From: Candidatus Methanorudis spinitermitis
GTDB lineage: Archaea; Methanobacteriota; Methanobacteria; Methanobacteriales; Methanobacteriaceae
Length of the DNA stretch: 64,000 nt
Direction of reading: 5' to 3'
Assembly (NCBI GenBank): GCA_031286225.1
Contig: JAITUQ010000007.1
Coordinates: 1 to 64,000, forward strand
Part shown: piece after piece, positions 1-64,000 of the stretch
Layout of the letters: every line of letters starts with the position of its first letter
Position numbering within the stretch: position 1 is the stretch's first letter
Notes under the pieces: generated by a model
Databases searched by the model: none
What the model was told of the DNA's origin: nothing
What the model saw: the letters and a program-made list of their open reading frames with translations, nothing else
Translations under genes and position numbers: made by a program

Positions 1-2
1 AA

Positions 3-104
3 AAAACAACAATACTACATGTATTTTTAGCAGGAATGCTCACAACACTAGGCTACAACAAAAAAACAGACCTACAAAAGCTCTCAGAATCTCGAAAAAA
101 ATAG
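3..104 (+). CDS. 3' end of an unidentified gene (partial)
   Basis: The frame is open from the left edge to a TAG stop and encodes the last 33 residues of a protein. A short hydrophobic stretch (LHVFLAGMLTTLGY) is followed by a lysine-rich tail. The upstream part lies outside the window, so no family can be assigned. The shape would suit the end of a transposase, but that is only an impression. The codons are less AT-biased than those of the housekeeping genes further on. Confidence 0.35.
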   Translation, partial: KTTILHVFLAGMLTTLGYNKKTDLQKLSESRKK

Positions 105-354
105 GACCCTATATATTTTTTAAATTCTTAATAAAATTTTCTATTTGAACACTTAGTATAATTTTACTAGAAAAAATATCAAAAATTTTCATTATATACC
201 AACCATTATCAAAAATATTTGAAATGTTTTTTAATTTTACATTATTAATTAAAGGAATTATAGTTTATTTACAATGAATTATAGTTTCTTGATTTTTTAC
301 TTTTAAATTCTATACACTACCATTTACTTATTTTCATGTTTAAAAATGTTAAAT

Positions 355-1008
355 TTAAACCCTAAAATAATAACTGATTGCAAAAAGGTATACCATGGAA
401 AAAAAGAAATTCAATAATATCCATAAGGCAAAGTTAATTTTTTTCAATATGTTACCTTTTGGTGCTGGGAATTTAGCCATTTTAATGCCAAAAGGCGCCC
501 ATAGCAAACTAATCAAGATAGTTGGGAATGCAATGATAATTACACCTAGTGGTATGCCTCCCTTTACACCATTAAGTGAGGTGTTTTGGACAAATGAAAA
601 GAAAGATGGTATCGTGTATATGAGTACAAATAAACCAATTGCAATAGCATGAATCATAAAGGTCAGCATAAGTTTTTTATGGAAGCTAAGCTTTATTTGA
701 TAGGATTCTCTCACGTGTGGATTATCTACGTCTTTTTCTTTGGGAATGAAGGAAAAATTATCCAACAACACCAAATCAATAGGTTTATCATGCAAAATTG
801 TAGAAGAGGGCGTGCCCATTATATTGAAAAAAACTAAGTCCCCCATGTAATGATCTCCCCAAGAAAAGCCACACATCACAGTTTGGGAATCTTCATGATA
901 TGCAAAATCTGAATCAATGGAATAACCCACATCTAACAGTTCACGGGTCAAGGTGATGCCATAGTTAACTGTGATATTTTCTAGCTCTATGCCAAGTTCT
1001 GATTCCAT
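355..1008 (-). CDS. Hypothetical membrane protein
   Basis: A 217-residue protein of unknown function. Residues 1-110 are soluble and mixed. Three hydrophobic segments follow, at about 113-137, 150-170 and 190-214, so this is probably a C-terminally anchored membrane protein. The ATG has a GGAGAG Shine-Dalgarno (SD) sequence about six bases upstream, which fixes the start. Codon use is visibly richer in G and C than in neighbouring housekeeping genes, which suggests recent acquisition. No motif was recognised. Confidence 0.6.
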   Translation of the reverse strand: MESELGIELENITVNYGITLTRELLDVGYSIDSDFAYHEDSQTVMCGFSWGDHYMGDLVFFNIMGTPSSTILHDKPIDLVLLDNFSFIPKEKDVDNPHVRESYQIKLSFHKKLMLTFMIHAIAIGLFVLIYTIPSFFSFVQNTSLNGVKGGIPLGVIIIAFPTILISLLWAPFGIKMAKFPAPKGNILKKINFALWILLNFFFSMVYLFAISYYFRV

Positions 1009-1196
1009 TTTTGCTCTCCTATTTCAAATATCATCATTTCACACTTTGTAAAACAGCAAAATATTGACAAATATCTAATTATCACAAAAATATCATTATT
1101 TGTACCTGGTTGTGGATTAAAGGATTTCATCATTTGCCATTCTTTAAAACGGTCATATAAACCCCATGGACTTGTTCCTTTTGTGAAAATATTCAA
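987..1196 (-). pseudogene. Short ORF or gene remnant upstream of the membrane protein
   Basis: A 69-codon open frame starting at TTG with no convincing SD. Its 3' end overlaps the start of the 217-residue protein in another frame. Its first 35 residues look protein-like (rich in W, G, P and F) and share the less AT-biased composition of the neighbour, while the second half looks non-coding. It may be the remnant of a frameshifted upstream gene. Weakly supported. Confidence 0.2.
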
Positions 1197-1366
1197 AATG
1201 CCATTTTGCCTTATCGTGAATGATATTGTCTTTGCTGTTCATATCTATCCGTAACTTATATTTAGCATTATTTTTTGATTTAATATATCATTTTCTTTAT
1301 GATTTTGCTGCAAATTTAAAATAGAACTATTAATTACTTTAGATGATTATCATATAATTCAATTTT

Positions 1367-1386
1367 AAAAAAAAAAAAAAAAAAAA
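1367..1386. repeat. A20 homopolymer tract in an AT-rich gap
   Basis: The gap 1197-1486 holds no ORF that I can support. It contains an uninterrupted run of 20 A on the plus strand, downstream of the lonB stop, where a T tract on the transcribed minus strand could help end lonB transcription. Confidence 0.5.
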
Positions 1387-1486
1387 TATAAAATAATAAA
1401 AATTCAAAAAAAATTATTTTAATCCTATGAAAAGTAGTTTAACTAAGAAAGTATACTACTTCAGGATTTCTAAATTTTAATTTACC

Positions 1487-3586
1487 TTATCCCGATTTAT
1501 TATGAGTACTGTGTCTGCTAATGTTTCCATCTGGAACTTTATTAGCTACTGCACTACTAATTTTTTTCATTCTTTTAATTAAGCTACTTTTTTTATTACA
1601 ACCAATTAAAATATTTTCTAAAACTTCATCAAGAGTATCTACAGGAATAATCTCAATTTTATCCTCATATTCCTTTTCAATCATAACATCTTTAAGGTTT
1701 GATTTAGGGATAATGACTTTTTTAATCCCTGCCTCTGCAGCAGCTTCAATTTTTCCAGTAGCTCCTCCAATAGGGAGAACATCTCCTCGAACACTTAAGG
1801 ATCCAGTTAAAGCTACAGATTGATCAGCTGGAATCTCTTCAATAGCTGAAATAACAGCGGCGGCAATTGAAACACTTGCACTATCACCTTCAACACCATC
1901 ATATGTTTGTAAAAATTGAACATGAATATCATATTGAGAAATATCGGTTCCAGTATGCTTTTTAATAAGAGCACTAACATTTTGTACTGATTCTTTAGCT
2001 ATTTCACCAAGTTTACCAGTAGCTATGATTTTTCCTTCTCTTTTACTTTGAGCTGGAGCTGCTTCAGCAGCAATTGGTGAGATTAAACCACTTCTATCAC
2101 CTATAATCGCTAACCCATTTACGATTCCTACTTTTCCACCTTCTGGATTAAAAACACTATATTCTTTTCGTTGTATAATAGATCTATCAGCTATTTGTTG
2201 TTCTAAGGTTCTTGAGAATTTTTTAGCAGTAATAACATGTTCAGCTGAAACAATCTCTGCTCCTTCTTCTTTAGCAACATCTCCCGCAGCTCGCACAAGC
2301 CCTCCTAAATCCCTAAGTCTTAGTGTTAATGAATTTTTTTTACCAGCCCGGCGCTTGGCTTCTTTAATAATTTCATCTAAAGCTTCAGGAGCAAAATGAG
2401 GAATTCTTCCATCATTTTTAACTTCTTGTGCGACAAATTGAACAAGATTTTCTCTGTTCTCCTTATTATCGGGCATATTGTCTTTCATAAAGACTTCATA
2501 ACCATATCCACGGATTCTTGAACGCATAGCTATATGCATACCTTCAAGTACTTGTATATTACCAGAAGCAACAAGTACAAAATCACATGGAACAGATTCA
2601 GAATGAACCATAGCTCCACTACTGTTTTCACTTTGACCAGTAATGGAATATTTTTTCTCTTGCATTGCAGACAGTAGCTCTTGTTGTGTTTTCATGGACA
2701 TACTGCCTATTTCATCAATATATAGTACTCCTTTATTTGCTTTATGAATCATACCTGATTCAACACGTTCATGTGCTGGTGTTCCTAATCCTCCAGATTG
2801 ATATGGATCGTGCCTTACATCTCCAAGTAAAGCACCAGCATGAGCACCAGTAGCATCAATGAATGGGGCAAATCTACGTTCACCATTTCCAACTAATAAT
2901 TTTGGAGCCATTGATACAGTTTTAGGTTTTATTTGCATAGATATGAAAAATAATACAAGTGCAGCTATAATACCAACAATAAGTTGATTGTAATAGAAAC
3001 CTAAAGCTACTAAACCGGCCATTCCAATTAATGTAGCTAATGTTTTCTTTTCATCATATCCTCTAGCATCAGTTTTGTTAGCCATAACAATTTTTTTACC
3101 TTCACCTGCAGGAACTGATCTAATTAATGGATTATTCGCATCTTCAGCATTAGGATAAACTAAAATATCTTGTAAAACTTCAGGAGGAAGTAATTCAGCC
3201 ATTCCTTTTGCTAACATGGATTTTCCAACACCAGGATCCCCAATAAGTAAAACATTTCTTCTCTGTTTAGCTGCTTTTTTTATGGTTTCAATAGATTCTT
3301 CATGACCAATTACTTGATCAATTAGTAAAGAAGGAACTTCAATGTCATTAGAACTCCCAATAGCACCATAATCTAACATAGGAACTTTTTCGTCATTATA
3401 TAAATTATTGTCTAATTTTATGCTCTTTTTTTCAGAGTTTTCTTTCTTATTTGATTCTTTCTTTTCTATTTCAATTTCATTAATATTTTCCATGTTTAAT
3501 ATTTCCTCATTTTCAATTTTAGAAGATTCATTTTCATTAACATGTGATTTTTCCTCAGCATGATATGATTGCTCATTAAATTTCAT
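1487..3586 (-). CDS. lonB: Archaeal ATP-dependent protease LonB (membrane-anchored Lon)
   Basis: A 699-residue membrane-bound AAA+ protease that degrades unfolded and regulatory proteins from the cytoplasmic face. A Walker A motif (GDPGVGKS) lies at 116-123 and Walker B (VLYIDEIG) at 287-294. The archaeal-type membrane insertion, about 183-218, sits inside the ATPase module as two hydrophobic stretches. The C-terminal S16 protease domain has the Ser-Lys dyad Ser569 (GDSAS) and Lys612 (GATGK), 43 residues apart as expected for archaeal Lon. The first 65 or so residues are an extra tail very rich in E, K and N. The ATG has a GAGG SD. The gene stands alone, divergent from cobyric acid synthase. 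Confidence 0.96.
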
Positions 3587-4423
3587 GAAATGTCCTCAAT
3601 TTAATTTAATCATTTGAAACTTTATAAATTATATACAAATCAATATCCTTATAATAAAAAATAATTTACATAAATTAATCCTTTTTTATGCATTTTACAT
3701 ATTTAAAGCACTATTTAATATTTGAAATTGTGATTAGACCGAATTCTTTAAATAATTTATATAAAAAACAACAAATCATAAGGTCTGTTAAAAAATTTTA
3801 AAAGTATTGGAATTGCTGATTAATAGCTAAAAATACATTCAATAAGGAAGTTTTTAAATTTTTAATTCAAAATATTATTGTTATTTGTATGTATTTTTAA
3901 ATATAAATAGCTTTGTATTTTAGTAAATTTCAGTAATTAAAAGATTGGAATAATATGTATAAAAATGACTTTCACAAAATTGCAAAGTCATCATGAACTA
4001 AAAAAAAATAACATTAATCATATAAATGATTTTATTTATTATTTGTAATTAATATTATAAAAGATTATATTATTAGTTAGTCGAAAAAAAATTAGAAAAA
4101 ATTAAACAAGTTCATATTTTTATTTATTTTATGTTAATAAATTATAAAATTAAAATTTAATAATAAATTCTAATAATCTTAATAATATAAAAAAAATTAA
4201 CTATTTTATTATAGTAAATAGTAATTAAAATAATAATAATTTTAAATAACAAAATATTCACAGCTGTTTATTAATATTAACAATAAAATTATAAATAAAA
4301 ATTGTAATAAAAAAAATTTTAATTATTTAAACAAATATTAAAATATTTAAAAATAAGAAATTCCAATATTCAATTCCAATATTCTATTGAACTTAGAAAA
4401 ACAGTTTTATAAGGAGAATAAAT
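3587..4423. other. 837-nt AT-rich divergent intergenic region
   Basis: No ORF with coding character was found between lonB and the cobyric acid synthase gene. The only structure seen is a hairpin at 3965-3991 (8-bp stem ATGACTTT/AAAGTCAT, 11-nt loop), which could be an operator or the end of a small transcript. The promoters of both flanking genes must lie here, but TATA-like strings are too common in this composition to choose one. Confidence 0.4.
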
Positions 4424-5998
4424 ATGGCAAAATGTATAATGGTTCAAGGAACATCCTCCAATGCTGGAAAAAGTGTTTTAGTAGCTGCCCTTTGTAGAAT
4501 ATATTCTCGAAGAGGTTACAAAGTAGCTCCTTTCAAATCACAAAATATGTCTTTAAACTCTCATATTACTAAAGAAAATGGAGAAATAGCTATTGCTCAA
4601 GTTTTACAAGCTGAAGCTGCAGATATTGAACCAAACGTCCATATGAATCCCATTCTTCTAAAACCTAAAGGTAATTTCACATCTCAAGTTATTATTCAAG
4701 GAAAAGTAATATCTGAAATGAATTTTTACCAATATCAACATGATTTTAGAGAAACTGCATTAAAAGCTATTGAAGAATCATTGAATATTCTAAAAGAAGA
4801 GTATGATATTATAATAATTGAAGGAGCCGGTTCTCCAGCTGAAATAAACATGCGAAAAGAAGATTTAGCTAATATGGAAATAGCTCATTTAGCTGATGCT
4901 GATGTATTACTTGTAGCTGACATTGATAAAGGTGGTGTTTTTGCATCAATAGCTGGAACATTTTCACTTTTAGATAGCTATGACAGGGAGAGATTGAAAG
5001 CAGTAGTCATTAACAAATTTAGAGGAAACTTAGATATATTGCTGCCAGGAGTGGAAAAAATTGAAAAAATAATTAATGTTCCAGTATTAGGAGTTCTTCC
5101 TTATGATAATAGTTTAAAACTTCCTGAAGAAGATTCAGCATCATTACATGAGCACAAATTTGATTCAAATAAAGAAATAATCATTGGAGTTATTAAACTT
5201 CCAAAAATAGCTAATTTTACAGATATTGACCCCTTTGAATTTGAAGAAGACATAGGATTAAAGTTAATAGATATAGATGATGAAATCAAAGAAGTTGATG
5301 GAATAATTATTCCAGGGACAAGAAATGCAGTTGAAGATTTATTAGAATTAAAAAAAACTGGAATGGACGGGAAAATAAAAAAATTAGCTAAGGATATTCC
5401 AATTTTCGGTATTTCTGGAGGATATCAAATACTAGGTGAAAAAATCCATAACATCAGTAGAAAAACTGGAGAAAAAAAAACTGTTGATGGTTTAGGTCTT
5501 TTAAAAATGGAAACTTTTTTAAAAGATGATAGTAATCAGGATAAAATAGTAGAACAGAGTAGTGGAACTATTATGAGCAATAACTCCTCTAAATCAAATT
5601 TAAGTTCATCCCCTAACTTATTTAACAATATATTTTCATCAATTAAAGGTGAAGAAATAAAAGGTTATGAAATACATGAAGGAATAACAAAGTTGACTGG
5701 GTCTCAACCTTTATTAAAGATAAAAAAAGGTGTGGGAAACTCCAAATCAAGTGAATATGATGGAGCTATTGAAAAAAATGTTTTTGGTAGTTATCTACAT
5801 GGAATATTTCATAACTATAATTTTAGAAAAGAGTTTTTAAATTACTTAAGAGAAAAAAAGGGATTAAAGCCAAAAGTTGATGATGATCCTTATGAGGCAA
5901 AAAAAGATTATTCTATTGAAAAATTAGCTAAAATTGTTGAAAATAATTTGGATATGGAATTTATTGATAATTTAATAAAGAAAAATAATAAAAAATAG
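4424..5998 (+). CDS. cobQ: Cobyric acid synthase (adenosylcobyrate synthase, CobQ/CbiP)
   Basis: This enzyme amidates side-chain carboxylates of the corrin ring during cobalamin (factor III) synthesis, using ATP and glutamine. The 524-residue protein has the N-terminal dethiobiotin-synthetase-like ATPase with P-loop GTSSNAGKS (9-17) and DIDKGG near 167-171. The C-terminal class I glutamine amidotransferase domain follows. Its active-site His is kept (SYLHG, His459), but the nucleophile position reads GISGGYQ, with Ser331 (TCT) where the family normally has Cys. An extra low-complexity Ser/Asn segment lies around 370-410. The start has a good AAGGAG SD. It could rely on free ammonia. Confidence 0.93.
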   Translation: MAKCIMVQGTSSNAGKSVLVAALCRIYSRRGYKVAPFKSQNMSLNSHITKENGEIAIAQVLQAEAADIEPNVHMNPILLKPKGNFTSQVIIQGKVISEMNFYQYQHDFRETALKAIEESLNILKEEYDIIIIEGAGSPAEINMRKEDLANMEIAHLADADVLLVADIDKGGVFASIAGTFSLLDSYDRERLKAVVINKFRGNLDILLPGVEKIEKIINVPVLGVLPYDNSLKLPEEDSASLHEHKFDSNKEIIIGVIKLPKIANFTDIDPFEFEEDIGLKLIDIDDEIKEVDGIIIPGTRNAVEDLLELKKTGMDGKIKKLAKDIPIFGISGGYQILGEKIHNISRKTGEKKTVDGLGLLKMETFLKDDSNQDKIVEQSSGTIMSNNSSKSNLSSSPNLFNNIFSSIKGEEIKGYEIHEGITKLTGSQPLLKIKKGVGNSKSSEYDGAIEKNVFGSYLHGIFHNYNFRKEFLNYLREKKGLKPKVDDDPYEAKKDYSIEKLAKIVENNLDMEFIDNLIKKNNKK

Positions 5999-6084
5999 CA
6001 AACATTTATAGAAAACTCAAAAAGAAAAATAATAAATTTATTAAAAAATAAAATGTATGGATAAATGTCTTTTTTAAGCCTAAA

Positions 6085-6222
6085 TTACAGATTACTCAAT
6101 TGTAAAATGATAATAACTGCTAAAATAGCCCCTATGATTACTAAAGAAGCCCTTGTTTTAAGTATTTCTTTTATTTTTACAACCCCAGTTCCATAAGATA
6201 TAGCTAAAAAAAATAAATTTTT
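6085..6222 (-). pseudogene. C-terminal relic of a membrane protein
   Basis: Read on the minus strand, this interval stays open for about 45 codons with no start codon and ends at TAA. It encodes an amphipathic stretch (GTGVVKIKEILKTR) followed by a hydrophobic helix (ASLVIIGAILAVIIILQL). The composition is clearly protein-like, unlike the surrounding A/T-only DNA, and an in-frame stop lies directly upstream. It looks like the last transmembrane segment of a lost transporter. The family was not identified. Confidence 0.45.
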
Positions 6223-6402
6223 TTAATAAGCAACATTATTTATCATGTTTTATTTTTAAAATATCATCTTTAAGCTATAAATTAAGTACTTTAAATTAGC
6301 TTATACTACTTATATGAATATATAAGATTTGAATCCATATAATAACTAAAAGAAAGCACCATTGTTATATTTATTAAGTTGTTATATATACATAAAGCAA
6401 AG

Positions 6403-6414
6403 TTTTATATATAA
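6403..6414 (+). promoter_or_regulatory. TATA box of the tRNA-Gly pair
   Basis: A TATA element (TTTTATATATAA) lies about 36 bases upstream of the first tRNA base, the distance expected for an archaeal promoter with a short 5' leader. The two tRNA genes downstream are two bases apart and probably share it. Confidence 0.5.
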
Positions 6415-6444
6415 TAACAAATAATGTTAGATTGTATTGATTTT

Positions 6445-6518
6445 GCGGTGTTAGTCCAGCCTGGTTAAGACTCTGGCCTGCCACGTCAGTGACCCGGGTT
6501 CAAATCCCGGACGCCGCA
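6445..6518 (+). tRNA. tRNA-Gly (GCC)
   Basis: A complete 74-nt cloverleaf. The acceptor stem GCGGTGT pairs with ACGCCGC and the discriminator is A. The anticodon stem CTGGC/GTCAG frames loop CTGCCAC, giving anticodon GCC. The T arm is GGG-TTCAAAT-CCC. CCA is not encoded. It is a GC-rich island in AT-rich DNA and the first of a tandem pair. Confidence 0.95.
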
Positions 6519-6520
6519 TC

Positions 6521-6594
6521 GCGGCTGTAGTATAGTCTGGTTAGTACTTGGGCCTTCCAAGCCTACAGCCCGGGTTCAAATCCCGGCAGCCGCA
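6521..6594 (+). tRNA. tRNA-Gly (TCC)
   Basis: A complete 74-nt cloverleaf. The acceptor GCGGCTG pairs with CAGCCGC and the discriminator is A. The anticodon loop CTTCCAA gives anticodon TCC. It starts two bases after the previous tRNA, so both are probably cut from one transcript. A short T run (ATTTTTATAA) follows and could end transcription. CCA is not encoded. Confidence 0.95.
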
Positions 6595-7091
6595 TTTTTA
6601 TAAAAAGCAAAATCATCTATATTTTATTTTTAAATACTATTTTTAACCAAAACTATTTTAAAAACTCCTAAAAGAGAAATCTTTCCTTGGAAACTTTAAT
6701 CATTGTAAAATTAGTCTTTTTATCCTAATAATCAAAAAACGTTAATTAAATAATAAACCTAATTATATATAATTTATTAGATAATTAATAAATTAATATT
6801 AAATATATTCTTTAATTATAAAAACAGATTATAAGACAAAAAAATAAAATTTTTTATTTATGTAAATATTATATATTATTAATCACAAATTCTTAGATTA
6901 CATTAAAACTTATTTTAATTAAATTTTAAGATAATTAAAAGATTAATGATATAACTTTGAGAAATATCAAAAATATAGCTTAAATAAATTAATAAAACTA
7001 TTGAAAAAACAATTATTAAAAATATATTAAAATTAATTTTTTTACCTTTATAAAATTAAAATGAACATTATAAATAATGGTTGTGAATTAA
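6595..7091. other. 497-nt AT-rich gap, no gene seen
   Basis: Almost only A and T between the tRNA pair and HMG-CoA synthase. No ORF, RNA-like GC island or clear repeat was recognised. It should contain the promoter of the mevalonate-pathway pair. Confidence 0.4.
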
Positions 7092-8132
7092 ATGGCAGGA
7101 ATCGTAGGATATGGAGCATTTGTACCAACTTATCGGATAAAAGTTGAAGAAATAGCTAGAGTATGGGGAGATAATCCAGAATCAATATCAAAAGGTCTTG
7201 TTGTTAATGAAAAATCTGTTCCTGCCCCTGATGAAGATACTGCTACAATATCCGTTGAAGCTGCACGATATGCCCTAAAAAGATCAAAAATTAATCCTGA
7301 AAAAATTGGAGCTGTTTATGTTGGCTCTGAATCTCATCCTTATGCAGTTAAACCAACAGCTACTATTGTTTCAGAAGCTATTGGTGCTGCTCCAGAATTA
7401 ACAGCTGCTGATTTAGAATTTGCATGTAAAGCAGGTACTGCTGGTATTCAAGCTGTAATGGGAATGGTTGATTCTAAGATGATTGAATATGGATTAGCTA
7501 TTGGAGCTGATACATCACAAGGAGCTCCAGGAGATGCGCTAGAATATACTGCTTCAGCTGGAGGTGCGGCTTTTATAATAGGTAATAAAGGCACAATAGC
7601 TGATTTTGAAACAACTTATAGCTTTACAACAGACACTCCTGATTTTTATAGAAGAGAGGGAATGCCTTATCCAAGTCATGGTGGCAGATTTACTGGAGAA
7701 CCAGCCTATTTTAAACATGTCCAAGGTGCGGCATATGGTATATTTGAAAAAACTGGAACTGATGCTTCAGACTATGATTATGCTGTATTTCATCAACCTA
7801 ATGGTAAATTTTATCTTAAAGTTGGTAAAAAGTTAGGTTTTAGAGATGAACAGATAAAAGATGGGCTTTTAACACCGTTTATAGGGAATACCTACTCAGG
7901 AGCTACCCCACTCGGTCTTGCTTCAATTTTAGATAAAGCAAAACCTGGAAATAAAATATTAGCTATTTCTTATGGATCTGGTTCTGGAAGTGACGCTTTT
8001 ACCTTAACTGTTACTGATAAAATCAATGAAAAACGAGATTTAACTCCAAAACTCAAAGACATTATTGAAAGCAAAACTTATGTTGATTATGCAGTTTATG
8101 CTAAATATAAAGGTAAGTTAAAAATGTCTTAA
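7092..8132 (+). CDS. Hydroxymethylglutaryl-CoA synthase (archaeal)
   Basis: Condenses acetoacetyl-CoA with acetyl-CoA to HMG-CoA, the second step of the mevalonate route to isoprenoid lipids. The length of 346 residues is typical of the short archaeal form. Catalytic residues are visible: Glu80 (VGSES), the acyl-accepting Cys112 (FACKAGTAG) and His234 (VFHQPNG). The next gene on the same strand is the acetoacetyl-CoA thiolase, 202 bases downstream. In characterised methanogens these two form a channelling complex held by a DUF35 protein, and no DUF35 gene is seen here. Confidence 0.96.
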
Positions 8133-8304
8133 TAAAATTTGATATTTAAAAAAATACAAATTTAAGAAGAACCTAGAAAAAATAAAAAAAGTACTTGCTG
8201 AAAAAATAATAAAAGAATAATAAAAAAATTCAAACAGATTACTGGAAAAATAGAAAAAAATAAAATAAAAAAAAGCTCACTAGTAAAATAATTAAAAATA
8301 ATAA

Positions 8305-9486
<1,182 letters not shown>

Positions 9487-9934
9487 CTTAAAACAAAAAA
9501 ATAGCTAATTTATAATATTTATTATAAAACTAGTATCTATTATGAAATTTTTTTAATAATTATCATATTCTTATTTTTTAAAATTATAAACAAAATTTAA
9601 AATTTATACATTCTTATTTTTTACAAACATAGGTATTATCAATTAATTATTTTTACTTGAAAAAATTTTTTATTTAATCAAGCTTAAAAAAAAGAAATTT
9701 TTCTAAATTGTAAAATCTAATATTTAACAAAAATTTATAAAAATCTTTGATTTTCTTTATTTTAGAGTTTTTAGCTTTTAAATTAAAAAATTTCTGATTT
9801 TTTTATTTTTTAAAATAAAAAAAACAAAATATCATCTTTTAAAAATAAATAATAATTTTAAATATAATAATTAAAAGTTTAGTGTCTTTGGCTATATTAA
9901 ATTAATAAATAAAATCTAGATAAATATATAAATA

Positions 9935-10027
9935 AAGATAATAGTAGAAATTATAGAGTTACTCTTATGATAAATAAAGATATATAGTCTTAAGATAATA
10001 GTAGAAATTATAGAGTTAATCTTATGA
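9935..10027. repeat. Two 36-nt direct repeats upstream of the AIM24 gene
   Basis: Copies at 9935-9970 and 9992-10027 begin AAGATAATAGTAGAAATTAT and differ at one base, with a 57-nt period and a 21-nt spacer. They end 46 bases before the start codon of the AIM24-family gene, so they may be duplicated regulatory sites or a duplicated leader. The rest of the gap 9487-10073 is plain A/T-rich DNA with no ORF. Confidence 0.75.
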
Positions 10028-10073
10028 TTGACTTTTTATTCAATATTTATTAAATTTTTAGAGGTAAAAACTT

Positions 10074-10751
10074 ATGAAATATAAAATTGAAGGTGGAGCG
10101 TTTCCAGTTGTAATATGTGATTTAGATCAAGGAGAAAGAATGGTGACTGAAGGAGGAGGCATGGCTTTTATGTCTTCTCAAATGAAGATGGAAACAAGCA
10201 CTGGTGGAGGGCTTATGAAAGGACTTGCTAGAACACTTTCTGGAGAATCAATGTTTTTAAACTACTATACCGCAGAAGCTCCAGGTCAATCTATTGGATT
10301 TGCTTCAAGTTTTCCTGGAAATATTATACCAATAAAGTTAAATGGAACTAATACAATTATAGCCCAAAAAACTGCTTTTTTAGCTTCAGAAGAAGGAGTT
10401 GAAATTAGCACTCACTTTAGAAAAAGTTTAGCTACTGGATTCTTTGGTGGGGAAGGATTTATCTTACAAAAATTCTCTGGAGAAGGAATGGTATTTTTAG
10501 AAATTGATGGAGATACATTAGAATACAATCTAGAAGCTGGAGAAAAAATGATCATTGATCAGGGTCATCTTGCAGCTATGGATGAATCTGTAGAATTTGA
10601 TATACAAAGAGTAAAAGGTGTTAAAAATATGTTATTTGGTGGAGAAGGATTATTCTTAGCGAATGTCACAGGTCCTGGAAGAGTATGGGTCCAAACAATG
10701 CCTTTAAGTAATTTCGTGAATACTATCCTTCCATTTGTTAATACAGATTAG
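10074..10751 (+). CDS. AIM24/TIGR00266 family protein
   Basis: A 225-residue protein with the all-beta AIM24 fold (beta-prism repeats). Glycine-rich signatures are visible: GGGLMKGLARTLSGES near 45-60, GGEGFILQKFSGEG near 125-138 and a second GGEGLFLANVTGPG near 190-203. Family members have no settled role in archaea; in yeast AIM24 affects inner mitochondrial membrane organisation. There is no signal peptide. The start is supported by an AGAGGT SD about seven bases upstream. It is probably monocistronic and convergent with the thermosome gene. Confidence 0.88.
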   Translation: MKYKIEGGAFPVVICDLDQGERMVTEGGGMAFMSSQMKMETSTGGGLMKGLARTLSGESMFLNYYTAEAPGQSIGFASSFPGNIIPIKLNGTNTIIAQKTAFLASEEGVEISTHFRKSLATGFFGGEGFILQKFSGEGMVFLEIDGDTLEYNLEAGEKMIIDQGHLAAMDESVEFDIQRVKGVKNMLFGGEGLFLANVTGPGRVWVQTMPLSNFVNTILPFVNTD

Positions 10752-11026
10752 TAATTAAAAAAAATTAATTATTAAATTAATAAAGTTATCAATAATCTAA
10801 ATAACAAGCTATTTTTTTCTTGAGTAATTCATTTTTACTCTTTCATCTTTATTTTTTGTATTATTGACTTAGATAATTATAGAAATAAAATTTTTATAGC
10901 TAATAAAAAAGTAGCTACGAATAATGAAAAAATAACAATTGTTATATTAATTAGAAAGAAGATAAATAACAAAATAATAATTATATTAAAAAAAATAAGA
11001 AAAATTGAAAGTTTAAACTTTCAAAA

Positions 11027-12649
11027 TTACATCATTGGAGGCATTCCGCCCATAGCTGCAGGATCCATTCCACCCATATCAGGTTCTCCAGATCCACTAG
11101 ATGCGATTACATCGTCAATTCTTAAAATCATTTCAGCAGCTTCAGAAGCAGATTGAATAGCTTGTTTTTTAACACGTTTAGGTTCTATTACACCAGCTTT
11201 TTCCATGTCTGTAACTTCTCCATTAAAAACATCAAGCCCCATATATGGAGATTTTTCATGAGCAGCTCTTAAATCTACTAAAGAATCAATACTGTCTAAA
11301 CCTGCATTTTCAGCTAAAGTTTTAGGAACAATTTCTAAAGCTTCTGCAAATGCACTAACAGCTAATTGTTCTCTTCCACTAATAGATTCAGCATAGTCTT
11401 TTAATTTTTTAGACATTTCGATTTCAGGAGCTCCTCCACCAGCTACGACTTTTCCATCTTCAATAGTAGCAGATACTACTCCAATAGCATCTTCAATAGC
11501 TCTTTCAATTTCATCTACAACATGTTTTGTGCTTCCTCTAACAAGTAAAGTAACAGCTTTAGCTTCACTACATTCTTCTACAAAGATCATATCTTCTCCA
11601 GATATTTTCTTTTGAGTTACTTTACCAGCATTACCTAAATCATCAGCAGATAAATCATCTAAGTTAGATACGACTGTAGCGCCAGTAGCTTTAGCTAATT
11701 TTTCAATATCTGATTTTTTAACCCTTCTTACAGCCATAATATTGGATTTAGCTAAGTAATGTTGTGCTAAATCATCAATACCTTTTTGAGCAAATAAAAC
11801 ATCAGCACCAGCATCAGCTATTTTATCAACCATACCTTTAATCATTTGTTCTTCTTGTTCAATGAAAGCTTGCATTTGAGCAGGATCAGTAATACTAATT
11901 TCAGCATCCATTTCAGTTTCTTTAACTTCAAGTGGAGAATTTAAAAGAGCAATTTTTCCATTATTGAGTTTACTCGGCATGCCAGGATGTACCCTTTCTT
12001 TATCTATAATTACACCTTGAACAAGAGTAGATTCATCAACAGTAGCTCCATCTTTTTTCTCAATTTTTATATGGTCTGATTCAACTTCCCCATCTTCTTC
12101 AACTTGTTGAACAGCATCAACAACTAATTTAGCTAAAGATTCACGAGCTTTTTCAGTTCCTTTTCCAGTCATAGCAGTCATAGCTACTTTGACTAAGGTT
12201 TCTGATCCAACATCTTCTATAGAAATACTATCTAAAATTTCTTGAGCTTTTTCAGCTGCTTGCCTGTAACCCATAGCTATGATAGTTGGATGGATATCCA
12301 TATCTAATAAAGATTCAGATTTTTTAAGTAGTTCACCAGCAATAATAACTGCAGTAGTGGTTCCGTCCCCTACTTCATCTTCTTGGGTTTTAGCTACTTC
12401 AACAAGCATTTTAGCTGCTGGATGTTCAATATCCATTTCTTTTAAGATAGTTACACCATCATTTGTAACAACTATATCTCCTAAACCATCGACTAACATC
12501 TTGTCCATTCCTTTTGGACCAAGAGTTGTCCTTACAGTTTCAGCTAATACTTTGCCAGCTAAAATATTAGTTCTTTGAGCATCTCTACCTAATAACCTAT
12601 TGGTTCCTTCAGGTAAAACTAAAATTGGTTGACCTGTACCTTGATTCAT
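11027..12649 (-). CDS. thsA: Thermosome subunit (group II chaperonin)
   Basis: ATP-driven cytoplasmic folding chamber subunit. At 540 residues it has the full family length, with the conserved N-terminal segment ([12 protein letters not shown]), the [14 protein letters not shown] nucleotide-binding motif near 95-108, [10 protein letters not shown] in the equatorial domain and a Gly/Met-rich tail (GGMPPMM). The ATG has a GGTGA SD. It is monocistronic and divergent from a cyclase-family gene. Which subunit type it is cannot be decided from this copy alone. Confidence 0.96.
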
Positions 12650-13063
12650 TTAATCACCTATTTGCTATTTATAATAAAATATTTGAAATATCTAAATTAA
12701 AAAATTTAGAAAAGTTAATCTTTAGCTATTTATGAACTAATTATAAATTAATTACATATTAATCTCAATTTAATAATTATTAATTAGAAAAATAAAAATC
12801 TAAGTAAAATAGCATATTAACTTAAAAAAACTTTGTACAATTACACTGGGTTAAAGGTTATATAAATACTTTCTGGTTGAGATTTTATTAAAGAAATAAT
12901 TCAAAGTAAAATTATAAAAATTTTTACATGTAGATTTATTTTTTCAAAGATAAAATTTTGGATTAAAAAGTTTTTTTTAAAAAAATAGTGGAAAATAGCT
13001 ATATTAATTCATAATTATTTAAGCTATTTATAAATAATATTTGCAAATATAATAAGTGATTTA
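12650..13063. promoter_or_regulatory. Divergent promoter region with palindrome and TATA element
   Basis: This 414-nt region separates the thermosome (minus) and cyclase (plus) genes. A less AT-rich patch near 12833-12880 holds the palindrome TTGTACAA (12833-12840) and a TATA-like element TTATATAAATA (12858-12868) that reads on both strands. A heat-shock-type operator for the chaperonin would be plausible here, but I cannot prove one. No ORF is seen. Confidence 0.35.
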
Positions 13064-13729
13064 ATGAGATTTATTGATTTAACACATGAGTTAAAAAATG
13101 ATACTCAAGTTTATCCTGGTGATCCAAAGTTTATATTAATAAATAGTAAGGATACAAATAAAGATTATTCTTTACTTGAGATAGGAGGAAATTTGCATAC
13201 AGGAACACATATTGATGCACCATATCATTATATAGCTAATGGAAAAAAGGTAAAAAACTTATTATTAGAAAATCTTATAGGAAAATCTAATGTTTTTGAT
13301 ATTAGTCATATAAATCCAAATAAAGAAATAAATATAGAATATATTCCAACTTTAAATAAAACAAGAGAAAAAAAATATTCCACCACAAATGATTTAATAA
13401 AAGGGTTAGAAAAAATTATCATTTTAAAGACATCTTGGTGCAATAATTGGGGGGATGAAAATTATTTTACTGAAAATCCTTATATATCAAAAGAAGTAGC
13501 TAAGATCTTTGTTGAAAATAATATTTCAGGAGTAGCTATAGACTCACCAAGTGTAGATTCATATGGAGAAAATAAGATTCATAAAATTTTTCTCAAAAAT
13601 AATATATGGATCGTTGAAAATTTAACAAATATGAATAAGATTTATGAAGGAATCTACAAAGTATTCTTTATCCCATTAAATATTGATGCCGAGGCATCAT
13701 TTATAAGGGCTTTTATTGAAATTCAATAG
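13064..13729 (+). CDS. Cyclase family protein (kynurenine formamidase-like)
   Basis: A 221-residue metal-dependent hydrolase of the PF04199 cyclase superfamily, which includes arylformamidases and other amide or ester hydrolases. The signature HTGTHIDAPYHY (about 46-57) gives the metal-binding His and Asp residues, and the N-terminus (IDLTHELKNDTQVYPGD) is typical. The C-terminal GVAIDSPSVD segment matches the family. The substrate cannot be read from sequence. A GTGA SD precedes the ATG. Monocistronic. Confidence 0.88.
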   Translation: MRFIDLTHELKNDTQVYPGDPKFILINSKDTNKDYSLLEIGGNLHTGTHIDAPYHYIANGKKVKNLLLENLIGKSNVFDISHINPNKEINIEYIPTLNKTREKKYSTTNDLIKGLEKIIILKTSWCNNWGDENYFTENPYISKEVAKIFVENNISGVAIDSPSVDSYGENKIHKIFLKNNIWIVENLTNMNKIYEGIYKVFFIPLNIDAEASFIRAFIEIQ

Positions 13730-13895
13730 CTTTGATAAAGTTAAAAAAAATTGTTTTAAAATATGTGAAACTAAAATCAAATAATAATTATATTCTCCTA
13801 TAATAATGCAATTTCCTATAATAATTATTAAAAATATTAAAAATACATGAATCAATTTAAAAAAAAAGATTAAGAAAATTAAAAAAGTTTAAAAA

Positions 13896-14207
13896 CTATC
13901 CTCCACCTTCACCACCACCAGATACTATAGTAATATCTTCAAAATCATCTTTTAAGTCTTTAATGTTATCAATAGTATTATTTTCCGAACTATCATCATG
14001 ATTATCTTCATTTAAAGTCTTTACAGAGTTTTCATCCACTACTTCAACAGAATCTGATACATACCATAAATCAATTTTTTCTAATTTTAACCATTTTTCT
14101 TCATTTTCTTTTTTAATATCAACGATTTTTCCTACTGTTCCAGTTCCTGTATATCTAATATAAGAACCTATTTCAATTTTTTTTCCCCTAGCATCTTTTA
14201 TAACCAT
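13896..14207 (-). CDS. DUF2098 family protein
   Basis: A 103-residue protein of a family found in methanogens, with no known function. The N-terminal 55 residues resemble a small beta-barrel (KIEIGSYIRYTGTGTVGKIV, then WLKLEKIDLWYVSDSVEVV). The tail is acidic and ends in a Gly run (SGGGEGGG). I place the start at the ATG at 14207, which has an AAGGGTG SD. The longer frame to 14258 would add a hydrophobic 17-residue extension without an SD. Its neighbour, 154 bases upstream on the same strand, is a PRC-barrel protein. Confidence 0.8.
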   Translation of the reverse strand: MVIKDARGKKIEIGSYIRYTGTGTVGKIVDIKKENEEKWLKLEKIDLWYVSDSVEVVDENSVKTLNEDNHDDSSENNTIDNIKDLKDDFEDITIVSGGGEGGG

Positions 14208-14361
14208 ATGAACACCCTTAATAAAAATTAAAAAATATACTGTTATATAAAAAAACAAAATTTAATAAAATAGCAAAATTAATATCTATTAAAATTTATA
14301 GTCTAAAAACTCATAATGCTTAAGCTATAAACTTACATTAAAAAGGTATAATAATTTAAGT

Positions 14362-14589
14362 CTATTCGTCTTGATTAATAGTAATTTTTAATAAAACATA
14401 GTCCCCAATACTTTTAATATTATCATAATGAATTATAGTTTCATCATTGGATAAAATATTCTTTTTTAATGATACAAATATTTTCTCAATTTCCCCAGTT
14501 TCCTGAGCAAACTCAATATCCTCAATCTTTCCAATGTGATTTGCATCAACATCTAATACTTGCATTCCTAATAGCTTTTTAATTCTCAT
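14362..14589 (-). CDS. PRC-barrel domain protein
   Basis: A 75-residue stand-alone PRC-barrel, a small beta-barrel that binds protein or RNA partners. In archaea stand-alone forms have been linked to the CdvB cell-division system and to RNA metabolism. The pattern MRIKKLLGMQVLDVDANHIG then KIEDIEFAQETGEIEKIFV is diagnostic. A GAGGTCC SD precedes the ATG. It lies upstream of the DUF2098 gene in the same orientation and may be co-transcribed with it. Confidence 0.88.
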   Translation of the reverse strand: MRIKKLLGMQVLDVDANHIGKIEDIEFAQETGEIEKIFVSLKKNILSNDETIIHYDNIKSIGDYVLLKITINQDE

Positions 14590-14771
14590 TTAAGGACCTC
14601 ATTAGATAATAAAAAATTTAATTAAATACAATAATAATTTTGCATTCAAAATATATATAATTACTTATATTCTATCTAAAACTAAATGAAAAATTATACC
14701 ATCAGTTTTAAAATTATTTATATCATTATAAAAAAAAAAAAAAAAAGTTTAATTTCAATAGATGATTAACA

Positions 14772-16409
14772 ATGAAAAAAATAGCTATGAGCGAAGCATG
14801 CCGCTTAATAATTAATAATATTCTAGAAGGAAAAATCAATTCTCGTGATGATTTAGAAAAAATTAAAAGGAAAATTTGTAGAGAATATAATCTAAAAAAA
14901 TTTATGAGTAATATTGATATTTTAGACTATGCTGCTATTGATGAAAAAGAAAGAGTAGCTAATGTTTTAAGAAAAAAACCAACAAGAACTATTTCAGGAG
15001 TAGCTATTGTAGCTGTAATGTGTCATCCTCACGATTGTCCTCATGGAAGATGTTTTTATTGTCCTGAAAGTGATGTTGCTCCTCCTAGCTATACTGGAGA
15101 AGAACCTGCAGCACTTAGGGCAAGAATGTTTAACTTCCATCCTTACATCCAAAGTTATAATAGGTTAAAACAACTTCATACTGTTGGACACCCTGTAGAT
15201 AAAGTTGAATTAATTATTATGGGAGGAACATTTCCTTCAAGAGATTTATCTTACCAAGAATGGTTCGTGTCCCAATGTCTAAAAGCTATAAATGATTTTG
15301 GTGGGTGGGACAAAAATCAAGTAAATGTTAAAACTTACCTTCCAAATGACTATGTTTTACTTGAAGATGTTCAAAAAGCTAATGAAATTGCTAAAGTTCG
15401 TTGTATAGGAATAACTTTTGAAACAAGACCAGACTATTGTAAAATAGAAGATGTTAATAGAATGTTAAAAATGGGAGTAACAAGAGTTGAGCTTGGTGTT
15501 CAAACAATTTTCAATAATATCTATGAAAAAATGGAAAGAGGTCATAGCGTCCGAGATGTAATTGAAGCAAATCAAATATTGAGAGATTCTGGAATTAAAG
15601 TAGCTATGCATTTCATGCCAGGATTATTAGCTACACCAAATGAAGATTATGAAATGTTTAAAGAGGTTTTCACAAATCCAAACTTCAAACCAGATATGGT
15701 AAAAATTTATCCTTGTCTTGTTACATATGGTAGTAAACTTTACAATTTATGGAAAGATGGAAAATACGAACCTTACAGCGATGATGAAGCTATTGATTTA
15801 ATTGTAAAAATTAAAAAAATACTTCCAAAATGGGTTAGAACAATGAGAATCCAGAGAGATATTCCCGCCAAATTAATAGAAGCTGGGGTAAAGAAATCTA
15901 ATCTTGGAGAACTTGTTTATAACCGACTTGAAGAAGAAAATATTAACTGTAAGTGTATACGTTGCAGAGAAATAGGTCATAGAATAAATAAATCAGGAAA
16001 TAAGTTAAAAATCAAAATCGATGACTTTGTAATATTTCAAGAAGAGTATGAAGCTACTGGTGGTAAGGAAATATTCTTATCATACGAAGATAAAGATGAA
16101 AAAACTTTAGCTGGATTTTTAAGACTAAGACTACCATCATCAGATGCACATAGAAAAGAAGTTGATAAGAACACAGCTATAGTTAGAGAACTCCATGTTT
16201 ATGGAAATATGCTTAAAATTGGTATAAAAGGAAAAGCAGCTGGGCAACATGCAGGTTTTGGTGAGAAATTACTTATCAAAGCTGAGAAAGTAGCTATTGA
16301 GAATAAAAAGAGCAAATTATTAATAATTAGTGGAATTGGAACACGTAACTATTATCGCAAATTTGGTTATGAAAAAGAAGGTCCTTATATGTCTAAAAAA
16401 TTGATTTAA
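14772..16409 (+). CDS. elp3: tRNA uridine(34) acetyltransferase Elp3 (radical SAM/GNAT)
   Basis: Archaeal Elp3 installs the carboxymethyl group at C5 of wobble uridine in tRNA, using S-adenosylmethionine and acetyl-CoA. The 545-residue protein has the N-terminal tRNA-binding region, the radical SAM cluster Cys89/Cys94/Cys97 (CPHGRCFYC), [11 protein letters not shown] near 215, four further Cys/His at about 394-404 ([11 protein letters not shown]) that bind zinc, and a C-terminal GNAT domain ([15 protein letters not shown]). Length and layout are complete. The SD is poor, but the start matches the family's conserved length. Confidence 0.96.
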
Positions 16410-16722
16410 AAATAATGAATTGTTATAGTGATTATTAAATTTATTTTACAAAATAATATTTATATAAAAATATTAAAATTATTCTTAAATCTTTAATAAT
16501 AATTAAATTTATAAAATAATTTATTTTTAAATAAACCTTATAAAAAAATTCTTATTTTTAATTATAATAATTAATATCAAATAATAATCTAAATAAATAA
16601 TTTTAAACTAAATGTTCATTATTATAAAAATATTTTGTAGTTTTATGAATATAATTTAAAAAAAAAAAAATATAAAATAATTTAGTATAATTTATGAAAA
16701 TATCTAAAATGATTGTGAAAAA
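16410..16722. other. 313-nt AT-rich gap, no gene seen
   Basis: Only A/T-rich DNA between elp3 and deoC. No ORF, strong hairpin or repeat was recognised. It must contain the deoC promoter. Confidence 0.4.
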
Positions 16723-17412
16723 ATGATAAAAATTAAATCAGCATTAGAATTAGCTAATATAATAGATCACACCAATTTAAGTAATGTTGCAACAAAATCA
16801 GATATAGAGCATCTATGTAAGCAAGCAAAACATTATAATTTTTATTCAGTGGTAGTAGCTCCTTATTATATAAAATATGTGAAAAATCTTTTAAATTCTA
16901 GTTCTACAAAGTTATGTACCGTGATTGGCTTTCCATTAGGCTTTGTAACTCCTAAAACAAAGGAAAAAGAAGTGAAAATAGCTATTAAAAGAGGAATTGA
17001 TGAAGTAGACATGGTGATAAATATATCTGCCCTAAAATCAGGAGACTGGGAAACAATAATAAAAGAAGTCGAAAAAGTAAAATCAATAGCTAGAAATAAA
17101 ATTCTTAAGGTTATTATTGAAGCAGAACTTCTAACAAAAGAAGAAATAATTAAAGTTTGTAAAATAGCTAATGATGGTGAAGCTGATTATATAAAAACAT
17201 CAACAGGGTTATCTGGACTAAGTCCAAAAATAGCTAATATTAATCTTATTAAAAAAACTGTTCCCAAAATGAAAGTAAAAGCTTCTGGTGGAATCAAAAA
17301 TTATAAAACAGCTTTTTCATTAATAGCCGCAGGAGCAGATAGAATAGGTACTTCTTCTGGTGATTTAATCATAGAAGAGTATAAAAATATCTATGAAAAC
17401 TTAATAGATTAG
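16723..17412 (+). CDS. deoC: Deoxyribose-phosphate aldolase
   Basis: Reversibly cleaves 2-deoxyribose-5-phosphate to glyceraldehyde-3-phosphate and acetaldehyde in deoxynucleoside breakdown. The 229-residue TIM barrel carries the catalytic set: Asp96 (DEVDMVIN), Schiff-base Lys158 (YIKTSTG) and Lys186 (VKASGGI), with the phosphate-binding GADRIGTSSG near the C-terminus. A GTGA SD precedes the ATG. A small cyclophilin-like gene follows 55 bases later on the same strand, and the two may form an operon. Confidence 0.95.
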   Translation: MIKIKSALELANIIDHTNLSNVATKSDIEHLCKQAKHYNFYSVVVAPYYIKYVKNLLNSSSTKLCTVIGFPLGFVTPKTKEKEVKIAIKRGIDEVDMVINISALKSGDWETIIKEVEKVKSIARNKILKVIIEAELLTKEEIIKVCKIANDGEADYIKTSTGLSGLSPKIANINLIKKTVPKMKVKASGGIKNYKTAFSLIAAGADRIGTSSGDLIIEEYKNIYENLID

Positions 17413-17467
17413 AAAAAATATCTAAAAAAGCATTGAAACACAACTAATAAATTGCTAAATAGTTCTT

Positions 17468-17824
17468 ATGAAAATAATAATTGAAGTAGAAGAAAAAGGA
17501 GAAGCTATAGCTGAATTAGATAATAGAAATCCAAAAATAGCTAAAGCTATTTACAACAACCTTCCAATTTATAACAGAGCATTAAGATGGTTAGATGAGC
17601 TATTTTTTGAAATCGAAGTAACAATGAATGATGAAAACCCTTCAAAAACTGCTGAAATTGGTGATATTAGCTATTGGAATCCTGGATATGCATTTTGCAT
17701 ATTTTTTGGAAATACTCAACCATATTCTGAAGTCAACCACATTGGGAAGATCACTGAAAATTTAGAGCTATTTTTTAATTGTGATGAAGGCGACAGAATC
17801 ATCCTTAGAAAGTATGAAGAATAG
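17468..17824 (+). CDS. Cyclophilin-like family protein (PF04126 type)
   Basis: A 118-residue protein with the beta-barrel of the archaeal cyclophilin-like family. Members are structurally like cyclophilins but lack proven prolyl-isomerase activity. Landmarks are YNNLPIYNRALRWLDELFFE (about 29-48), the GDISYWNPGYAFCIFFGNTQ segment and a final GDRIILRKYEE strand. It lies 55 bases downstream of deoC and is probably co-transcribed. Function unknown. Confidence 0.82.
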   Translation: MKIIIEVEEKGEAIAELDNRNPKIAKAIYNNLPIYNRALRWLDELFFEIEVTMNDENPSKTAEIGDISYWNPGYAFCIFFGNTQPYSEVNHIGKITENLELFFNCDEGDRIILRKYEE

Positions 17825-17868
17825 CTACTGATTTCATTATTTAATTTTATGATTAAATGATGAAATTA

Positions 17869-17912
17869 TGTATATTTAGAATTTCTTTAAACAGGTTCTC
17901 TATCAAGATTTC
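17869..17912 (-). pseudogene. Strongly decayed relic of the cofH 3' end
   Basis: Read on the minus strand this gives LDREPV, a stop, then RNSKYT, which lines up with the LDRLPIERNSKYSEF segment near the end of cofH (19849-20973). The DNA match includes ATATTTAGAATTTCTTT and CTATCAAGAT. It is the most degraded of three copies of this segment in the window. Confidence 0.6.
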
Positions 17913-17933
17913 TATTAAATAAATTTTAATTTA

Positions 17934-18257
17934 CTACATTAAACCTAAAAAATGCCCAGCAACGCCAATAAAAGTACCCAATACAACTGCCATAATTGCT
18001 ATCGGTATTGTCCCCATTTTATCCTCTTTAGCTACAGTAATTATTATTGGAAGAGCTAATACCAACGATACTATTCCTCCCTTAATCCACCAAATATTTT
18101 CCAATAAATTAAGATTAAAAATTATAAATGGCATTGTAAGGTAAAATGTAAATGCTGATAATGATGCATATTTATCTAACTTCATTTTTAACATTGGTAA
18201 TACATCAATTATTCCTGCAATAACTCCTATTAACAGGGTTAATAGAATTTTTTCCAT
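17934..18257 (-). CDS. Small integral membrane protein, unknown function
   Basis: A 107-residue, very hydrophobic protein with about four predicted transmembrane helices (roughly 3-22, 31-50, 57-76 and 84-106) and short charged loops (KMKLDKY, AKEDK). The ATG has a clear GGAGTGA SD, so it is probably expressed. It is not recognised as a known family. It sits between a decayed cofH tail and a tRNA 3'-end-like sequence, which suggests an accessory insertion. Confidence 0.65.
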   Translation of the reverse strand: MEKILLTLLIGVIAGIIDVLPMLKMKLDKYASLSAFTFYLTMPFIIFNLNLLENIWWIKGGIVSLVLALPIIITVAKEDKMGTIPIAIMAVVLGTFIGVAGHFLGLM

Positions 18258-18410
18258 AAAAAATCACTCCTTAAATTTAAACATACTTATTATATTTTCA
18301 TAACCTATATAAAATATATCAACACTAATAATTTTAAATTAATATATATTAATTATAATAGTTAAAAAGTAAATTTAAATTAAAAAAAATATAATCTTAA
18401 GATTGATAAC

Positions 18411-18429
18411 TCAAATCCCTCCAAGTCCA
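18411..18429 (+). other. tRNA 3'-end-like fragment, possible attachment-site remnant
   Basis: The 19 bases TCAAATCCCTCCAAGTCCA read like the end of a tRNA gene: part of a T loop, the 3' T-stem strand CCCTC, an acceptor strand CAAGTCC and a discriminator A. The matching 5' half is missing. Integrative elements that recombine into tRNA genes leave such partial copies. No full tRNA with the matching acceptor (GGACTTG) is in the window. Confidence 0.3.
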
Positions 18430-18504
18430 TTTGTTGTTTTTTGTTATTTTTAGTGTATTGTGAACATATTGACAAATGTTTTCAGATTATCTACTCTAAT
18501 ACTA

Positions 18505-19011
18505 CTATATTGAAAATTTTATTTTTTGTACAAATTCATCAATAGCTACATCGTCTATTTTAAATTCTTTATTAGCACCTTTAATTATAAATTGTGCGAT
18601 TTTACGATCCAAAAATTTCATTTTATCTAAGTTAAGTTCTCCTTCTAAAAATGCTGTGGCTATGCTATGATTTACAATTTCTGAAGGAAATACTTTATTA
18701 ATCTGTTTTATCCCCTCAACTTCGTTAGCTCCGCAAATAAACAAAGCAAAACGTTTTTCAATCAATGTATTTCTATATTTCTTAATAAAACTTTTAACTT
18801 CTTTTCTAATTCTACCCATATAAACAGAGCTTCCAATTATTAAAATATCACAATCAAGATTTACATCATCTTTTTCTTTAAGATTTATAAGTTCAACATC
18901 AATCGATCCATTATCGTCTTTATTATGATTCTTTATTATTAGTTTAGATATTAATTCAGCAATTTTTTCTGTAGTACCATACTTTGTTCCATATAAAATA
19001 GCTATTTTCAT
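18505..19011 (-). CDS. Flavodoxin-domain protein (HemG-like)
   Basis: A 168-residue FMN-binding protein. The N-terminal phosphate-binding loop is MKIAILYGTKYGTTEKIAELI, and DILIIGSSVYMGRIRKEVK resembles the flavodoxin-like protoporphyrinogen oxidase/'flavodoxin domain' family. The redox partner is unknown; a role in oxygen or redox stress is common for such proteins in methanogens but is inference. A GAGAGGA SD precedes the ATG. It is flanked by relics, so it may belong to an inserted or duplicated segment. Confidence 0.85.
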   Translation of the reverse strand: MKIAILYGTKYGTTEKIAELISKLIIKNHNKDDNGSIDVELINLKEKDDVNLDCDILIIGSSVYMGRIRKEVKSFIKKYRNTLIEKRFALFICGANEVEGIKQINKVFPSEIVNHSIATAFLEGELNLDKMKFLDRKIAQFIIKGANKEFKIDDVAIDEFVQKIKFSI

Positions 19012-19139
19012 TAAAATCCTCTCTCATATTCCATCAAAATGAAGTTTTATGAATCCATTGCATCAATCTAATTTTGTATTTTTCTAACAAATTTAACATG
19101 AATTATTGAAAAATCATAGAATGATTCCATTATTTCACT

Positions 19140-19193
19140 TTAATAATTAACAGGAAAAAATTCACTATATTTAGAATTTCTTTCAATAGGCAA
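19140..19193 (-). pseudogene. Relic of a second cofH 3' end
   Basis: The minus strand reads LPIERNSKYSEFFPVNY and stop, nearly identical to the last residues of the CofH encoded at 19849-20973 (LPIERNSKYSEFYPIKSY and stop). The reading frame and stop position are kept. Similarity continues past the stop (ATGATTCCA...ATTTCACT, about 19119-19139, against about 19823-19848). Nothing upstream of the Leu codon is left, so this is the 3' remnant of a former duplicate. Confidence 0.8.
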
Positions 19194-19422
19194 TTTTCTG
19201 AAATAATATTATATTGATTTCCATAGTATAAAAACCTTTATGTGTACTTTAAATTAAAAATAAGGTAAAAATAATTATACGATTAATCAAAACAGGTGAA
19301 AATAGCCAACATATATACATACATGCACCTTTTCCAAAAAAACAAAAAAGATAATAGATAAACTTATAATAAAAATTAGCAAAAAAGTATTATTGATTTT
19401 AAAAAAAAATAAGAAAAATTTA

Positions 19423-19599
19423 TTATTGAAGATCAGTTTTTAGTACATACTCATTGTCTATGAGTTCATATACTCTAGCACATCTAGGACAAACCCATTC
19501 AGGAGTATTCAAACAATCCCTATATAGACATTTACATTTTACTTTCGTACAATCTTTTTCCACATTTCTTGAGGATGTATTTACCAATGTTAGCACCAT
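19423..19599 (-). CDS. Small Cys-rich zinc-ribbon-like protein (58 aa)
   Basis: A 58-codon ORF. The protein has six Cys: Cys17, Cys22 and Cys24 (DCTKVKCKC), Cys29 (RDC), then Cys37 and Cys40 (WVCPRCARVYEL). The final CPxC ribbon knuckle and aromatic residues are typical of zinc-binding domains. Base composition is distinctly less AT-rich than the surrounding DNA, as in a gene. No clear SD is seen before the ATG, so the true start may differ. Function unknown. Confidence 0.6.
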   Translation of the reverse strand: MVLTLVNTSSRNVEKDCTKVKCKCLYRDCLNTPEWVCPRCARVYELIDNEYVLKTDLQ

Positions 19600-19848
19600 T
19601 TATTTTTTTAAGCAAATTTAAAAATAACTTATTTGTTATATTATAATTATATAATTAAAGCTATAAATTTTACTGTTTTTCAAATAAGTATTAAAAATAA
19701 ACAAAATCTACCTTAATAATGTAAAATACTAAAAAGTATTAAAAAAAGATTTAAAAAAAATAATATAGCTAAAAGAAGTTAATAGAAAAAGATTAAATGT
19801 TTAAAATAGTAAAAAAATATCTAATGATTCCACAATTTCACTCTATAA

Positions 19849-20973
19849 TTAATATGATTTAATTGGATAAAATTCACTATATTTAGAATTTCTTTCAATA
19901 GGCAATCTATCAAGATCTTTAACAATATTAGATAGCTGTTCAATAGATGCATCAACACCATCTGGAGCTCCTGAAGCTTGTGATAATTCATCACCACCTA
20001 AAGTTCCACCTAAATCATTAGCACCCGACGCCAAAGATACCTGAGCAAATTTAAACCCCATTTTAACCCAGGACACTTGTATATTTGGAATTAAATCTCT
20101 AAACATTAATCTAGATACTGCATATAGTTTTAAATCTTGTGTACCAGTTGCACCTAAATTTTTCTCTCCTGTCTTATAAATTGGAGAGTATTCATGCATA
20201 AAAGTCATAGGAATTAATTCAGTGAACCCCTTAGTTTCTGCTTGAATTTTTCTTAAAATATCTAAATGCTCAACACGTTCTTCAATTTTTTCTACATGCC
20301 CATACATAATTGTAGCTGAACTTGGAATTCCATTATTATGGCTAGCTTTTACAATATTTATCCAAGTTGAAACATTTACTTTTGAAGGGCAAATTAAATC
20401 CCTTGATCTATCTGTTAAAATTTCTGCTGCAGTTCCAGGTAATGTATCTAATCCTGCTTTTTTTAAGATTTTAAATGAATCATCAATACTCATTTCAGAG
20501 TTTATTGCTGCATCATGAATCATTGTTGGAGAAAATCCATGGATTGCAACATTTGGAAATTCATTTTTTAATAATTTAAGTAAATATTCATAATATTCAA
20601 TATCTGCATCAGGAAGAACACCACCCATTAGGCAAAACTCTCTAGCTCCATGCTCTACAGCTTGAGAAGCTTTTTGCAGTATTTCTTCATCATTTAAAAT
20701 ATAAGCCTCAACGTCACCTAAATCACGTGCAAAAGCACAAAAACCACATTTAACAGTGCAAATATTGGTAAAATTGATGTTACAATTATTAATAAAAGTT
20801 ACATTATTACCAACTATTTCTTTTCTTAAATAATCAGCTGTTGCAATTAAAGCAAATAAATCAGAACCATTAACATTTATTAAATAATTTGCATCTTCAT
20901 AAGATATTGGTTCATCAAGAGCTTTTTCTAAAATTTTTTGAGTTTTAAGAGAAATAGGCAATTTATCTAACAT
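19849..20973 (-). CDS. cofH: F420 biosynthesis radical SAM enzyme CofH
   Basis: CofH joins tyrosine to 5-amino-6-ribitylaminouracil, and CofG then closes the deazaflavin ring of coenzyme F420. The protein has 374 residues with radical SAM cysteines in TNICTVKCGFC (Cys72, Cys76 and Cys79 region). CofH-type landmarks are ADYLRKEIVGNNVTFINN, GLDTLPGTAAEIL, MYGHVEKIEERVEHL and GANDLGGTL. The choice of CofH over CofG rests on these motifs and on length. A GTGAT SD lies before the ATG. Two decayed copies of its 3' end lie downstream. No cofG was found in the window. Confidence 0.92.
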   Translation of the reverse strand: MLDKLPISLKTQKILEKALDEPISYEDANYLINVNGSDLFALIATADYLRKEIVGNNVTFINNCNINFTNICTVKCGFCAFARDLGDVEAYILNDEEILQKASQAVEHGAREFCLMGGVLPDADIEYYEYLLKLLKNEFPNVAIHGFSPTMIHDAAINSEMSIDDSFKILKKAGLDTLPGTAAEILTDRSRDLICPSKVNVSTWINIVKASHNNGIPSSATIMYGHVEKIEERVEHLDILRKIQAETKGFTELIPMTFMHEYSPIYKTGEKNLGATGTQDLKLYAVSRLMFRDLIPNIQVSWVKMGFKFAQVSLASGANDLGGTLGGDELSQASGAPDGVDASIEQLSNIVKDLDRLPIERNSKYSEFYPIKSY

Positions 20974-21164
20974 ATCATATCACTTTATTATAAAACTTAA
21001 TATATCTTTTTAGAATAGGAATAAACAATATTTAATATAAAATTCAAGTATTTAAATATATTAGTTTTGGACATGACTCTTATTTTGAGTTGAAAAGCTA
21101 GGAAAATCAGCCTATAAACTTTTAATAAATGTTCAAAAAAGGAATAAAAATAAGTAAAAAGGAA

Positions 21165-21237
<73 letters not shown>

Positions 21238-21239
21238 AA

Positions 21240-21311
<72 letters not shown>

Positions 21312-21715
21312 CATATACTGTCTAAAATATAGTTTAATTAATATATAACCTTTTCCATTTTTCTTTAAAAAATAAGAATTTATAATCAATATTATAATAA
21401 TAGCTATTAATAACTTAATAACTTTTCTAAATTTTATATCAAATAACTAATTGTTATTATTAAATAAAAAAATAAAATTTTTATTAAATTTTTTATCAAA
21501 TAGCTAATTTTTATTAAATAAAAAATTTAATAAAAAATAATTAAAGGCATAATATTGAGATAATCCTAAAACAAAAAGATTATCTATATTAGATTATGCA
21601 AAATTGTGAAAACTAAAAATACATAACTAGATGATATTTATAAATAAATATATCAAATTTGAAAATATTATAAAAAATAAAATTGGCCAGAATCGGCCAA
21701 TAGTTACAAAACTTT
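21312..21715. other. 404-nt AT-rich gap with simple repeats
   Basis: No gene is seen between tRNA-Val and the histone gene. The strings ATCAAATA(A/G)CTAAT and TTATTAAATAAAAAA recur in loose tandem around 21440-21530. The gap should hold the tRNA promoter and the histone terminator. Confidence 0.35.
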
Positions 21716-21916
21716 CTATTTGATAGCTAATTTTATATCTTCAGCTTTCACAGTTTTTCTACCGGCATGACGAGCATAGTCAACAGCTTTTTTAGCTAAT
21801 ACTTCACCTTGCTCTTCTAGTGCTTCAGCTAATGCAATTTTCGCGTCATCACTAATCCGTTGAGCACCAACATTTTTCAATATTCGACCGACTGGTGCAA
21901 TTGGTAATTCACTCAT
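21716..21916 (-). CDS. Archaeal histone (HMf family)
   Basis: A 66-residue DNA-wrapping protein with a single histone fold: helix 1 ([13 protein letters not shown]), the long helix 2 ([30 protein letters not shown]) and helix 3 ([11 protein letters not shown]). RKTVKAED and the Arg residues that contact DNA are present, and the length is standard. A strong GGAGGTGA SD and a TATA box lie immediately upstream, consistent with high expression. Confidence 0.97.
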
Positions 21917-21946
21917 TATTTCACCTCCAAATTATAATAGTACTAT

Positions 21947-21960
21947 CTTATATATAAATG
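21947..21960 (-). promoter_or_regulatory. TATA box of the histone gene
   Basis: On the minus strand CATTTATATATAAG lies 31-44 bases before the histone ATG. With the usual TATA-to-start spacing the mRNA would begin just upstream of the GGAGGTGA SD (21921-21928), giving a very short 5' leader. Confidence 0.55.
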
Positions 21961-22531
21961 TATTGGTTTTTATCTATCACAATTATGTTTATTTCATTAA
22001 TAATCATATCTGCATTATGGATTTTATAATATAAAAATTACAATAGATTTACCTATAATTCCAAGATTAATAATTAGTAAAACAAAAAATAACTAGTTGT
22101 AAAGACCTAGAAAAATCTTAAAAAAATCCATTGCAAAAAGCTTTATTTGAAAAATAAATATTTTTTTAAAGTTAAAAATAGAAAATATAAATGATCCATA
22201 ATTAATTCTAAATATAACTGATTTTTAAAAAAGCATGGTTTAAATAAAAATAAGATTATAGTTAATTTAGATAAATTATGGAAATCATCTTAGATTCCAT
22301 TATTATTAGCTATTACAAGGGATATTTTTCATGAATTTTTTAATAAATTTAGATTAGCTAATTATTTTTAATAATAAGTGGTATGAAAATAGCTAGCATA
22401 AAAATAACAAACATTTTATCTTAAAAATTGATTTTTTATTTTTTTTTATTAATAATTTAAATATATTATTTCAATATTAATGAAAAGTTAATATAAAACT
22501 AATTTATAATTTATATTGAGGTTGATTTTCA
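21961..22531. other. 571-nt AT-rich gap upstream of the restriction-modification gene
   Basis: No ORF with coding character was seen. The gap carries several TAGCTA-type words (for example near 22306, 22352 and 22388), which are also frequent in genes of this window. Confidence 0.4.
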
Positions 22532-25500
22532 ATGGAAGTTCCTGAAATTGTGAAAGATTTAGTTAAAAAATTCGAAGACAATATATATTCCTATAAGAAT
22601 CCAAAGTACAATGAAACAACAGTTAGACAGGAATTTATTGATCCATTATTTATAGCTTTAGGATGGGATGTAAATAATGAGCAAGGTTGGGCACCACAAT
22701 ATAGGGAAGTTATTCTTGAAGATGCTATAAAAATAGATGGAAAAACAAAAGCCCCTGATTATTCATTCACACTACATGGCCAGAGAATATTCTTTCTTGA
22801 AGCCAAAAAGCCAGCAGTAGATATTGTCAATGATAAATCACCAGCATATCAATTGAAAAGATATTCTTGGAGTGGAAAACTAGCACTATCTGTTCTAACA
22901 GACTTTGAACATTTAGCTATTTATGAAGCAAAAAGTAGGCCTAAAAAAACAGACAGCACAAAAATTGGAAGAGTAAAATTATACCATTATAAAGACTATA
23001 TTGAAAAATGGGAAGAGATATACAATTTACTTTCTAAAGATGCTGTATTGAAAGGTAGTTTTGATCGTTTTGCTAGTAAAAAAGTTAAAAAAGGAACCTC
23101 AGAAGTAGATGATGAATTTTTAAAAGAAATTGAAAATTGGAGACTTACATTAGCACGGAACATAGCTATTAGAAATAAAGAATTGTCTGTAGAAGATTTA
23201 AACTATGCAGTACAGTTAACAATAGATAGACTAATATTTTTAAGAATAGCTGAAGACAGAGGAATAGAACCTTATAAACAGCTATACAAGATCTTAGAAA
23301 AAGAAAATATATATCATGAATTTGGAAAGCTATGTCACAAAGCTGACGTGAAATATAACTCTGGATTATTCCATTTTAAAGAAGAAAAACAAATAAGCCA
23401 GCCAGCAGACACATTCACATTAGAACTTAATATAGACAATGGAGTATTTAAAGAAATCATTAAAAACTTATACTATCCAAACAGCCCTTATGAATTTTCA
23501 GTTTTATCTCCTGAAATACTTGGAAATGTTTATGAACAGTTTCTTGGAAAAGTTATAAGATTAACACCCTCTAATCAAGCAAAAATAGAAGAAAAACCAG
23601 AAGTCAAAAAAGCAGGAGGTGTATTCTACACACCACAATATATTGTAGATTACATTGTTAAAAACACAGTAGGAAAGCTAGTAATAAACAAAACACCAAA
23701 TCAAGTAGCTAAGCTGCGGATAGTTGATCCTGCATGTGGAAGTGGCTCATTCCTTCTTGGAGCATATAACTACCTACTCAAATGGCATATTGATTACTAC
23801 TCTAACTTAGAAAAACCTCCAAAAAACACCATATATCAAAGTAAAAATGGAAAATGGCACCTTACAATAGGAAAGAAAAAGGAAATCCTACTAAACAATA
23901 TTTATGGAGTAGACATAGATTTTAAAGCCGTAGAAGTAAGTAAATTAAGTTTACTACTAAAAGTACTTGAAGATGAAAACAAAGACGCATTAGAACAACA
24001 ACAAAAGCTAATACAAGAACGAGTACTACCTTACTTGGGAGATAATATAAGGTGTGGGAATTCATTAATAGCTACTGACATTTTAAAAGACGAAACATTA
24101 ACATTAGAAGAAATAGCTAATATTAATCCCTTTGATTGGGAAGAAGAGTTCCCAGCTATTTTTGAAAATGGAGGATTTGATGCAGTTATTGGTAATCCTC
24201 CTTATGTTCGCATCCAACTTTTAAAGCAGGATAAAAATTCTGTTAAGTATTTCAAAGAAAATTATGATTCTGCTGTTGGAAGTTATGATATTTATAATCT
24301 TTTTGTAGAAAAAGGATTAAAATTGATTGATAACCATTCCCATTTAGGATTTATTTTACCTAATAGGTTCATCTCAGCTAATTATGGAAAAGGATTGAGA
24401 GATTTAATAACTAATACTTCTTCATTAAATTCAATAATTAATTTTAAAGATAATCAAATCTTCAAAGGAGCCAGCACGTATACTTGTTTATTATTTTTAG
24501 AAAAAAATTCAAATAAGTTTAAATACGCTGAAATTAATGATTTAAATTTTAGCTCAAAAATTTTTAAAAGTATAGATGAAAATAATGACTTCGATGATGG
24601 AAATGTTAGTGTAGGTATTTTAGATAATTCTGTTTATTCAGAATCAGAATGGAGATTTTACATTGGGAAATCTGCAAATTTAGTTAATAAGCTAATGAGC
24701 ATGCCTATTAAATTGAATGATATTACAGAAAAAATATATGTTGGGCTTCAAACAAGTGCAGATAAAATATATATCTTGGACTTGGTAAATGATAAAGATG
24801 ATTTGTTGGAAGTTTATTCTCATCAAACTAAAAAGAATCATCTGATTGAGAAAAAAATTCTTAAAAAATATATTAAAGGTAAAGAAATTAAAAAATATCA
24901 CTTTAATGACCAAAATAAGTTTATTATATTCCCTTATATTTTAAATGAAAATGACTATGATTTAATTGAACAAAATGTTATGAAAGAAAAATATCCATTT
25001 TGTTGGAAATACTTAAAGGAAAATGAAAAAATCCTTAGATCTCGTGAAAATAATAAAATGAATGACAAAAATAAATGGTATGCTTTTACTTATCCTCGAA
25101 GTCTTTTAGAATATAGAAATAAAAAGATCATGACTCCTAATAGTGCTTTTAGTTCTTCATTTTCTTTTGATTCAGAGGGCAAATATTATATTACTGTTGG
25201 AGTAGCAGGAGGATACGCTATAAAATTAAAGAAAGATAATAATCTTAATGAATTTTATTTATTAGCTATTTTAAATTCTTCTCTAATGGATTTTTTAAAT
25301 AAAAAAATTGGAAAATCTTTAAGAGGTGGTTTTTACTCATTTGAAGGTAGAACAATTAAAAATTATCCTATTATAAAACTTTCTACTGATAAGCAGGATC
25401 CATTTATTGAATTAGCTGATAAAATGAACCAATTGAATAAGAAAATAGCTAATGTTAAATCTCCTCATGAAAAAAAATTAATAGAAAAACAGATTCTAAT

Positions 25501-25594
25501 TTCAGATAAAAGAATTAATGATTTTGTCTATGATTTATATGGGTTGAATGATGATGAAATTGACATTATTGAAAACGAATTAAGTGATTATTAA
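22532..25594 (+). CDS. Type IIG-like restriction-modification fusion enzyme (N6-adenine)
   Basis: A single 1020-residue protein that should both cut and methylate DNA. The N-terminus has a PD-(D/E)xK nuclease signature, Asp76 (PDYSF) and Glu90-Ala-Lys92 (FLEAKKP). A helical linker leads to a gamma-type adenine methyltransferase with motif I DPACGSGSFL (about 402-411) and motif IV NPPY (about 555). A C-terminal target-recognition region follows (from about 600, ending near FYSFEGRTIKNYPI). A GAGGTTGA SD precedes the ATG. Codon style shifts near 24130-24230, C-ending codons before and T-ending after, as if the recognition half had a different history. No separate specificity gene is present. 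Confidence 0.92.
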   Translation: MEVPEIVKDLVKKFEDNIYSYKNPKYNETTVRQEFIDPLFIALGWDVNNEQGWAPQYREVILEDAIKIDGKTKAPDYSFTLHGQRIFFLEAKKPAVDIVNDKSPAYQLKRYSWSGKLALSVLTDFEHLAIYEAKSRPKKTDSTKIGRVKLYHYKDYIEKWEEIYNLLSKDAVLKGSFDRFASKKVKKGTSEVDDEFLKEIENWRLTLARNIAIRNKELSVEDLNYAVQLTIDRLIFLRIAEDRGIEPYKQLYKILEKENIYHEFGKLCHKADVKYNSGLFHFKEEKQISQPADTFTLELNIDNGVFKEIIKNLYYPNSPYEFSVLSPEILGNVYEQFLGKVIRLTPSNQAKIEEKPEVKKAGGVFYTPQYIVDYIVKNTVGKLVINKTPNQVAKLRIVDPACGSGSFLLGAYNYLLKWHIDYYSNLEKPPKNTIYQSKNGKWHLTIGKKKEILLNNIYGVDIDFKAVEVSKLSLLLKVLEDENKDALEQQQKLIQERVLPYLGDNIRCGNSLIATDILKDETLTLEEIANINPFDWEEEFPAIFENGGFDAVIGNPPYVRIQLLKQDKNSVKYFKENYDSAVGSYDIYNLFVEKGLKLIDNHSHLGFILPNRFISANYGKGLRDLITNTSSLNSIINFKDNQIFKGASTYTCLLFLEKNSNKFKYAEINDLNFSSKIFKSIDENNDFDDGNVSVGILDNSVYSESEWRFYIGKSANLVNKLMSMPIKLNDITEKIYVGLQTSADKIYILDLVNDKDDLLEVYSHQTKKNHLIEKKILKKYIKGKEIKKYHFNDQNKFIIFPYILNENDYDLIEQNVMKEKYPFCWKYLKENEKILRSRENNKMNDKNKWYAFTYPRSLLEYRNKKIMTPNSAFSSSFSFDSEGKYYITVGVAGGYAIKLKKDNNLNEFYLLAILNSSLMDFLNKKIGKSLRGGFYSFEGRTIKNYPIIKLSTDKQDPFIELADKMNQLNKKIANVKSPHEKKLIEKQILISDKRINDFVYDLYGLNDDEIDIIENELSDY

Positions 25595-25762
25595 GATTTA
25601 TAGATAATATTGAGTGATAGCTAGTTTTTTTAGAGTTAATATAGGAAATATAAATTAAATAATTTAGATTGGATAACTATTATATTCAATGAGAAAATAG
25701 CTAATGTCCAATACTATTTTAATACTTTTCTATATATTTATTCAAGCTTTAATTTTTTATAA

Positions 25763-25861
25763 AGTAATCATAATTTCTGGAAAATGGATTATGATGATTT
25801 TTTAGAAGAAAGAAGAAAATTAATGGCTAAAAAAGTTAAAGAATACTTCATGAAATTGTAA
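25763..25861 (+). pseudogene. C-terminal gene relic, copy A
   Basis: The open stretch ends with FLEERRKLMAKKVKEYFMKL and a stop. It has no proper start, and an in-frame TAA lies directly upstream. It is repeated almost exactly at 26913-27017. The parent protein is not identified. The charged helical tail is like those closing some restriction-related proteins, but that is an impression only. Confidence 0.6.
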
Positions 25862-25971
25862 TTGATATATTTTATTATAAACTAAATACTCATCTATTTT
25901 ATATTCAGAAAATGATATTAATCTTAAAATCCTTATCATATCCTTTTACTTTTAGTTTTTTCTGTGTAATT

Positions 25972-26340
25972 TTATAGAAACTTTTCACATTCTTCAATGA
26001 ATGATTTTGTATTGTTTATAATTTCTTCTGTTTCCTCATTAGTGAAATCAGAGAACATATCATAGTCTGCTGTTTCTCTGTCATTTAAAAGTTCAGAGTA
26101 GAAGTCAAATAAATCTTTGCTGAAATTTTTATCATTGACAAATATTTGACTAAATAATTTTCTTGTTCCATGATGAGTTCTTGGGTCTTTATCTTCTTTA
26201 AGAAGAAGTGCTATTACAACATAATATACCGAATAGTATGAACGGTTAATAGCTGTTTCATAGTGCCCCATATCGAGATTATCTTTAGCAATTTCAATAA
26301 ATTCTTTTGACCTTGCAAAATAAGCATCTACTTTATCCAA
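25972..26340 (-). CDS. HEPN-domain protein of an MNT/HEPN pair
   Basis: A 122-residue all-helical protein, partner of the nucleotidyltransferase encoded upstream, whose end it overlaps by 8 bases. HEPN features are AINRSYYSVYYVVIALLL (about 32-49), RTHHGTRKLF and the RETADYDMF signature near 92-100. I see no canonical RxxxxH RNase motif near the C-terminus, so this may be the 'ADY'-type HEPN group rather than an active RNase. No ATG is available: TTG at 26340 follows an AAGGTG SD, and GTG at 26349 is the alternative. Such pairs act as toxin-antitoxin or defence modules. Confidence 0.85.
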   Translation of the reverse strand: MDKVDAYFARSKEFIEIAKDNLDMGHYETAINRSYYSVYYVVIALLLKEDKDPRTHHGTRKLFSQIFVNDKNFSKDLFDFYSELLNDRETADYDMFSDFTNEETEEIINNTKSFIEECEKFL

Positions 26341-26638
26341 TAACAACACCTTCTTTTCTTATGTTAGAATAAAAAGGCATATCCTTATATTTTTGGTAAT
26401 GCTCCACGGGATTGATTTTAACAGAGATATCTTCCATTGTTTCAAGTAATATATCACTTGCTTTAGAATAAACATCTTTTTTTAATTTTTTGGTTTTATT
26501 AGTAGCTATAATAAGAATATCGATGTCGGAGTCTTTGGTATCATCTCCTCTTGCAACAGACCCAAATAGAATGATTTTTTCTATTTCTGGATGATTTAAA
26601 GATTTTGCAAAGTCTATAGCTAATTGTTTTCTATCCAT
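26333..26638 (-). CDS. Minimal nucleotidyltransferase (MNT) of the MNT/HEPN pair
   Basis: A 101-residue minimal nucleotidyltransferase of the pol-beta superfamily, with the catalytic pattern LFGSVARGDDTKDSDIDILI (Gly-Ser, then Asp-x-Asp), so it should be active. In studied pairs MNT proteins adenylylate or otherwise silence their HEPN partner. The ATG at 26638 has a GGGTG SD. The longer frame from GTG at 26647 would start inside the SD. Its 3' end overlaps the HEPN start, so the two are translationally coupled. Confidence 0.88.
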   Translation of the reverse strand: MDRKQLAIDFAKSLNHPEIEKIILFGSVARGDDTKDSDIDILIIATNKTKKLKKDVYSKASDILLETMEDISVKINPVEHYQKYKDMPFYSNIRKEGVVIG

Positions 26639-26912
26639 TAGAAACACCCTATTATATAATTTATTTTTTACTTTATATAATCTATATAAAATATAAATAA
26701 TTTTATGTTTTTTATCATATTTTAATTTTTTAAAATTTATAAACTTACCTAAATTAATTTATTTGTTAACAAAAATTATTATTTTATTTATTTTAAAAAA
26801 CTTTTTATTTTTTAAAAGCAGAAAAAACGAAATTTTTCTTTATTTTTATAAAAAACATAAATAAAACTTTTAATATTTGAATTTACTACAAAATCTTATT
26901 TTAAATTTTTAT

Positions 26913-27017
26913 AAAAGTAATCAGAATTTCTGGAAAATGAATTATGGTGATTTTTTAGAAGAAAGAAGAAAATTAATGGCTAAAAAAGTTAAAGAATATT
27001 TCATGAAATTATATTGA
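26913..27017 (+). pseudogene. C-terminal gene relic, copy B
   Basis: A near-identical second copy of the relic at 25763-25861, reading SNQNFWKMNYGDFLEERRK and on to the same KKVKEYFMKL tail plus a Tyr before the stop. Just after it, 27020-27100 reads FDENEKTHNEYVKLAKDIFH in another open stretch, probably a further relic. The two copies flank the MNT/HEPN pair. Confidence 0.6.
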
Positions 27018-27152
27018 TATTTGATGAAAACGAAAAAACACATAATGAGTATGTAAAATTAGCTAAGGATATATTTCATGTTAAAATTAATATAATATAG
27101 TTATAATAATAAAATTTATTTTAAAATAAATATTTAATTTAAGGAAATAGGA

Positions 27153-27199
27153 CCTAAAAATCGGATTTTCCGATTCTTAGGCACCGTCCACCAAACCTT
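27153..27199 (+). ncRNA. Long hairpin followed by anti-SD motif, copy 1
   Basis: Positions 27153-27181 fold into a 13-bp stem (arms CCTAAAAATCGGA and TCCGATTCTTAGG, one mismatch) with a 3-base loop. Outside it GGAC can also pair with GTCC. The 14-mer GTCCACCAAACCTT follows at 27186-27199 and recurs exactly at 27350-27363. The GC content stands out in A/T-only DNA. It may be a small RNA, a leader, or a palindromic end of a mobile element. No known RNA family was recognised. Confidence 0.45.
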
Positions 27200-27249
27200 T
27201 ATTTAATTTATTGTAATTTTTAGTATATAAATATGTTGATAATAAATAT

Positions 27250-27260
27250 AATTATATATG
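27250..27260 (+). promoter_or_regulatory. TATA-like element before the 29-residue peptide leader
   Basis: AATTATATATG at 27250-27260 would place a transcript start near 27283, just ahead of the AGGTG SD of the 8-codon ORF. TATA-like strings are common in this composition, so support is modest. Confidence 0.3.
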
Positions 27261-27293
27261 TAATAAAAAAGTAATACTATTATGTAGGTGCTT

Positions 27294-27320
27294 ATGTTGG
27301 AAAGCTGGATAATTTCGTGA
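27294..27320 (+). CDS. Possible 8-residue leader peptide
   Basis: ATG with an AGGTG SD three bases upstream encodes MLESWIIS and ends at TGA. It lies 22 bases before a terminator-like hairpin and about 90 bases before a 29-codon ORF, the order seen in attenuators. Very short and unproven. Confidence 0.25.
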   Translation: MLESWIIS

Positions 27321-27342
27321 TATCACCAAATATTGGGAAAAT

Positions 27343-27384
27343 AAAACCTGTCCACCAAACCTTAAATGGGCGGTTTTTATTTTT
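27343..27384 (+). terminator. Terminator-like hairpin containing anti-SD motif, copy 2
   Basis: AAAACC-(T)-GTCCA at 27343-27354 pairs with TGGGCGGTTTT at 27367-27377: 11 bp with one bulged T and a 12-base loop. The T-rich tract TTTTTATTTTT follows at 27374-27384. The 14-mer GTCCACCAAACCTT (27350-27363) lies in the stem and loop. Its TCCACC and CCT are complementary to the SD AGGAGGTGGA at 27396-27405, so this strand could either form the hairpin or mask the SD. Confidence 0.45.
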
Positions 27385-27410
27385 ACTATCTAAATAGGAG
27401 GTGGATAATA

Positions 27411-27500
27411 ATGGACATCTATTATTATTTATCAATCACTTTATTGATAGTATTAATAGTATACAACTTACTATCCATTTACTCACTATTTAACAAGTAA
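27411..27500 (+). CDS. 29-residue single-pass membrane peptide (novel small ORF)
   Basis: The ORF begins at an ATG with an almost perfect SD, AGGAGGTGGA, five bases upstream. The product is MDIYYYLSITLLIVLIVYNL plus LSIYSLFNK: one hydrophobic helix of about 20 residues with Tyr-rich flanks and a final Lys. This is the size and shape of bacterial type I toxins and of tiny complex subunits such as KdpF or CydX, but no partner complex is encoded nearby. The leader contains two motif copies able to pair with the SD. It lies inside a broken copy of the MNT/HEPN region. Confidence 0.5.
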   Translation: MDIYYYLSITLLIVLIVYNLLSIYSLFNK

Positions 27501-27570
27501 TTGTCTCAATGGTTCATTTTAAAACATAAGCAACCTACATATTTATTTTAATAAGTATATATTACTCTAA

Positions 27571-27645
27571 AGCAAAAAATTTGAAAGATATATTGATTAT
27601 GTTAATAGAATAGCTTCTGAATCTTCATTGAATAAAGCTAAATAA
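27571..27645 (+). pseudogene. Short C-terminal gene relic
   Basis: An open stretch without a start codon reads SKKFERYIDYVNRIASESSL plus NKAK and a stop. The composition is protein-like (Arg, Tyr, Ser). Parent gene unknown. It is one of several fragments in the 25.7-27.8 kb gene graveyard. Confidence 0.35.
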
Positions 27646-27693
27646 ATCTTTTAGTTACTATATTGGGGTTAAAACTTAAGGAAATGTTTCACT

Positions 27694-27800
27694 ATTAGTG
27701 AAATCATAGAACATGTCATAGTCTGCTGTTTCTCTGTCGTTTAAAAGTTCAGAGTAAAAGTCAAATAAATCTTGCTGAAATTTTTATCATTTATAAATAT
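27694..27800 (-). pseudogene. Frameshifted fragment of a second HEPN gene
   Basis: About 107 bases match the 3' part of the intact HEPN gene (26037-26143) at roughly 90 percent by eye, including the DRETADYDM codons. One base is lost near 27770, breaking the frame, and the rest of the gene and its MNT partner are gone. It is evidence of a former tandem duplication of the module. Confidence 0.8.
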
Positions 27801-27861
27801 ATAATGGCTTTATTTTTAGAATATGGATCTATTTTAAAAAAATTGTAAGTATATATAAATG

Positions 27862-27972
27862 AATTAATAAAAATTAATAAAAATTAATAAAAATTAATAA
27901 AAATTAATAAAAATTAATAAAAATTAATAAAAATTAATAAAAATTAATAAAAATTAATAAAAATTAATAAAA
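27862..27972. repeat. 10-nt tandem repeat, about 11 copies (AAATTAATAA)
   Basis: Ten exact copies of AAATTAATAA run from 27871 to 27970, with a near-complete copy in front. The array ends 27 bases after the stop codon of the methylthiotransferase gene (27999), in the gap behind it. Such arrays change copy number easily, so it could serve as a strain marker. Confidence 0.92.
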
Positions 27973-27998
27973 CATAAATATTAATATAAAAAGGTTTA

Positions 27999-29318
27999 TT
28001 AAACTTTTTCTCCTCTTAAATACGTACTAGTAGCTTCAGTAATTTTAATATCAACAAAAGTTCCAATATCAACATCATCAACAATTACTGGAATATAAGA
28101 GTTAGTCTTAGCTATGAATCCTCCTTTATTCCCTTTTTCAACAACTAATGCTCTTTGAACAGTTCTCATTAGCTGTTTATTTTCATCTTTAGTTATTTGT
28201 GATTTAATTTTGGTTATATACTTAGATCGTCTTTTCATAACCTCATATGGAATTTCAGTAAGTATTGATGATGGAGCCCCTTCCCTATGCTTATATTTAG
28301 ATAAATGTATTAATCCTGGTTTTAATTCTTTTAAAAATTTGGAAGTTTCATTAAAATCTTTTTCGGTTTCTGTTGGATATCCTACTATAATATCAGTAGC
28401 TATTGTCAATTCAGGAATTTTTTGTCTAAATTTTTTAACAATAGCTTTATATTCTTCAGCAAAATGATCACGTCCCATATCACGTAAAATCTTATTACAT
28501 CCACTTTGAATTGGTAAATGAATGAATTTATAAACATTTTGAAGCTTAAAAGCTTTTATTAAATCATCAAGATCATTTCCAATGCTTTTAGGATGCATCA
28601 TTCCAATACGAACTCTAAAATCACCATCAATAGTAGCTATTTCTTCAATAAGCTTAGACAATTTTTCATTAGTATCTTTACCAAATGCAGCTGTATCTTG
28701 AGCAGTTAATTGGATTTCCACGCAACCATCAGCTATGGCTTCTTTTGCTTCTTTTTTTATTTCACTTATTGAATAGCTATTTAATGAGCCTCTTGCAAAG
28801 CGAGTACAGCAATAGCTACATGAGCCTAAACATCCTTCACATATTTGAATAATATGGATATATGGATCAAAACGTAGTTTAGGAACTCCTACTTTTGTAT
28901 CATTTGAAAATCCACATGCTTTACTTATTTTTCCATTTAAAGATGATTTTACAACATTTGTTGTTTTTTTAAGCTTATGTGGCCCTATCCAACTAGAATC
29001 AGGAGCTATTTTTTCAAGTTTTTTTGGATCTATCTCAACCATACACCCACTAACAATAAGTTTTTTTTCAGGAAATTCAGACTGTATTTTCTGTATTCTA
29101 TTTGTAACCTTACTTTCAGTTGGTTGTTTAACATAACAAGTATTAACAATAGTTACATCTGCTTTTTCAATAGAATTAACAACTTGAATATTATTTTTTA
29201 ATAAATTTCCAGCCATTATCTGTGAATCAGCTTTGTTAAATGTACATCCAAATGTTTCAATAAATACTCTAATCTGAGTTTTATTATCTTCTATTTCTTC
29301 TAACATGGTATCAGGCAT
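27999..29318 (-). CDS. tRNA methylthiotransferase (MiaB/e-MtaB, CDKAL1-like)
   Basis: Adds a methylthio group to threonylcarbamoyladenosine-37 in tRNA. The 439-residue protein has the N-terminal UPF0004 domain with three cluster Cys (ETFGCTFNKAD, VNTCYVK, VSGCMVEI), a radical SAM domain with CLGSCSYC, and a C-terminal TRAM domain ending in EATSTYLRG. The archaeal/eukaryotic subfamily fits a t6A rather than an i6A substrate. There is no good SD; Met5 is an alternative start. The HVO_0476-type zinc finger gene lies 121 bases upstream on the same strand. Confidence 0.93.
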   Translation of the reverse strand: MPDTMLEEIEDNKTQIRVFIETFGCTFNKADSQIMAGNLLKNNIQVVNSIEKADVTIVNTCYVKQPTESKVTNRIQKIQSEFPEKKLIVSGCMVEIDPKKLEKIAPDSSWIGPHKLKKTTNVVKSSLNGKISKACGFSNDTKVGVPKLRFDPYIHIIQICEGCLGSCSYCCTRFARGSLNSYSISEIKKEAKEAIADGCVEIQLTAQDTAAFGKDTNEKLSKLIEEIATIDGDFRVRIGMMHPKSIGNDLDDLIKAFKLQNVYKFIHLPIQSGCNKILRDMGRDHFAEEYKAIVKKFRQKIPELTIATDIIVGYPTETEKDFNETSKFLKELKPGLIHLSKYKHREGAPSSILTEIPYEVMKRRSKYITKIKSQITKDENKQLMRTVQRALVVEKGNKGGFIAKTNSYIPVIVDDVDIGTFVDIKITEATSTYLRGEKV

Positions 29319-29439
29319 TATAATAACAATAATTCTAATAAATCATTAAAAAAAGAATAAAAAAACAATGATTTCAAATAAGTCTCCCAAAAAAATTAAA
29401 AATAAAAAAACAATATTTTCTAATTAAAATAGCTAACAA

Positions 29440-30072
29440 TCATTTCTTAATAAGTTTTTTACTAATAATTTTATTTGTTAAGTCATAATCATAGCTGTTT
29501 AAATTAACTGGAATTCCATAAACTCTTTTTATAACAGAAGCTTTTGCAAAACCCTTTTTAGTTAGTCTTTTTAATGTTTTTATAGATTTTATTTTAAAAA
29601 TAGAGTCATTAATCTTTACAACATCATCTACAGAAAATTTAAAATCTCTTTCAACATCAACTTTATAAGAATCAGCTTTTCCTGAAAAATCTACAGAAAT
29701 TCCAACACGAGCAGGGATTTCCAATGATGACGCCCATATTGTTGAAATATCTTTAGCTACAGCACTTTCTACTCTTTTTCCTTGTTTTGTTTCAAGAGAA
29801 GTTATTTCAGCTTGACCAATATCAGATAATAAGCTATTACCAGTCTCCAATTTTTCATCAGGATATAATTCAATAAGTGTTTTTATAGATTTTTCATGTT
29901 CACTAATTATCAATCTAAACTTAGATGGCTTATCTTCAGTTATAGTGTCTCTAAACACAAAATTACAGGAATTACATTTTAAAAGTAATTCATTAATATC
30001 TTTACTTTTAGATGAAATTTTTTTTGATTTTAAAGTTGTCGACGATTCAGATCCACACACAGGACATTCCAT
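29440..30072 (-). CDS. HVO_0476 family zinc finger protein
   Basis: A 210-residue archaeal protein with an N-terminal zinc ribbon (CPVCGSESS at 3-11 and CNSCNFVF at about 33-40) and a beta-rich body including FSVDDVVKINDSIFKIKSIK. The family is widespread in Euryarchaeota and has no proven function; the layout suggests RNA or protein binding. An AGAGGA SD precedes the ATG. It lies upstream of the tRNA methylthiotransferase gene and may be co-transcribed with it, which would fit a translation-related role. Confidence 0.85.
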   Translation of the reverse strand: MECPVCGSESSTTLKSKKISSKSKDINELLLKCNSCNFVFRDTITEDKPSKFRLIISEHEKSIKTLIELYPDEKLETGNSLLSDIGQAEITSLETKQGKRVESAVAKDISTIWASSLEIPARVGISVDFSGKADSYKVDVERDFKFSVDDVVKINDSIFKIKSIKTLKRLTKKGFAKASVIKRVYGIPVNLNSYDYDLTNKIISKKLIKK

Positions 30073-30627
30073 TTTTAATTCCTCTTAATTAATACAAATT
30101 ATTGAATAATAAGCATATTCAACAAAATTTAATTCCCAATTTAATAGTTAAAATAGCATTTATAACTATGAATATTAAATTATATAAAATTTTTAAGATT
30201 AAGAAAAAACTATTTTCCCAATTTATTATTTTATGAATCTGAATAATTTTTATTTTCTTATAGAATTTTTATTATTTTTTTAAAAAAAAACAGACAATCT
30301 TTTTTTAAAAAAATTTATTTTATTAAATTAGAAAAATGAAACTTTTCTTTATTAAAAAATAGAAAAACAAGTTTTTCTTTATTTTATAATATAATTTTTT
30401 TCCTTATTTATATAATATAATTAAAAATAAATGAATTAATTTAAATAAAAAAATATTTATATAAAATAAAAAAATGAAAAATTTTACTAATGTTTCACTA
30501 GATATAATGTTAATACCATTTCAATTTTAAAATAAGAATTATTTAACTATTCAAATGTCTTTTCAAAAACAAATACCATTTCAATCTATAAATAACCTAA
30601 TGTATCTATTCAATTATTTATAAATTA
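30073..30627. other. 555-nt AT-rich gap, no gene seen
   Basis: Nearly pure A/T with T-rich runs. The 14-mer AATACCATTTCAAT occurs at 30512-30525 and again at 30572-30585. No ORF or RNA-like island was seen. The gap separates two minus-strand genes and must hold the promoter of the zinc finger gene and the terminator of the dehydratase subunit gene. Confidence 0.35.
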
Positions 30628-31110
30628 TTATTTTTCTTTTAAATAATGTTTAACTAATCCATCATTTTGAAGTATATTTAACATAAAATCATTAAATGGT
30701 TGTATTTTAAAAGATTTTCCTGAAATTTCATTAGTTATTATTCCTTTTTCAAGATTAATATCTAAAATATCTCCTTCTTCAGCTTCAATATCAGCTATTA
30801 CAACAGGAAGTCCTATATTTATTGCATTCCTATAAAATATCCGTGCAAATGACTTAGCTATTATAAGATCAATTCCAGCAGTCTTAATAGCTAATGGAGC
30901 TTGTTCTCTTGAAGATCCACAGCCAAAATTATAATCTGCAAGAATAATATCTCCTTTTTTAACTTTTAAAGCAAAATCCTTCCTTTCACCTTCCATGACA
31001 TGCTTAGCTAAATCTTTAGGGTCAAAAGTTCTTAAATACCTTCCTGGAATTATAACATCTGTATCAATATTATTTCCAAATTTCCAAGTCTTTCCTCTTA
31101 TTTTTTTCAT
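30628..31110 (-). CDS. hacB: Homoaconitase/isopropylmalate isomerase small subunit, HacB type
   Basis: Swivel-domain small subunit of an aconitase-family hydro-lyase. The 160 residues include NNIDTDVIIPGRYLRT and the substrate loop FGCGSSREQAP. The loop reads YLRT (25-28). In methanogens this loop separates homoaconitase, which makes the 2-oxosuberate chain of coenzyme B, from isopropylmalate isomerase (YLVY-like), so I favour HacB over LeuD. The large subunit is not in the window. A GGAGAT SD precedes the ATG. Confidence 0.85.
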   Translation of the reverse strand: MKKIRGKTWKFGNNIDTDVIIPGRYLRTFDPKDLAKHVMEGERKDFALKVKKGDIILADYNFGCGSSREQAPLAIKTAGIDLIIAKSFARIFYRNAINIGLPVVIADIEAEEGDILDINLEKGIITNEISGKSFKIQPFNDFMLNILQNDGLVKHYLKEK

Positions 31111-31267
31111 TAATTAATCTCCAAATAAAATTAAAAAAATAAATTAGCTAAAAAAATAAAATAACTATTAAAAACATTATCATTAAATAAGAAAAATTAC
31201 CAAAAAGCATTAGATAACCTATAATTTAACAAAAAACCAATTTACCAATAAATATTGGATAATCCTA

Positions 31268-32263
31268 TCATTTTTTAAGATCATAACCATGATTTTGAGC
31301 TTTTGTCATGAAAACACTTCCATCATCACCAATAGATTCTTTAATAGCTTTAAAAACATTTTGATTCTTTTTATCAATAATTCCATAAATAGTTGGACCA
31401 AAAGAACTCATTCCCACTCCATAAGCACCTAATTCTCTCATATTCTCCATTAAAGATTTTACTTTTTTTGGTTGCAAACCAACTTCCACCTTTTTAAAAC
31501 CTAAATTTTGAATTCTATTTATAACTGATCCAAAAGATTCAATATCTTTTTCTAATAAAAAAGGTAATAAATTCATGAGAATAAGATGAGATAATTGTTC
31601 CACATCTCTTATAGGAACTGGACAATAATTTTGAAACAAATCAACTTCTTTTTTTCCAGTTACAGAATGGTCTGCATGAGGAATAGCCACAATAATGCCC
31701 CAATCATCTGGAAAATCATATCTTCCCAGTAATTTTGGTGGTTTAGCTGGTGATGCAGCAGATGGGAGAAATGTTCCTTTATTTTTTAGATTATGACCAC
31801 CATCAACTATGAATCCTCCATAATCAAAGGAAAATATTCCTACTCCTGAAGTTCCACCTCTTCCAACAATATTACCAAGTTCAACACCATTAAGATCTTC
31901 ACCAATATGTTCACATATTAACTTAGCAGTAGCTAATGAAATCTGAGTTCCAGAACCTAAGCCAGAATGTGGAAGATAAGCTTCTTGAACTTCAAAATGA
32001 AAATCTGAATCTAAATTGAAATATGAGCAAATTTTTCCAGCAGACTCAGAAATTTTTTTTATGCATTCTTTTTTTATATCATCATTATATATATTTTCAT
32101 TGAAATCAATAGCTATTCCTTTTTCATTTTCCTCTACTTTTAAGCATAAATTAGGTTTAGCAATAGTGAGACCAATTCCCCCATCAGCCCTACCATAAGA
32201 ACCGTTGAGATCAATTAAAGTCATATGAAGTCTTGAAGGAGTCTTGATAATCATTTTAATCAT
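31268..32263 (-). CDS. Beta-ribofuranosylaminobenzene 5'-phosphate synthase
   Basis: The first committed step of tetrahydromethanopterin synthesis: it joins phosphoribosyl diphosphate to a hydroxybenzoate or aminobenzoate and releases CO2 and pyrophosphate. The 331-residue GHMP-kinase-fold protein has TPSRLHMTLIDLNGSYGRAD near the N-terminus, PHSGLGSGTQISLA (the GHMP motif), GRGGTSGVGIFSFDYGGF and LPSAASPAKPPKLLGRYDFP. The start is ambiguous between Met1 and Met4; neither has a strong SD. It lies 157 bases upstream of hacB on the same strand. Confidence 0.94.
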   Translation of the reverse strand: MIKMIIKTPSRLHMTLIDLNGSYGRADGGIGLTIAKPNLCLKVEENEKGIAIDFNENIYNDDIKKECIKKISESAGKICSYFNLDSDFHFEVQEAYLPHSGLGSGTQISLATAKLICEHIGEDLNGVELGNIVGRGGTSGVGIFSFDYGGFIVDGGHNLKNKGTFLPSAASPAKPPKLLGRYDFPDDWGIIVAIPHADHSVTGKKEVDLFQNYCPVPIRDVEQLSHLILMNLLPFLLEKDIESFGSVINRIQNLGFKKVEVGLQPKKVKSLMENMRELGAYGVGMSSFGPTIYGIIDKKNQNVFKAIKESIGDDGSVFMTKAQNHGYDLKK

Positions 32264-32498
32264 TTAACTCTTGTAAATTTTATTTAATCTATTATAAATG
32301 ATTATTGTAAAAAATCATCTTTATAAAAAAATTATAAATAATCACTTTAAATAAAGCTCATTATTATAAAGAAAAAATATCATTAAACATACTGAAAAAA
32401 ATATAAATTTCTTTAATCTTAATGAAAAATATAATATTTCTTTTAGCATTAATTATATTAAATAATATTTTAAAAAAATATAAATTTAGCTAAACATT

Positions 32499-34004
32499 TT
32501 AATTTTTAATCTTTTTGGAAATATTTTCAGGTTTAAATGGAACTGAAAATTCATCTTCAACTCCTTGTCTATACATTGAATTCATAGTACAGAATGGAAT
32601 TATACGACCATCTGGAACTGCATAATGAATAACACATTTTTTAACTCTATCTTCATCAAAATTAAATGGATCCATAAAGTGCATGCAAGAAATCAATAAT
32701 GAATTTCTGTGAAATTCACGTAATGAATCATAAGATCTATTTTTAAAAACATTTAAAAGTATTTTACTAATTTCAAGAGATTCAGGAGTTTTGTCTCTAT
32801 CTATAATTTTAGGAAGTTCTTTTGTAGCACTAAATAAGACTCTTTTTTTAATTCCAAACCCACCATCATCAATTTTTTGAGCACCATCATCTAAAAATTC
32901 CAAAAATCTATCTACATCAATAAATTCAGTAACAGGAACAATTTTTCCATTTTCAATAAATATATAAGTAGCTATTCCACAATGTTGATGACAGTTAAAT
33001 GTAGCCGAAGGCTCTTCCCCTTCTAAAGCACCAATAAAGTGGGAAACAGGCTCCATAGCTGATGGTGGATAAAAATCATCTAGATGAATCTGTTTAGTTT
33101 GTTTTTCAACCAAATTAATAAAATCAGGAATTGTTATTCTCTGTTTTTCTACTTGATTAGCAGGTGTTCTACCAGCGAAAGATACTGGTTGAAAATTTAC
33201 TCCATGGATAATATCAATATTATTAATTGCAAAATTTATAATATCTCCAATCTGTTGGTCATTTACTCCTTTAACAATTGTTGGAACTAAAACAATACCT
33301 AAATTTGCTTTTCTACAATTTTCAATAGCTTCAATTTTTTGAGGAAGTAAATTCTTTCCTCTGTTATAAATATAGGGTTCTTCACTAACACCATCAAATT
33401 GTAAATAAACTGTGTTAAGTCCAGCATCAGCTAATTCTTGAGCTAAAATTTTTTTCCTAGCTAACCTTAACCCATTAGTAGCTATTTGAGTATGTGAAAA
33501 ACCTTCTTCTTTAGCTAATTTTATTAGACCAACTATATCTTTACGAACTGTTGGTTCTCCTCCAGCATATTGAATAGCTGGGGTTGGAATTGGTTTTAAA
33601 TCTCTTAGACTCTTTAACATTTGTCTTATTTCTTCGTAACTTGGTTCATATAATTTTTTAGAAATAGCTGCATTTGCAAAACAAACTGGGCATTTTAGAT
33701 TACATCTATTTGTAACATCAATTAATCCTAAAACTGTACTTGTTTCATGATCACTACAGATTCCACAATTATTAGGACACCCCATATCATTGTTAACTTG
33801 TGGATTTTCTACTGATTTTATAGAAGGATCAAATGCACTTACTCGTTTATATAGTTCTGAATCACTCCAATATGTATTTTTAAAATGTCCATGCTCTGGA
33901 CAATCTTTTTTAATCCAAACTTTGCCCTCTTCATCATAAACTTCAGCTTCTACAGGTTTAAAACATTCAGGACATAAACTTTTTGTTTTTTTAATAAACA
34001 CCAA
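32499..34004 (-). CDS. tes: Tetraether lipid synthase-like radical SAM protein (Tes)
   Basis: Tes joins the phytanyl tails of two archaeol lipids to form membrane-spanning tetraethers. The 501-residue protein has an N-terminal rubredoxin-like knuckle (CPEC at 11-14, CPEH), further Cys (GCPNNCGIC), radical SAM cysteines in TNRCNLKCPVCFANA, QYAGGEPTVR, and C-terminal Cys in CHQHCG and PFCTMNSMYRQG, matching the multi-cluster layout of Tes. It is read from TTG with an AGGTGATC SD. It is divergent from CDP-archaeol synthase, another lipid gene. Paralogues of this family exist, so the exact reaction is inferred. Confidence 0.85.
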   Translation of the reverse strand: MVFIKKTKSLCPECFKPVEAEVYDEEGKVWIKKDCPEHGHFKNTYWSDSELYKRVSAFDPSIKSVENPQVNNDMGCPNNCGICSDHETSTVLGLIDVTNRCNLKCPVCFANAAISKKLYEPSYEEIRQMLKSLRDLKPIPTPAIQYAGGEPTVRKDIVGLIKLAKEEGFSHTQIATNGLRLARKKILAQELADAGLNTVYLQFDGVSEEPYIYNRGKNLLPQKIEAIENCRKANLGIVLVPTIVKGVNDQQIGDIINFAINNIDIIHGVNFQPVSFAGRTPANQVEKQRITIPDFINLVEKQTKQIHLDDFYPPSAMEPVSHFIGALEGEEPSATFNCHQHCGIATYIFIENGKIVPVTEFIDVDRFLEFLDDGAQKIDDGGFGIKKRVLFSATKELPKIIDRDKTPESLEISKILLNVFKNRSYDSLREFHRNSLLISCMHFMDPFNFDEDRVKKCVIHYAVPDGRIIPFCTMNSMYRQGVEDEFSVPFKPENISKKIKN

Positions 34005-34488
34005 AAGATCACCTACAAGTCATATACAGTTGTTAAAGAATTAAATTATTGAAAAATGCATAAAATATTTGATATAGTTAAAAAATATTCAAGTATATTC
34101 AATATTAAAATTAATATTTAAATAAATGCTATTTATAAGTTTGTTAAGAAAAAATGATATATAAATTATATTAATACTTTTATCAATTTATTTAATCATT
34201 ATCTATTTTAGTACCTAATAGTTTTATACAGTATATTATTTATATTTAATTATAGTTATACAATATATTTTTTATAACTAAAAAAATCACAACATATAAC
34301 TATATTAAATCCTAAAAATAAAAAGCTCTTTGTAAATGGAAATTAAAAGCTAAATAAATTTTAATGTCTTAAATAAATTTTTATTAATGTGTTTAGAAAT
34401 AAATACAAATTAAATAATTATTATTAAAAATCATTACATAGTTATTTACTATTAATATCTTGATAAGTATAATTAGTAGAGGAAAATA
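34005..34488. other. 484-nt divergent promoter region between tes and carS
   Basis: AT-rich, with no ORF. Both flanking genes act in membrane lipid synthesis and are read outward from here, so shared control is possible. No clear operator palindrome was recognised. Confidence 0.35.
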
Positions 34489-35007
34489 ATGAATATGGAT
34501 AATATTAATTTGTTAATTACATGTTTAGAAATTATATACTTCATTTTACCAGCATATATTGCCAATTTAAGTGGTCTTGCATTTGGCGGTACTACCCCAT
34601 TAGATATGGGGAAAAACTTCTTAGATAAAAGACAAATAATTGGAAATGGAGTGACATGGAAAGGTTTTATTTTTGGAACAATAAGTGGAACTTTTGTTGG
34701 AATTGTACAAGGAGTAATAAGTGGAAATATTATAAGTGGGTTTACAATAGGATTTTTATTATCATTTGGAGCATTGCTTGGTGATGCTGCAGGTAGTTTC
34801 ATTAAAAGGCGTTTAAATATAGATAGAGGTAGACCAGCTCCAATACTGGATCAATTAGATTTTATTGCAGGAGCATTGATATTAGCTTCATTATTCGTTG
34901 AAATATCTTTAACAACAGTAGTAATAGCTGCAATAATAACTCTAATACTACACCTTCTTTCAAACATAATAGCTTACCTGCTCAATATAAAAGATGTTTG
35001 GTATTAA
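34489..35007 (+). CDS. carS: CDP-archaeol synthase (CarS)
   Basis: Transfers CMP from CTP to unsaturated archaetidic acid (digeranylgeranylglyceryl phosphate), forming the activated precursor of polar membrane lipids. The 172-residue membrane protein has about five helices. Family motifs include PAYIANLSGLAFGG, PLDMGKNFLDKRQIIGNGVT (the conserved charged cytoplasmic loop) and GDAAGSFIKRRLNIDRGRPA. An AGAGGA SD precedes the ATG. Confidence 0.95.
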   Translation: MNMDNINLLITCLEIIYFILPAYIANLSGLAFGGTTPLDMGKNFLDKRQIIGNGVTWKGFIFGTISGTFVGIVQGVISGNIISGFTIGFLLSFGALLGDAAGSFIKRRLNIDRGRPAPILDQLDFIAGALILASLFVEISLTTVVIAAIITLILHLLSNIIAYLLNIKDVWY

Positions 35008-35084
35008 TAGGAAAAAAGTATAAGCAGTATTTTAATATAAAAAAAATAAAAAATTATCTATTATTTACTCATTAATTGTATAAA

Positions 35085-35762
35085 TTAGGTACTCTTAAAA
35101 GAAGCATCAATAAAACTGTAAGATTCTATAAAAACTTCAAAAAATCCTAACCATTCTGGAATTTCATAAACAAATAAAGGTGTTCCAGTAGCTACTATTG
35201 GATTATCAACTGTTCGAATAGATGAACTCTCAGGAATTTTACTAACATTTCTTTTATAATAATTAAAATTATCTAAATCTTTCATCACTTTTGTAGCTAA
35301 TATTACTGATTTTGAATCCATTGAAGGGGTTGCTATGTAAAAACCTTCACCATAACCTTTTTCATGATCATGAGCAATAATCACAAGATCAAAATTTGAC
35401 TTATCAATATCTTTAACAACATAATCATGAACAAGTTTTTCACCATTAGATCTCCCTATATAAAAATCATCAGGATTATCTAAAACAATAACTTGATAAT
35501 TTACAATTTCAACATTATTTAAAACTGAATAAATCTTTATAACAATTGGTAAAACTTGAGAAGATAATTTTTCACGTGGATGCATTCCAGAAACAATAGC
35601 TATTTTACCATTTGGATTTGGATAATGAGAATAAGTATCTTTTACAACATAACCAATTGACTGGGACCCAGTTTCTGATGTTTCATGTGAGTCAATGAAT
35701 AAAGTTATTCCTACAAAAATCACTAAAATAATAAGAATTAATTTAATATTAGATTTATTCAT
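35085..35762 (-). CDS. Membrane-anchored M14/aspartoacylase-like protein
   Basis: A 225-residue protein with an N-terminal membrane helix (about 7-24, ILIILVIFVGITLFI) and an outward soluble domain. The pattern VSGMHPREKLSSQVL supplies an HxxE zinc pair, and IIAHDHEKGYGEG a later His, as in M14 carboxypeptidase/succinylglutamate-desuccinylase folds. The catalytic Glu may be in VYEIPEWL. Together with the similar protein at 50473 it may trim pseudomurein peptides, which is inference. An AGGAGT SD supports the start. Confidence 0.6.
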   Translation of the reverse strand: MNKSNIKLILIILVIFVGITLFIDSHETSETGSQSIGYVVKDTYSHYPNPNGKIAIVSGMHPREKLSSQVLPIVIKIYSVLNNVEIVNYQVIVLDNPDDFYIGRSNGEKLVHDYVVKDIDKSNFDLVIIAHDHEKGYGEGFYIATPSMDSKSVILATKVMKDLDNFNYYKRNVSKIPESSSIRTVDNPIVATGTPLFVYEIPEWLGFFEVFIESYSFIDASFKST

Positions 35763-36118
35763 GATTACTCCTAATTACTCTTTAGGGATTTAAAATAAGA
35801 TTCATCAGTTTGTTTTATAATTTCAAAGGTAATTAAATAGATATAATTATTAGAATTTTAATTATTTAAAATAATTTCTATTTAAAAAATTATTTTTTTT
35901 AGATATTTATCTACAAAGCTATTTTATGCAATATTTTATTATATTATTTAATAAATTTTATTATTTTATTATATAAAAATTTTTTAATATTGATTTTAAA
36001 TATTATTAATTAAAAAAACATTTGGAAATTTGATTATTTAAAAACCCTTTATTTAAAAAAATATGGTATAAATTAGCTAATAATTTAAAAATCCTTAATT
36101 TCAAAAAACCAAAATAAA
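35763..36118. other. 356-nt AT-rich gap, no gene seen
   Basis: Pure A/T-rich DNA with T runs between two minus-strand genes. It contains one TAGCTAA word near 36074. No ORF or RNA was seen. Confidence 0.35.
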
Positions 36119-37147
36119 TTAGCTATTTAAATATTTTTCAACTAAGATAGCTGTTCCAATAGCTGGAGCAACAATACATTCTTCATCAGTTAAAAATTCA
36201 TTCATAGATTTAACATTTAAATTAAGATTTTGAGCAGCTGAAGTAGCTAAAATGTCTTTTCCAAGCCCTGTACTTATTACTAAATCTAAATTTTCTCTTT
36301 TTGAAACTTTTTCTAATCCTTCCATAATCTGTTGAATTTGTTTTTTATAAATTTCGTTGCAAATTTTATTTATATCTTTAGAAGACAACATATCTAAATC
36401 AGCACACAAGACCCTTGAAATTCTTCTTTTAGATTCTTCAATAGATTTTCCAGATCCATCAGGAGTCTCACAACTATATTCACCCATAGTTATTTTCCCT
36501 AAAACATTGTAAACATCAGCACTTATTGCAAATAGTTCAGAAGCTATTTTATAATTATTTCCATCTAAATAAATTTCATCAACAAATGTAGAAATATTAG
36601 TCCTTAGTAAACCAGTGTAAACAAGTTCGCCAGTAGCTAATCTCATCATATCTGATCTACCTTTAGCACATTCACAACCATTTTTAATCGGGATAATATC
36701 AGTCGTTGTACTTCCAGTATCCACAAAAATACAATTTTTAGCTAATTTTCCAGCAATTTGACTAGTAGCTATCCAATTAGCAGCAGCTACATCAAGTGGA
36801 TTTTTTTTTAACTCCTCATAAGATAAAGCCCCATTAATTCCTATAAAAACTAATGGAATATCAAAGTTATTTTTTACCTCTTTAGCTATTTCTAAAACAC
36901 CTTCTTTTTTTGTATTATATGCATCAACAAGTTCTGCAGTCATTGATATTCCTACTGCATCGATTGAATTGGAAAACCTATTATTATCGATTAAATTTAA
37001 TAAAATTTCTCCTAGATCTTTTTTATTACTCCACATAGGGAAATATTTAAAATCAGTATTTATATTGGTGATTTCACCTTTTTTATCAAAATCAACTATA
37101 GCTAAATCTGTATTTGCTCCACCAATATCAAAACCAGCTATTCTCAT
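36119..37147 (-). CDS. mfnF: Methanofuran biosynthesis protein MfnF
   Basis: MfnF couples the phosphorylated aminomethylfuran unit to gamma-glutamyltyramine in methanofuran synthesis. The 342-residue protein belongs to the ASKHA/hydantoinase-like group: phosphate loop FDIGGANTDLAIVDF at the N-terminus, VGISMTAELVDAY, CIFVDTGSTTTDIIPI in the middle and ELVYTGLLRTNIS. Other members are annotated as 'hydantoinase/H4MPT-linked C1 transfer protein'. An AGGAGT SD precedes the ATG. It lies 175 bases downstream of mfnD, the preceding step of the same pathway. Confidence 0.88.
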   Translation of the reverse strand: MRIAGFDIGGANTDLAIVDFDKKGEITNINTDFKYFPMWSNKKDLGEILLNLIDNNRFSNSIDAVGISMTAELVDAYNTKKEGVLEIAKEVKNNFDIPLVFIGINGALSYEELKKNPLDVAAANWIATSQIAGKLAKNCIFVDTGSTTTDIIPIKNGCECAKGRSDMMRLATGELVYTGLLRTNISTFVDEIYLDGNNYKIASELFAISADVYNVLGKITMGEYSCETPDGSGKSIEESKRRISRVLCADLDMLSSKDINKICNEIYKKQIQQIMEGLEKVSKRENLDLVISTGLGKDILATSAAQNLNLNVKSMNEFLTDEECIVAPAIGTAILVEKYLNS

Positions 37148-37322
37148 TTAAGCACTCCTAATAATATGTGAAATAAAAAATATAAAATCAATGTAATTTC
37201 ATTTATTAGTTTATTAATTAATACTTCTTAAAAATATTTTATATTTTATTATAATAAAAATTAAAAAAAATATAAAACTTCAATACCTAAATCATTACCA
37301 ATATAATAAAAATTAAAAAAAA

Positions 37323-38429
37323 TTATATAAAATTAATATCTAAATCATTTCCATTTTTTATAAATTTAACTTTTCTATTAAATTTTATATTTTTTTTTAC
37401 AGAATCAATAGCTATTTTTTTATCAATGATTTTAATTATTGATTTTCCAACATTAAAGTTAGCTATTTTTTTAATACCAACATAAGGAGTTGTAAATCTT
37501 GAATTGATTTCTAAAAAGTAAACATCATCATTTATAATTAAGTCTACTCCAACAAATCCTTTAATTCCTTCAATAGATTCAACAGATTTTTTAGCTATTT
37601 CAAATGCTTTTTCTTTTAAAGGAAGTTCATAAGGAAGTTCACCACCAAGATAAGTAAAATTATCATGATTTAAAGCAATGTTTTGCTTGTTTAAACTAAT
37701 TGGAATAGCTATTTCCCCATCACTTATTAAACTAACGCTAATAACATCTCCTTCAATAAATTCTTGAATTAAAAAGCTTGATCCAATAGGAAAAATCTTT
37801 TTTAAATTTCTAATGTCTCTAATATTAGAAATAATTTTTGTATCTTGACAATCCACTCCATAAACAGGTTTAGCTATTAATTTAAATTTTTCATTAAAAA
37901 TATCATAGGATAATTTAGAATTTCCAATGTTGAAAAAGTTTATTATGTTTGGAATAGCTATTTCCCATTGAAATTTTTCATCAATAGTAAATTTTAATGT
38001 TTTAGGCTGTTTTATTATATCTTTGATATGCCTATATGTTTTAAATTTATCAGAGCATAATAGAGTAGCAAAAGTATTTGAACAATATAATTTAACATTA
38101 TTTTTCTCAATTAAATTTGTTATCTCATATAATAGCATATTTTCTTCTGAAGAAATAAACATACAACTGTTAAAATTACATACATTATTTGACAGCCATT
38201 TTTGCAAGTTTTCTTCTATAATAATTGATTTTAAGTGTTCATGGTTTTTTGCAATAAAATCAAATTTTTTTGAAAGTAAAAAATAGACATTGAAATCTTT
38301 TAAATCATCTAAAAGAGAATTAATCATAGCTACTGCTTCTGAAATTATCTTTGGATCATCTATGCCTGAAGCTGTATAATATTCAAATACTAAAATAGAA
38401 TTTTCTTCTTTAAAATCAGTTTTATTCAT
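37323..38429 (-). CDS. mfnD: Tyramine--L-glutamate ligase MfnD (ATP-grasp)
   Basis: Forms gamma-glutamyltyramine, the second intermediate of methanofuran synthesis, with ATP. The 368-residue protein begins with the family-typical ILVFEYYTASGIDDP and has the ATP-grasp layout: FKLIAKPVYGVDCQDT, SFLIQEFIEGDVISVSL, and DVYFLEINSRFTTPYVG, where Glu and Asn bind magnesium. It is adjacent to mfnF on the same strand, which supports the assignment. Weak GGTAAT SD. Confidence 0.87.
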   Translation of the reverse strand: MNKTDFKEENSILVFEYYTASGIDDPKIISEAVAMINSLLDDLKDFNVYFLLSKKFDFIAKNHEHLKSIIIEENLQKWLSNNVCNFNSCMFISSEENMLLYEITNLIEKNNVKLYCSNTFATLLCSDKFKTYRHIKDIIKQPKTLKFTIDEKFQWEIAIPNIINFFNIGNSKLSYDIFNEKFKLIAKPVYGVDCQDTKIISNIRDIRNLKKIFPIGSSFLIQEFIEGDVISVSLISDGEIAIPISLNKQNIALNHDNFTYLGGELPYELPLKEKAFEIAKKSVESIEGIKGFVGVDLIINDDVYFLEINSRFTTPYVGIKKIANFNVGKSIIKIIDKKIAIDSVKKNIKFNRKVKFIKNGNDLDINFI

Positions 38430-38700
38430 AAGAATTACCAGAATTGCAAAAACATGCGAAAATTAGATGTTTGAATTAATGTATATAAATTATTTTTTTA
38501 TTTTTTATAAAAAAATTAATTAATCTTTTTATTTATTATATAATTACATTTAATTTTTTATTTAAAAAAAATATTATCAATCATTTATTTTATTAATAGT
38601 GATGATAATATTTAATTTTTTATAAAAATATATTAATTAAATTATAACATGTTTTATATTAGTGTTATTTAAGTCATCAGTAGAAAATAATAAAAAATAG

Positions 38701-40077
38701 CTAATTTTTATATCGGTCAAATATAATAAATTTATTTTTTAAGTTTAAATCGCCTAACGGAAATTTTATTGAAGGTGTGTCATTGAAATTAGTATAAACA
38801 ACTTTTACATTTCCATTATTTTTCTTTTCAAAATTTAAAACTGTTGTATCCTCATCAATAGCTATAATTTCAGTTGAAAAACTATTCATAATATCTTCAG
38901 GAGTTTCTATCTTTAATTCATTGTTTTTGTAGCTATTAATTAGAATATCCACTATTTTCTTTCCAGAATCTCCATTACCATAAGGATTAACAGTATTTTT
39001 CATTTTGTTTAGGAATTTTTCATCATATAAAATAGATTTAGCTTTTTCAAGGATTTTTTCTTTATTTGAACCAACAAGAATATTACCACCAGCAACTATT
39101 GTTTCAGGACGTTCAGTATTATATCTCAAGGTTAATACTGGAATATTAAGTGTAATAGCTTCTTCTTGAATTCCTCCAGAATCTGTAAGAACCATGAATG
39201 ATTTTGACAAAAGTGAAAGGAAATCTAAATAACCTACAGGTTTAATGATATGAACATGTTTTAAATTAGCTAATTTAGAGAATAATCCAAAATTTTCCAA
39301 TGTCTTTTTAGTCCTTGGATGAATTGGAAATATTATATTCATATCAACTAGTTCAGCTAATGCATCAATTATATTATTTAATCTATCAAAATTGTCAACA
39401 TTTTCAGCTCTATGGAGAGTCAATGTAAGAATATTGTCTAATTCATTTAACTTCAATAATGAATCTTTATTATAATCGTTTTCATTTATTTTAGCAAATT
39501 CTATGGAAGAACCATTATTGGATTTCTTTTTAACAATTTTTAAATTTCTAAAACAAGCATCCACAATTGTATTACCAGTTATGAAGATTTTGTTTCTATT
39601 TATTCCTTCTAAACTTAAATTAATAGCTGATTGTTCAGTAGGGACAAAATAAAATCTAGAGCAAACATCTGCAACTTTACGATTAATCTCTTCAGGCATT
39701 GTATCATCAAATGAACGTAACCCTGCCTCTACATGACCAACAGGAATATGTAATTTTGAAGCTGCAAGTGCACCAGCTAATACTGCATTAGTATCACCTT
39801 GAACAAGTAATATATCTACTTTTTCATTTATTAAAACTCTTTCGATTCCTTCCAGCATCAAAGCTGTTTGTTCACCATGTATTCCAGAACCAACACCAAT
39901 ATTATAATCAGGAGCAGGAAGTTCTAAGTCTGAAAAAAATTGATCTGACATTTCATGGTCATAATGTTGACCCGTATGGATTAAAACCAAATTTAATCCT
40001 TTTAATTTTATTTCATCAATAACGGATGCCATTTTAATGATTTCTGGCCTTGTTCCAAGGACAATAGCTATTTTCAT
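38701..40077 (-). CDS. wecB: UDP-N-acetylglucosamine 2-epimerase (non-hydrolysing)
   Basis: Interconverts UDP-GlcNAc and UDP-ManNAc for surface polysaccharide or glycoprotein glycans. Residues 1-370 or so form the GT-B fold: [64 protein letters not shown] and [11 protein letters not shown]-terminal extension of about 85 residues (from about 373, ending [10 protein letters not shown]) goes beyond the usual length and has no recognised domain. A GGTGA SD precedes the ATG. Confidence 0.94.
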
Positions 40078-40430
40078 ATTTTCACCAAAATTGAAAAGGA
40101 AAAAAATTATTCATTTCTAATTTCTATTAATAAAATTTATGATTTATCCTAATTATTAAAAATTTGCATAATATTCAAGATTTTTCTAAAAATCATATGA
40201 AATTATCTAATATGATAGAATCAGTATTTTATTTCTTATAAAATATTTTCATAAAAAACATATTCTAATGAGAAATACATTACAATTATAAAACATATAT
40301 CACTATTAAGACAATATACATTTACTTTGAATATTTTTTCAGAGTTGTAATTTGAGGCAATTTCTAATATAAATAAATCCTTCAAAAAAGATTAATTGTT
40401 TCTTTTTAAAAAAAATTCAAAAATCACCGA
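40078..40430. other. 353-nt AT-rich gap, no gene seen
   Basis: AT-rich spacer between two minus-strand genes without an ORF, RNA-like island or strong repeat. It should contain the wecB promoter. Confidence 0.35.
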
Positions 40431-41981
40431 TTACAATAATCTTTTTCTTTTGGCTTTATAATCTCCAATAACTCCTAAAAGTTCTTTTTGGGCTTTTTTT
40501 ACAGTTTTATTCCTTTGATTTTCTTTCCATCGCTCAATTTCACTATCTAAAATTTTTGTATTAATAAGTGCAAAATTATCAAAGAATTTAATTTTTAAAT
40601 CATTAGCTAAAATAACAGGAACATTTTTCTCTTCAAAAATATTCTCTGCTTGTTGAGGAAGAACTCCATAAGTTAAAATAGCTCTAATATTTGCATCAGC
40701 TAAAATCTTAGCTGTTTGTGATCCTCCACCTTCTGGAGAGTTTAATAATATAAGATCACCTTTTTTAATTTCAAAAAGTTTTGAAGTTTTACTTATACCT
40801 TCTTTTGTGAAAAAATCCACAATTTTTATAGGAGCAAATTTATCAGAATTAATAAAATCATCAAATGAAGCTCTTAAATTTAGTTTATCTTCTAAGGACT
40901 TTCTTATTTCTTTTTCTTCTAAATATTTCCTCGAAATAGTTTTAAGTAGCTGAACTTTAGAAGCTATTGTTTCTTCCTTTAAAATATTTTTTGAATATTT
41001 TTTATTTAAAGCTTTTAATTCATTTTTCAACTTGATAATTTCCAGATTGTTTTCATTATTCTTTTTGTTTAATTCTTTATTTTTCAAATTCAAATTTTTG
41101 ATAAGTTTCGCTTGATTTTTAATCTGTTTTTCCTGAGATTTAATGGTTATATTTAGTTTGTCCAGCATTTCCACATCAGAACAAGTTGATTCACTTGAAA
41201 AATTTTCATTTATATTATCTATGTTTCTATACTCATTTTTTTCAATGCAAACCTTTTCAATATTATTTAAATTAGTTATATTATTAATTTCATTTTTAAA
41301 TTCATCTTTTAAAACTGAATCAATAGCTATGCTTATTGGAACTTCATTTATTAAAAGTGTTTTTGCTTGACCTAATTTTTCAATTAAATTATCATCATTA
41401 ACAATAATTTTATCTTTAGTTTCAAAAAATTTCTTTTTTAATTGATTTAATTTATTTTCATAACTTTTATAAGCAAGAATAGCTGCAGATAATGAATCTC
41501 TTCCATGGGCATCAAAATCTGTAAAGTATGACTCCTCTTCATTATAAATATTATTTTGATTTTTTTCAAATTTATAATTAGATTCAAAATTATAATTATT
41601 TTTAATATTAATGTGATTATTATTTAAATAATCATTAACAATTTTATTTTTATAAGAAACTTGAATATCTTGTTTTGGAGAATATATTTTTGAATTTAAA
41701 GAACTAGCTAATTTTTTTACCGTCTTAGGAATTTGTTTAACATCAGTAGCTATTAAAACAGCTTTTCCATATCCCATGATAATATTTATAATTTCTGATT
41801 TAGAAATTTCTTTAAAGCTACTTAAAAAGATCAATTTACCGTTTAAATCTAAAATAGCTATTCCTACATTTAATCCAGGATCAAATCCAACAATTACAGG
41901 AGTTTTATAGTTTTTACTCCCATGATCTAAGTTATTTTCTTCAAATAAATGTAAATTATTCTTATTCAGATTATCCCTCAA
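40431..41981 (-). CDS. DUF460 protein (RuvC/YqgF-like RNase H fold with coiled coil)
   Basis: A 516-residue archaeal protein. The N-terminal RNase H-like domain shows VIVGFDPGLNVGIAILDLNG (first acidic strand) and DFDAHGRDSLSAAILAYKSY (later acidic residues), so nuclease activity is plausible. Low-complexity Asn-rich linkers follow, then a coiled coil of about 270-350. A conserved C-terminal domain contains LLNSPEGGGSQTAKILADA. Function unproven. The start is TTG, with two stop codons directly upstream in frame, and no ATG occurs in the first 40 codons. Confidence 0.85.
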   Translation of the reverse strand: MRDNLNKNNLHLFEENNLDHGSKNYKTPVIVGFDPGLNVGIAILDLNGKLIFLSSFKEISKSEIINIIMGYGKAVLIATDVKQIPKTVKKLASSLNSKIYSPKQDIQVSYKNKIVNDYLNNNHINIKNNYNFESNYKFEKNQNNIYNEEESYFTDFDAHGRDSLSAAILAYKSYENKLNQLKKKFFETKDKIIVNDDNLIEKLGQAKTLLINEVPISIAIDSVLKDEFKNEINNITNLNNIEKVCIEKNEYRNIDNINENFSSESTCSDVEMLDKLNITIKSQEKQIKNQAKLIKNLNLKNKELNKKNNENNLEIIKLKNELKALNKKYSKNILKEETIASKVQLLKTISRKYLEEKEIRKSLEDKLNLRASFDDFINSDKFAPIKIVDFFTKEGISKTSKLFEIKKGDLILLNSPEGGGSQTAKILADANIRAILTYGVLPQQAENIFEEKNVPVILANDLKIKFFDNFALINTKILDSEIERWKENQRNKTVKKAQKELLGVIGDYKAKRKRLL

Positions 41982-42046
41982 TTATCAATAGGCAATGTTT
42001 CTATTTTCATTATTAATAAGATAATTTACTATAAATAGCTATTATC

Positions 42047-43084
42047 TCAATCTTTATCGTTGTTAAGATAATTATTATTAGATAATATTTTTTCCATACT
42101 ATTTAAAATATTATTATCTATTGAATGATTCATCTTATAATTAAAAAGATTATCAATTAAATATCTTCTAAATCCTTCACAAGCATAATTATCATACTTA
42201 AAATTAATGTTATTATAAGAAATATCCATTAAAATCAAATTTTCACTTTCTAAAGGCTTAATATTAAATTTTTCCTTAGGATTTAAAAATTTTCGAGCTT
42301 CATCTAAATCTATTTTATTTTTACCAACAAGAAGAAAAATTCTCATCATTTTCCTAATCATATTCCAAAGAAAACTTTCTCCATAAACATCCACAAAGAT
42401 TGAATTAAAATTGTCCATACCTTGTTGATTAAATTGATCATATTCATTAAAAATCCTCATTGATTCTTCATGATTATCAATGGCTACATCTTTATTAACA
42501 AATTCATTAAAATCATTAGCTAGCTTTTTATTGTTTCCTAATTTATATTTTATAGACTGCCCCATAATAGGTTTATATTTAATTATATCATTATTTTTCT
42601 TGTTTTTTCCAGTTATAATATTTATATCATCAATTTTTCTTACAGGTGTTTTTTGATCTCTTTTTGAAAAATTAGTAAAATCATGTTCTCCTAAAAATAG
42701 CTTAGACAATTTTTCCATAGCTGAAATATTTAAGTTTTCTTCAAAAAACATATATCTATAATGTTTCATTAAAGCATATCTTGGTTTAAAACCATACCTA
42801 ACAGGAGCTTTAGCTAATATTTGAATATCATCAGGTAAGCAATGATTTATTTGATTAATGAGAATTTTTTTATCAGTTATAAAGCTAATTACATTTCCAA
42901 GACTATGAACTCCTTTATCAGTTCTTCCAGCAATTTGAAACTTTGATTTTTTTAAATCATGAATATATCCTAATTTTTCAAGGACCGATATTATTTCTCC
43001 TTCAATAGTTCTAAGATTAGGCTGTCTCTGAAATCCATTAAAGTGAGTACCAATATAAGCTATTTTCAAAGCTATTTTTTTCAT
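42047..43084 (-). CDS. truA: tRNA pseudouridine(38-40) synthase TruA
   Basis: Isomerises uridines 38-40 of the tRNA anticodon arm. The catalytic Asp is Asp56 in AGRTDKGVHS. FNGFQRQPNLRTIEG near the N-terminus and FLWNMIRKMM later are typical. I start at the ATG at 43084 (AAAGGGA SD); a longer frame to 43192 has no support. At 345 residues it is longer than usual because of a charged, Asn/Lys-rich insertion of about 80 residues (about 160-240) and an Asn-rich tail. Confidence 0.92.
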   Translation of the reverse strand: MKKIALKIAYIGTHFNGFQRQPNLRTIEGEIISVLEKLGYIHDLKKSKFQIAGRTDKGVHSLGNVISFITDKKILINQINHCLPDDIQILAKAPVRYGFKPRYALMKHYRYMFFEENLNISAMEKLSKLFLGEHDFTNFSKRDQKTPVRKIDDINIITGKNKKNNDIIKYKPIMGQSIKYKLGNNKKLANDFNEFVNKDVAIDNHEESMRIFNEYDQFNQQGMDNFNSIFVDVYGESFLWNMIRKMMRIFLLVGKNKIDLDEARKFLNPKEKFNIKPLESENLILMDISYNNINFKYDNYACEGFRRYLIDNLFNYKMNHSIDNNILNSMEKILSNNNYLNNDKD

Positions 43085-43701
43085 AACAATTCCCTTTAAA
43101 ATAAATCTAATTTCTACATAGTACTCATTATTTAATAAAAAAATATTATGCTCTTGAATATAATTTATAAAAAATTTTAACAGTTTTTTCATTTAAAAGA
43201 TTTTTTTTATTGTAATAATTTAATTTTTTAAACTAAAAATAATAATTATTAATCCCACGTATAAAAAATAATTATTAATTTAAAAGATAAAATATTTAAT
43301 TTTACATATTATTTCCAAATATAAATGACTAATAAAAATTATAAATATGAATTATCTAATAATACTTATTATTCATAAATATAAATGAAAATTATTAATT
43401 TTAAACATAAAATATAATTATTAAATATACTTTTTAAATGATATAATTATTTTAGTTAATATTTCTTATAAATTATTAAATTATGTAAAAATTCTAAAAA
43501 TTTTTTTATATAAATTTAAATGATAAAATTATTTTTAAAAAGTTTAAAACCAAAATTTAATTATTTTGATAAATCTTTAAATGTGTATTTAAACAATGAT
43601 TTGTATAAATGTTTATAAGAAATGTTTTTATTTGTTAAAATTTAAAGGATAAATAAGTGACTAATCTTTTTTTAATTTATGATTTTAGCTAATATATATC
43701 T
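43085..43701. other. 617-nt AT-rich divergent region
   Basis: Between truA and hisA. No ORF. The word AATAATTATTAAT and relatives recur loosely around 43230-43400. The hisA leader hairpin begins just after. Confidence 0.35.
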
Positions 43702-43739
43702 AAAGAGTGCTTTAATAGTTTTTTATTAGCATGCTCTTT
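43702..43739 (+). promoter_or_regulatory. Inverted repeat in the hisA leader
   Basis: AAAGAG-TGCT (43702-43711) pairs with AGCA-TG-CTCTTT (43728-43739): ten base pairs with a 2-nt bulge and a 16-base loop, followed by AATTTTTATTT. It ends 28 bases before the hisA ATG. It could be an attenuator-like hairpin, an operator, or chance. Confidence 0.35.
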
Positions 43740-43767
43740 AATTTTTATTTCTATTTAGGTGTTTTTT

Positions 43768-44508
43768 ATGTCTTTTGATGATGGTAAAATGTTGGTTATT
43801 CCAGCAGTCGATATTAAAAATGGTAAATGTGTTCAGTTAGTTCAAGGAAAGCCAGGGACTGAGCAAGTAATTATTGAAAATCCAGAAAAAGTAGCTAAAA
43901 AATGGGAAGATGAAGGTGCCAAGATAATACATGTTATAGACCTTGATGGAGCCCTTGAAAGTAAAGATAATTTAAAAACTATAAAAAAAATATTGAATGA
44001 AGTTTCAGTTCCTATTCAATTAGGAGGAGGAATAAGATCACTAGAGTATGCTGAAAAGCTATTGAACTTAGATATTGAAAGATTAATAATTGGAACAATG
44101 GGTTTGGAAAAGCCAGACACAATAGCTAAATTATCTAATGATTTTGGTAGTGAAAGAATAATGATTTCTCTTGATAGTAAGGATTCTCAAGTAGTTATTA
44201 AAGGATGGACTGAAAAAATAGCTAAAAAACCAAGTGAAATAAGTAAAAAGTTTGAAAATATTGGTGCAGGAAGTATTCTTTATACAAATGTAGATGTTGA
44301 AGGGCTTTTGAAAGGTTTTGACGTGACTCCAGCTATTGAACTTGTTGAATCGGTGAATATTCCAGTAGTTTATGCTGGTGGAATCACCACATTAGAAGAC
44401 ATTAAAAAATTAAGTAGCACTGGAGTTAAAGGAGTTGTGATTGGTTCAGCCATCTACAAAAAAAAAATAAATCTTAAAAACGCTTTGAAATACCAAAACA
44501 TTCAATGA
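43768..44508 (+). CDS. hisA: HisA, ProFAR isomerase
   Basis: Catalyses the Amadori rearrangement of ProFAR to PRFAR in histidine synthesis. The 246-residue TIM barrel has catalytic Asp15 (PAVDIKNGKCVQL), IQLGGGIRSLE, a central LYTNVDVEGLLKG and phosphate-binding VVYAGGITTLED and GVVIGSAIY. I begin at the ATG at 43768, which has an AGGTG SD; the GTG at 43759 lies inside that SD. The gene stands alone rather than in a his operon. Confidence 0.94.
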   Translation: MSFDDGKMLVIPAVDIKNGKCVQLVQGKPGTEQVIIENPEKVAKKWEDEGAKIIHVIDLDGALESKDNLKTIKKILNEVSVPIQLGGGIRSLEYAEKLLNLDIERLIIGTMGLEKPDTIAKLSNDFGSERIMISLDSKDSQVVIKGWTEKIAKKPSEISKKFENIGAGSILYTNVDVEGLLKGFDVTPAIELVESVNIPVVYAGGITTLEDIKKLSSTGVKGVVIGSAIYKKKINLKNALKYQNIQ

Positions 44509-44520
44509 AATCTATAATTA

Positions 44521-44652
44521 AAATAAATACTGAAAAACAAGAAACAAAAAAAGACCACCCTCTAAATAAAAAAAAATACTGAAAAACAAGACACCAAATA
44601 AAAAAAATTAATAAAAACCTCTCTAAATAAAAAAAAAATGCTGAAAAACAAG
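44521..44652. repeat. Three direct repeats of ACTGAAAAACAAG behind hisA
   Basis: Copies start at 44529, 44578 and 44640 (the last with GCTG), and two are preceded by CTCTAAATAAAAAAAAA. Periods are about 49 and 62 bases. They lie between hisA and ribL, outside any ORF. Origin and role unknown. Confidence 0.7.
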
Positions 44653-44722
44653 AAAAATAAAATTAATAAATAAAAAAAAGAGATTATAAATTATATTAAA
44701 AAATTATGCTAATGGTGAAGTA

Positions 44723-45175
44723 ATGAAAGTCATGGCAACAGGAACATTTGATATTTTACATCCTGGACATGTATTATATTTAAAAAAAGCTAAACAGTTA
44801 GGTGGAAGAGATTCAAAATTAATCGTTGTTGTAGCTAGAGATTCAACTGTTCACGTGAAAAAAAGAATCCCAATAGTTAATGAAAACCAAAGACTAGAAA
44901 TGGTAAAACTACTAAAACCAGTAGATGAAGCATATTTAGGTCATAAAACAGATATGTTTAAAATAGTAGCAGAAATAAAACCAGATATAATAGCTATTGG
45001 ACCTGATCAAAAATTCGATTTAGAATATATAAAGAATCAACTTAAACTTAGAAATTTAAATCCTAAGGTCTTAAGAGTTGAAAATTATTATAAATCTCAT
45101 TTAGATAGTACATGTAAAATAATAAAAAAAATAAAAAACACTCCTTTAAAAAAATCAACATTTAAAGACTGTTAA
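44723..45175 (+). CDS. ribL: Archaeal FAD synthase RibL (cytidylyltransferase family)
   Basis: Adenylylates FMN to FAD. The 150-residue protein has the nucleotidyltransferase motif GTFDILHPGHVLYL (HxGH) at 7-20, AIGPDQKFD, and a C-terminal segment with Cys in DSTCKIIKKI. Its small size and the HVKKRIPIVNENQRLEMVK pattern match the methanogen RibL type rather than glycerol-3-phosphate cytidylyltransferase. A GGTGA SD precedes the ATG. Confidence 0.9.
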   Translation: MKVMATGTFDILHPGHVLYLKKAKQLGGRDSKLIVVVARDSTVHVKKRIPIVNENQRLEMVKLLKPVDEAYLGHKTDMFKIVAEIKPDIIAIGPDQKFDLEYIKNQLKLRNLNPKVLRVENYYKSHLDSTCKIIKKIKNTPLKKSTFKDC

Positions 45176-45493
45176 TATTTTTCTTATAATATAATCATAT
45201 ATTATTGTAAATAATTTTTTATATAAGTCATATAGTATTGTAAATAATTATTATTATTCAATTTAATATTTAAATCAAATTAATACTATTTTATATTAAA
45301 ATACATTTTATTTTTTAATATTAGATATATAATTTCACTTTAACTTTATTCTTACAATAATAAATAAAAAATATATTTAAAAAAATATTTATATCATCAA
45401 ATTCAGAAATAAATCATTAGAATTGTTTAAAAAGTTTTTTTATAATAAATATAGTTTAAAAATCAATCTTAATTTCTAAAATGGTGGGAAAAA
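45176..45493. other. 318-nt AT-rich gap, no gene seen
   Basis: A short ATAGTATTGTAAATAATT-like word occurs twice around 45196-45250. Otherwise this is plain AT-rich spacer before argC. Confidence 0.35.
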
Positions 45494-46504
45494 ATGACAA
45501 AAGTAGCTATTGTTGGAGCAAGTGGATATACTGGTGGAGAATTAATCAGGTTATTAGAAAATCATGCAAGAGTAGAAATAAGTGCTATTACATCAAGAAA
45601 ATATGCAGATACTCCAATATATAAAGTACATCCAAATATCAGAAACGGCCTTGTTTTTAAAGATTTAAAACCAGATTCCTTAGATGCAGATGTTGTTTTC
45701 ACAGCTACGCCTCATGGAGCATCTATGAAGATTGTACCAGAAATTTTAGAAACTGGAGCTAAAGTTATAGATTTAAGCGGAGATTACAGATTTAAAGATA
45801 TAGCTGTCTATGAAAAATGGTATGAAATAAAACATGACTCACCATTAAAAGCTATATATGGACTTCCTGAAATATATAGAGAAGAAATTAAAAAAGCTAA
45901 TTTAATAGCTAATCCAGGATGCTTTCCAACTGGAGCTATTTTAGCTAATTTACCATTATCAAAAGAAAAATTAGTTGAAAGAATAATTATTGATTCTAAA
46001 ACTGGAATTAGTGGAGGAGGAGTTACTCTATCATCAGCTTTCCACTATCCTAATTGTAGTGATAATGTTAGTCCATACAATGTAACAAGGCATAGGCATA
46101 TGCCTGAAATTCAACAAGAGCTTGGTATGTATTCCAATGTAAAAGTTTCATTTACTCCACATTTAGTTCCTGTAATAAGAGGAATATTAACCACAAGCCA
46201 TAGCTTCCCAGAAGATAATTCCGTTTCATCTGAAGATTTGATTAAAATATATAAAAAGCAGTATAAAAATGAAATTTTTGTAAAAATACTTGAAAATGGT
46301 GAAATTCCTCAATTAAATTCAGTTCGTGGTTCTAATTTTGCACATATAGGTTGTTTTGAAATTGATGAAAATGGTAGATTAGTTATAATTTCTGCAATTG
46401 ATAATTTAGTTAAAGGAGCTTCAGGACAAGCTATTCATAATATGAACTTAATCTCTAAGTTCAAAGAAGATGAAGGTTTAAATAGTTATGGATTGCACCC
46501 ATAA
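45494..46504 (+). CDS. argC: N-acetyl-gamma-glutamyl-phosphate reductase
   Basis: NADPH-dependent third step of arginine (ornithine) synthesis. The 336-residue protein has the Rossmann motif [18 protein letters not shown] at the N-terminus, catalytic Cys143 in NPGCFPTGA, and the C-terminal [24 protein letters not shown] precedes the ATG. The flavodoxin gene follows 63 bases later on the same strand. No other arg genes are nearby. Confidence 0.96.
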
Positions 46505-46567
46505 TAATGCTTGATATTTAGTTTATAAATAATAAATAAAGGAGATGACATATTAAAGGAGATAATT

Positions 46568-47059
46568 ATGAAAACAATTATTATTTACTATTCTGAAAGT
46601 GGGAATACCAGACAAGTTGCAAAAACTTTATCTTCATTATTATCTACAGATTTAACTGAAATAAAAGATATAAAATCAAGAATTGGATTTAGTGGAAAGA
46701 TTTCATCAGCTATAGATGCTTTTAGAGAAAATAAAACCGAGACAATACCTCCAAAAGTCGAGTTAAAAGATTATGGACTAGTTTACTTTGGAACTCCCAC
46801 ATGGGCAAATAATGCATCACCTGCAATTATCACAATTATAGATAAGTGTGATTTACAAGGAAAAGATGTTGTTTTATTTGCAACAATGAATGGGTCAGGA
46901 GGAATTTCTGCAATAAATCGAATGAAAGAAAAAGTCGAATCTCGGGGTGCCCGTGTTGTTGAATCTTTCGTCATTAAAACAAAAAACAAAAATGTATCTC
47001 AAATAAAAAAAGATAGTGAAAATATAGCTAAATTATTAGATTTGAGATTATATTTATGA
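46568..47059 (+). CDS. Flavodoxin family protein
   Basis: A 163-residue FMN protein, N-terminal loop TIIIYYSESGNTRQVAKTL, then YFGTPTWANNASPAI and FATMNGSGGISAINRM, as in long-chain flavodoxin/NAD(P)H reductase-like proteins. Probably a small electron carrier. Two AAGGAGAT SD-like sites precede the ATG, 22 bases apart, the second well placed, which suggests a local duplication. It may be co-transcribed with argC. Confidence 0.88.
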   Translation: MKTIIIYYSESGNTRQVAKTLSSLLSTDLTEIKDIKSRIGFSGKISSAIDAFRENKTETIPPKVELKDYGLVYFGTPTWANNASPAIITIIDKCDLQGKDVVLFATMNGSGGISAINRMKEKVESRGARVVESFVIKTKNKNVSQIKKDSENIAKLLDLRLYL

Positions 47060-47488
47060 TTTTTCTAAATATCCTAAATATTTGCTTGATGTTTCTCCAA
47101 AAAACTCTAATAAATTATTTTTCATATATATATAATTATTTTAGTTATCATAAACAGAAAATCAATTTTGTAAAAAGAGTACTCATATATTTAATAAAAA
47201 TATATTTTTGATTAATTAAAATTTTTGATTATATGCATATAACTTTGATAAATGTATTTTTTAAAAAAATATATAATACCATTATTTATATTTAAAAATA
47301 ATAAATTATTTATATTTAAAAATAATGAAAATTATTAGATAATAATTAAATTTTATTAATAAAAATATGAATTAAATAATTTTTAAACAAATTTGAACAT
47401 TAAAATGGTTTTTTAATCAAAAAAATTATTATAATAATAAAAAATTATTTAAAAATCAATTATACAATGTTAAATTCATGGTGCTTTA
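47060..47488. other. 429-nt AT-rich gap with a short tandem repeat
   Basis: TTATTTATATTTAAAAATAA occurs twice in tandem around 47283-47330. No ORF was seen. The gap holds the promoter of secF-secD. Confidence 0.4.
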
Positions 47489-48319
47489 ATGTTAAAAAAG
47501 TTTTTAGAATCATATAAGCTATTAATTATTATTCCAGTGATAATTACAATATTATCACTATGTTTAATAGCTTTTAATGGTGTAGAAGAAGGAATTGAAT
47601 TAAAAGGAGGGTCAATAGCTATTTTAAAAATGAATGAGACAACATCATCTTCTGCTTTAGAAAGTCATCTGAAAACTGCTTTAAAAATAAATGAAGTGGA
47701 TGTAGTTAGTAATACTGGTAAAGATGTTACAGTACAAATGGAAAGTGAAATAAATCCTGATGCTTTTAATTCTGCTATAAATGGTAAAGCTGAAGTTATA
47801 AGTTTTAATGCAATTGGTCCTTTATTAAGTGAAGAAGCTATGAATCAAATTTATTGGGCAATGTTATTTGCATTTTTATTCATGTCTATAACAGTTTTTA
47901 TTACATTTAGAGAATTTATTCCATCAATTACTATTATACTGTCTGCATTAACAGATATAATAATAGCTATTGGAGGAATGTCCCTATTTAATATTCCTCT
48001 ATCCATAGCTTCTGTTGGTGCCTTGCTTATGTTAATTGGGTACAGTGTTGATGCAAATATTCTGCTTACAACACGTATTTTGAAAAGAAAAGAAGGAACA
48101 ATTGTTGAAAGAGCTAAAGAATCTATGAAAACAGGTTTGACTATGACTACCACCGCAATAGCAGCTATGACTATACTATATATATCAACAATCTTTTTAA
48201 TTCCTGAAGCTTCAACTTTAAGTAATATAGCTGCTGTTTTAATAATAGGTTTATCTGCAGATATAATGTCAACGTGGCTTATGAATCGTGGAATTCTTAG
48301 ATGGTATGTAGAGGGATAA
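47489..48319 (+). CDS. secF: Protein translocase subunit SecF
   Basis: Membrane partner of SecD that aids Sec-dependent export. The 276-residue protein has an N-terminal helix (13-30), a small outer domain (GVEEGIELKGGSIAIL), and five further helices from about 120, with the conserved SVGALLMLIGYSVDANILL segment. A GGTGC SD precedes the ATG. The secD ATG begins one base after the secF stop, the gene order usual in archaea, so the two are translationally coupled. Confidence 0.95.
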   Translation: MLKKFLESYKLLIIIPVIITILSLCLIAFNGVEEGIELKGGSIAILKMNETTSSSALESHLKTALKINEVDVVSNTGKDVTVQMESEINPDAFNSAINGKAEVISFNAIGPLLSEEAMNQIYWAMLFAFLFMSITVFITFREFIPSITIILSALTDIIIAIGGMSLFNIPLSIASVGALLMLIGYSVDANILLTTRILKRKEGTIVERAKESMKTGLTMTTTAIAAMTILYISTIFLIPEASTLSNIAAVLIIGLSADIMSTWLMNRGILRWYVEG

Positions 48320-48320
48320 T

Positions 48321-49553
48321 ATGAATAAAAGAGATATGTCAGAATTTTTCAAAGATAAACAAACAATATTAATGGCTGCACTTCTTATAATAAGTATTAT
48401 CAGTATATCAACAATAGGAATTCAACAAGGTCTTGATTTAAAAGGTGGTTCTTTAGTTCAGTTAAAATTAGAAAAACCTGTTGATGATGCTACAATGGAT
48501 GTTATAACAGCAGTTCTTGATAAACGTCTTAACATTTATGGTGTTAAAGATGTTAAAGTTAGATCAGCTGGTGATCAACTTGTTATAGTAGAAATGGCAG
48601 GTGCTACTCCAGAAGAAGTTGAAAGACTTATTGGAAATCCTGGTAATTTTGAAGCTAGAATTGGAAATAAAAGTGCTGAACCTGCATTAACTGGTGTTGT
48701 CATTACAAATGTTGATATGTATGAAATAACAGACACCGAGTGGAATGTTCCTTTCCATGTTTCAACAGATGGAGCTAAACATTTTGCAGAAATGGCAAAA
48801 GGGAAAGGAGGGGAAAAAGTCTATATGTTTTTAGATGGTAAGTTAATTGATAATAACCCTCCAAGTCTATCACCAGAACTAGCTAATGGAGATCCAACTA
48901 CAGAAGTTGTTGTTACTGGTGGAGCGAACACTCCAGAAGAAGCAGAAGCTCAAGCAAAACAGATTTATACCGTGTTAAAAACAGGATCAATCCCTGTTAA
49001 AATACAAATTGTAGGATCAAGTAGTGTCTCTCCAGAATTAGGTCAGCAATTCCTTGAAGGAAGTTTAATAGCTGGATTTTTAGCTATTTTAGCAATTTCT
49101 ACCATAATATTTTTCAGGTACAGAAAACCTATTCTTGTATTGCCTATTATAATCACGTGTCTTTCTGAGGTTTTAATTGTTATGGGAATAGCTTCACTTA
49201 TTCAGTGGAATATAGATCTTGCAGCCATAGCTGGTCTGATTGCTGCAGTTGGAACTGGAGTAGATGATCAAATTATAATAGTGGATGAAATATTAAGCTC
49301 TAAAAAAACTACTGAACATCGTAGAAGAACAAGAACACGACTCAATGTGAAAAAAGCATTATTTATCATATTTGCTTCAGCAGGTACATTAATTGCAGCT
49401 ATGTTACCATTAGCTTACGTTGGTTTTGCAAGAGGAAGTAGTGGTATTGGAACATTAGCTGGTTTCGCATTCACTACCATAATTGGTGTTTTAGTAGGTG
49501 TTTTTATTACAAGACCTGTTTATGCAAAATTCGTTGAAATATTTTTAAAATAA
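48321..49553 (+). CDS. secD: Protein translocase subunit SecD
   Basis: A 410-residue membrane protein acting with SecF. It has an N-terminal helix (about 14-31), GLDLKGGSLVQLKL, a large outer domain of about 50-240, then five helices with DLAAIAGLIAAVGTGVDDQI (conserved in SecD), and a final helix ending RPVYAKFVEIFLK. The SD GAGGGAT lies in the secF tail. The 3' end of the gene plus flanking DNA is duplicated just downstream. Confidence 0.95.
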   Translation: MNKRDMSEFFKDKQTILMAALLIISIISISTIGIQQGLDLKGGSLVQLKLEKPVDDATMDVITAVLDKRLNIYGVKDVKVRSAGDQLVIVEMAGATPEEVERLIGNPGNFEARIGNKSAEPALTGVVITNVDMYEITDTEWNVPFHVSTDGAKHFAEMAKGKGGEKVYMFLDGKLIDNNPPSLSPELANGDPTTEVVVTGGANTPEEAEAQAKQIYTVLKTGSIPVKIQIVGSSSVSPELGQQFLEGSLIAGFLAILAISTIIFFRYRKPILVLPIIITCLSEVLIVMGIASLIQWNIDLAAIAGLIAAVGTGVDDQIIIVDEILSSKKTTEHRRRTRTRLNVKKALFIIFASAGTLIAAMLPLAYVGFARGSSGIGTLAGFAFTTIIGVLVGVFITRPVYAKFVEIFLK

Positions 49554-49646
49554 ATAAGCACACTTCATGTTTTTATACTTTAAAAAATAAAAAATTTTTA
49601 AAATAAATAAGCACACTTTGTGTTTAAAAGCTTTAAAAAATAAAAT
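49541..49646. repeat. 53-nt direct duplication of the secD 3' end
   Basis: The end of secD (ATTTTTAAAATAAATAAGCA from 49541, spanning the stop) is repeated from 49594. Similarity runs through CACTT(C/T)(A/G)TGTTT and TTTAAAAAATAAAA. The second copy lies after the stop and has no coding role. Confidence 0.8.
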
Positions 49647-49912
49647 CGAAGACTCTATAATATATTGAAATAACTAAAGAAAAGCTTCATTTTTCTAACT
49701 TGAAAAGCTATGCTTTTCAAATAATTAAAATATTTCAATTATTATTTTTTCTAAAAAAAATTTTTTTTTATAAAATTAAAATAAGAATAATGTTTTATAA
49801 TAATCTTTTTTTAATATTTATTGATTTTTTTTTTAAAAAAAAAAACACTATTAAAAAAATAAAGAAAATCAAATAAAAAATTTTAAATAAAAATTAAAAT
49901 ATAAAATCTTTT

Positions 49913-50374
49913 ATGAAAAAACCTGAGATGAAAGTTAAGCCTATAAAAAATGGTACTGTAATTGATCATATTACAGCTAATAAATCTCTTCATGTTTTAA
50001 AAATTTTAGGACTTCCTAGTGAAGATATAACTGTTACAATAGCTATGAATGTCTCATCAAAAGAATCAAAACAAAAAGACATTATGAAAATAGAAAATAG
50101 AGAATTGAAAACCAATGAATTGGATAAAATCGCTTTAATATCTCCTAATGCTACAATAAATATTATTAGAGATTATGAAATCATAGCTAAAAATAAAGTC
50201 AGCTTCATGGATGAATTAGAATCAATCATAAAATGTACTAATCCAAAATGTATTACAAATACAAATGAACCTATTGAACCTAAATTCCATCTTTTAAAAA
50301 CAAGCCCAATACTCCTAAGATGTCATTATTGTGAAAGATTAATTAAAGCTACTGACATTGACATGCAATTTTAA
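49913..50374 (+). CDS. pyrI: Aspartate carbamoyltransferase regulatory subunit
   Basis: Binds CTP and ATP and tunes aspartate carbamoyltransferase in pyrimidine synthesis. The 153-residue protein has the allosteric domain ([20 protein letters not shown]) and a C-terminal zinc domain, with four Cys in CTNPKC and CHYC. The catalytic subunit PyrB is not in the window, so the complex is encoded at two loci. The SD is weak, and Met6 is an alternative start. The gene's last codons are duplicated downstream. Confidence 0.94.
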
Positions 50375-50431
50375 AAAAGAAATATTGTGAAAATAATAAA
50401 GCTACTGACATTGACATGCAATTTTAAAAAA
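50328..50431. repeat. 53-nt direct duplication of the pyrI 3' end
   Basis: The gene end AAAGCTACTGACATTGACAT and the following CAATTTTAAAAAA at 50345-50378 recur exactly at 50398-50431. Looser similarity upstream includes TATTGTGAAA. The second copy repeats the last nine codons plus stop but is not attached to an ORF. Confidence 0.88.
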
Positions 50432-50472
50432 AAAACAATGAAAATATCTTCAAATTTTGCAAGAATAATAAA

Positions 50473-51297
50473 TTAAATGTTTTTACTATATTTTAAAAAT
50501 GCTTTCATTTGATTATAAGAAGCTAAAACACTTCCTGAAGCTATTTTGCCATGCGGAGATTTAACCTCACATGTAACAGCAGGGATGCCATTTAAATTCA
50601 AATTATCTTCGAGAGCACCAGGATAAGATTTAGCTGCTAGATATTCATTTTTATAAGGATGACCAGTTAATTTAGAAATAGCTTTTGCCATTTTAGCACT
50701 TTCTATAGTTGGATTATCTGTTCCAAGAATAAAATTTTTACCTGGTACTCCACCTGGTTGAGTAGAATGAAAATCACCAACCCCCTCTATTTTCTTATTT
50801 TTAGCAAATTTAATAATATTATTAGTTAAAGTTCCTGAATTATTAGCTACTGAATTTAAATTTTTAACATTGAAAAAACGCACATTTGACGCTGTAGATT
50901 TTGGAGCAACAAATGGAATAATATAAATCGTTCCTTTAATAGGTTTTTCTTTTTCAAATTTATATAAATTATTTATAAGTCGTATAGCTGCAACTTGAGA
51001 TGATAATTCATTTCCATGGACCCCCGCAACAATAAGTGTTGTAGGGCCATCACCATCGCCAAATTTAATAACAGGAGTGCCTTTTTTAGCTGCTTTTATG
51101 ACATCCATTACTATTTGAGAATTTGGAATGTTTTTTTTAATTAGATTATTTTTTGTAACATCTCCACCACTTCCCCATTTGTATGTAGTAATTTCAGCTC
51201 CTGAAGCTACTTGAATAGCTATTAAAAAAATAGATATTAAAAATAATACCCCTATAATATTTTTAATTTTAATGAATTTTTCCTCCTTAATTAACAA
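50473..51297 (-). CDS. Secreted or anchored aspartoacylase/M14-like zinc hydrolase
   Basis: About 274 residues with an N-terminal membrane or signal helix (IIGVLFLISIFLIAIQVASG). The extracytoplasmic domain has VAGVHGNELSSQVAAIRLIN (HxxE zinc pair), VGDFHSTQPGG (third zinc His) and TCEVKSPHG (probable catalytic Glu), as in the succinylglutamate desuccinylase/aspartoacylase branch of M14. The start is unclear: the frame opens at TTG (51297), but a strong AAGGAGG sits inside it, 8 bases before an ATT codon. A role in pseudomurein peptide cleavage is possible. Confidence 0.7.
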   Translation of the reverse strand: MLIKEEKFIKIKNIIGVLFLISIFLIAIQVASGAEITTYKWGSGGDVTKNNLIKKNIPNSQIVMDVIKAAKKGTPVIKFGDGDGPTTLIVAGVHGNELSSQVAAIRLINNLYKFEKEKPIKGTIYIIPFVAPKSTASNVRFFNVKNLNSVANNSGTLTNNIIKFAKNKKIEGVGDFHSTQPGGVPGKNFILGTDNPTIESAKMAKAISKLTGHPYKNEYLAAKSYPGALEDNLNLNGIPAVTCEVKSPHGKIASGSVLASYNQMKAFLKYSKNI

Positions 51298-51672
51298 AGC
51301 TTATTATTATTTTAATAATTTAAAGAATTTTAATAATTTAAAGAAAATTAATTACTTAAATAATTAAAAGATAATTTATTATTTTAATAATTAATAAATA
51401 TTGCTATAATAATCAGGAAATCGTTATATTATATGAAAAAATGATAAAAGTAATTTTTAATCATTATTATCTTTTTTTATATAAAATAATAATAAATTAA
51501 GATAAAAATAAATTAAAATAATATAAATTATTTATATTAAATTATTTTAGAATTTTTAATCATTCATATTATTTATATCATATTCTTAAAATATTTTACA
51601 ATTCTTAGAATTTTAATCTATATTCAGATTATTAATACAATATTCTAAAATATTCTACAATTCTTAAAAAAA
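51298..51672. other. 375-nt AT-rich gap with short repeats
   Basis: Near-repeats ATTTTAATAATTTAAAGAA (around 51307-51345) and AATATT(T/C)TACAATTCTTA (about 51594 and 51650) are seen. No ORF. The second pair lies just past the 3' end of the oxidoreductase gene. Confidence 0.4.
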
Positions 51673-52956
51673 TTATCCAGAACAATTATTTATTATATAC
51701 TTAGAAAGTCTTTTTGATAATGCCAAGATTGTTAGTATTGGAGGTGCTCCAGGAGATTTTGGCAGTACACTTGCATCACTAACAAACAAACCATTTATTT
51801 CACTTTCTAAATTTTCATTAACAATTTCTCCAATAGCTGCTGTTCCACCAGGATGAGCTCCTCTTAAATTTGTAGAAATAATAGAGTTAGGATCAACACC
51901 CGCTTCAATTAAAATAGCTCCAGCAATAGCTGATCCTTCAGCTATAAATCTAACATCTTTAATTGAGTTCTCTTTAATAACTTTTCCATCTTTTATCTTA
52001 CCATAGTTATCATCAGGAATCTTAATCATTATACCTAATATATCTTTTTTATCAGTGGCTTCTTTTTTAAGTTCATTAGCGATAAATTGAGCATAATGCG
52101 GAGAAAGAATAAAATTTCTTCCTTTAATCAAAGCATTCATTTGAATTTCTTTATTAAAGTTAATATTCTTTAACTTTCCCCCAATAGTTACAAAAGAATC
52201 TATGAAAAGTTTTTCACCAGCTTTAATTCCTATTTTTTGAAGTAAGATAGCTGAATCAATAGCCCCAGCAGCTAATATAACTAAATCTGATTCGATGAGC
52301 GTGTTAAAATCTTCATCTTTAAAACTTTCGTCTTTACAATCTTCATCCCTAAAATTCCCATCCTTGAAATCTTCATCTTTGTGATTTTTTCTAACACGGA
52401 CTCCTTTGACCTTATTGTCTTCAATAACTATATCAACAACTTCACTATTGCATAAAAGCTTAGCTCCATTATCAATAGCTATTCTAACAAAATCTATAGA
52501 AGACCATTTTGCATTTTGTAAGCATCCAAATGAACAGTGCCCACATGGAATACATTCATTATCTCTAATAAATTTTGGCATTTTTTTAACATCTAAGTCT
52601 AAATCATTAGCTACATCCATGATTTTTCTTGTTCCCTCTCCAAAACAATTATCATTCATTGGATGAATTGAAAGTAATTTTTCAACTTCATCTAATTCAT
52701 TTGAAATGTTAATGCCTAAATTATTAAGTTCTTTTTCAAGAACCCTTACTCCATTTCCTGCTGCAACAACTGTAGATCCACCAAGACATGTAGTTTTCAA
52801 TAAATCAATTGGTTCATCAAATTCATCATAGCAATTAAAAGCATCATTTACATTTATAAAAGGTCCTTTTTCAACAATTGTTACAGGAATATTAGCTAAT
52901 GCTAATTCCATAGCTAAAATTCCCCCTCCAGCACCTGAACCAACAATAACAACCAT
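51673..52956 (-). CDS. GMC-type FAD-dependent oxidoreductase
   Basis: A 427-residue flavoprotein with the N-terminal FAD-binding loop VVIVGSGAGGGILAMELA, ATG-type motif TTCLGGSTVVAAGNGVRV, a Cys-rich stretch CIPCGHCSFGC (about 155-165) suited to a metal or Fe-S site, DLVILAAGAIDSAILLQ, and the C-terminal GAHPGGTAAIGEIV and LFVSDASVLPKSPGAPP typical of GMC enzymes. Substrate unknown. A repeated acidic insert (about 204-229, units like KDEDF) interrupts the FAD domain. GGGGTAA SD. Confidence 0.85.
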   Translation of the reverse strand: MVVIVGSGAGGGILAMELALANIPVTIVEKGPFINVNDAFNCYDEFDEPIDLLKTTCLGGSTVVAAGNGVRVLEKELNNLGINISNELDEVEKLLSIHPMNDNCFGEGTRKIMDVANDLDLDVKKMPKFIRDNECIPCGHCSFGCLQNAKWSSIDFVRIAIDNGAKLLCNSEVVDIVIEDNKVKGVRVRKNHKDEDFKDGNFRDEDCKDESFKDEDFNTLIESDLVILAAGAIDSAILLQKIGIKAGEKLFIDSFVTIGGKLKNINFNKEIQMNALIKGRNFILSPHYAQFIANELKKEATDKKDILGIMIKIPDDNYGKIKDGKVIKENSIKDVRFIAEGSAIAGAILIEAGVDPNSIISTNLRGAHPGGTAAIGEIVNENLESEINGLFVSDASVLPKSPGAPPILTILALSKRLSKYIINNCSG

Positions 52957-53243
52957 TTAATTACCCCAATAAGAATAATCTAATTTTTAATATTTAATAT
53001 AGAGATATTTAAATTTATAATCATAAATAAATAGTCATATAACTATTGTTATTAACAACTCTATTGTTATTAATAATTAATATCAATACCGTATTACTAA
53101 TGAAAAATAGGATAAATCATTAAAAAAAATATCATTAAATTAATGAATATGAAATGAACTGAATATGAAAAATATAAAAAATATGAAAAAATACATTTTA
53201 TAAAATAATAAGAAAGTTAATTATTTTAAAAATATATTATTTA

Positions 53244-53336
53244 TTATTCTGCATCTATCATCTCACCATATGAAAGCTCAATTTGGCATCCTTTAGGACC
53301 ACAACAGAAATGTTGTAAATCAGTTTGAATAATCAT
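53244..53336 (-). CDS. 30-residue Cys-containing small protein
   Basis: ATG with a strong GAGGTGA SD five bases upstream encodes MIIQTDLQHFCCGPKGCQIE then LSYGEMIDAE and a TAA stop. Three Cys (11, 12 and 17) in FCCGPKGC could bind a metal or undergo modification. Composition is clearly richer in G and C than the flanks, as in a true gene. Family unknown. It lies between the oxidoreductase gene and the zinc-ribbon surface protein on the same strand. Confidence 0.5.
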   Translation of the reverse strand: MIIQTDLQHFCCGPKGCQIELSYGEMIDAE

Positions 53337-53765
53337 TTTTTTCACCTCTATTTAAAAAAAAACTATAATACAATCATGTTCTATCATATAAACATGATAT
53401 ATATCATAATATTTAGTCTATACTAAATAGCAATTCTAAAATTTTAATTAATTACTACTATCCAATCTTATAATTAATATTTATATAATATAAATATTTT
53501 GTGGTTAGTGCAAATACTAATTATTTTCTATAAAATAAAATTTAAAATAGAAAAAGTAATAGAATGATTAACATGAAATAAATTATAATAATTCATAGAT
53601 ATATAAAATACTTGATAGTTCTTATCTAAATTTAATAATAAGGTAGAATTAACTATTTTTTTAAATGATTTTATTTTCTAATAAATATTTTTTTAAATTA
53701 TTTAGCTGATGATTATATTCAAAAAAAGATAAAAAGAATGATTTTACATGGTTAATAGAATAATT
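53337..53765. other. 429-nt AT-rich gap, no gene seen
   Basis: Holds the SD and presumed promoter of the 30-residue ORF at its left edge. Otherwise A/T-rich with no ORF or RNA-like island. Confidence 0.35.
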
Positions 53766-54134
53766 TTACATCATCAATTCCATGAAAAGGTTATTTTTTG
53801 AATAATTATTTTCAGCAGGTATAAGGTTTTCCCTAGAACCATAGCCATTTTTATCTTTGCCTGATACAGCACAATAGTCAGCTCCACAATAGGAGCAAGT
53901 TAATTCAACTTCAAAAGTTCCTTTAGGATTTACTGTTAAAGAATTATATGCTCCACACAAGGGACAAAAATTATACCATGTTTTCGTGAAATTTTCATAT
54001 GGCAAATTTGTATCTGCACTTGGTTTGGCTGTTACGGTTACTGTAGAAATAGCTGGAACCATAGCTACTCCTATTAAAGATAAGATAAGTATTAAAGCAG
54101 TTCCAATGAAAAATCTTTTATAATTAGTCTTCAA
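53766..54134 (-). CDS. Membrane-anchored zinc-ribbon protein
   Basis: About 122 residues if begun at TTG 54134, which follows a GAGGAG SD; the frame is open to 54191. A hydrophobic helix (FFIGTALILILSLIGVAMVP) anchors or exports it. The outer domain has CPLCG and CSYCGADYC knuckles within NFCPLCGAYNSLTVNPKGTF. Similar zinc modules occur in surface proteins of Methanobacteriales. The partner is unknown. Internal Asn/Lys-rich tail. Confidence 0.7.
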   Translation of the reverse strand: MKTNYKRFFIGTALILILSLIGVAMVPAISTVTVTAKPSADTNLPYENFTKTWYNFCPLCGAYNSLTVNPKGTFEVELTCSYCGADYCAVSGKDKNGYGSRENLIPAENNYSKNNLFMELMM

Positions 54135-54171
54135 AAGTATCAAACTCCTCTTAGTTAATATAAAATTTTGT

Positions 54172-54237
54172 TTAGATTTTTTGCTTTGCAATAAAAACCA
54201 AAACTGAGTCTGCCACGATTTTTGAAGATTTAAACAT
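54172..54237 (-). CDS. Possible 21-residue leader peptide with strong SD
   Basis: ATG preceded by GGAGGT encodes MFKSSKIVADSVLVFIAKQK plus I, ending 38 bases before the TTG start of the zinc-ribbon protein. It overlaps that gene's longer open frame in another phase. It may be a genuine small peptide, a leader, or the true 5' end of the gene broken by a frameshift. Confidence 0.35.
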   Translation of the reverse strand: MFKSSKIVADSVLVFIAKQKI

Positions 54238-54434
54238 TATAATACCTCCACATAGAAATAATAATCATCAAAGATAGATAATTAAATTATAGTAATAATA
54301 TAGAATAGTCATGTATAATACTACAAATTACATTTCATATAGAATAAGTTAATATAATTCCATATATAACTTAACATTAAATAAAAATATTATCATTATA
54401 ATATCTTTCATTAAAATAATTAGTAATCCTTATA

Positions 54435-54895
54435 TTTAAATCTTGCTATAATCAATGGTAATATGGCATCCGATTAACTTATAACTTATAAATTAGCAAT
54501 TCAATTAACATTAAAAAGATTATAAATAATTTTAAAAATATCTAAAATAATATAGACGGATATCTTAAAAAATAAGTAACAATAAAATTATTTCAATTAA
54601 TAATGAATAATAAATAAAAAAAAGAAAAAATATTTGATTATAGCCTTGGTAATTCGTAATTCTAAGATTTAAATCTTAGTATAATCAATGATAATCTGGC
54701 ATCCGATTAACTTATAACTTATAATAAGCTATTCTATTAAGATTAAAAAGATTATAAATAATTTTAAAAATATCTAAAATAATATTAAATGAATATCTTA
54801 AAAAATAAGTAATAATAAAATTACTTCAATTAATAATAATTAATAAATTAAAAAGATATTTAGTTATAGCTCCCAAATTAAAAAGTTATTAATGA
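54435..54895. repeat. Two imperfect copies of a ~230-nt noncoding unit
   Basis: Unit 1 (from 54435) and unit 2 (from 54668) share most of their length, with a 233-nt period. The best-kept part is GGCATCCGATTAACTTATAA at 54465 and 54698. TAAAAAGATTATAAATAATT and ATATCTTAAAAAATAAGTAA are also shared. No ORF runs through either copy. It could be a duplicated small RNA gene, a promoter region or a decayed mobile repeat. The flanks up to 55177 are plain AT-rich. Confidence 0.85.
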
Positions 54896-55177
54896 TTAAA
54901 GAAAATAAAACAAACAAAAATAGCTATTTCATTATATTAGTTGTTGTAATTATAAATTTTTCATTTTAAAAAAAAAAATAGATAAATAAAATCATTTCTT
55001 ATTTTTTAAAAAAAAAAAAAGTTAATAAAATTCATCTCAATATCAAAAATATTATCCAATACTTTTGTATAAATAATAAATTAATTAGATAAAAAAAATT
55101 ATTTAAAGGAATTATTTAAAAAAATTATCAAATGATAAATACCTAATTTCAATAAATAAAAATAAAGCAGGGGAATT

Positions 55178-56545
55178 ATGGAAGAAAATTTAGATTTATT
55201 CGGGAAAATAATTAATACAATCGAATCAAATGTTGACTATATTGATATAAGAGCAGTAAAAGGAGATAACACCAATATTTTAATGAAAGATGGGAAAATT
55301 CAGGAGATAAGTTCTGGATTAGACATTGGAGCTAGAATAAGAGTTTTAAATAATGGTGCTTGGGGTTTTGCTTTTACAAACGATTTAAATAAATTAGATG
55401 AAATATCTAAAACAGCTATAAAAATATCAAATTCACTATCAGGAGATGTAAAATTAGCTGAAAATGAGGTAATCGAAAATAAAATAAAAATATCTCCTAA
55501 AATACCTGTATCAGATGTTTCAATTGAAGATAAAAAAGAATTAATATTAGATGCAAATAAAGCAGCTAATATTGACCATGTTGTAAGTACAACTGTTAGT
55601 TATTCAGATAGCCAATCTCAAAGTGTTTTTCTAAGTAGTGAAGGTAGTTCAATAATTATGGATGAAGCAAGAATAGGACTATTTTTAAATGCTGCAGCAT
55701 CTTCTGGAGATATAATACAATTTGGCCATGGTAGTATCGGGGGGACCAAAGGGTTTGAAATTTTAAAAGATGCAGACATTGAAAAATTTGCAAGAAAAAT
55801 AGGGCAAAAAGCTAATAGACTACTAAAAGCAGAGACTCCTCCTTCAGGGAAGTTTACAATTATAGCTGATAATGATTTAACTGGTGTTTTTATACATGAA
55901 GCAGTAGGGCATGCAGTAGAAGCTGATCTAATTTTACAAAATGATTCAATTTTAAAAGACAAAATCGGAGTTAAAATAGGTTCAGAAATTGTGAATATAG
56001 TTGATGATCCAAGTTATGATGGTTTCGGATATTATGCATATGACGTAGAAGGTGTAGAAACTGGGAAAACCCAAATTGTTAAAAATGGAAAGCTAGCATC
56101 ACTATTAAGTTCTCGAGAATCTGCTTCAAAATTAAATATGAAATCAACAGGAAATGCAAGATCACTAGTAAGTGATCAACCAATAGTAAGGATGAGTAAC
56201 ACCTACCTTGAACCTGGAAATATGAATTTTGAAGAATTAATCGAAGATATAAAAGAAGGAATATATCTTAAAGGTTCAAGAGGAGGGCAAGTAGATACTG
56301 GAAAAGGAATTTTCCAATTTAACGCTGCTGAATCTTTCGAAATAAAAGATGGTGAGGTAAAAAATCCTTTAAGAGATGTTTCATTATCTGGAAATATTTT
56401 AAAAACATTGAATCATGTAGATGCTCTTGGATCTGATTTTAAATTAAGTGTAGGTTTCTGTGGAAAATCTGGGCAAACAGTTCCTGTAGGAGATGGAGGA
56501 CCCCATACACGTATATTAGAAGCTATTGTTGGAGGCAGTAGCTAA
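55178..56545 (+). CDS. tldD: Metalloprotease TldD
   Basis: A 455-residue TldD-family protein that, with TldE/PmbA, forms a chamber that cleaves small or modified peptides. The zinc motif is HEAVGH (His240, Glu241, His245). GMDG-like features include [20 protein letters not shown] and the C-terminal [19 protein letters not shown]. No TldE gene is within the window. An AGGGGAA SD precedes the ATG. Confidence 0.93.
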
Positions 56546-56595
56546 ATCGATACAAGCCTATAACAAGATATTAATATAAAATGATTAATTTATTT

Positions 56596-56687
56596 AAATA
56601 AAATATTTCTTAAAATCATTATTAAACTAAAAATAAAATATTTTAAAAACCATTATTTAGTTAAAATAAAATATTTCTTAAAATCAT
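56596..56687. repeat. Direct repeat downstream of tldD
   Basis: The 24-mer beginning AAATAAAATATTTCTTAAAA occurs exactly at 56596-56619 and 56664-56687 (period 68), within the short spacer between tldD and the AMMECR1 gene. A partial third copy (AAATAAAATATTTTAAAA) lies between them. Confidence 0.75.
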
Positions 56688-56755
56688 GCAAAAATAGTTA
56701 TCTATATTTAAGTGAGTGCATATCCATATAGTAGAAGAATATTGGAGATGAGCTA

Positions 56756-57319
56756 TTGTTAAGGAAAGAAGATGGGAATTATTTGATTAGAATAGCTAAA
56801 AAAGCAATTAATGAATACATAATTAATAATACTAAAATTGACGTTCCAAAAGACTGTCCAGAATATTTAAAAGAAAAATTAGGAGTTTTTGTTACTTTAA
56901 ATGAAAGTAAAAATTTAAGAGGATGTATTGGTTATCCTGAGCCAATTGAACCTCTTATAAAAGCTGTAATTGATGTTAGTATTTCAGCAGCTACAGCTGA
57001 CCCTCGTTTTCCAAAATTAACAGAAGATGAACTGAGTAAAATTGAAATTGAAGTAACTGTTTTAACTAAACCAAAAATTATCCAAGTTTCAGACCCTAAT
57101 GAATATCCAAAGAAAATAGCTATTGGAGAAGATGGCCTAATAATAGAAAAAGGATTTAATAAAGGTTTACTTCTCCCACAAGTAGCTACTGAGCATGGAA
57201 TGGATAGTGAAGAATTTTTATCTAATACTTGTATGAAAGCAGGTTTGGATTATAGCTGTTGGTTAAATAGTGATGTGAAAATATCTTCTTTCCAAGGACA
57301 AATATTTAAAGAAAGCTAA
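56756..57319 (+). CDS. AMMECR1 domain protein
   Basis: A 187-residue cytosolic protein of the AMMECR1 family, present in archaea and eukaryotes, with the signature LRGCIGYPEPIEPL (about 60-73), SAATADPRFPKLTEDEL and GLLLPQVATEHGMDSEEFL. Biochemical role unknown; a nucleic-acid-linked function has been proposed. It starts at TTG behind a GGAG SD. It lies 210 bases behind tldD on the same strand. Confidence 0.9.
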   Translation: MLRKEDGNYLIRIAKKAINEYIINNTKIDVPKDCPEYLKEKLGVFVTLNESKNLRGCIGYPEPIEPLIKAVIDVSISAATADPRFPKLTEDELSKIEIEVTVLTKPKIIQVSDPNEYPKKIAIGEDGLIIEKGFNKGLLLPQVATEHGMDSEEFLSNTCMKAGLDYSCWLNSDVKISSFQGQIFKES

Positions 57320-57432
57320 GAGAAATAAAATTTCCAATTAAATAATAAAACTAGATAAAATTAGATAATATATTTATGATATTTAAAAAAAAATGATATT
57401 ATGAATGACAATAGTAATTAAAAATCATTATA

Positions 57433-57527
57433 TAAAAAAAGGATAATATAAAAAAATAATAATATTAAAAATAAGAATTAAAAAAGGATAATATAAAAAA
57501 TAATAATATTAAAAATAAGAATTAAAA
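57433..57527. repeat. 45-nt tandem duplication before the GTPase gene
   Basis: The unit starting AAAAAAGGATAATATAAAAA and ending ATTAAAAATAAGAATTA occurs twice in a row (GGATAATATA at 57441 and 57486), with one A less in the second copy. It lies in the gap 57320-57635, which has no ORF. Confidence 0.85.
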
Positions 57528-57635
57528 AATATATGAAATAACTATTATTAGCTGAATAAAATAAAAAAAAATATAGCTATTTAGTAATTATATATTAAAA
57601 ATGAATAATTTAAGTCTTAAATAGCTAGTGATTAT

Positions 57636-58646
57636 ATGATTATACCAACAATCCCCACACCAGATGAACTTTTAGATAAAGGATTTCGAAGAGGAAAAAA
57701 AGCAGCTGATCTAGTTAGAACTTCTAAAATACCAAGACATTTAAAATCCAAAAGAATCGAAGAGCAAAGAGTTGTAACTTCTTGTCAGGTAATCAAAGAT
57801 AGAATTAAAATGATTCTTGATCGTGTTCCAGATATTGAAAGCCTTCCTGAATTTTATCAAGACTATATAGATATTACTGTTGGGATTGATAAAATGAAAC
57901 AATCTCTTGGAGGATTGAATTGGGCATATGGAATAATTACTCAGCTTGAAAAAGATTATGCCAGTAGAATTAGAAAATCTCCCTCAGAAAAAGCATCAAA
58001 GCTTCAAAAACAAGTATATGGTAGAATAGCTTCGGTTGTAAATAAAATAAAAAAAGATCTCGATTTTTTAGACTTTGCAAAAGCAAGTTTAAGAAACATG
58101 CCCACCATTGATTTTGAAGCTACTACAGTTGTAATAGCTGGATTTCCTAATGTAGGTAAATCAACTTTACTTAGACAAATAACTGATGCTGAGCCAAAAG
58201 TAGCTGATTATCCTTTCACAACAAAAGGGATACAAATTGGACATTTAGAAAGAAATTGGAAAAAGATACAAATTATTGATACTCCAGGACTCTTAGATCG
58301 ACCATTTCTAGAAATGAATGATATTGAGCTAAATGCTATGGTAGCTCTTGAACATTTAGCTGACACAATCTTATTTATAATTGATTCATCCGAAACATGT
58401 GGATATCCTATAGAAAGTCAATACCATCTTTCAAAAGAAATCAAAAGAATCTTCAATATTCCAATGATTTATTTATTTAATAAAATAGATATTTCAATAA
58501 ATAAAAATACAGATAATGATGATGGTCTATTAAAAAAATATTTTAATGAAATAGATGACTATTTACTTGTTTCTGCATATAATGGTAAAGGGATTGATGA
58601 GATAATAGCTATTTTAGAAAAAGTTGAAAAAATAAAAAAAGAATAA
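57636..58646 (+). CDS. Nog1-family GTPase
   Basis: A 336-residue archaeal homologue of Nog1, an OBG-group GTPase that acts in large ribosomal subunit assembly. Helical N-terminal domain 1-155 ([20 protein letters not shown]), then the G domain: G1 GFPNVGKST (about 168-176), G2 in [10 protein letters not shown]3 [10 protein letters not shown]4 NKID and G5 VSAYNGKG. The eukaryotic C-terminal extension is absent, as is normal in archaea. A short GTGAT SD. Confidence 0.93.
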
Positions 58647-58753
58647 AAGATTATTTGATATGATTTTTTAAAAAATTCTTATAATATTAAATCAATAATT
58701 ATAATCAAACTAATTTAAATTAACAATTCAAAATTAACTATAGGAGGAATTAT

Positions 58754-59281
58754 ATGAGTGAAAAACGTATTTTTGAAAAAGGAGTAGCTGATAGTAAAGA
58801 AATTGTAGATAAAGGTATGGAAAAAGGAAAAAATGTTGCTGGTAGAGTAGCTACTGATTTTGGAAAAACAATGGATGAGATTTTGATAAATCTAAAATCT
58901 TTCCAAAAAGATGTAGACTCTAAAATAAACGAATATAAAGAAACAACACCTAGTAGAATCGATTTAGATTTGATTGATGCAGGTGATTCACTATATGTAA
59001 AAGCAGATCTTCCTGGTGTTGAAAAAAAAGATATTGATGTTGAAATACTAGAAAGAGAACTAACAATTAAAAGCCATTTTAATACTACTTGTAAAAATGA
59101 AGGAAATACAAATGAATGTGAATTCTTAATTAAAGGAAGAAAAAACGGTCCTGCAGAAAGAACCATTAAAATACCAAATAAGATTAAAATAAAAGAAGCT
59201 AAAGCAGAATTTAATAATGGTGTTCTTTTTTTAGACCTTCCTAAAGTTGAAACTAAAAAATTAAAAGTTAATATTAAATAA
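58754..59281 (+). CDS. Hsp20/alpha-crystallin small heat-shock protein
   Basis: A 175-residue holding chaperone. The variable N-terminal arm (1-75) is Lys-rich. The alpha-crystallin domain runs from about 76 (DLDLIDAGDSLYVKADLPGV) to about 165, with EKKDIDVEILERELTIKS and FNNGVLFLDLPK. It is longer than usual because the arm is extended. The SD ATAGGAGGAAT is strong, suggesting high translation. The minus-strand ORF opposite is only a shadow. Confidence 0.93.
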   Translation: MSEKRIFEKGVADSKEIVDKGMEKGKNVAGRVATDFGKTMDEILINLKSFQKDVDSKINEYKETTPSRIDLDLIDAGDSLYVKADLPGVEKKDIDVEILERELTIKSHFNTTCKNEGNTNECEFLIKGRKNGPAERTIKIPNKIKIKEAKAEFNNGVLFLDLPKVETKKLKVNIK

Positions 59282-59712
59282 AAATTAATTTATTATTGTG
59301 TTCCACAAATTTATCATTTAAATTTTTTTAAATTTTTTCATTAATTTTTTTTATTTGATAAAAAATATTTAAATTAAATTATTATAAAATAAAAATAAAA
59401 AAATTAATTTTGATAAAAAAATATTAAGATAAGATTAATTATTAGCTTAAAAACTTAATCATAAATAAGTTATTTATTAAATAAAAAAAAATTAAAGTTA
59501 AATTAAAAAAAATTAAAAAAAATTAAAAAAAAAATAAAATACCAAATTAAAAAATTAGAAAAAAATATAATTAAATTATTGGTATTTATCAAAAACTAAT
59601 TAATAAATAATATAAACTTTTTTTCTTTTTAAAAAAAATAATAAAAACTATAAAAATAAAAATAATTTTTTAATCCATTTAAACATTTAATTAACAAAAA
59701 TAAAAGGCATTA
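59282..59712. other. 431-nt convergent AT-rich gap
   Basis: Between hsp20 and the SIS gene, which point toward each other. Runs of A such as AAATTAAAAAAAATTAAAA repeat around 59480-59530. No ORF was seen. Terminators of both genes lie here. Confidence 0.35.
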
Positions 59713-60717
59713 TTAATATCTTACTTTGCCAATATGCCTTGTACTTCCTGGGTCTTCTCCATTAAAATGAGCTAAATAATAAATAAACCATTCTAAAGGA
59801 ATTACAAGTATAAAAGGTGATAAAAGAGGATTAATATCAGCATAATCTTGTAATTTATAAACCAGTATTTTTGAATCAAGGTTTTTAGAAAATTCAATGA
59901 CTTTTTTAGTTATTTCATCTGAAGGATAATCTGAATCCAAGAATATTAATGGAACATCTTTTTCTGCTCTTTCTATTAAACCATGTCTAAATTCTGAAGA
60001 ATATAATGGGCATGCATGTTTTAATGCTCCTTCCATGAACATAGTCATAGCTAATTTATAAGCTAAACCATAGTTTGGACCACTTCCTAAACAATAAAAA
60101 ATATCATCATCTTTAAATTCATAAGCTAATTTCTTATTTTCCTCTTCACAATCCTCAATAATTTTTTCCATTAAATCTGGAATATTTTTAAGTTCTTTAA
60201 GTAATTCTTCTTTCTTTTCATAATCAGATGCAGAAAATAAGATGTAATAAAGTGCAGATAACTGAGTTACATATGTTTTTGTTCCAAGTATAGCTTCCTC
60301 CCTACCACAATGCGTAGCAATCGGATATTTTGCTTCTTTCATCATTGAGCTATCTTTTTCATTGGAAATAACAATTGTAAGAATATCTAATTCATTTGCT
60401 CTTCTAAGGGCAGCAAGAGTATCAGCTGTTTCACCAGATTGTGACGTGAATATAGCTACTGAGTTTTCATTATTTAACTTTTTATTATAGTAAAATTCAT
60501 ATCCTGTAATGACATCAATATTTAAATCAACTACCATTTCTAAAGCATCTTTTGCACTATAAACAGTTGACAAGGAACTTCCACATCCAATTAAATAAAT
60601 TTTGTTGACTTTAGCTAGTTTAGAAGCTATTTTTTCCATATTTTCTAGCTCCATTTCAAATGTTTTTCTAATTGAATCAGGTTGTTCAAGAACTTCACTA
60701 TACATCTTGTATTCCAT
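59713..60717 (-). CDS. Double SIS-domain sugar isomerase-like protein
   Basis: About 334 residues with two SIS domains, as in the isomerase half of glucosamine-6-phosphate synthase but without the glutaminase half. Landmarks are [40 protein letters not shown] (phosphosugar-binding), [12 protein letters not shown] and the tail [13 protein letters not shown]. It may act on amino-sugar phosphates for pseudomurein or glycan synthesis. I start at the ATG at 60717 (GGAG SD); the TTG at 60729 lies inside the SD. Confidence 0.88.
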
Positions 60718-60791
60718 GTTTATCTCCAACTGATTTTTAATGTTTCTTAAATAATATTAAAATTTTAATTTATTTAGAAAATACAAACGAC

Positions 60792-60840
60792 TTTCTAACA
60801 TAGAAAATGGAAGATGTCACAAGTTAGAAAATCTTTAATT
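60792..60840. promoter_or_regulatory. Inverted repeat in the divergent SIS/permease promoter region
   Basis: TTTCTAAC (60792-60799) and GTTAGAAA (60833-60840) are a perfect 8-bp inverted repeat, 33 bases apart, in a patch less AT-rich than its surroundings. It lies about 75 bases upstream of the SIS gene start. It may be an operator or the stem of a small RNA. The rest of the 386-nt gap 60718-61103 shows no gene. Confidence 0.35.
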
Positions 60841-61103
60841 TTTGTTTATTTTAGTTATATTTGTTATTTATATTATTTAAATATTATTAGTTTAATGTAA
60901 TGAAAAAATCATGTTTAAAATTCAACTTATAATATTGATATTTGGTTAAAATAGCTATAAGTTATTTATAGTTTTCATTAGTATTATTTTTCTACTATAC
61001 TATATGAGTATTATTCATAATATAGAATAGTATAAGTATTATAATAATCATAGTTTATAACAGAAATAAATTCGTGACAATATCATTATTAAAGAGGATT
61101 ATT

Positions 61104-62246
61104 ATGTCATTTATTAAATTAATTATTAAAAATCCTTTTAGAAAAAAAAGTAAAGCTATATTATCTATTTTTGGTTTGACTTTAGCTGTTCTGGTTCTTT
61201 TAACTTTATTTTCATTTGTAGCATCTGTTGAAAGTTCTATAGAAAAAAGTATAATTGCTGGTGGGGATTTAACTATATTTAAAGGTTTAGATGAAACAGA
61301 TAATTTTGAAAACACTAATCCAGATGATTTGATTAATTTAAATAAACTAAATAATAGTGATTTAGATACTATAAAGTCAATGGAAGGTGTTAAAAAGGCA
61401 ATACCAATATATGTTAATTATGGAACGGAATTTTCCTATTATGATGAAAACTCTTTTGAATCCAGCATCTTATATTTTGACCAAGACAATTATAATCTAA
61501 TAGGAATCGATTTAAGAGAAGGAAAACTATTTAATAACAATAATGAAGTAATAGTAAGTAAAGAATACGTAGATATTACAAAAAATACTATTGGTAATAA
61601 AATAAATGTATATAATAAAAGTTACACTATCGTAGGGATTTTTAGTGGGAATAACATGTACCCTGACTTTGTTGCATTACCTTTGAGTGAAATACCATAT
61701 AATAAGTATTCAAATTCAACTTATATTGAAAAAATTGTTGTTAAATTAGATGAAGGTTATGATGTAAATTTATTCTCAGAAAATGTTCACGGATTAAATA
61801 AAGGACTTGCTCCTATGTCCTCTGCTGATGGTTTACCAAATAAATTTCTTTATGATCTCATAAATGAAATTATAACACAGATATATTTATTTGCAATAAT
61901 ATTTGGAACAATAATAGTTTTATATTCTACACTATCCTCTGTTAATGATAGAACCAGAGAAATTGGTGTACTGAAATCAGTGGGGTGGAGTAATAAAATG
62001 ATTACAGTTATGATTATGGCTGAATCCTTTGTTCTTTCTTTGGTAAGCTGGATTGTTGGATCTATTATTTCTATAATTGTAATAGAATTTATTATAAGTA
62101 ATTTTTTATCATTTGTACCTGTATTCAATCTTACAGTTTTTATAAATACATTATTAATAATTGTTATTATTGCAGTTCTTGGAGGATTATATCCCACATA
62201 CAGAGCAATTAATTTATCTCCTACAGAGGCTTTACGATACGAATAA
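61104..62246 (+). CDS. ABC transporter permease, FtsX/MacB type (copy 1)
   Basis: A 380-residue permease: an N-terminal helix after the FIKLIIKNPFRKKSKAIL start, a large outer MacB-PCD domain (about 45-255), then three C-terminal helices forming the FtsX domain with SSVNDRTREIGVLKSVGWSN, and the end GGLYPTYRAINLSPTEALRY. Such proteins export peptides or lipoproteins, or transmit stress signals, with an ATPase partner. None is found upstream. The ATG at 61104 has an AGAGGA SD. First of three related tandem genes. Confidence 0.9.
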   Translation: MSFIKLIIKNPFRKKSKAILSIFGLTLAVLVLLTLFSFVASVESSIEKSIIAGGDLTIFKGLDETDNFENTNPDDLINLNKLNNSDLDTIKSMEGVKKAIPIYVNYGTEFSYYDENSFESSILYFDQDNYNLIGIDLREGKLFNNNNEVIVSKEYVDITKNTIGNKINVYNKSYTIVGIFSGNNMYPDFVALPLSEIPYNKYSNSTYIEKIVVKLDEGYDVNLFSENVHGLNKGLAPMSSADGLPNKFLYDLINEIITQIYLFAIIFGTIIVLYSTLSSVNDRTREIGVLKSVGWSNKMITVMIMAESFVLSLVSWIVGSIISIIVIEFIISNFLSFVPVFNLTVFINTLLIIVIIAVLGGLYPTYRAINLSPTEALRYE

Positions 62247-62304
62247 AACTTTATGTATTGATTAAACATGACAAAAATATTTTGTTATAATTTGGTGAAT
62301 TAAT

Positions 62305-63414
62305 ATGTCTTATTTAAAGTTAATTCTTAAAAATCCATTTAGAAAAAAATTCAAAAGTATACTAACTATTTCAATAATTACAATTATAATTGTATCAATA
62401 ATATTCTTGACCTCACTATCTATTTCTGGTATGTATGCTGTTGATAAATCTATCACTGCAGGGGGAGATTTTGTTGTAAGAGCTAATTATAGTCTTTTTA
62501 ATGTTGAAGAAAATACTTTTTTCATGAATGAAAGCATTGTTCAAGAGATAGAAAATATTGAAGGTGTTGAAAAAGCAACACCATTCAAAGAAATTCCTTC
62601 AGATGATGACTCATTTATTTATATTAGGGGCGTTACACCCTCTACATTAGAGAGTACAGGGACAAAGCTTATTGAAGGAAAATTTCCTTCAAAAAATAAT
62701 GAAGTTTTAATAGGAAAAGATGTAGTAAAAGGCTCAGATAAAGATATTGGTGATAGGATAATAATCAATAACAAAACCTACATTGTCACTGGAATTTTCG
62801 CAGGAAATTATCTAATGGATTCTGATGTTTTTATGCTACCTGAAGCATTAAATAAAACAACAAATGATGTAGAAGAATTGGGAGAAGTAGATATTGTTGT
62901 TGTTCATATATCAGATGGTTCTAATATTGAAAGTATCAAAAATTCTGTTAACAACCTCCATAAAGGAAAATTTGTAGCAATTTCCAATTTTAATGAAACA
63001 GGAATTTATAAACAACTATACGACATAATAAACACTGTTACTAATTATTTAAGTTTATCTGCTATAATTTTTGGTGGTTTATTAACATTTTATGTGATGT
63101 TATCTTCTGTTAATAGCCGTGTTAGAGAATTAGGTGTTTTAAAAGCTGTGGGATGGAGTAATAAACAAGTAATTGGAATGATTATCGGTGAATCAATGGT
63201 AATCTCATTTGTTGCCTGGATTATTGGAGCCATTATTTCTGTGTTGTTGATAGGAGATGTGTTTTCAAATAGTCTATATCATGATATTGTATGGGATATT
63301 ATTTGGATATTTTTAAGGACTTTAGCTATAGTAATTATAATTGGTATAATTGGTTGTTTATATCCTGCATATAAAGCCTCTAAAATATCTCCTATAGAAG
63401 CTTTAAGGTATTAA
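62305..63414 (+). CDS. ABC transporter permease, FtsX/MacB type (copy 2)
   Basis: A 369-residue paralogue of the upstream gene with the same plan: SYLKLILKNPFRKKFKSIL start, helix, outer domain, three C-terminal helices with SSVNSRVRELGVLKAVGWSN, and ending GCLYPAYKASKISPIEALRY. It starts 58 bases after copy 1 behind a GGTGA SD. Its leader and first 60 or so codons are nearly identical to copy 3, so copies 2 and 3 come from a recent duplication. Confidence 0.9.
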   Translation: MSYLKLILKNPFRKKFKSILTISIITIIIVSIIFLTSLSISGMYAVDKSITAGGDFVVRANYSLFNVEENTFFMNESIVQEIENIEGVEKATPFKEIPSDDDSFIYIRGVTPSTLESTGTKLIEGKFPSKNNEVLIGKDVVKGSDKDIGDRIIINNKTYIVTGIFAGNYLMDSDVFMLPEALNKTTNDVEELGEVDIVVVHISDGSNIESIKNSVNNLHKGKFVAISNFNETGIYKQLYDIINTVTNYLSLSAIIFGGLLTFYVMLSSVNSRVRELGVLKAVGWSNKQVIGMIIGESMVISFVAWIIGAIISVLLIGDVFSNSLYHDIVWDIIWIFLRTLAIVIIIGIIGCLYPAYKASKISPIEALRY

Positions 63415-63469
63415 TAAATTTAAGTTATAAAATATATGGTAGTATTTTGTTATAGTTTGGTGAATTAAT

Positions 63470-64000
63470 ATGTCTTATTTAAAGTTAATTCTTAAAAATC
63501 CATTTAGAAAAAAATTTAAAAGTATACTAACTATTTCAATAATCACATTCATAATTGTTTCAATAATATTTTTGAGTTCTCTATCTGCTTCTGGTATGTA
63601 TACTATTGACAAATCTATTACCACTGGAGGAGATTTTGTTGTAAGAGCTAATTATACTTTATTTACTGAAAATGAATTTATTTTCATAAATGAAAGCATT
63701 GTTCAAGAGATAGAAAGTATCGATGGTGTTGAAAAAGCAACACCATTCAAAGAAACTTATCCAGAGGTGGGAGGGGAGTTTTACGTGGCTATGGATGTTA
63801 CACCATATACTTTAGATGATACTGGAACCAAACTTATTGAAGGAAAATTTCCTTCAAAAAACAATGAAATATTAATAGGGAAAGATGTAGTAAAATTTTT
63901 GAATAAAGGTATTGGAGATAGTATAATACTCAAAAATAAAACTTATATTGTTACAGGAATTTTCGCAGGAAACTTTTTAATGGATGCTAATATTTTTATG
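63470..64000 (+). CDS. ABC transporter permease, FtsX/MacB type (copy 3, cut by window end)
   Basis: Open for 177 codons to the right edge. It begins SYLKLILKNPFRKKFKSIL after a leader (TTTGGTGAATTAATATG) shared with copy 2, and shows the same helix and outer domain. Differences cluster in the outer domain around residue 95-125 (for example YPEVGGEFYVAMDVTP in place of IPSDDDSFIYIRGVTP). The remaining half and any ATPase gene lie beyond the window. Confidence 0.88.
   Translation, partial: MSYLKLILKNPFRKKFKSILTISIITFIIVSIIFLSSLSASGMYTIDKSITTGGDFVVRANYTLFTENEFIFINESIVQEIESIDGVEKATPFKETYPEVGGEFYVAMDVTPYTLDDTGTKLIEGKFPSKNNEILIGKDVVKFLNKGIGDSIILKNKTYIVTGIFAGNFLMDANIFM

Follow-up and report, generated by a model that had tools for sequence, protein, structure and literature searches.

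Among the genes that trail cofH in this locus, the 3′ end of cofH itself recurs twice in decayed form, which raises the question of what left these relics behind an intact gene. The window analyzed is a 64,000-nucleotide stretch of the genome of Candidatus Methanorudis spinitermitis (G000; 1.91 Mb in 55 contigs), a gut-type methanogenic archaeon. The intact gene (19849-20973, minus strand; 374 aa) scores above the cut-off for TIGR03551 (451 vs 374.1 bits), which identifies its product as a true CofH (FO synthase subunit 2), and also matches PF04055 and PF19288. Two types of cofH occur in the group, 53% identical to each other: type A, which is local to the window and is the source family of the relics, and type B. 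On the 3′ side of cofH, and in the same orientation, lie zn58 (a name coined in this study), relic 1, a flavodoxin-like gene, a gene for a 107-aa protein and relic 2, followed by a convergent cyclophilin-like gene, deoC and an ELP3-like gene. By cofH protein, the nearest named records are L047 (90% identity), a Methanobrevibacter metagenome-assembled genome labelled Lab288P3bin120, and L048 (85%), Candidatus Methanobinarius endosymbioticus; G017, G026 and G033 are further close relatives (86-88%).

Relic 1 (19101-19194, minus strand) comprises the final 17 codons of cofH, the stop codon and about 45 bp of 3′ flank. Its coding portion, minus strand 19193-19140, translates to LPIERNSKYSEFFPVNY-stop and includes 48 nt with 94% identity to 19859-19906 at the end of cofH. 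The likeness continues beyond the stop (19101-19142 vs 19804-19845; 76%), giving an overall alignment of 95 nt at 81%. Relic 2 (17831-17909, minus strand) is older and the most decayed of the relics, being 79% identical to the cofH end over 82 nt and interrupted by an in-frame stop (LDREPV-stop-RNSKYT), with flanking DNA in common with cofH. Searched with a 97-nt cofH-end query, the whole genome gave 30 matches, led by the gene itself (E 1.9e-45), relic 1 (8.4e-18) and relic 2 (2.2e-12), with the next reaching only 5.5e-4. These values, and the gap that follows them, rule out chance matches, and the two relics are the only convincing extra copies of the cofH end in the 1.91-Mb genome. A preliminary description of this DNA had reported three cofH 3′ ends, two of them decayed, and both the whole-genome E values and translation bear this out. 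The positions it gave for the relics also hold, save that the right edge of relic 2 falls at 17909 and not, a few nucleotides further, at 17912; it was likewise correct that DNA past the stop recurs, but understated the extent, which is about 45 bp in the relics. Comparison of local scores with 300 dinucleotide shuffles indicates that the 3′ flank was copied in both relic 1 (z 5.1; 0/300 as good) and relic 2 (z 4.1-4.6; 0 to 1 as good).

The relics derive from type A: their best score against type B is 37, compared with 85-96 against type A, and the equal likeness to another cofH paralogue that the preliminary description had named as speaking against it was not found. Close nearby copies of a gene end are uncommon in the window, with the cofH 3′ end being among the few so copied out of 94 ends of 47 ORFs (of at least 90 aa); the others belong to a gene pair at 26-27.7 kb and to neighbouring paralogues at 61-63.5 kb. 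No known RNA family was detected in the relics, the two tRNAs alone reaching gathering score within 16300-22600, and a function for the relics is neither needed nor seen. The division of the genome into 55 contigs and the AT-rich, repeat-bearing character of the zone might suggest an error of assembly or binning. However, the copies of the cofH end diverge from one another by 6 to 29% and the separately assembled L047 carries a relic of its own, making such an artefact extremely improbable.

Extra cofH ends are confined to two sister genomes. When 138 family genomes were queried with the window's own cofH end (at most six candidates scored per genome, such that a relic in a distant genus would escape if strongly decayed), 37 matched at 1e-6: 35 with a single end, G062 (from its contig places, the genome of L047) with two and that of the window with three. 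The preliminary description had named the same arrangement in distant relatives as a finding that would speak against it, and none appeared among these 138 genomes. A second scan covered 77 stretches, the window included, both up- and downstream and on both strands, with each locus queried by its own cofH end; at least three contigs were present twice under two identifiers, many stretches had less than 8 kb downstream, and 15 distant bacterial loci (L109, L110, L112-L124 and on) were excluded. Here, the window (scores of 90 and 79) and L047 (73) were the outliers, with all others at 48 or below. A candidate type A relic in L048, at +455, was rejected given an unconvincing sequence and a score of 48 against a background of up to 47 elsewhere.

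The order of genes in L047 provides a reference for the changes in the window. It reads histone, tRNA-Val, tRNA-Phe, zn58, cofH, flavodoxin, relic and deoC, with the relic (at about 9736-9783) in a different place from either of those in the window. The zn58 gene (19423-19599, minus strand) encodes a Cys-rich 58-aa protein without a match in Pfam, NCBIfam or PADLOC. It is located downstream of cofH in the window, between that gene and relic 1, but upstream of cofH in L047 and, as a frameshifted copy behind the tRNA, in L048. The segment around it (19368-19757, minus strand) is shared with L047 7403-7791 (92% over 391 nt), where it extends nearly up to the tRNA. The cofH protein tree pairs the window with L047 as sisters (94/97) and places L048 outside, so the upstream position of zn58 is the simpler ancestral state. 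The flavodoxin-like gene (18505-19011, minus strand; PF12724, 86 bits) is found directly 3′ of cofH in L047. Window positions 18500-19192, which span this gene, its leader and relic 1, align with L047 9733-9070 as a single 693-bp piece (84%), and relic 1 therefore occupies the place of the intact cofH end in L047.

The other side of cofH carries a corresponding trace. The rearranged zone is bounded upstream by tRNA-Phe (21164-21238) and tRNA-Val (21240-21311), both on the minus strand, and the spacer between tRNA and cofH (20976-21165) shows a two-part likeness to L047. By a count made by eye, its first 20 nt agree at 19/20 positions with the DNA behind the L047 tRNA and the following 16 nt (16/16) with that behind zn58. 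The entire spacer resembles the L047 zn58-cofH spacer (z 13.5), and the spacer between cofH and zn58 in the window has its match in the one between the tRNA and zn58 in L047 (z 21.1). Judged from these alignments, the chimeric spacer looks as though the DNA between two similar T-rich repeats had been deleted, and is read as the scar of zn58 removal. It is also possible that L047 and L048 gained zn58 by an insertion that duplicated a 20-bp target, with the window representing the empty site, and because the same repeats permit this reading, the scar supports removal to a moderate degree. Even if the site were an empty one, relic 1, which lies behind zn58, shows that in the lineage of the window this gene was at one time followed by a cofH end.

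On balance, both relics appear to be remnants of extra type A cofH copies that were duplicated locally and then mostly deleted. For relic 1, we infer the sequence of events and a complete intermediate as follows. The ancestor would have had the order tRNA, zn58, cofH and flavodoxin, as retained in L047. Tandem duplication of zn58 and cofH, for which slippage between a T-rich tract behind the tRNA and another behind cofH may have been responsible, would then have been followed by deletion of the first zn58 between two imperfect 20-nt repeats, leaving the scar, and by loss of the second cofH, of which only the last 17 codons, the stop and the 3′ flank remained. The outcome would be cofH, zn58, relic 1 and flavodoxin. 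The change of gene order between the window and L047 or L048 is thus a move explicable by duplication and loss, with a remnant of one redundant copy at the predicted place, between zn58 and the flavodoxin-like gene, and a trace of the loss of the other in the chimeric spacer. Slippage is possible between the two copies of TTTTTTACTTAT, one behind the tRNA (L047 7360) and one behind cofH (L047 9146), which are the only two in that locus; a 12-mer common to the tRNA and cofH flanks of L047 was not significant (102/1000 shuffles). An intermediate with two type A copies was found in 0/60 genomes compared, which counts against the model, though such intermediates are short-lived and finding one is not a strict requirement. 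The successive duplications proposed in the preliminary description are accordingly supported by gene order and the deletion scar relative to L047, best in the case of relic 1.

This process has a described counterpart in the tandem duplication random loss (TDRL) model of mitochondrial genomes, where neighbouring genes are reordered, the breakpoint retains a remnant of the redundant copy, and overlaps are read as remnants of duplication, one of 74 nt being called strong evidence (PMC5569537). The present case differs in concerning an archaeal chromosome, in the same gene having left more than one remnant, in the full intermediate not being seen and in a 172-bp stretch that the model leaves unexplained. 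Changes of gene order by duplication and loss are usually inferred from order alone, whereas here the remnants and the earlier order in a sister genome make the steps readable. The relics are real and the comparison supports them well; most likely they are what ordinary duplication and loss left behind in a zone prone to rearrangement. The process is ordinary, and it is the record that is unusually legible.

Some features are accommodated less readily. The roughly 172 bp that separate zn58 from relic 1 (19195-19368) are unique, with no second copy anywhere in the genome, and they do not significantly match the zn58-cofH spacers (z -1.0 and 0.7); a further event, such as an extra insertion, is therefore needed. 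In addition, random loss does not predict that all three relics (two in the window and one in L047) retain the 3′ end only, nor that relic 1 and the L047 relic start at nearly the same base (AAATTGCC). An extension of relic 1 to the left of that point is weakly supported, with 3 to 12 of 300 shuffles scoring as well across four references and the three rows for the L047 reference left out of the count. These observations bear on the main rival explanation, in which a single event both joined an accessory segment behind cofH and duplicated roughly 100 bp of the gene's end on either side, and no full second cofH ever existed. The event would have been end-joining, template switching or the single-crossover entry of a circle that carried a fragment of the cofH end. 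Such an insertion would suit the length of the duplicated stretch, about 100 bp for relic 1 and similarly short in L047, as well as the survival of 3′ ends alone and the near-equal left edges, and the unique 172 bp could belong to the inserted DNA. Against it, relatives already have zn58 adjacent to cofH at the opposite end, and the place it formerly held is scar-like; given this previous upstream position, zn58 would have to have been excised and returned within 2 kb. The left edge of relic 2 is also different. We regard insertion as possible but unlikely, and duplication followed by partial loss as the better account of relic 1.

The preliminary description had suggested, as an alternative to duplication, that the accessory segments behave as elements targeting the 3′ end of a gene. 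Integrative elements of the tyrosine-integrase type, which occupy the 3′ ends of tRNA or other genes, leave an intact gene followed by cargo and then a second, displaced 3′ end that keeps the orientation of the gene, and the layout downstream of cofH is the same. A mobile element or cassette that entered the cofH 3′ end by site-specific recombination, restoring that end each time, would thus make the relics displaced targets, which lie beyond the cargo as expected. The sporadic distribution of the cargo is also in keeping with this, with zn58 and the flavodoxin-like gene each in 5/138 family genomes and the 107-aa gene (17934-18257, minus strand) in that of the window only; the latter encodes a hydrophobic protein, probably of the membrane as judged by eye, that has no match in Pfam. 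In G033, the 3′ end of tRNA-Phe is repeated nearby, which points in the same direction. However, the ORFs of the intervals include no recombinase gene, and the single gene in the genome with a PF00589 (tyrosine-integrase) domain lies about 74 kb away (C13:95157-95678). The duplication runs past the stop codon, unlike in such elements, and the left edge, near-equal in relic 1 and the L047 relic, is different in relic 2. In a weak test with one exact degenerate pattern of the motif, no viral contig matched; the arrangement is seen in two sister genomes only, and zn58 was already beside cofH in relatives. Targeting of this kind is consequently quite improbable, and the suggestion is not upheld.

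Integron cassette arrays offer a second point of comparison, consisting of a row of single genes, most of them followed by a related repeat. The cofH locus shares this arrangement, but what recurs in it is a housekeeping gene's coding end and not an attC site, and no integrase was seen in the intervals. A bolder possibility is that the cofH 3′ end serves as a recurrent capture site, behind which zn58, the flavodoxin-like gene and the 107-aa gene were set in succession, each time with the gene restored and a cofH end left behind the cargo, through an integrase-free recombination route that might also have copied the tRNA pair in G017 and G033. We consider this highly improbable; if true, it would represent a new way to store accessory genes behind a housekeeping gene. 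For annotators, the locus is a caution against taking every decayed gene end next to accessory genes as the sign of an integrated element. Literature searches on archaeal elements in protein genes and on prokaryotic duplication and loss found nothing on this locus, which is no proof of its absence from print, and a term search in the text of a recent comparative study of Methanobacteriota found no mention of cofH, rearrangement or synteny (PMC13135261; 2026).

Relic 2 requires separate consideration. It adjoins the 3′ end of the convergent cyclophilin-like gene (17468-17824, plus strand; PF04126, 120 bits), which is present in 5/138 family genomes. In all four of the other carriers, the convergent neighbour of this gene is the 3′ end of a type B cofH, 64 to about 860 bp apart, so a cofH end beside the cyclophilin-like gene is an old arrangement. 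The comparison with relatives proposed in the preliminary description, namely whether cofH is directly followed there by the cyclophilin-like gene, thus gave the expected adjacency (4/4), though the cofH concerned is of type B in the relatives and the relic of type A. With a best score of 85 for type A and one of 37 for type B, relic 2 means that a type A cofH once stood beside the cyclophilin-like gene. Compared with the L047 relic, it differs at 5/37 core positions (by eye), and the flanks of the two are unlike (z -1.2 to -1.5). Relic 2 itself fits an older type A end that marks an earlier place of cofH, the event that left it behind being less certain than for relic 1.

The same adjacency could mean that relic 2 arose when a cofH once beside the cyclophilin-like gene was replaced or translocated, unrelated to any duplication. 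The arrangement in all four other carriers favours this, as does the advanced decay of relic 2. Yet those carriers have type B at the site where relic 2 is type A, and relic 1 would be left unexplained. Replacement as a separate cause is improbable, although a replacement of cofH at relic 2 can be reconciled with duplication and loss.

The zone from the histone gene to deoC is unstable throughout the group. Type B cofH is found near the histone gene in G017, G026, G033 and L047 and is decayed in L048; none was found in the genome of the window. Remnants of it were also sought at 21900-28100, corresponding to the type B zone of relatives, where there was no tblastn match at E of 1 or below and two weak nucleotide matches only; a type IIG restriction enzyme is encoded within that stretch. 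In G017 there are two extra decayed tRNA-Val/Phe pairs, and genes for a small AHSA1-like and an adhesin-like protein lie between them; G033 has a decayed tRNA pair downstream of cofH together with the repeat of the tRNA-Phe 3′ end and its flank. A second, partly lost duplication is present in the window itself at 25748-27800 (93% and 91%). Local duplication with decay is thus a habit of the region, which supports duplication and loss as the origin of the relics. The lone tRNA 3′-end repeat in G033 would also fit an old integrative element at the tRNA.

The CofH proteins of Methanobacteriaceae fall into two types that are approximately 53% identical to each other, with type A found in Methanobrevibacter-like gut lineages and type B in most other members of the family; three related genomes (G017, G026 and G033) carry both types. 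Candidatus Methanorudis spinitermitis encodes type A in the window, and a search of its genome for cofH type B did not find it. The stretch in which relatives have cofH type B contains a Type IIG restriction enzyme-methyltransferase (22532-25594; PDLC03604, 865 bits).

The 172 bp between zn58, a gene for a 58-aa Cys-rich protein, and relic 1 of the cofH 3' end (19195-19368) are unique DNA. In the sister-genome locus L047 (Methanobrevibacter MAG Lab288P3bin120), the interval from its own cofH-end relic to deoC (9783-10402) lacks the cyclophilin-like gene; this interval contains inverted repeats that are higher in G+C.

Another duplication in the window, partly lost, is marked by two repeat pairs, 25748-25868/26900-27020 (93% over 122 nt) and 26029-26145/27685-27800 (91% over 117 nt). 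It takes in a gene pair (25972-26349 and 26333-26647) resembling MntA/HEPN toxin-antitoxin genes.

The sole PF00589 integrase gene of the genome (C13:95157-95678), which may be the housekeeping Xer recombinase, lies close to the end of the contig that also carries the window. Decayed copies of a tRNA-Val/Phe pair occur near cofH in G017 (locus L032, 10066-10444 and 13333-13711) and G033 (locus L034, 9664-9915 and 15615-15801). In one G033 copy, the match covers only the 3' end of tRNA-Phe together with the adjoining flank, much like an attachment site.

Follow-up and report, generated by a model that had tools for sequence, protein, structure and literature searches.

A type I toxin-antitoxin-like module predicted at a small-peptide locus of a methanogenic archaeon

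What would an archaeon do with a 14-nt motif that occurs twice at one locus, first beside a hairpin and then inside another, just ahead of a gene for a 29-residue membrane peptide? The locus lies in a window of 64,000 nucleotides (contig JAITUQ010000007.1, positions 1 to 64,000), which comes from Candidatus Methanorudis spinitermitis. A first-pass annotation, made from the window alone, had read the locus as a type I toxin or an attenuator. We find that it is very probably a type I toxin-antitoxin-like module, a reading that comes from comparing sequences and in which the earlier guess of a type I toxin gains good support from relatives and from co-variation of the motif copies. The module is best read as a tisB/istR gene order combined with a hok/aapA-like mRNA fold.

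All elements listed for 27153-27500 by the first-pass annotation are present in the sequence (Table 1), including the hairpin that holds motif copy 2 and the 29-codon single-helix ORF with its Shine-Dalgarno (SD) sequence AGGAGGTGGA, but several of them take on another meaning. The motif GTCCACCAAACCTT occurs at 27186-27199 (copy 1) and, in exact identity, at 27350-27363 (copy 2). With up to one mismatch allowed, the 14-mer has two sites in the 1.91-Mb genome, both at this locus, and among GC-containing repeat pairs of the 64-kb window whose copies are 80-400 nt apart, this one alone has a box A behind copy 1. The 13-bp hairpin at 27153-27181 is there, but it had been read on the plus strand and pairs better on the minus strand, where it has 14 bp including one G-U; on the plus strand that pair is an A-C mismatch. 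The TATA-like element is likewise real, but its role would be that of a small RNA promoter on the minus strand, and the 8-codon ORF at 27294-27320 exists in the window but is not conserved in relatives. An Rfam search of the window returned tRNAs only, with no credible match at the locus.

Table 1. Features of the locus, in window coordinates.
Feature	Position	Strand	Basis
Box A TTTATATA of the divergent promoter of the predicted antitoxin sRNA	27224..27231	-	exact TTTAWATA in 11/11 loci
Predicted antitoxin sRNA, ~50 nt or somewhat longer, ends inferred	27152..27201	-	fold z-score, shared layout
Predicted sRNA antisense arm (reverse complement of motif copy 1)	27186..27199	-	cognate duplex energy
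Predicted sRNA 3' stem-loop	27152..27182	-	14-bp stem with G-U
Probable weak box A of the peptide mRNA, ATTATATA, 1 mismatch	27251..27258	+	inferred
Predicted peptide mRNA, approximate ends	27278..27545	+	fold of 27250-27555
5' strand of the predicted 5'-3' long-distance interaction	27281..27298	+	pairs with 27523-27541
Predicted target hairpin, motif copy 2 in loop	27343..27377	+	predicted in both locus groups
Motif copy 2, putative antisense target site	27350..27363	+	exact copy of 27186-27199
Shine-Dalgarno AGGAGGTGGA, sequestered in the predicted mRNA fold	27396..27405	+	unpaired probability
29-aa single-helix membrane peptide MDIYYYLSITLLIVLIVYNLLSIYSLFNK, putative toxin	27411..27500	+	homologues in 7 genomes
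3' UTR strand of the predicted 5'-3' long-distance interaction	27523..27541	+	pairing energy

The setting of the locus agrees in part with what had been described. Defence genes do lie nearby: a type IIG restriction enzyme-methyltransferase (22532-25594; PADLOC REase_MTase_IIG, E 1.9e-260) stands beside a HEPN/MNT pair (25972-26647, minus strand), and the two form a small defence cluster. The pair itself, which had been called a broken MNT/HEPN duplication, is apparently intact; what is duplicated is a 113-nt direct repeat of 92% identity (25748-25860 and 26901-27013) that flanks the pair, outside both genes, and that also leaves the antisense/peptide locus outside. The repeat, which encodes the short fragment DFLEERRKLMAKKVKEYFMKL, may mark how the HEPN/MNT module was inserted. 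Two further repeats were seen in the window, a tandem array of ~11 copies of the 10-bp AT-only unit ATTAATAAAA at 27864-27970, between the locus and the next gene, and two tandem copies of a ~232-nt non-coding unit at 54417-54854, in pieces 88-100% identical and with the conserved core TGGCATCCGATTAACTTATAACTTATAA.

Homologous loci, which the first-pass annotation had proposed to look for, form a family. A peptide profile search of the genomes of the phylum (n=152), with two refinement rounds, yielded 11 intact peptide loci in five genera; the distribution is sparse (7/152 genomes), and all seven genomes are Methanobacteriaceae. The window, G106, G010, G011, G012 and G016 contribute one locus each and G104 (Candidatus Methanoflexus mossambicus, whose genus is known from the guts of termites and cockroaches) contributes five, together with a sixth copy that is a pseudogene broken by a stop codon. 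The order of elements is the same in all 11 loci, namely hairpin, motif 1, box A, leader, motif 2 in a hairpin, SD and peptide, and the neighbouring genes differ between genomes, except for a position common to G010 and G012. A covariance model of the G104/G016 leader recovered the same six loci and others only marginally, and searches of phages, plasmids and IMG/VR did not find the peptide.

The searches also returned partial and rejected matches. At the DNA level, two genomes of the same genus as the window stood out: the peptide half is present in G106, and G105 matches the hairpin/motif-1 half (85% over 137 nt; L034, G105:C89, 123-258, minus strand). The G105 contig continues for ~120 nt more, in which no toxin leader could be recognised, which makes the G105 copy a possible orphan antitoxin. 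The other whole-locus DNA matches listed were short, AT-rich and noise-like; weak peptide matches (for example L063, L065, L066, L068 and L076) fell in unrelated coding or AT-rich sequence from which the layout is absent; and a near-motif repeat in G106:C217 lies inside a repetitive protein gene and is unrelated. G106 carries a second hairpin and TATA unit, resembling an antitoxin gene, ~500 nt upstream of its toxin (L036, G106:C3); the arm of this hairpin, TAGCCCGTATTATTTAC, has no second copy in the G106 genome, and this unit is another possible orphan antitoxin. In G104, three intact tandem modules, each with its own motif, are accompanied by a fourth peptide broken by a stop codon (L055, G104:C115, 8200-10116), and this tandem array is a natural series of diverging antitoxin specificities.

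Is the peptide the kind of product that a type I system encodes? The peptides are 28-30 aa long (37 aa in one copy, through a terminal frameshift) and have one strongly hydrophobic helix each, with 19-residue hydropathy values of 2.29-2.93 (2.29 in the window), and they belong with the small (under 60 aa) hydrophobic peptides typical of type I toxins. Coding-sequence comparisons indicate that the peptide is under purifying selection: dN was below dS in five of the five pairs tested, and the window and G106 peptides differ with a dN of 0.22 and a dS of 0.97. Searches of Pfam, NCBIfam and PDB gave no family match and no known type I toxin family, the best sub-threshold NCBIfam matches being PSM-delta (E 0.02) and the type I toxin YonT (E 0.041), so the label "toxin" rests on layout and hydrophobicity. 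A KdpF-like subunit, considered for its length, was set aside: no kdp gene was seen beside the window locus and Pfam gave no match.

The antisense RNA and its mRNA target could both be real and the peptide an ordinary small membrane protein, such as a transporter or enzyme subunit or a signalling peptide; its lack of a match to known toxin families would fit, as would purifying selection, which is expected of any conserved small protein. We regard this as unlikely, however, since no conserved partner gene accompanies the loci, whose neighbours differ save at the shared G010/G012 position, and since the family has several traits typical of type I toxins: paralogues both in tandem and dispersed, each with a private antitoxin, a pseudogene among them, a sparse distribution and a heavily sequestered SD. 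We keep to the reading of the peptide as a putative toxin.

The antitoxin would be encoded on the opposite strand. Each of the 11 loci has a perfect box A, TTTAWATA, on the minus strand, a match with a chance of ~0.8% per locus, and its centre is ~25-28 nt before the first antisense base wherever the helix is unambiguous, a near-constant spacing; the box A of the window (27231-27224) stands one promoter length from the anti-motif. The predicted window transcript has a single-stranded 5' arm, AAGGTTTGGTGGAC, whose 5' end is an exact antisense match for motif copy 2, and a 3' stem-loop (fold z-score -3.6), and this layout is alike in all 11 loci. The stem-loop probably ends the small RNA: T-rich tracts follow it in relatives, most weakly in the window locus. 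The hairpin also points to the minus strand, on which a pair in the window and G104C copies reads G-U; the plus strand would have A-C there.

The pairing between this RNA and the peptide mRNA appears to be private to each locus. The motif sequence differs in nearly every locus and motif 1 matches motif 2 within each, so that the copies co-vary, the compensatory change for which the first-pass annotation had proposed to look. Among 11 x 11 combinations of sRNA and mRNA, the mean duplex energy was -28.2 kcal/mol for cognate and -13.4 kcal/mol for non-cognate pairs, and every sRNA and every mRNA paired best with its cognate partner, the sole exception being G010 and G012, which are nearly identical; none of 200,000 partner permutations matched the observed energy sum. 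The window sRNA gave -29.0 kcal/mol with its own motif 2 as against -8.5 to -16.0 kcal/mol with non-cognate mRNAs, and each of the five G104 paralogues, which share one genome, prefers its own partner. In the control with copy 1 read from the sense strand, the values were -13.9 kcal/mol for cognate pairs and -11.8 kcal/mol otherwise. The sequence comparison therefore favours motif 1, read from the minus strand, as a putative antisense RNA against copy 2, and the features expected of an antitoxin RNA gene on the opposite strand and complementary to the toxin mRNA recur in 11/11 loci. The earlier suggestion that copy 1 acts in trans as a separate small RNA holds for the small RNA but not for the sense strand on which it had been placed.

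Direct repeats often serve as operators, and with copy 1 adjoining a promoter and copy 2 downstream of it, the two could be bound as DNA by a repressor of the peptide promoter with no antisense RNA involved. We find this highly improbable. The motif differs between loci, even among paralogues of one genome, and no regulator gene lies beside them; the minus-strand promoter is always behind copy 1 at near-fixed spacing, and for both locus groups copy 2 is predicted to be part of an RNA hairpin. The changes between copies also have the marks of RNA pairing. All seven transitions from motif 1 to motif 2 are C>T, with none in the reverse direction, although these events are few and partly non-independent (two neighbour each other, and one may be common to G010 and G011); C>T is tolerated because a G of the minus-strand sRNA still pairs with U, whereas the reverse change would break the pair. 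Where copy 2 has insertions, in G010, G011 and G012, the RNA helix is preserved apart from a bulge. The four A/T transversions between motif copies are confined to G106 and the margin of the G016 helix.

The peptide mRNA, to which the predicted antisense RNA would bind, appears to be folded back on itself. The region 27250-27555 folds at -75.3 kcal/mol (z -5.6), a value that none of 100 shuffles equalled, and in it 27281-27298 pairs with 27523-27541 at -24.7 kcal/mol; relatives also pair the 5' end with the 3' UTR, and this 5'-3' pairing had been overlooked in the first-pass annotation. With alignments as its sole input, RNAalifold recovered the target hairpin as well as the 5'-3' helix for each of the two locus groups. 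For the 5'-3' helix of the G104/G016 group, 93.3% of cells are paired compared with at most 45.4% when the partners are slid, none of 500 shuffles reaches the observed covariation score, and there are double-sided changes, with C-G, A-U and U-A all present at one pair of columns; the pairing is partly broken in G104A. The SD is closed, with a mean unpaired probability of 0.03 in the window and 0.00-0.37 over all full-length mRNAs, and the hairpin directly upstream of it exposes the motif 2 loop bases (unpaired probability 0.9-1.0 in the window) in most loci, least in G104A. A 5'-3' long-distance interaction and a sequestered SD, the features of hok/aapA-like mRNAs, are both found in these predicted folds. 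The plus-strand box A of the peptide has 1-2 mismatches across loci, which suggests a promoter weaker than that of the sRNA; in the window its centre is 29 nt upstream of a GTAGG element near the predicted mRNA 5' end.

This fold bears on the proposals that both motif copies mask the SD and that the locus is a cis attenuator, with motif 2 as the mask, the 8-codon ORF as leader peptide and motif 1 as a sense-strand RNA. The TCCACC of the window motif is indeed complementary to the GGTGGA of the SD, and a terminator-like hairpin does lie upstream of the SD, but the window SD pairs mainly with coding-region sequence rather than with the motif, in the G104/G016 group no complementarity between motif 2 and the SD is evident, and the terminator-like hairpin is itself the one that holds the antisense target. 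Relatives lack the 8-codon ORF, copy 1 lies upstream of the predicted mRNA promoter, and on the sense strand it has no comparable cognate preference. An attenuator would call for a conserved leader peptide ORF and an alternative terminator/antiterminator, a description that the loci do not fit, and we give attenuation almost no credence. A type III system, in which a tandem-repeat RNA binds an endoribonuclease, does not describe the locus either, given a membrane-helix peptide and an RNA with one arm and one stem-loop.

Sequence comparison shows the specificity of the pairing, the minus-strand promoter with its hairpin, the fold of the mRNA and selection on the peptide; for the type I-like module, we infer expression, repression, toxicity and activation as follows. 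Two divergent promoters would lie between the genes, the stronger-looking one, with its perfect box A, making the short antitoxin RNA from the minus strand and the weaker-looking one making the mRNA for the 29-aa membrane peptide from the plus strand. The 5' end of this mRNA would pair with its 3' UTR, the SD would be sequestered, and the hairpin upstream of it would display the target in its loop, where the 5' arm of the sRNA could pair and leave the mRNA untranslated or marked for decay. Were the sRNA depleted, or an end of the mRNA trimmed, the peptide would be made, would insert into the membrane, and would slow or kill the cell. In silico removal of 45 nt from the 3' end leaves the SD closed in most loci, which makes the activating step uncertain; 5' processing as in tisB, or co-transcriptional translation, is possible. 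To our knowledge, archaea generally lack a bacterial-type RNase III, and repression would for this reason probably act through blocked initiation or another nuclease. We think it reasonably likely that the loci represent a type I family that is native to Archaea and probably arose independently of the bacterial ones; private antisense motifs would keep its paralogues orthogonal, its mRNAs would have a hok-like fold-back, and silencing would proceed without bacterial RNase III.

According to a 2025 paper that presents the first type I system from cyanobacteria, such systems had been known from no more than a few phyla, all of them bacterial (PMC12390103), and we found no report of an archaeal type I toxin-antitoxin system in the open-access literature searched. 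If our reading is true, antisense control of toxic membrane peptides reaches a second domain of life, whose members differ from bacteria in membranes, transcription machinery and RNA decay. The 11 loci, five of them paralogues of one genome, offer material for studying how antisense specificities diverge, and the combination of a divergent box A, a repeated motif and a fold-back mRNA provides a search recipe for archaeal systems missed by homology searches.

Among archaeal RNAs, the CreTA toxin-antitoxin pairs, in which the toxin is itself an RNA and which are tied to CRISPR-Cas, share with the present loci an RNA-based antitoxin; they differ from the locus described here, whose predicted toxin is a peptide and which showed no Cas gene. 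Methanosarcina mazei sRNA162 base-pairs with mRNAs in a methanogen (PMC3510493), so antisense repression is feasible in such cells; sRNA162 is, however, not described as part of a toxin-antitoxin pair and its layout is unrelated. The parallels in gene order and mRNA fold are bacterial. In tisB/istR-1, zor-orz, shoB-ohsC and dinQ-agrB of E. coli, a divergent sRNA is complementary to a long toxin 5' UTR; TisB is a hydrophobic peptide of 29 aa, the complementarity between tisB and IstR-1 spans 21 nt, and RNase III has been linked to repression of systems of this type (PMC4147584). The archaeal loci have the tisB/istR-type arrangement, with a divergent, non-overlapping sRNA gene upstream of the toxin and a short exact complementarity in the 5' UTR, and the window locus also has a 29-aa hydrophobic peptide. 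No sequence homology to tisB/istR-1 was detected, and unlike that system the archaeal loci place the target in the loop of a hairpin that immediately precedes the SD, in an mRNA with a predicted 5'-3' fold-back. Such a fold-back is known from hok and from aapA of Helicobacter pylori, in which a 5'-3' long-distance interaction and a sequestered SD keep the mRNA inert; aapA, too, occurs at more than one locus in a genome, as a set of paralogues, and in the case tested, aapA3, the antisense RNAs of other paralogues could not take the place of its own (PMC6733600). With aapA/isoA and hok/sok the archaeal loci share the predicted fold-back and the sequestered SD, and with aapA several paralogous loci in one genome and an antisense specificity that is private, here by prediction. 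IsoA, in contrast, overlaps its target on the opposite strand, whereas the archaeal sRNA gene lies upstream and would pair through the duplicated motif, and the archaeal peptide is unrelated to those of either system. What is new is the combination of this gene order with this mRNA fold, and the peptide.
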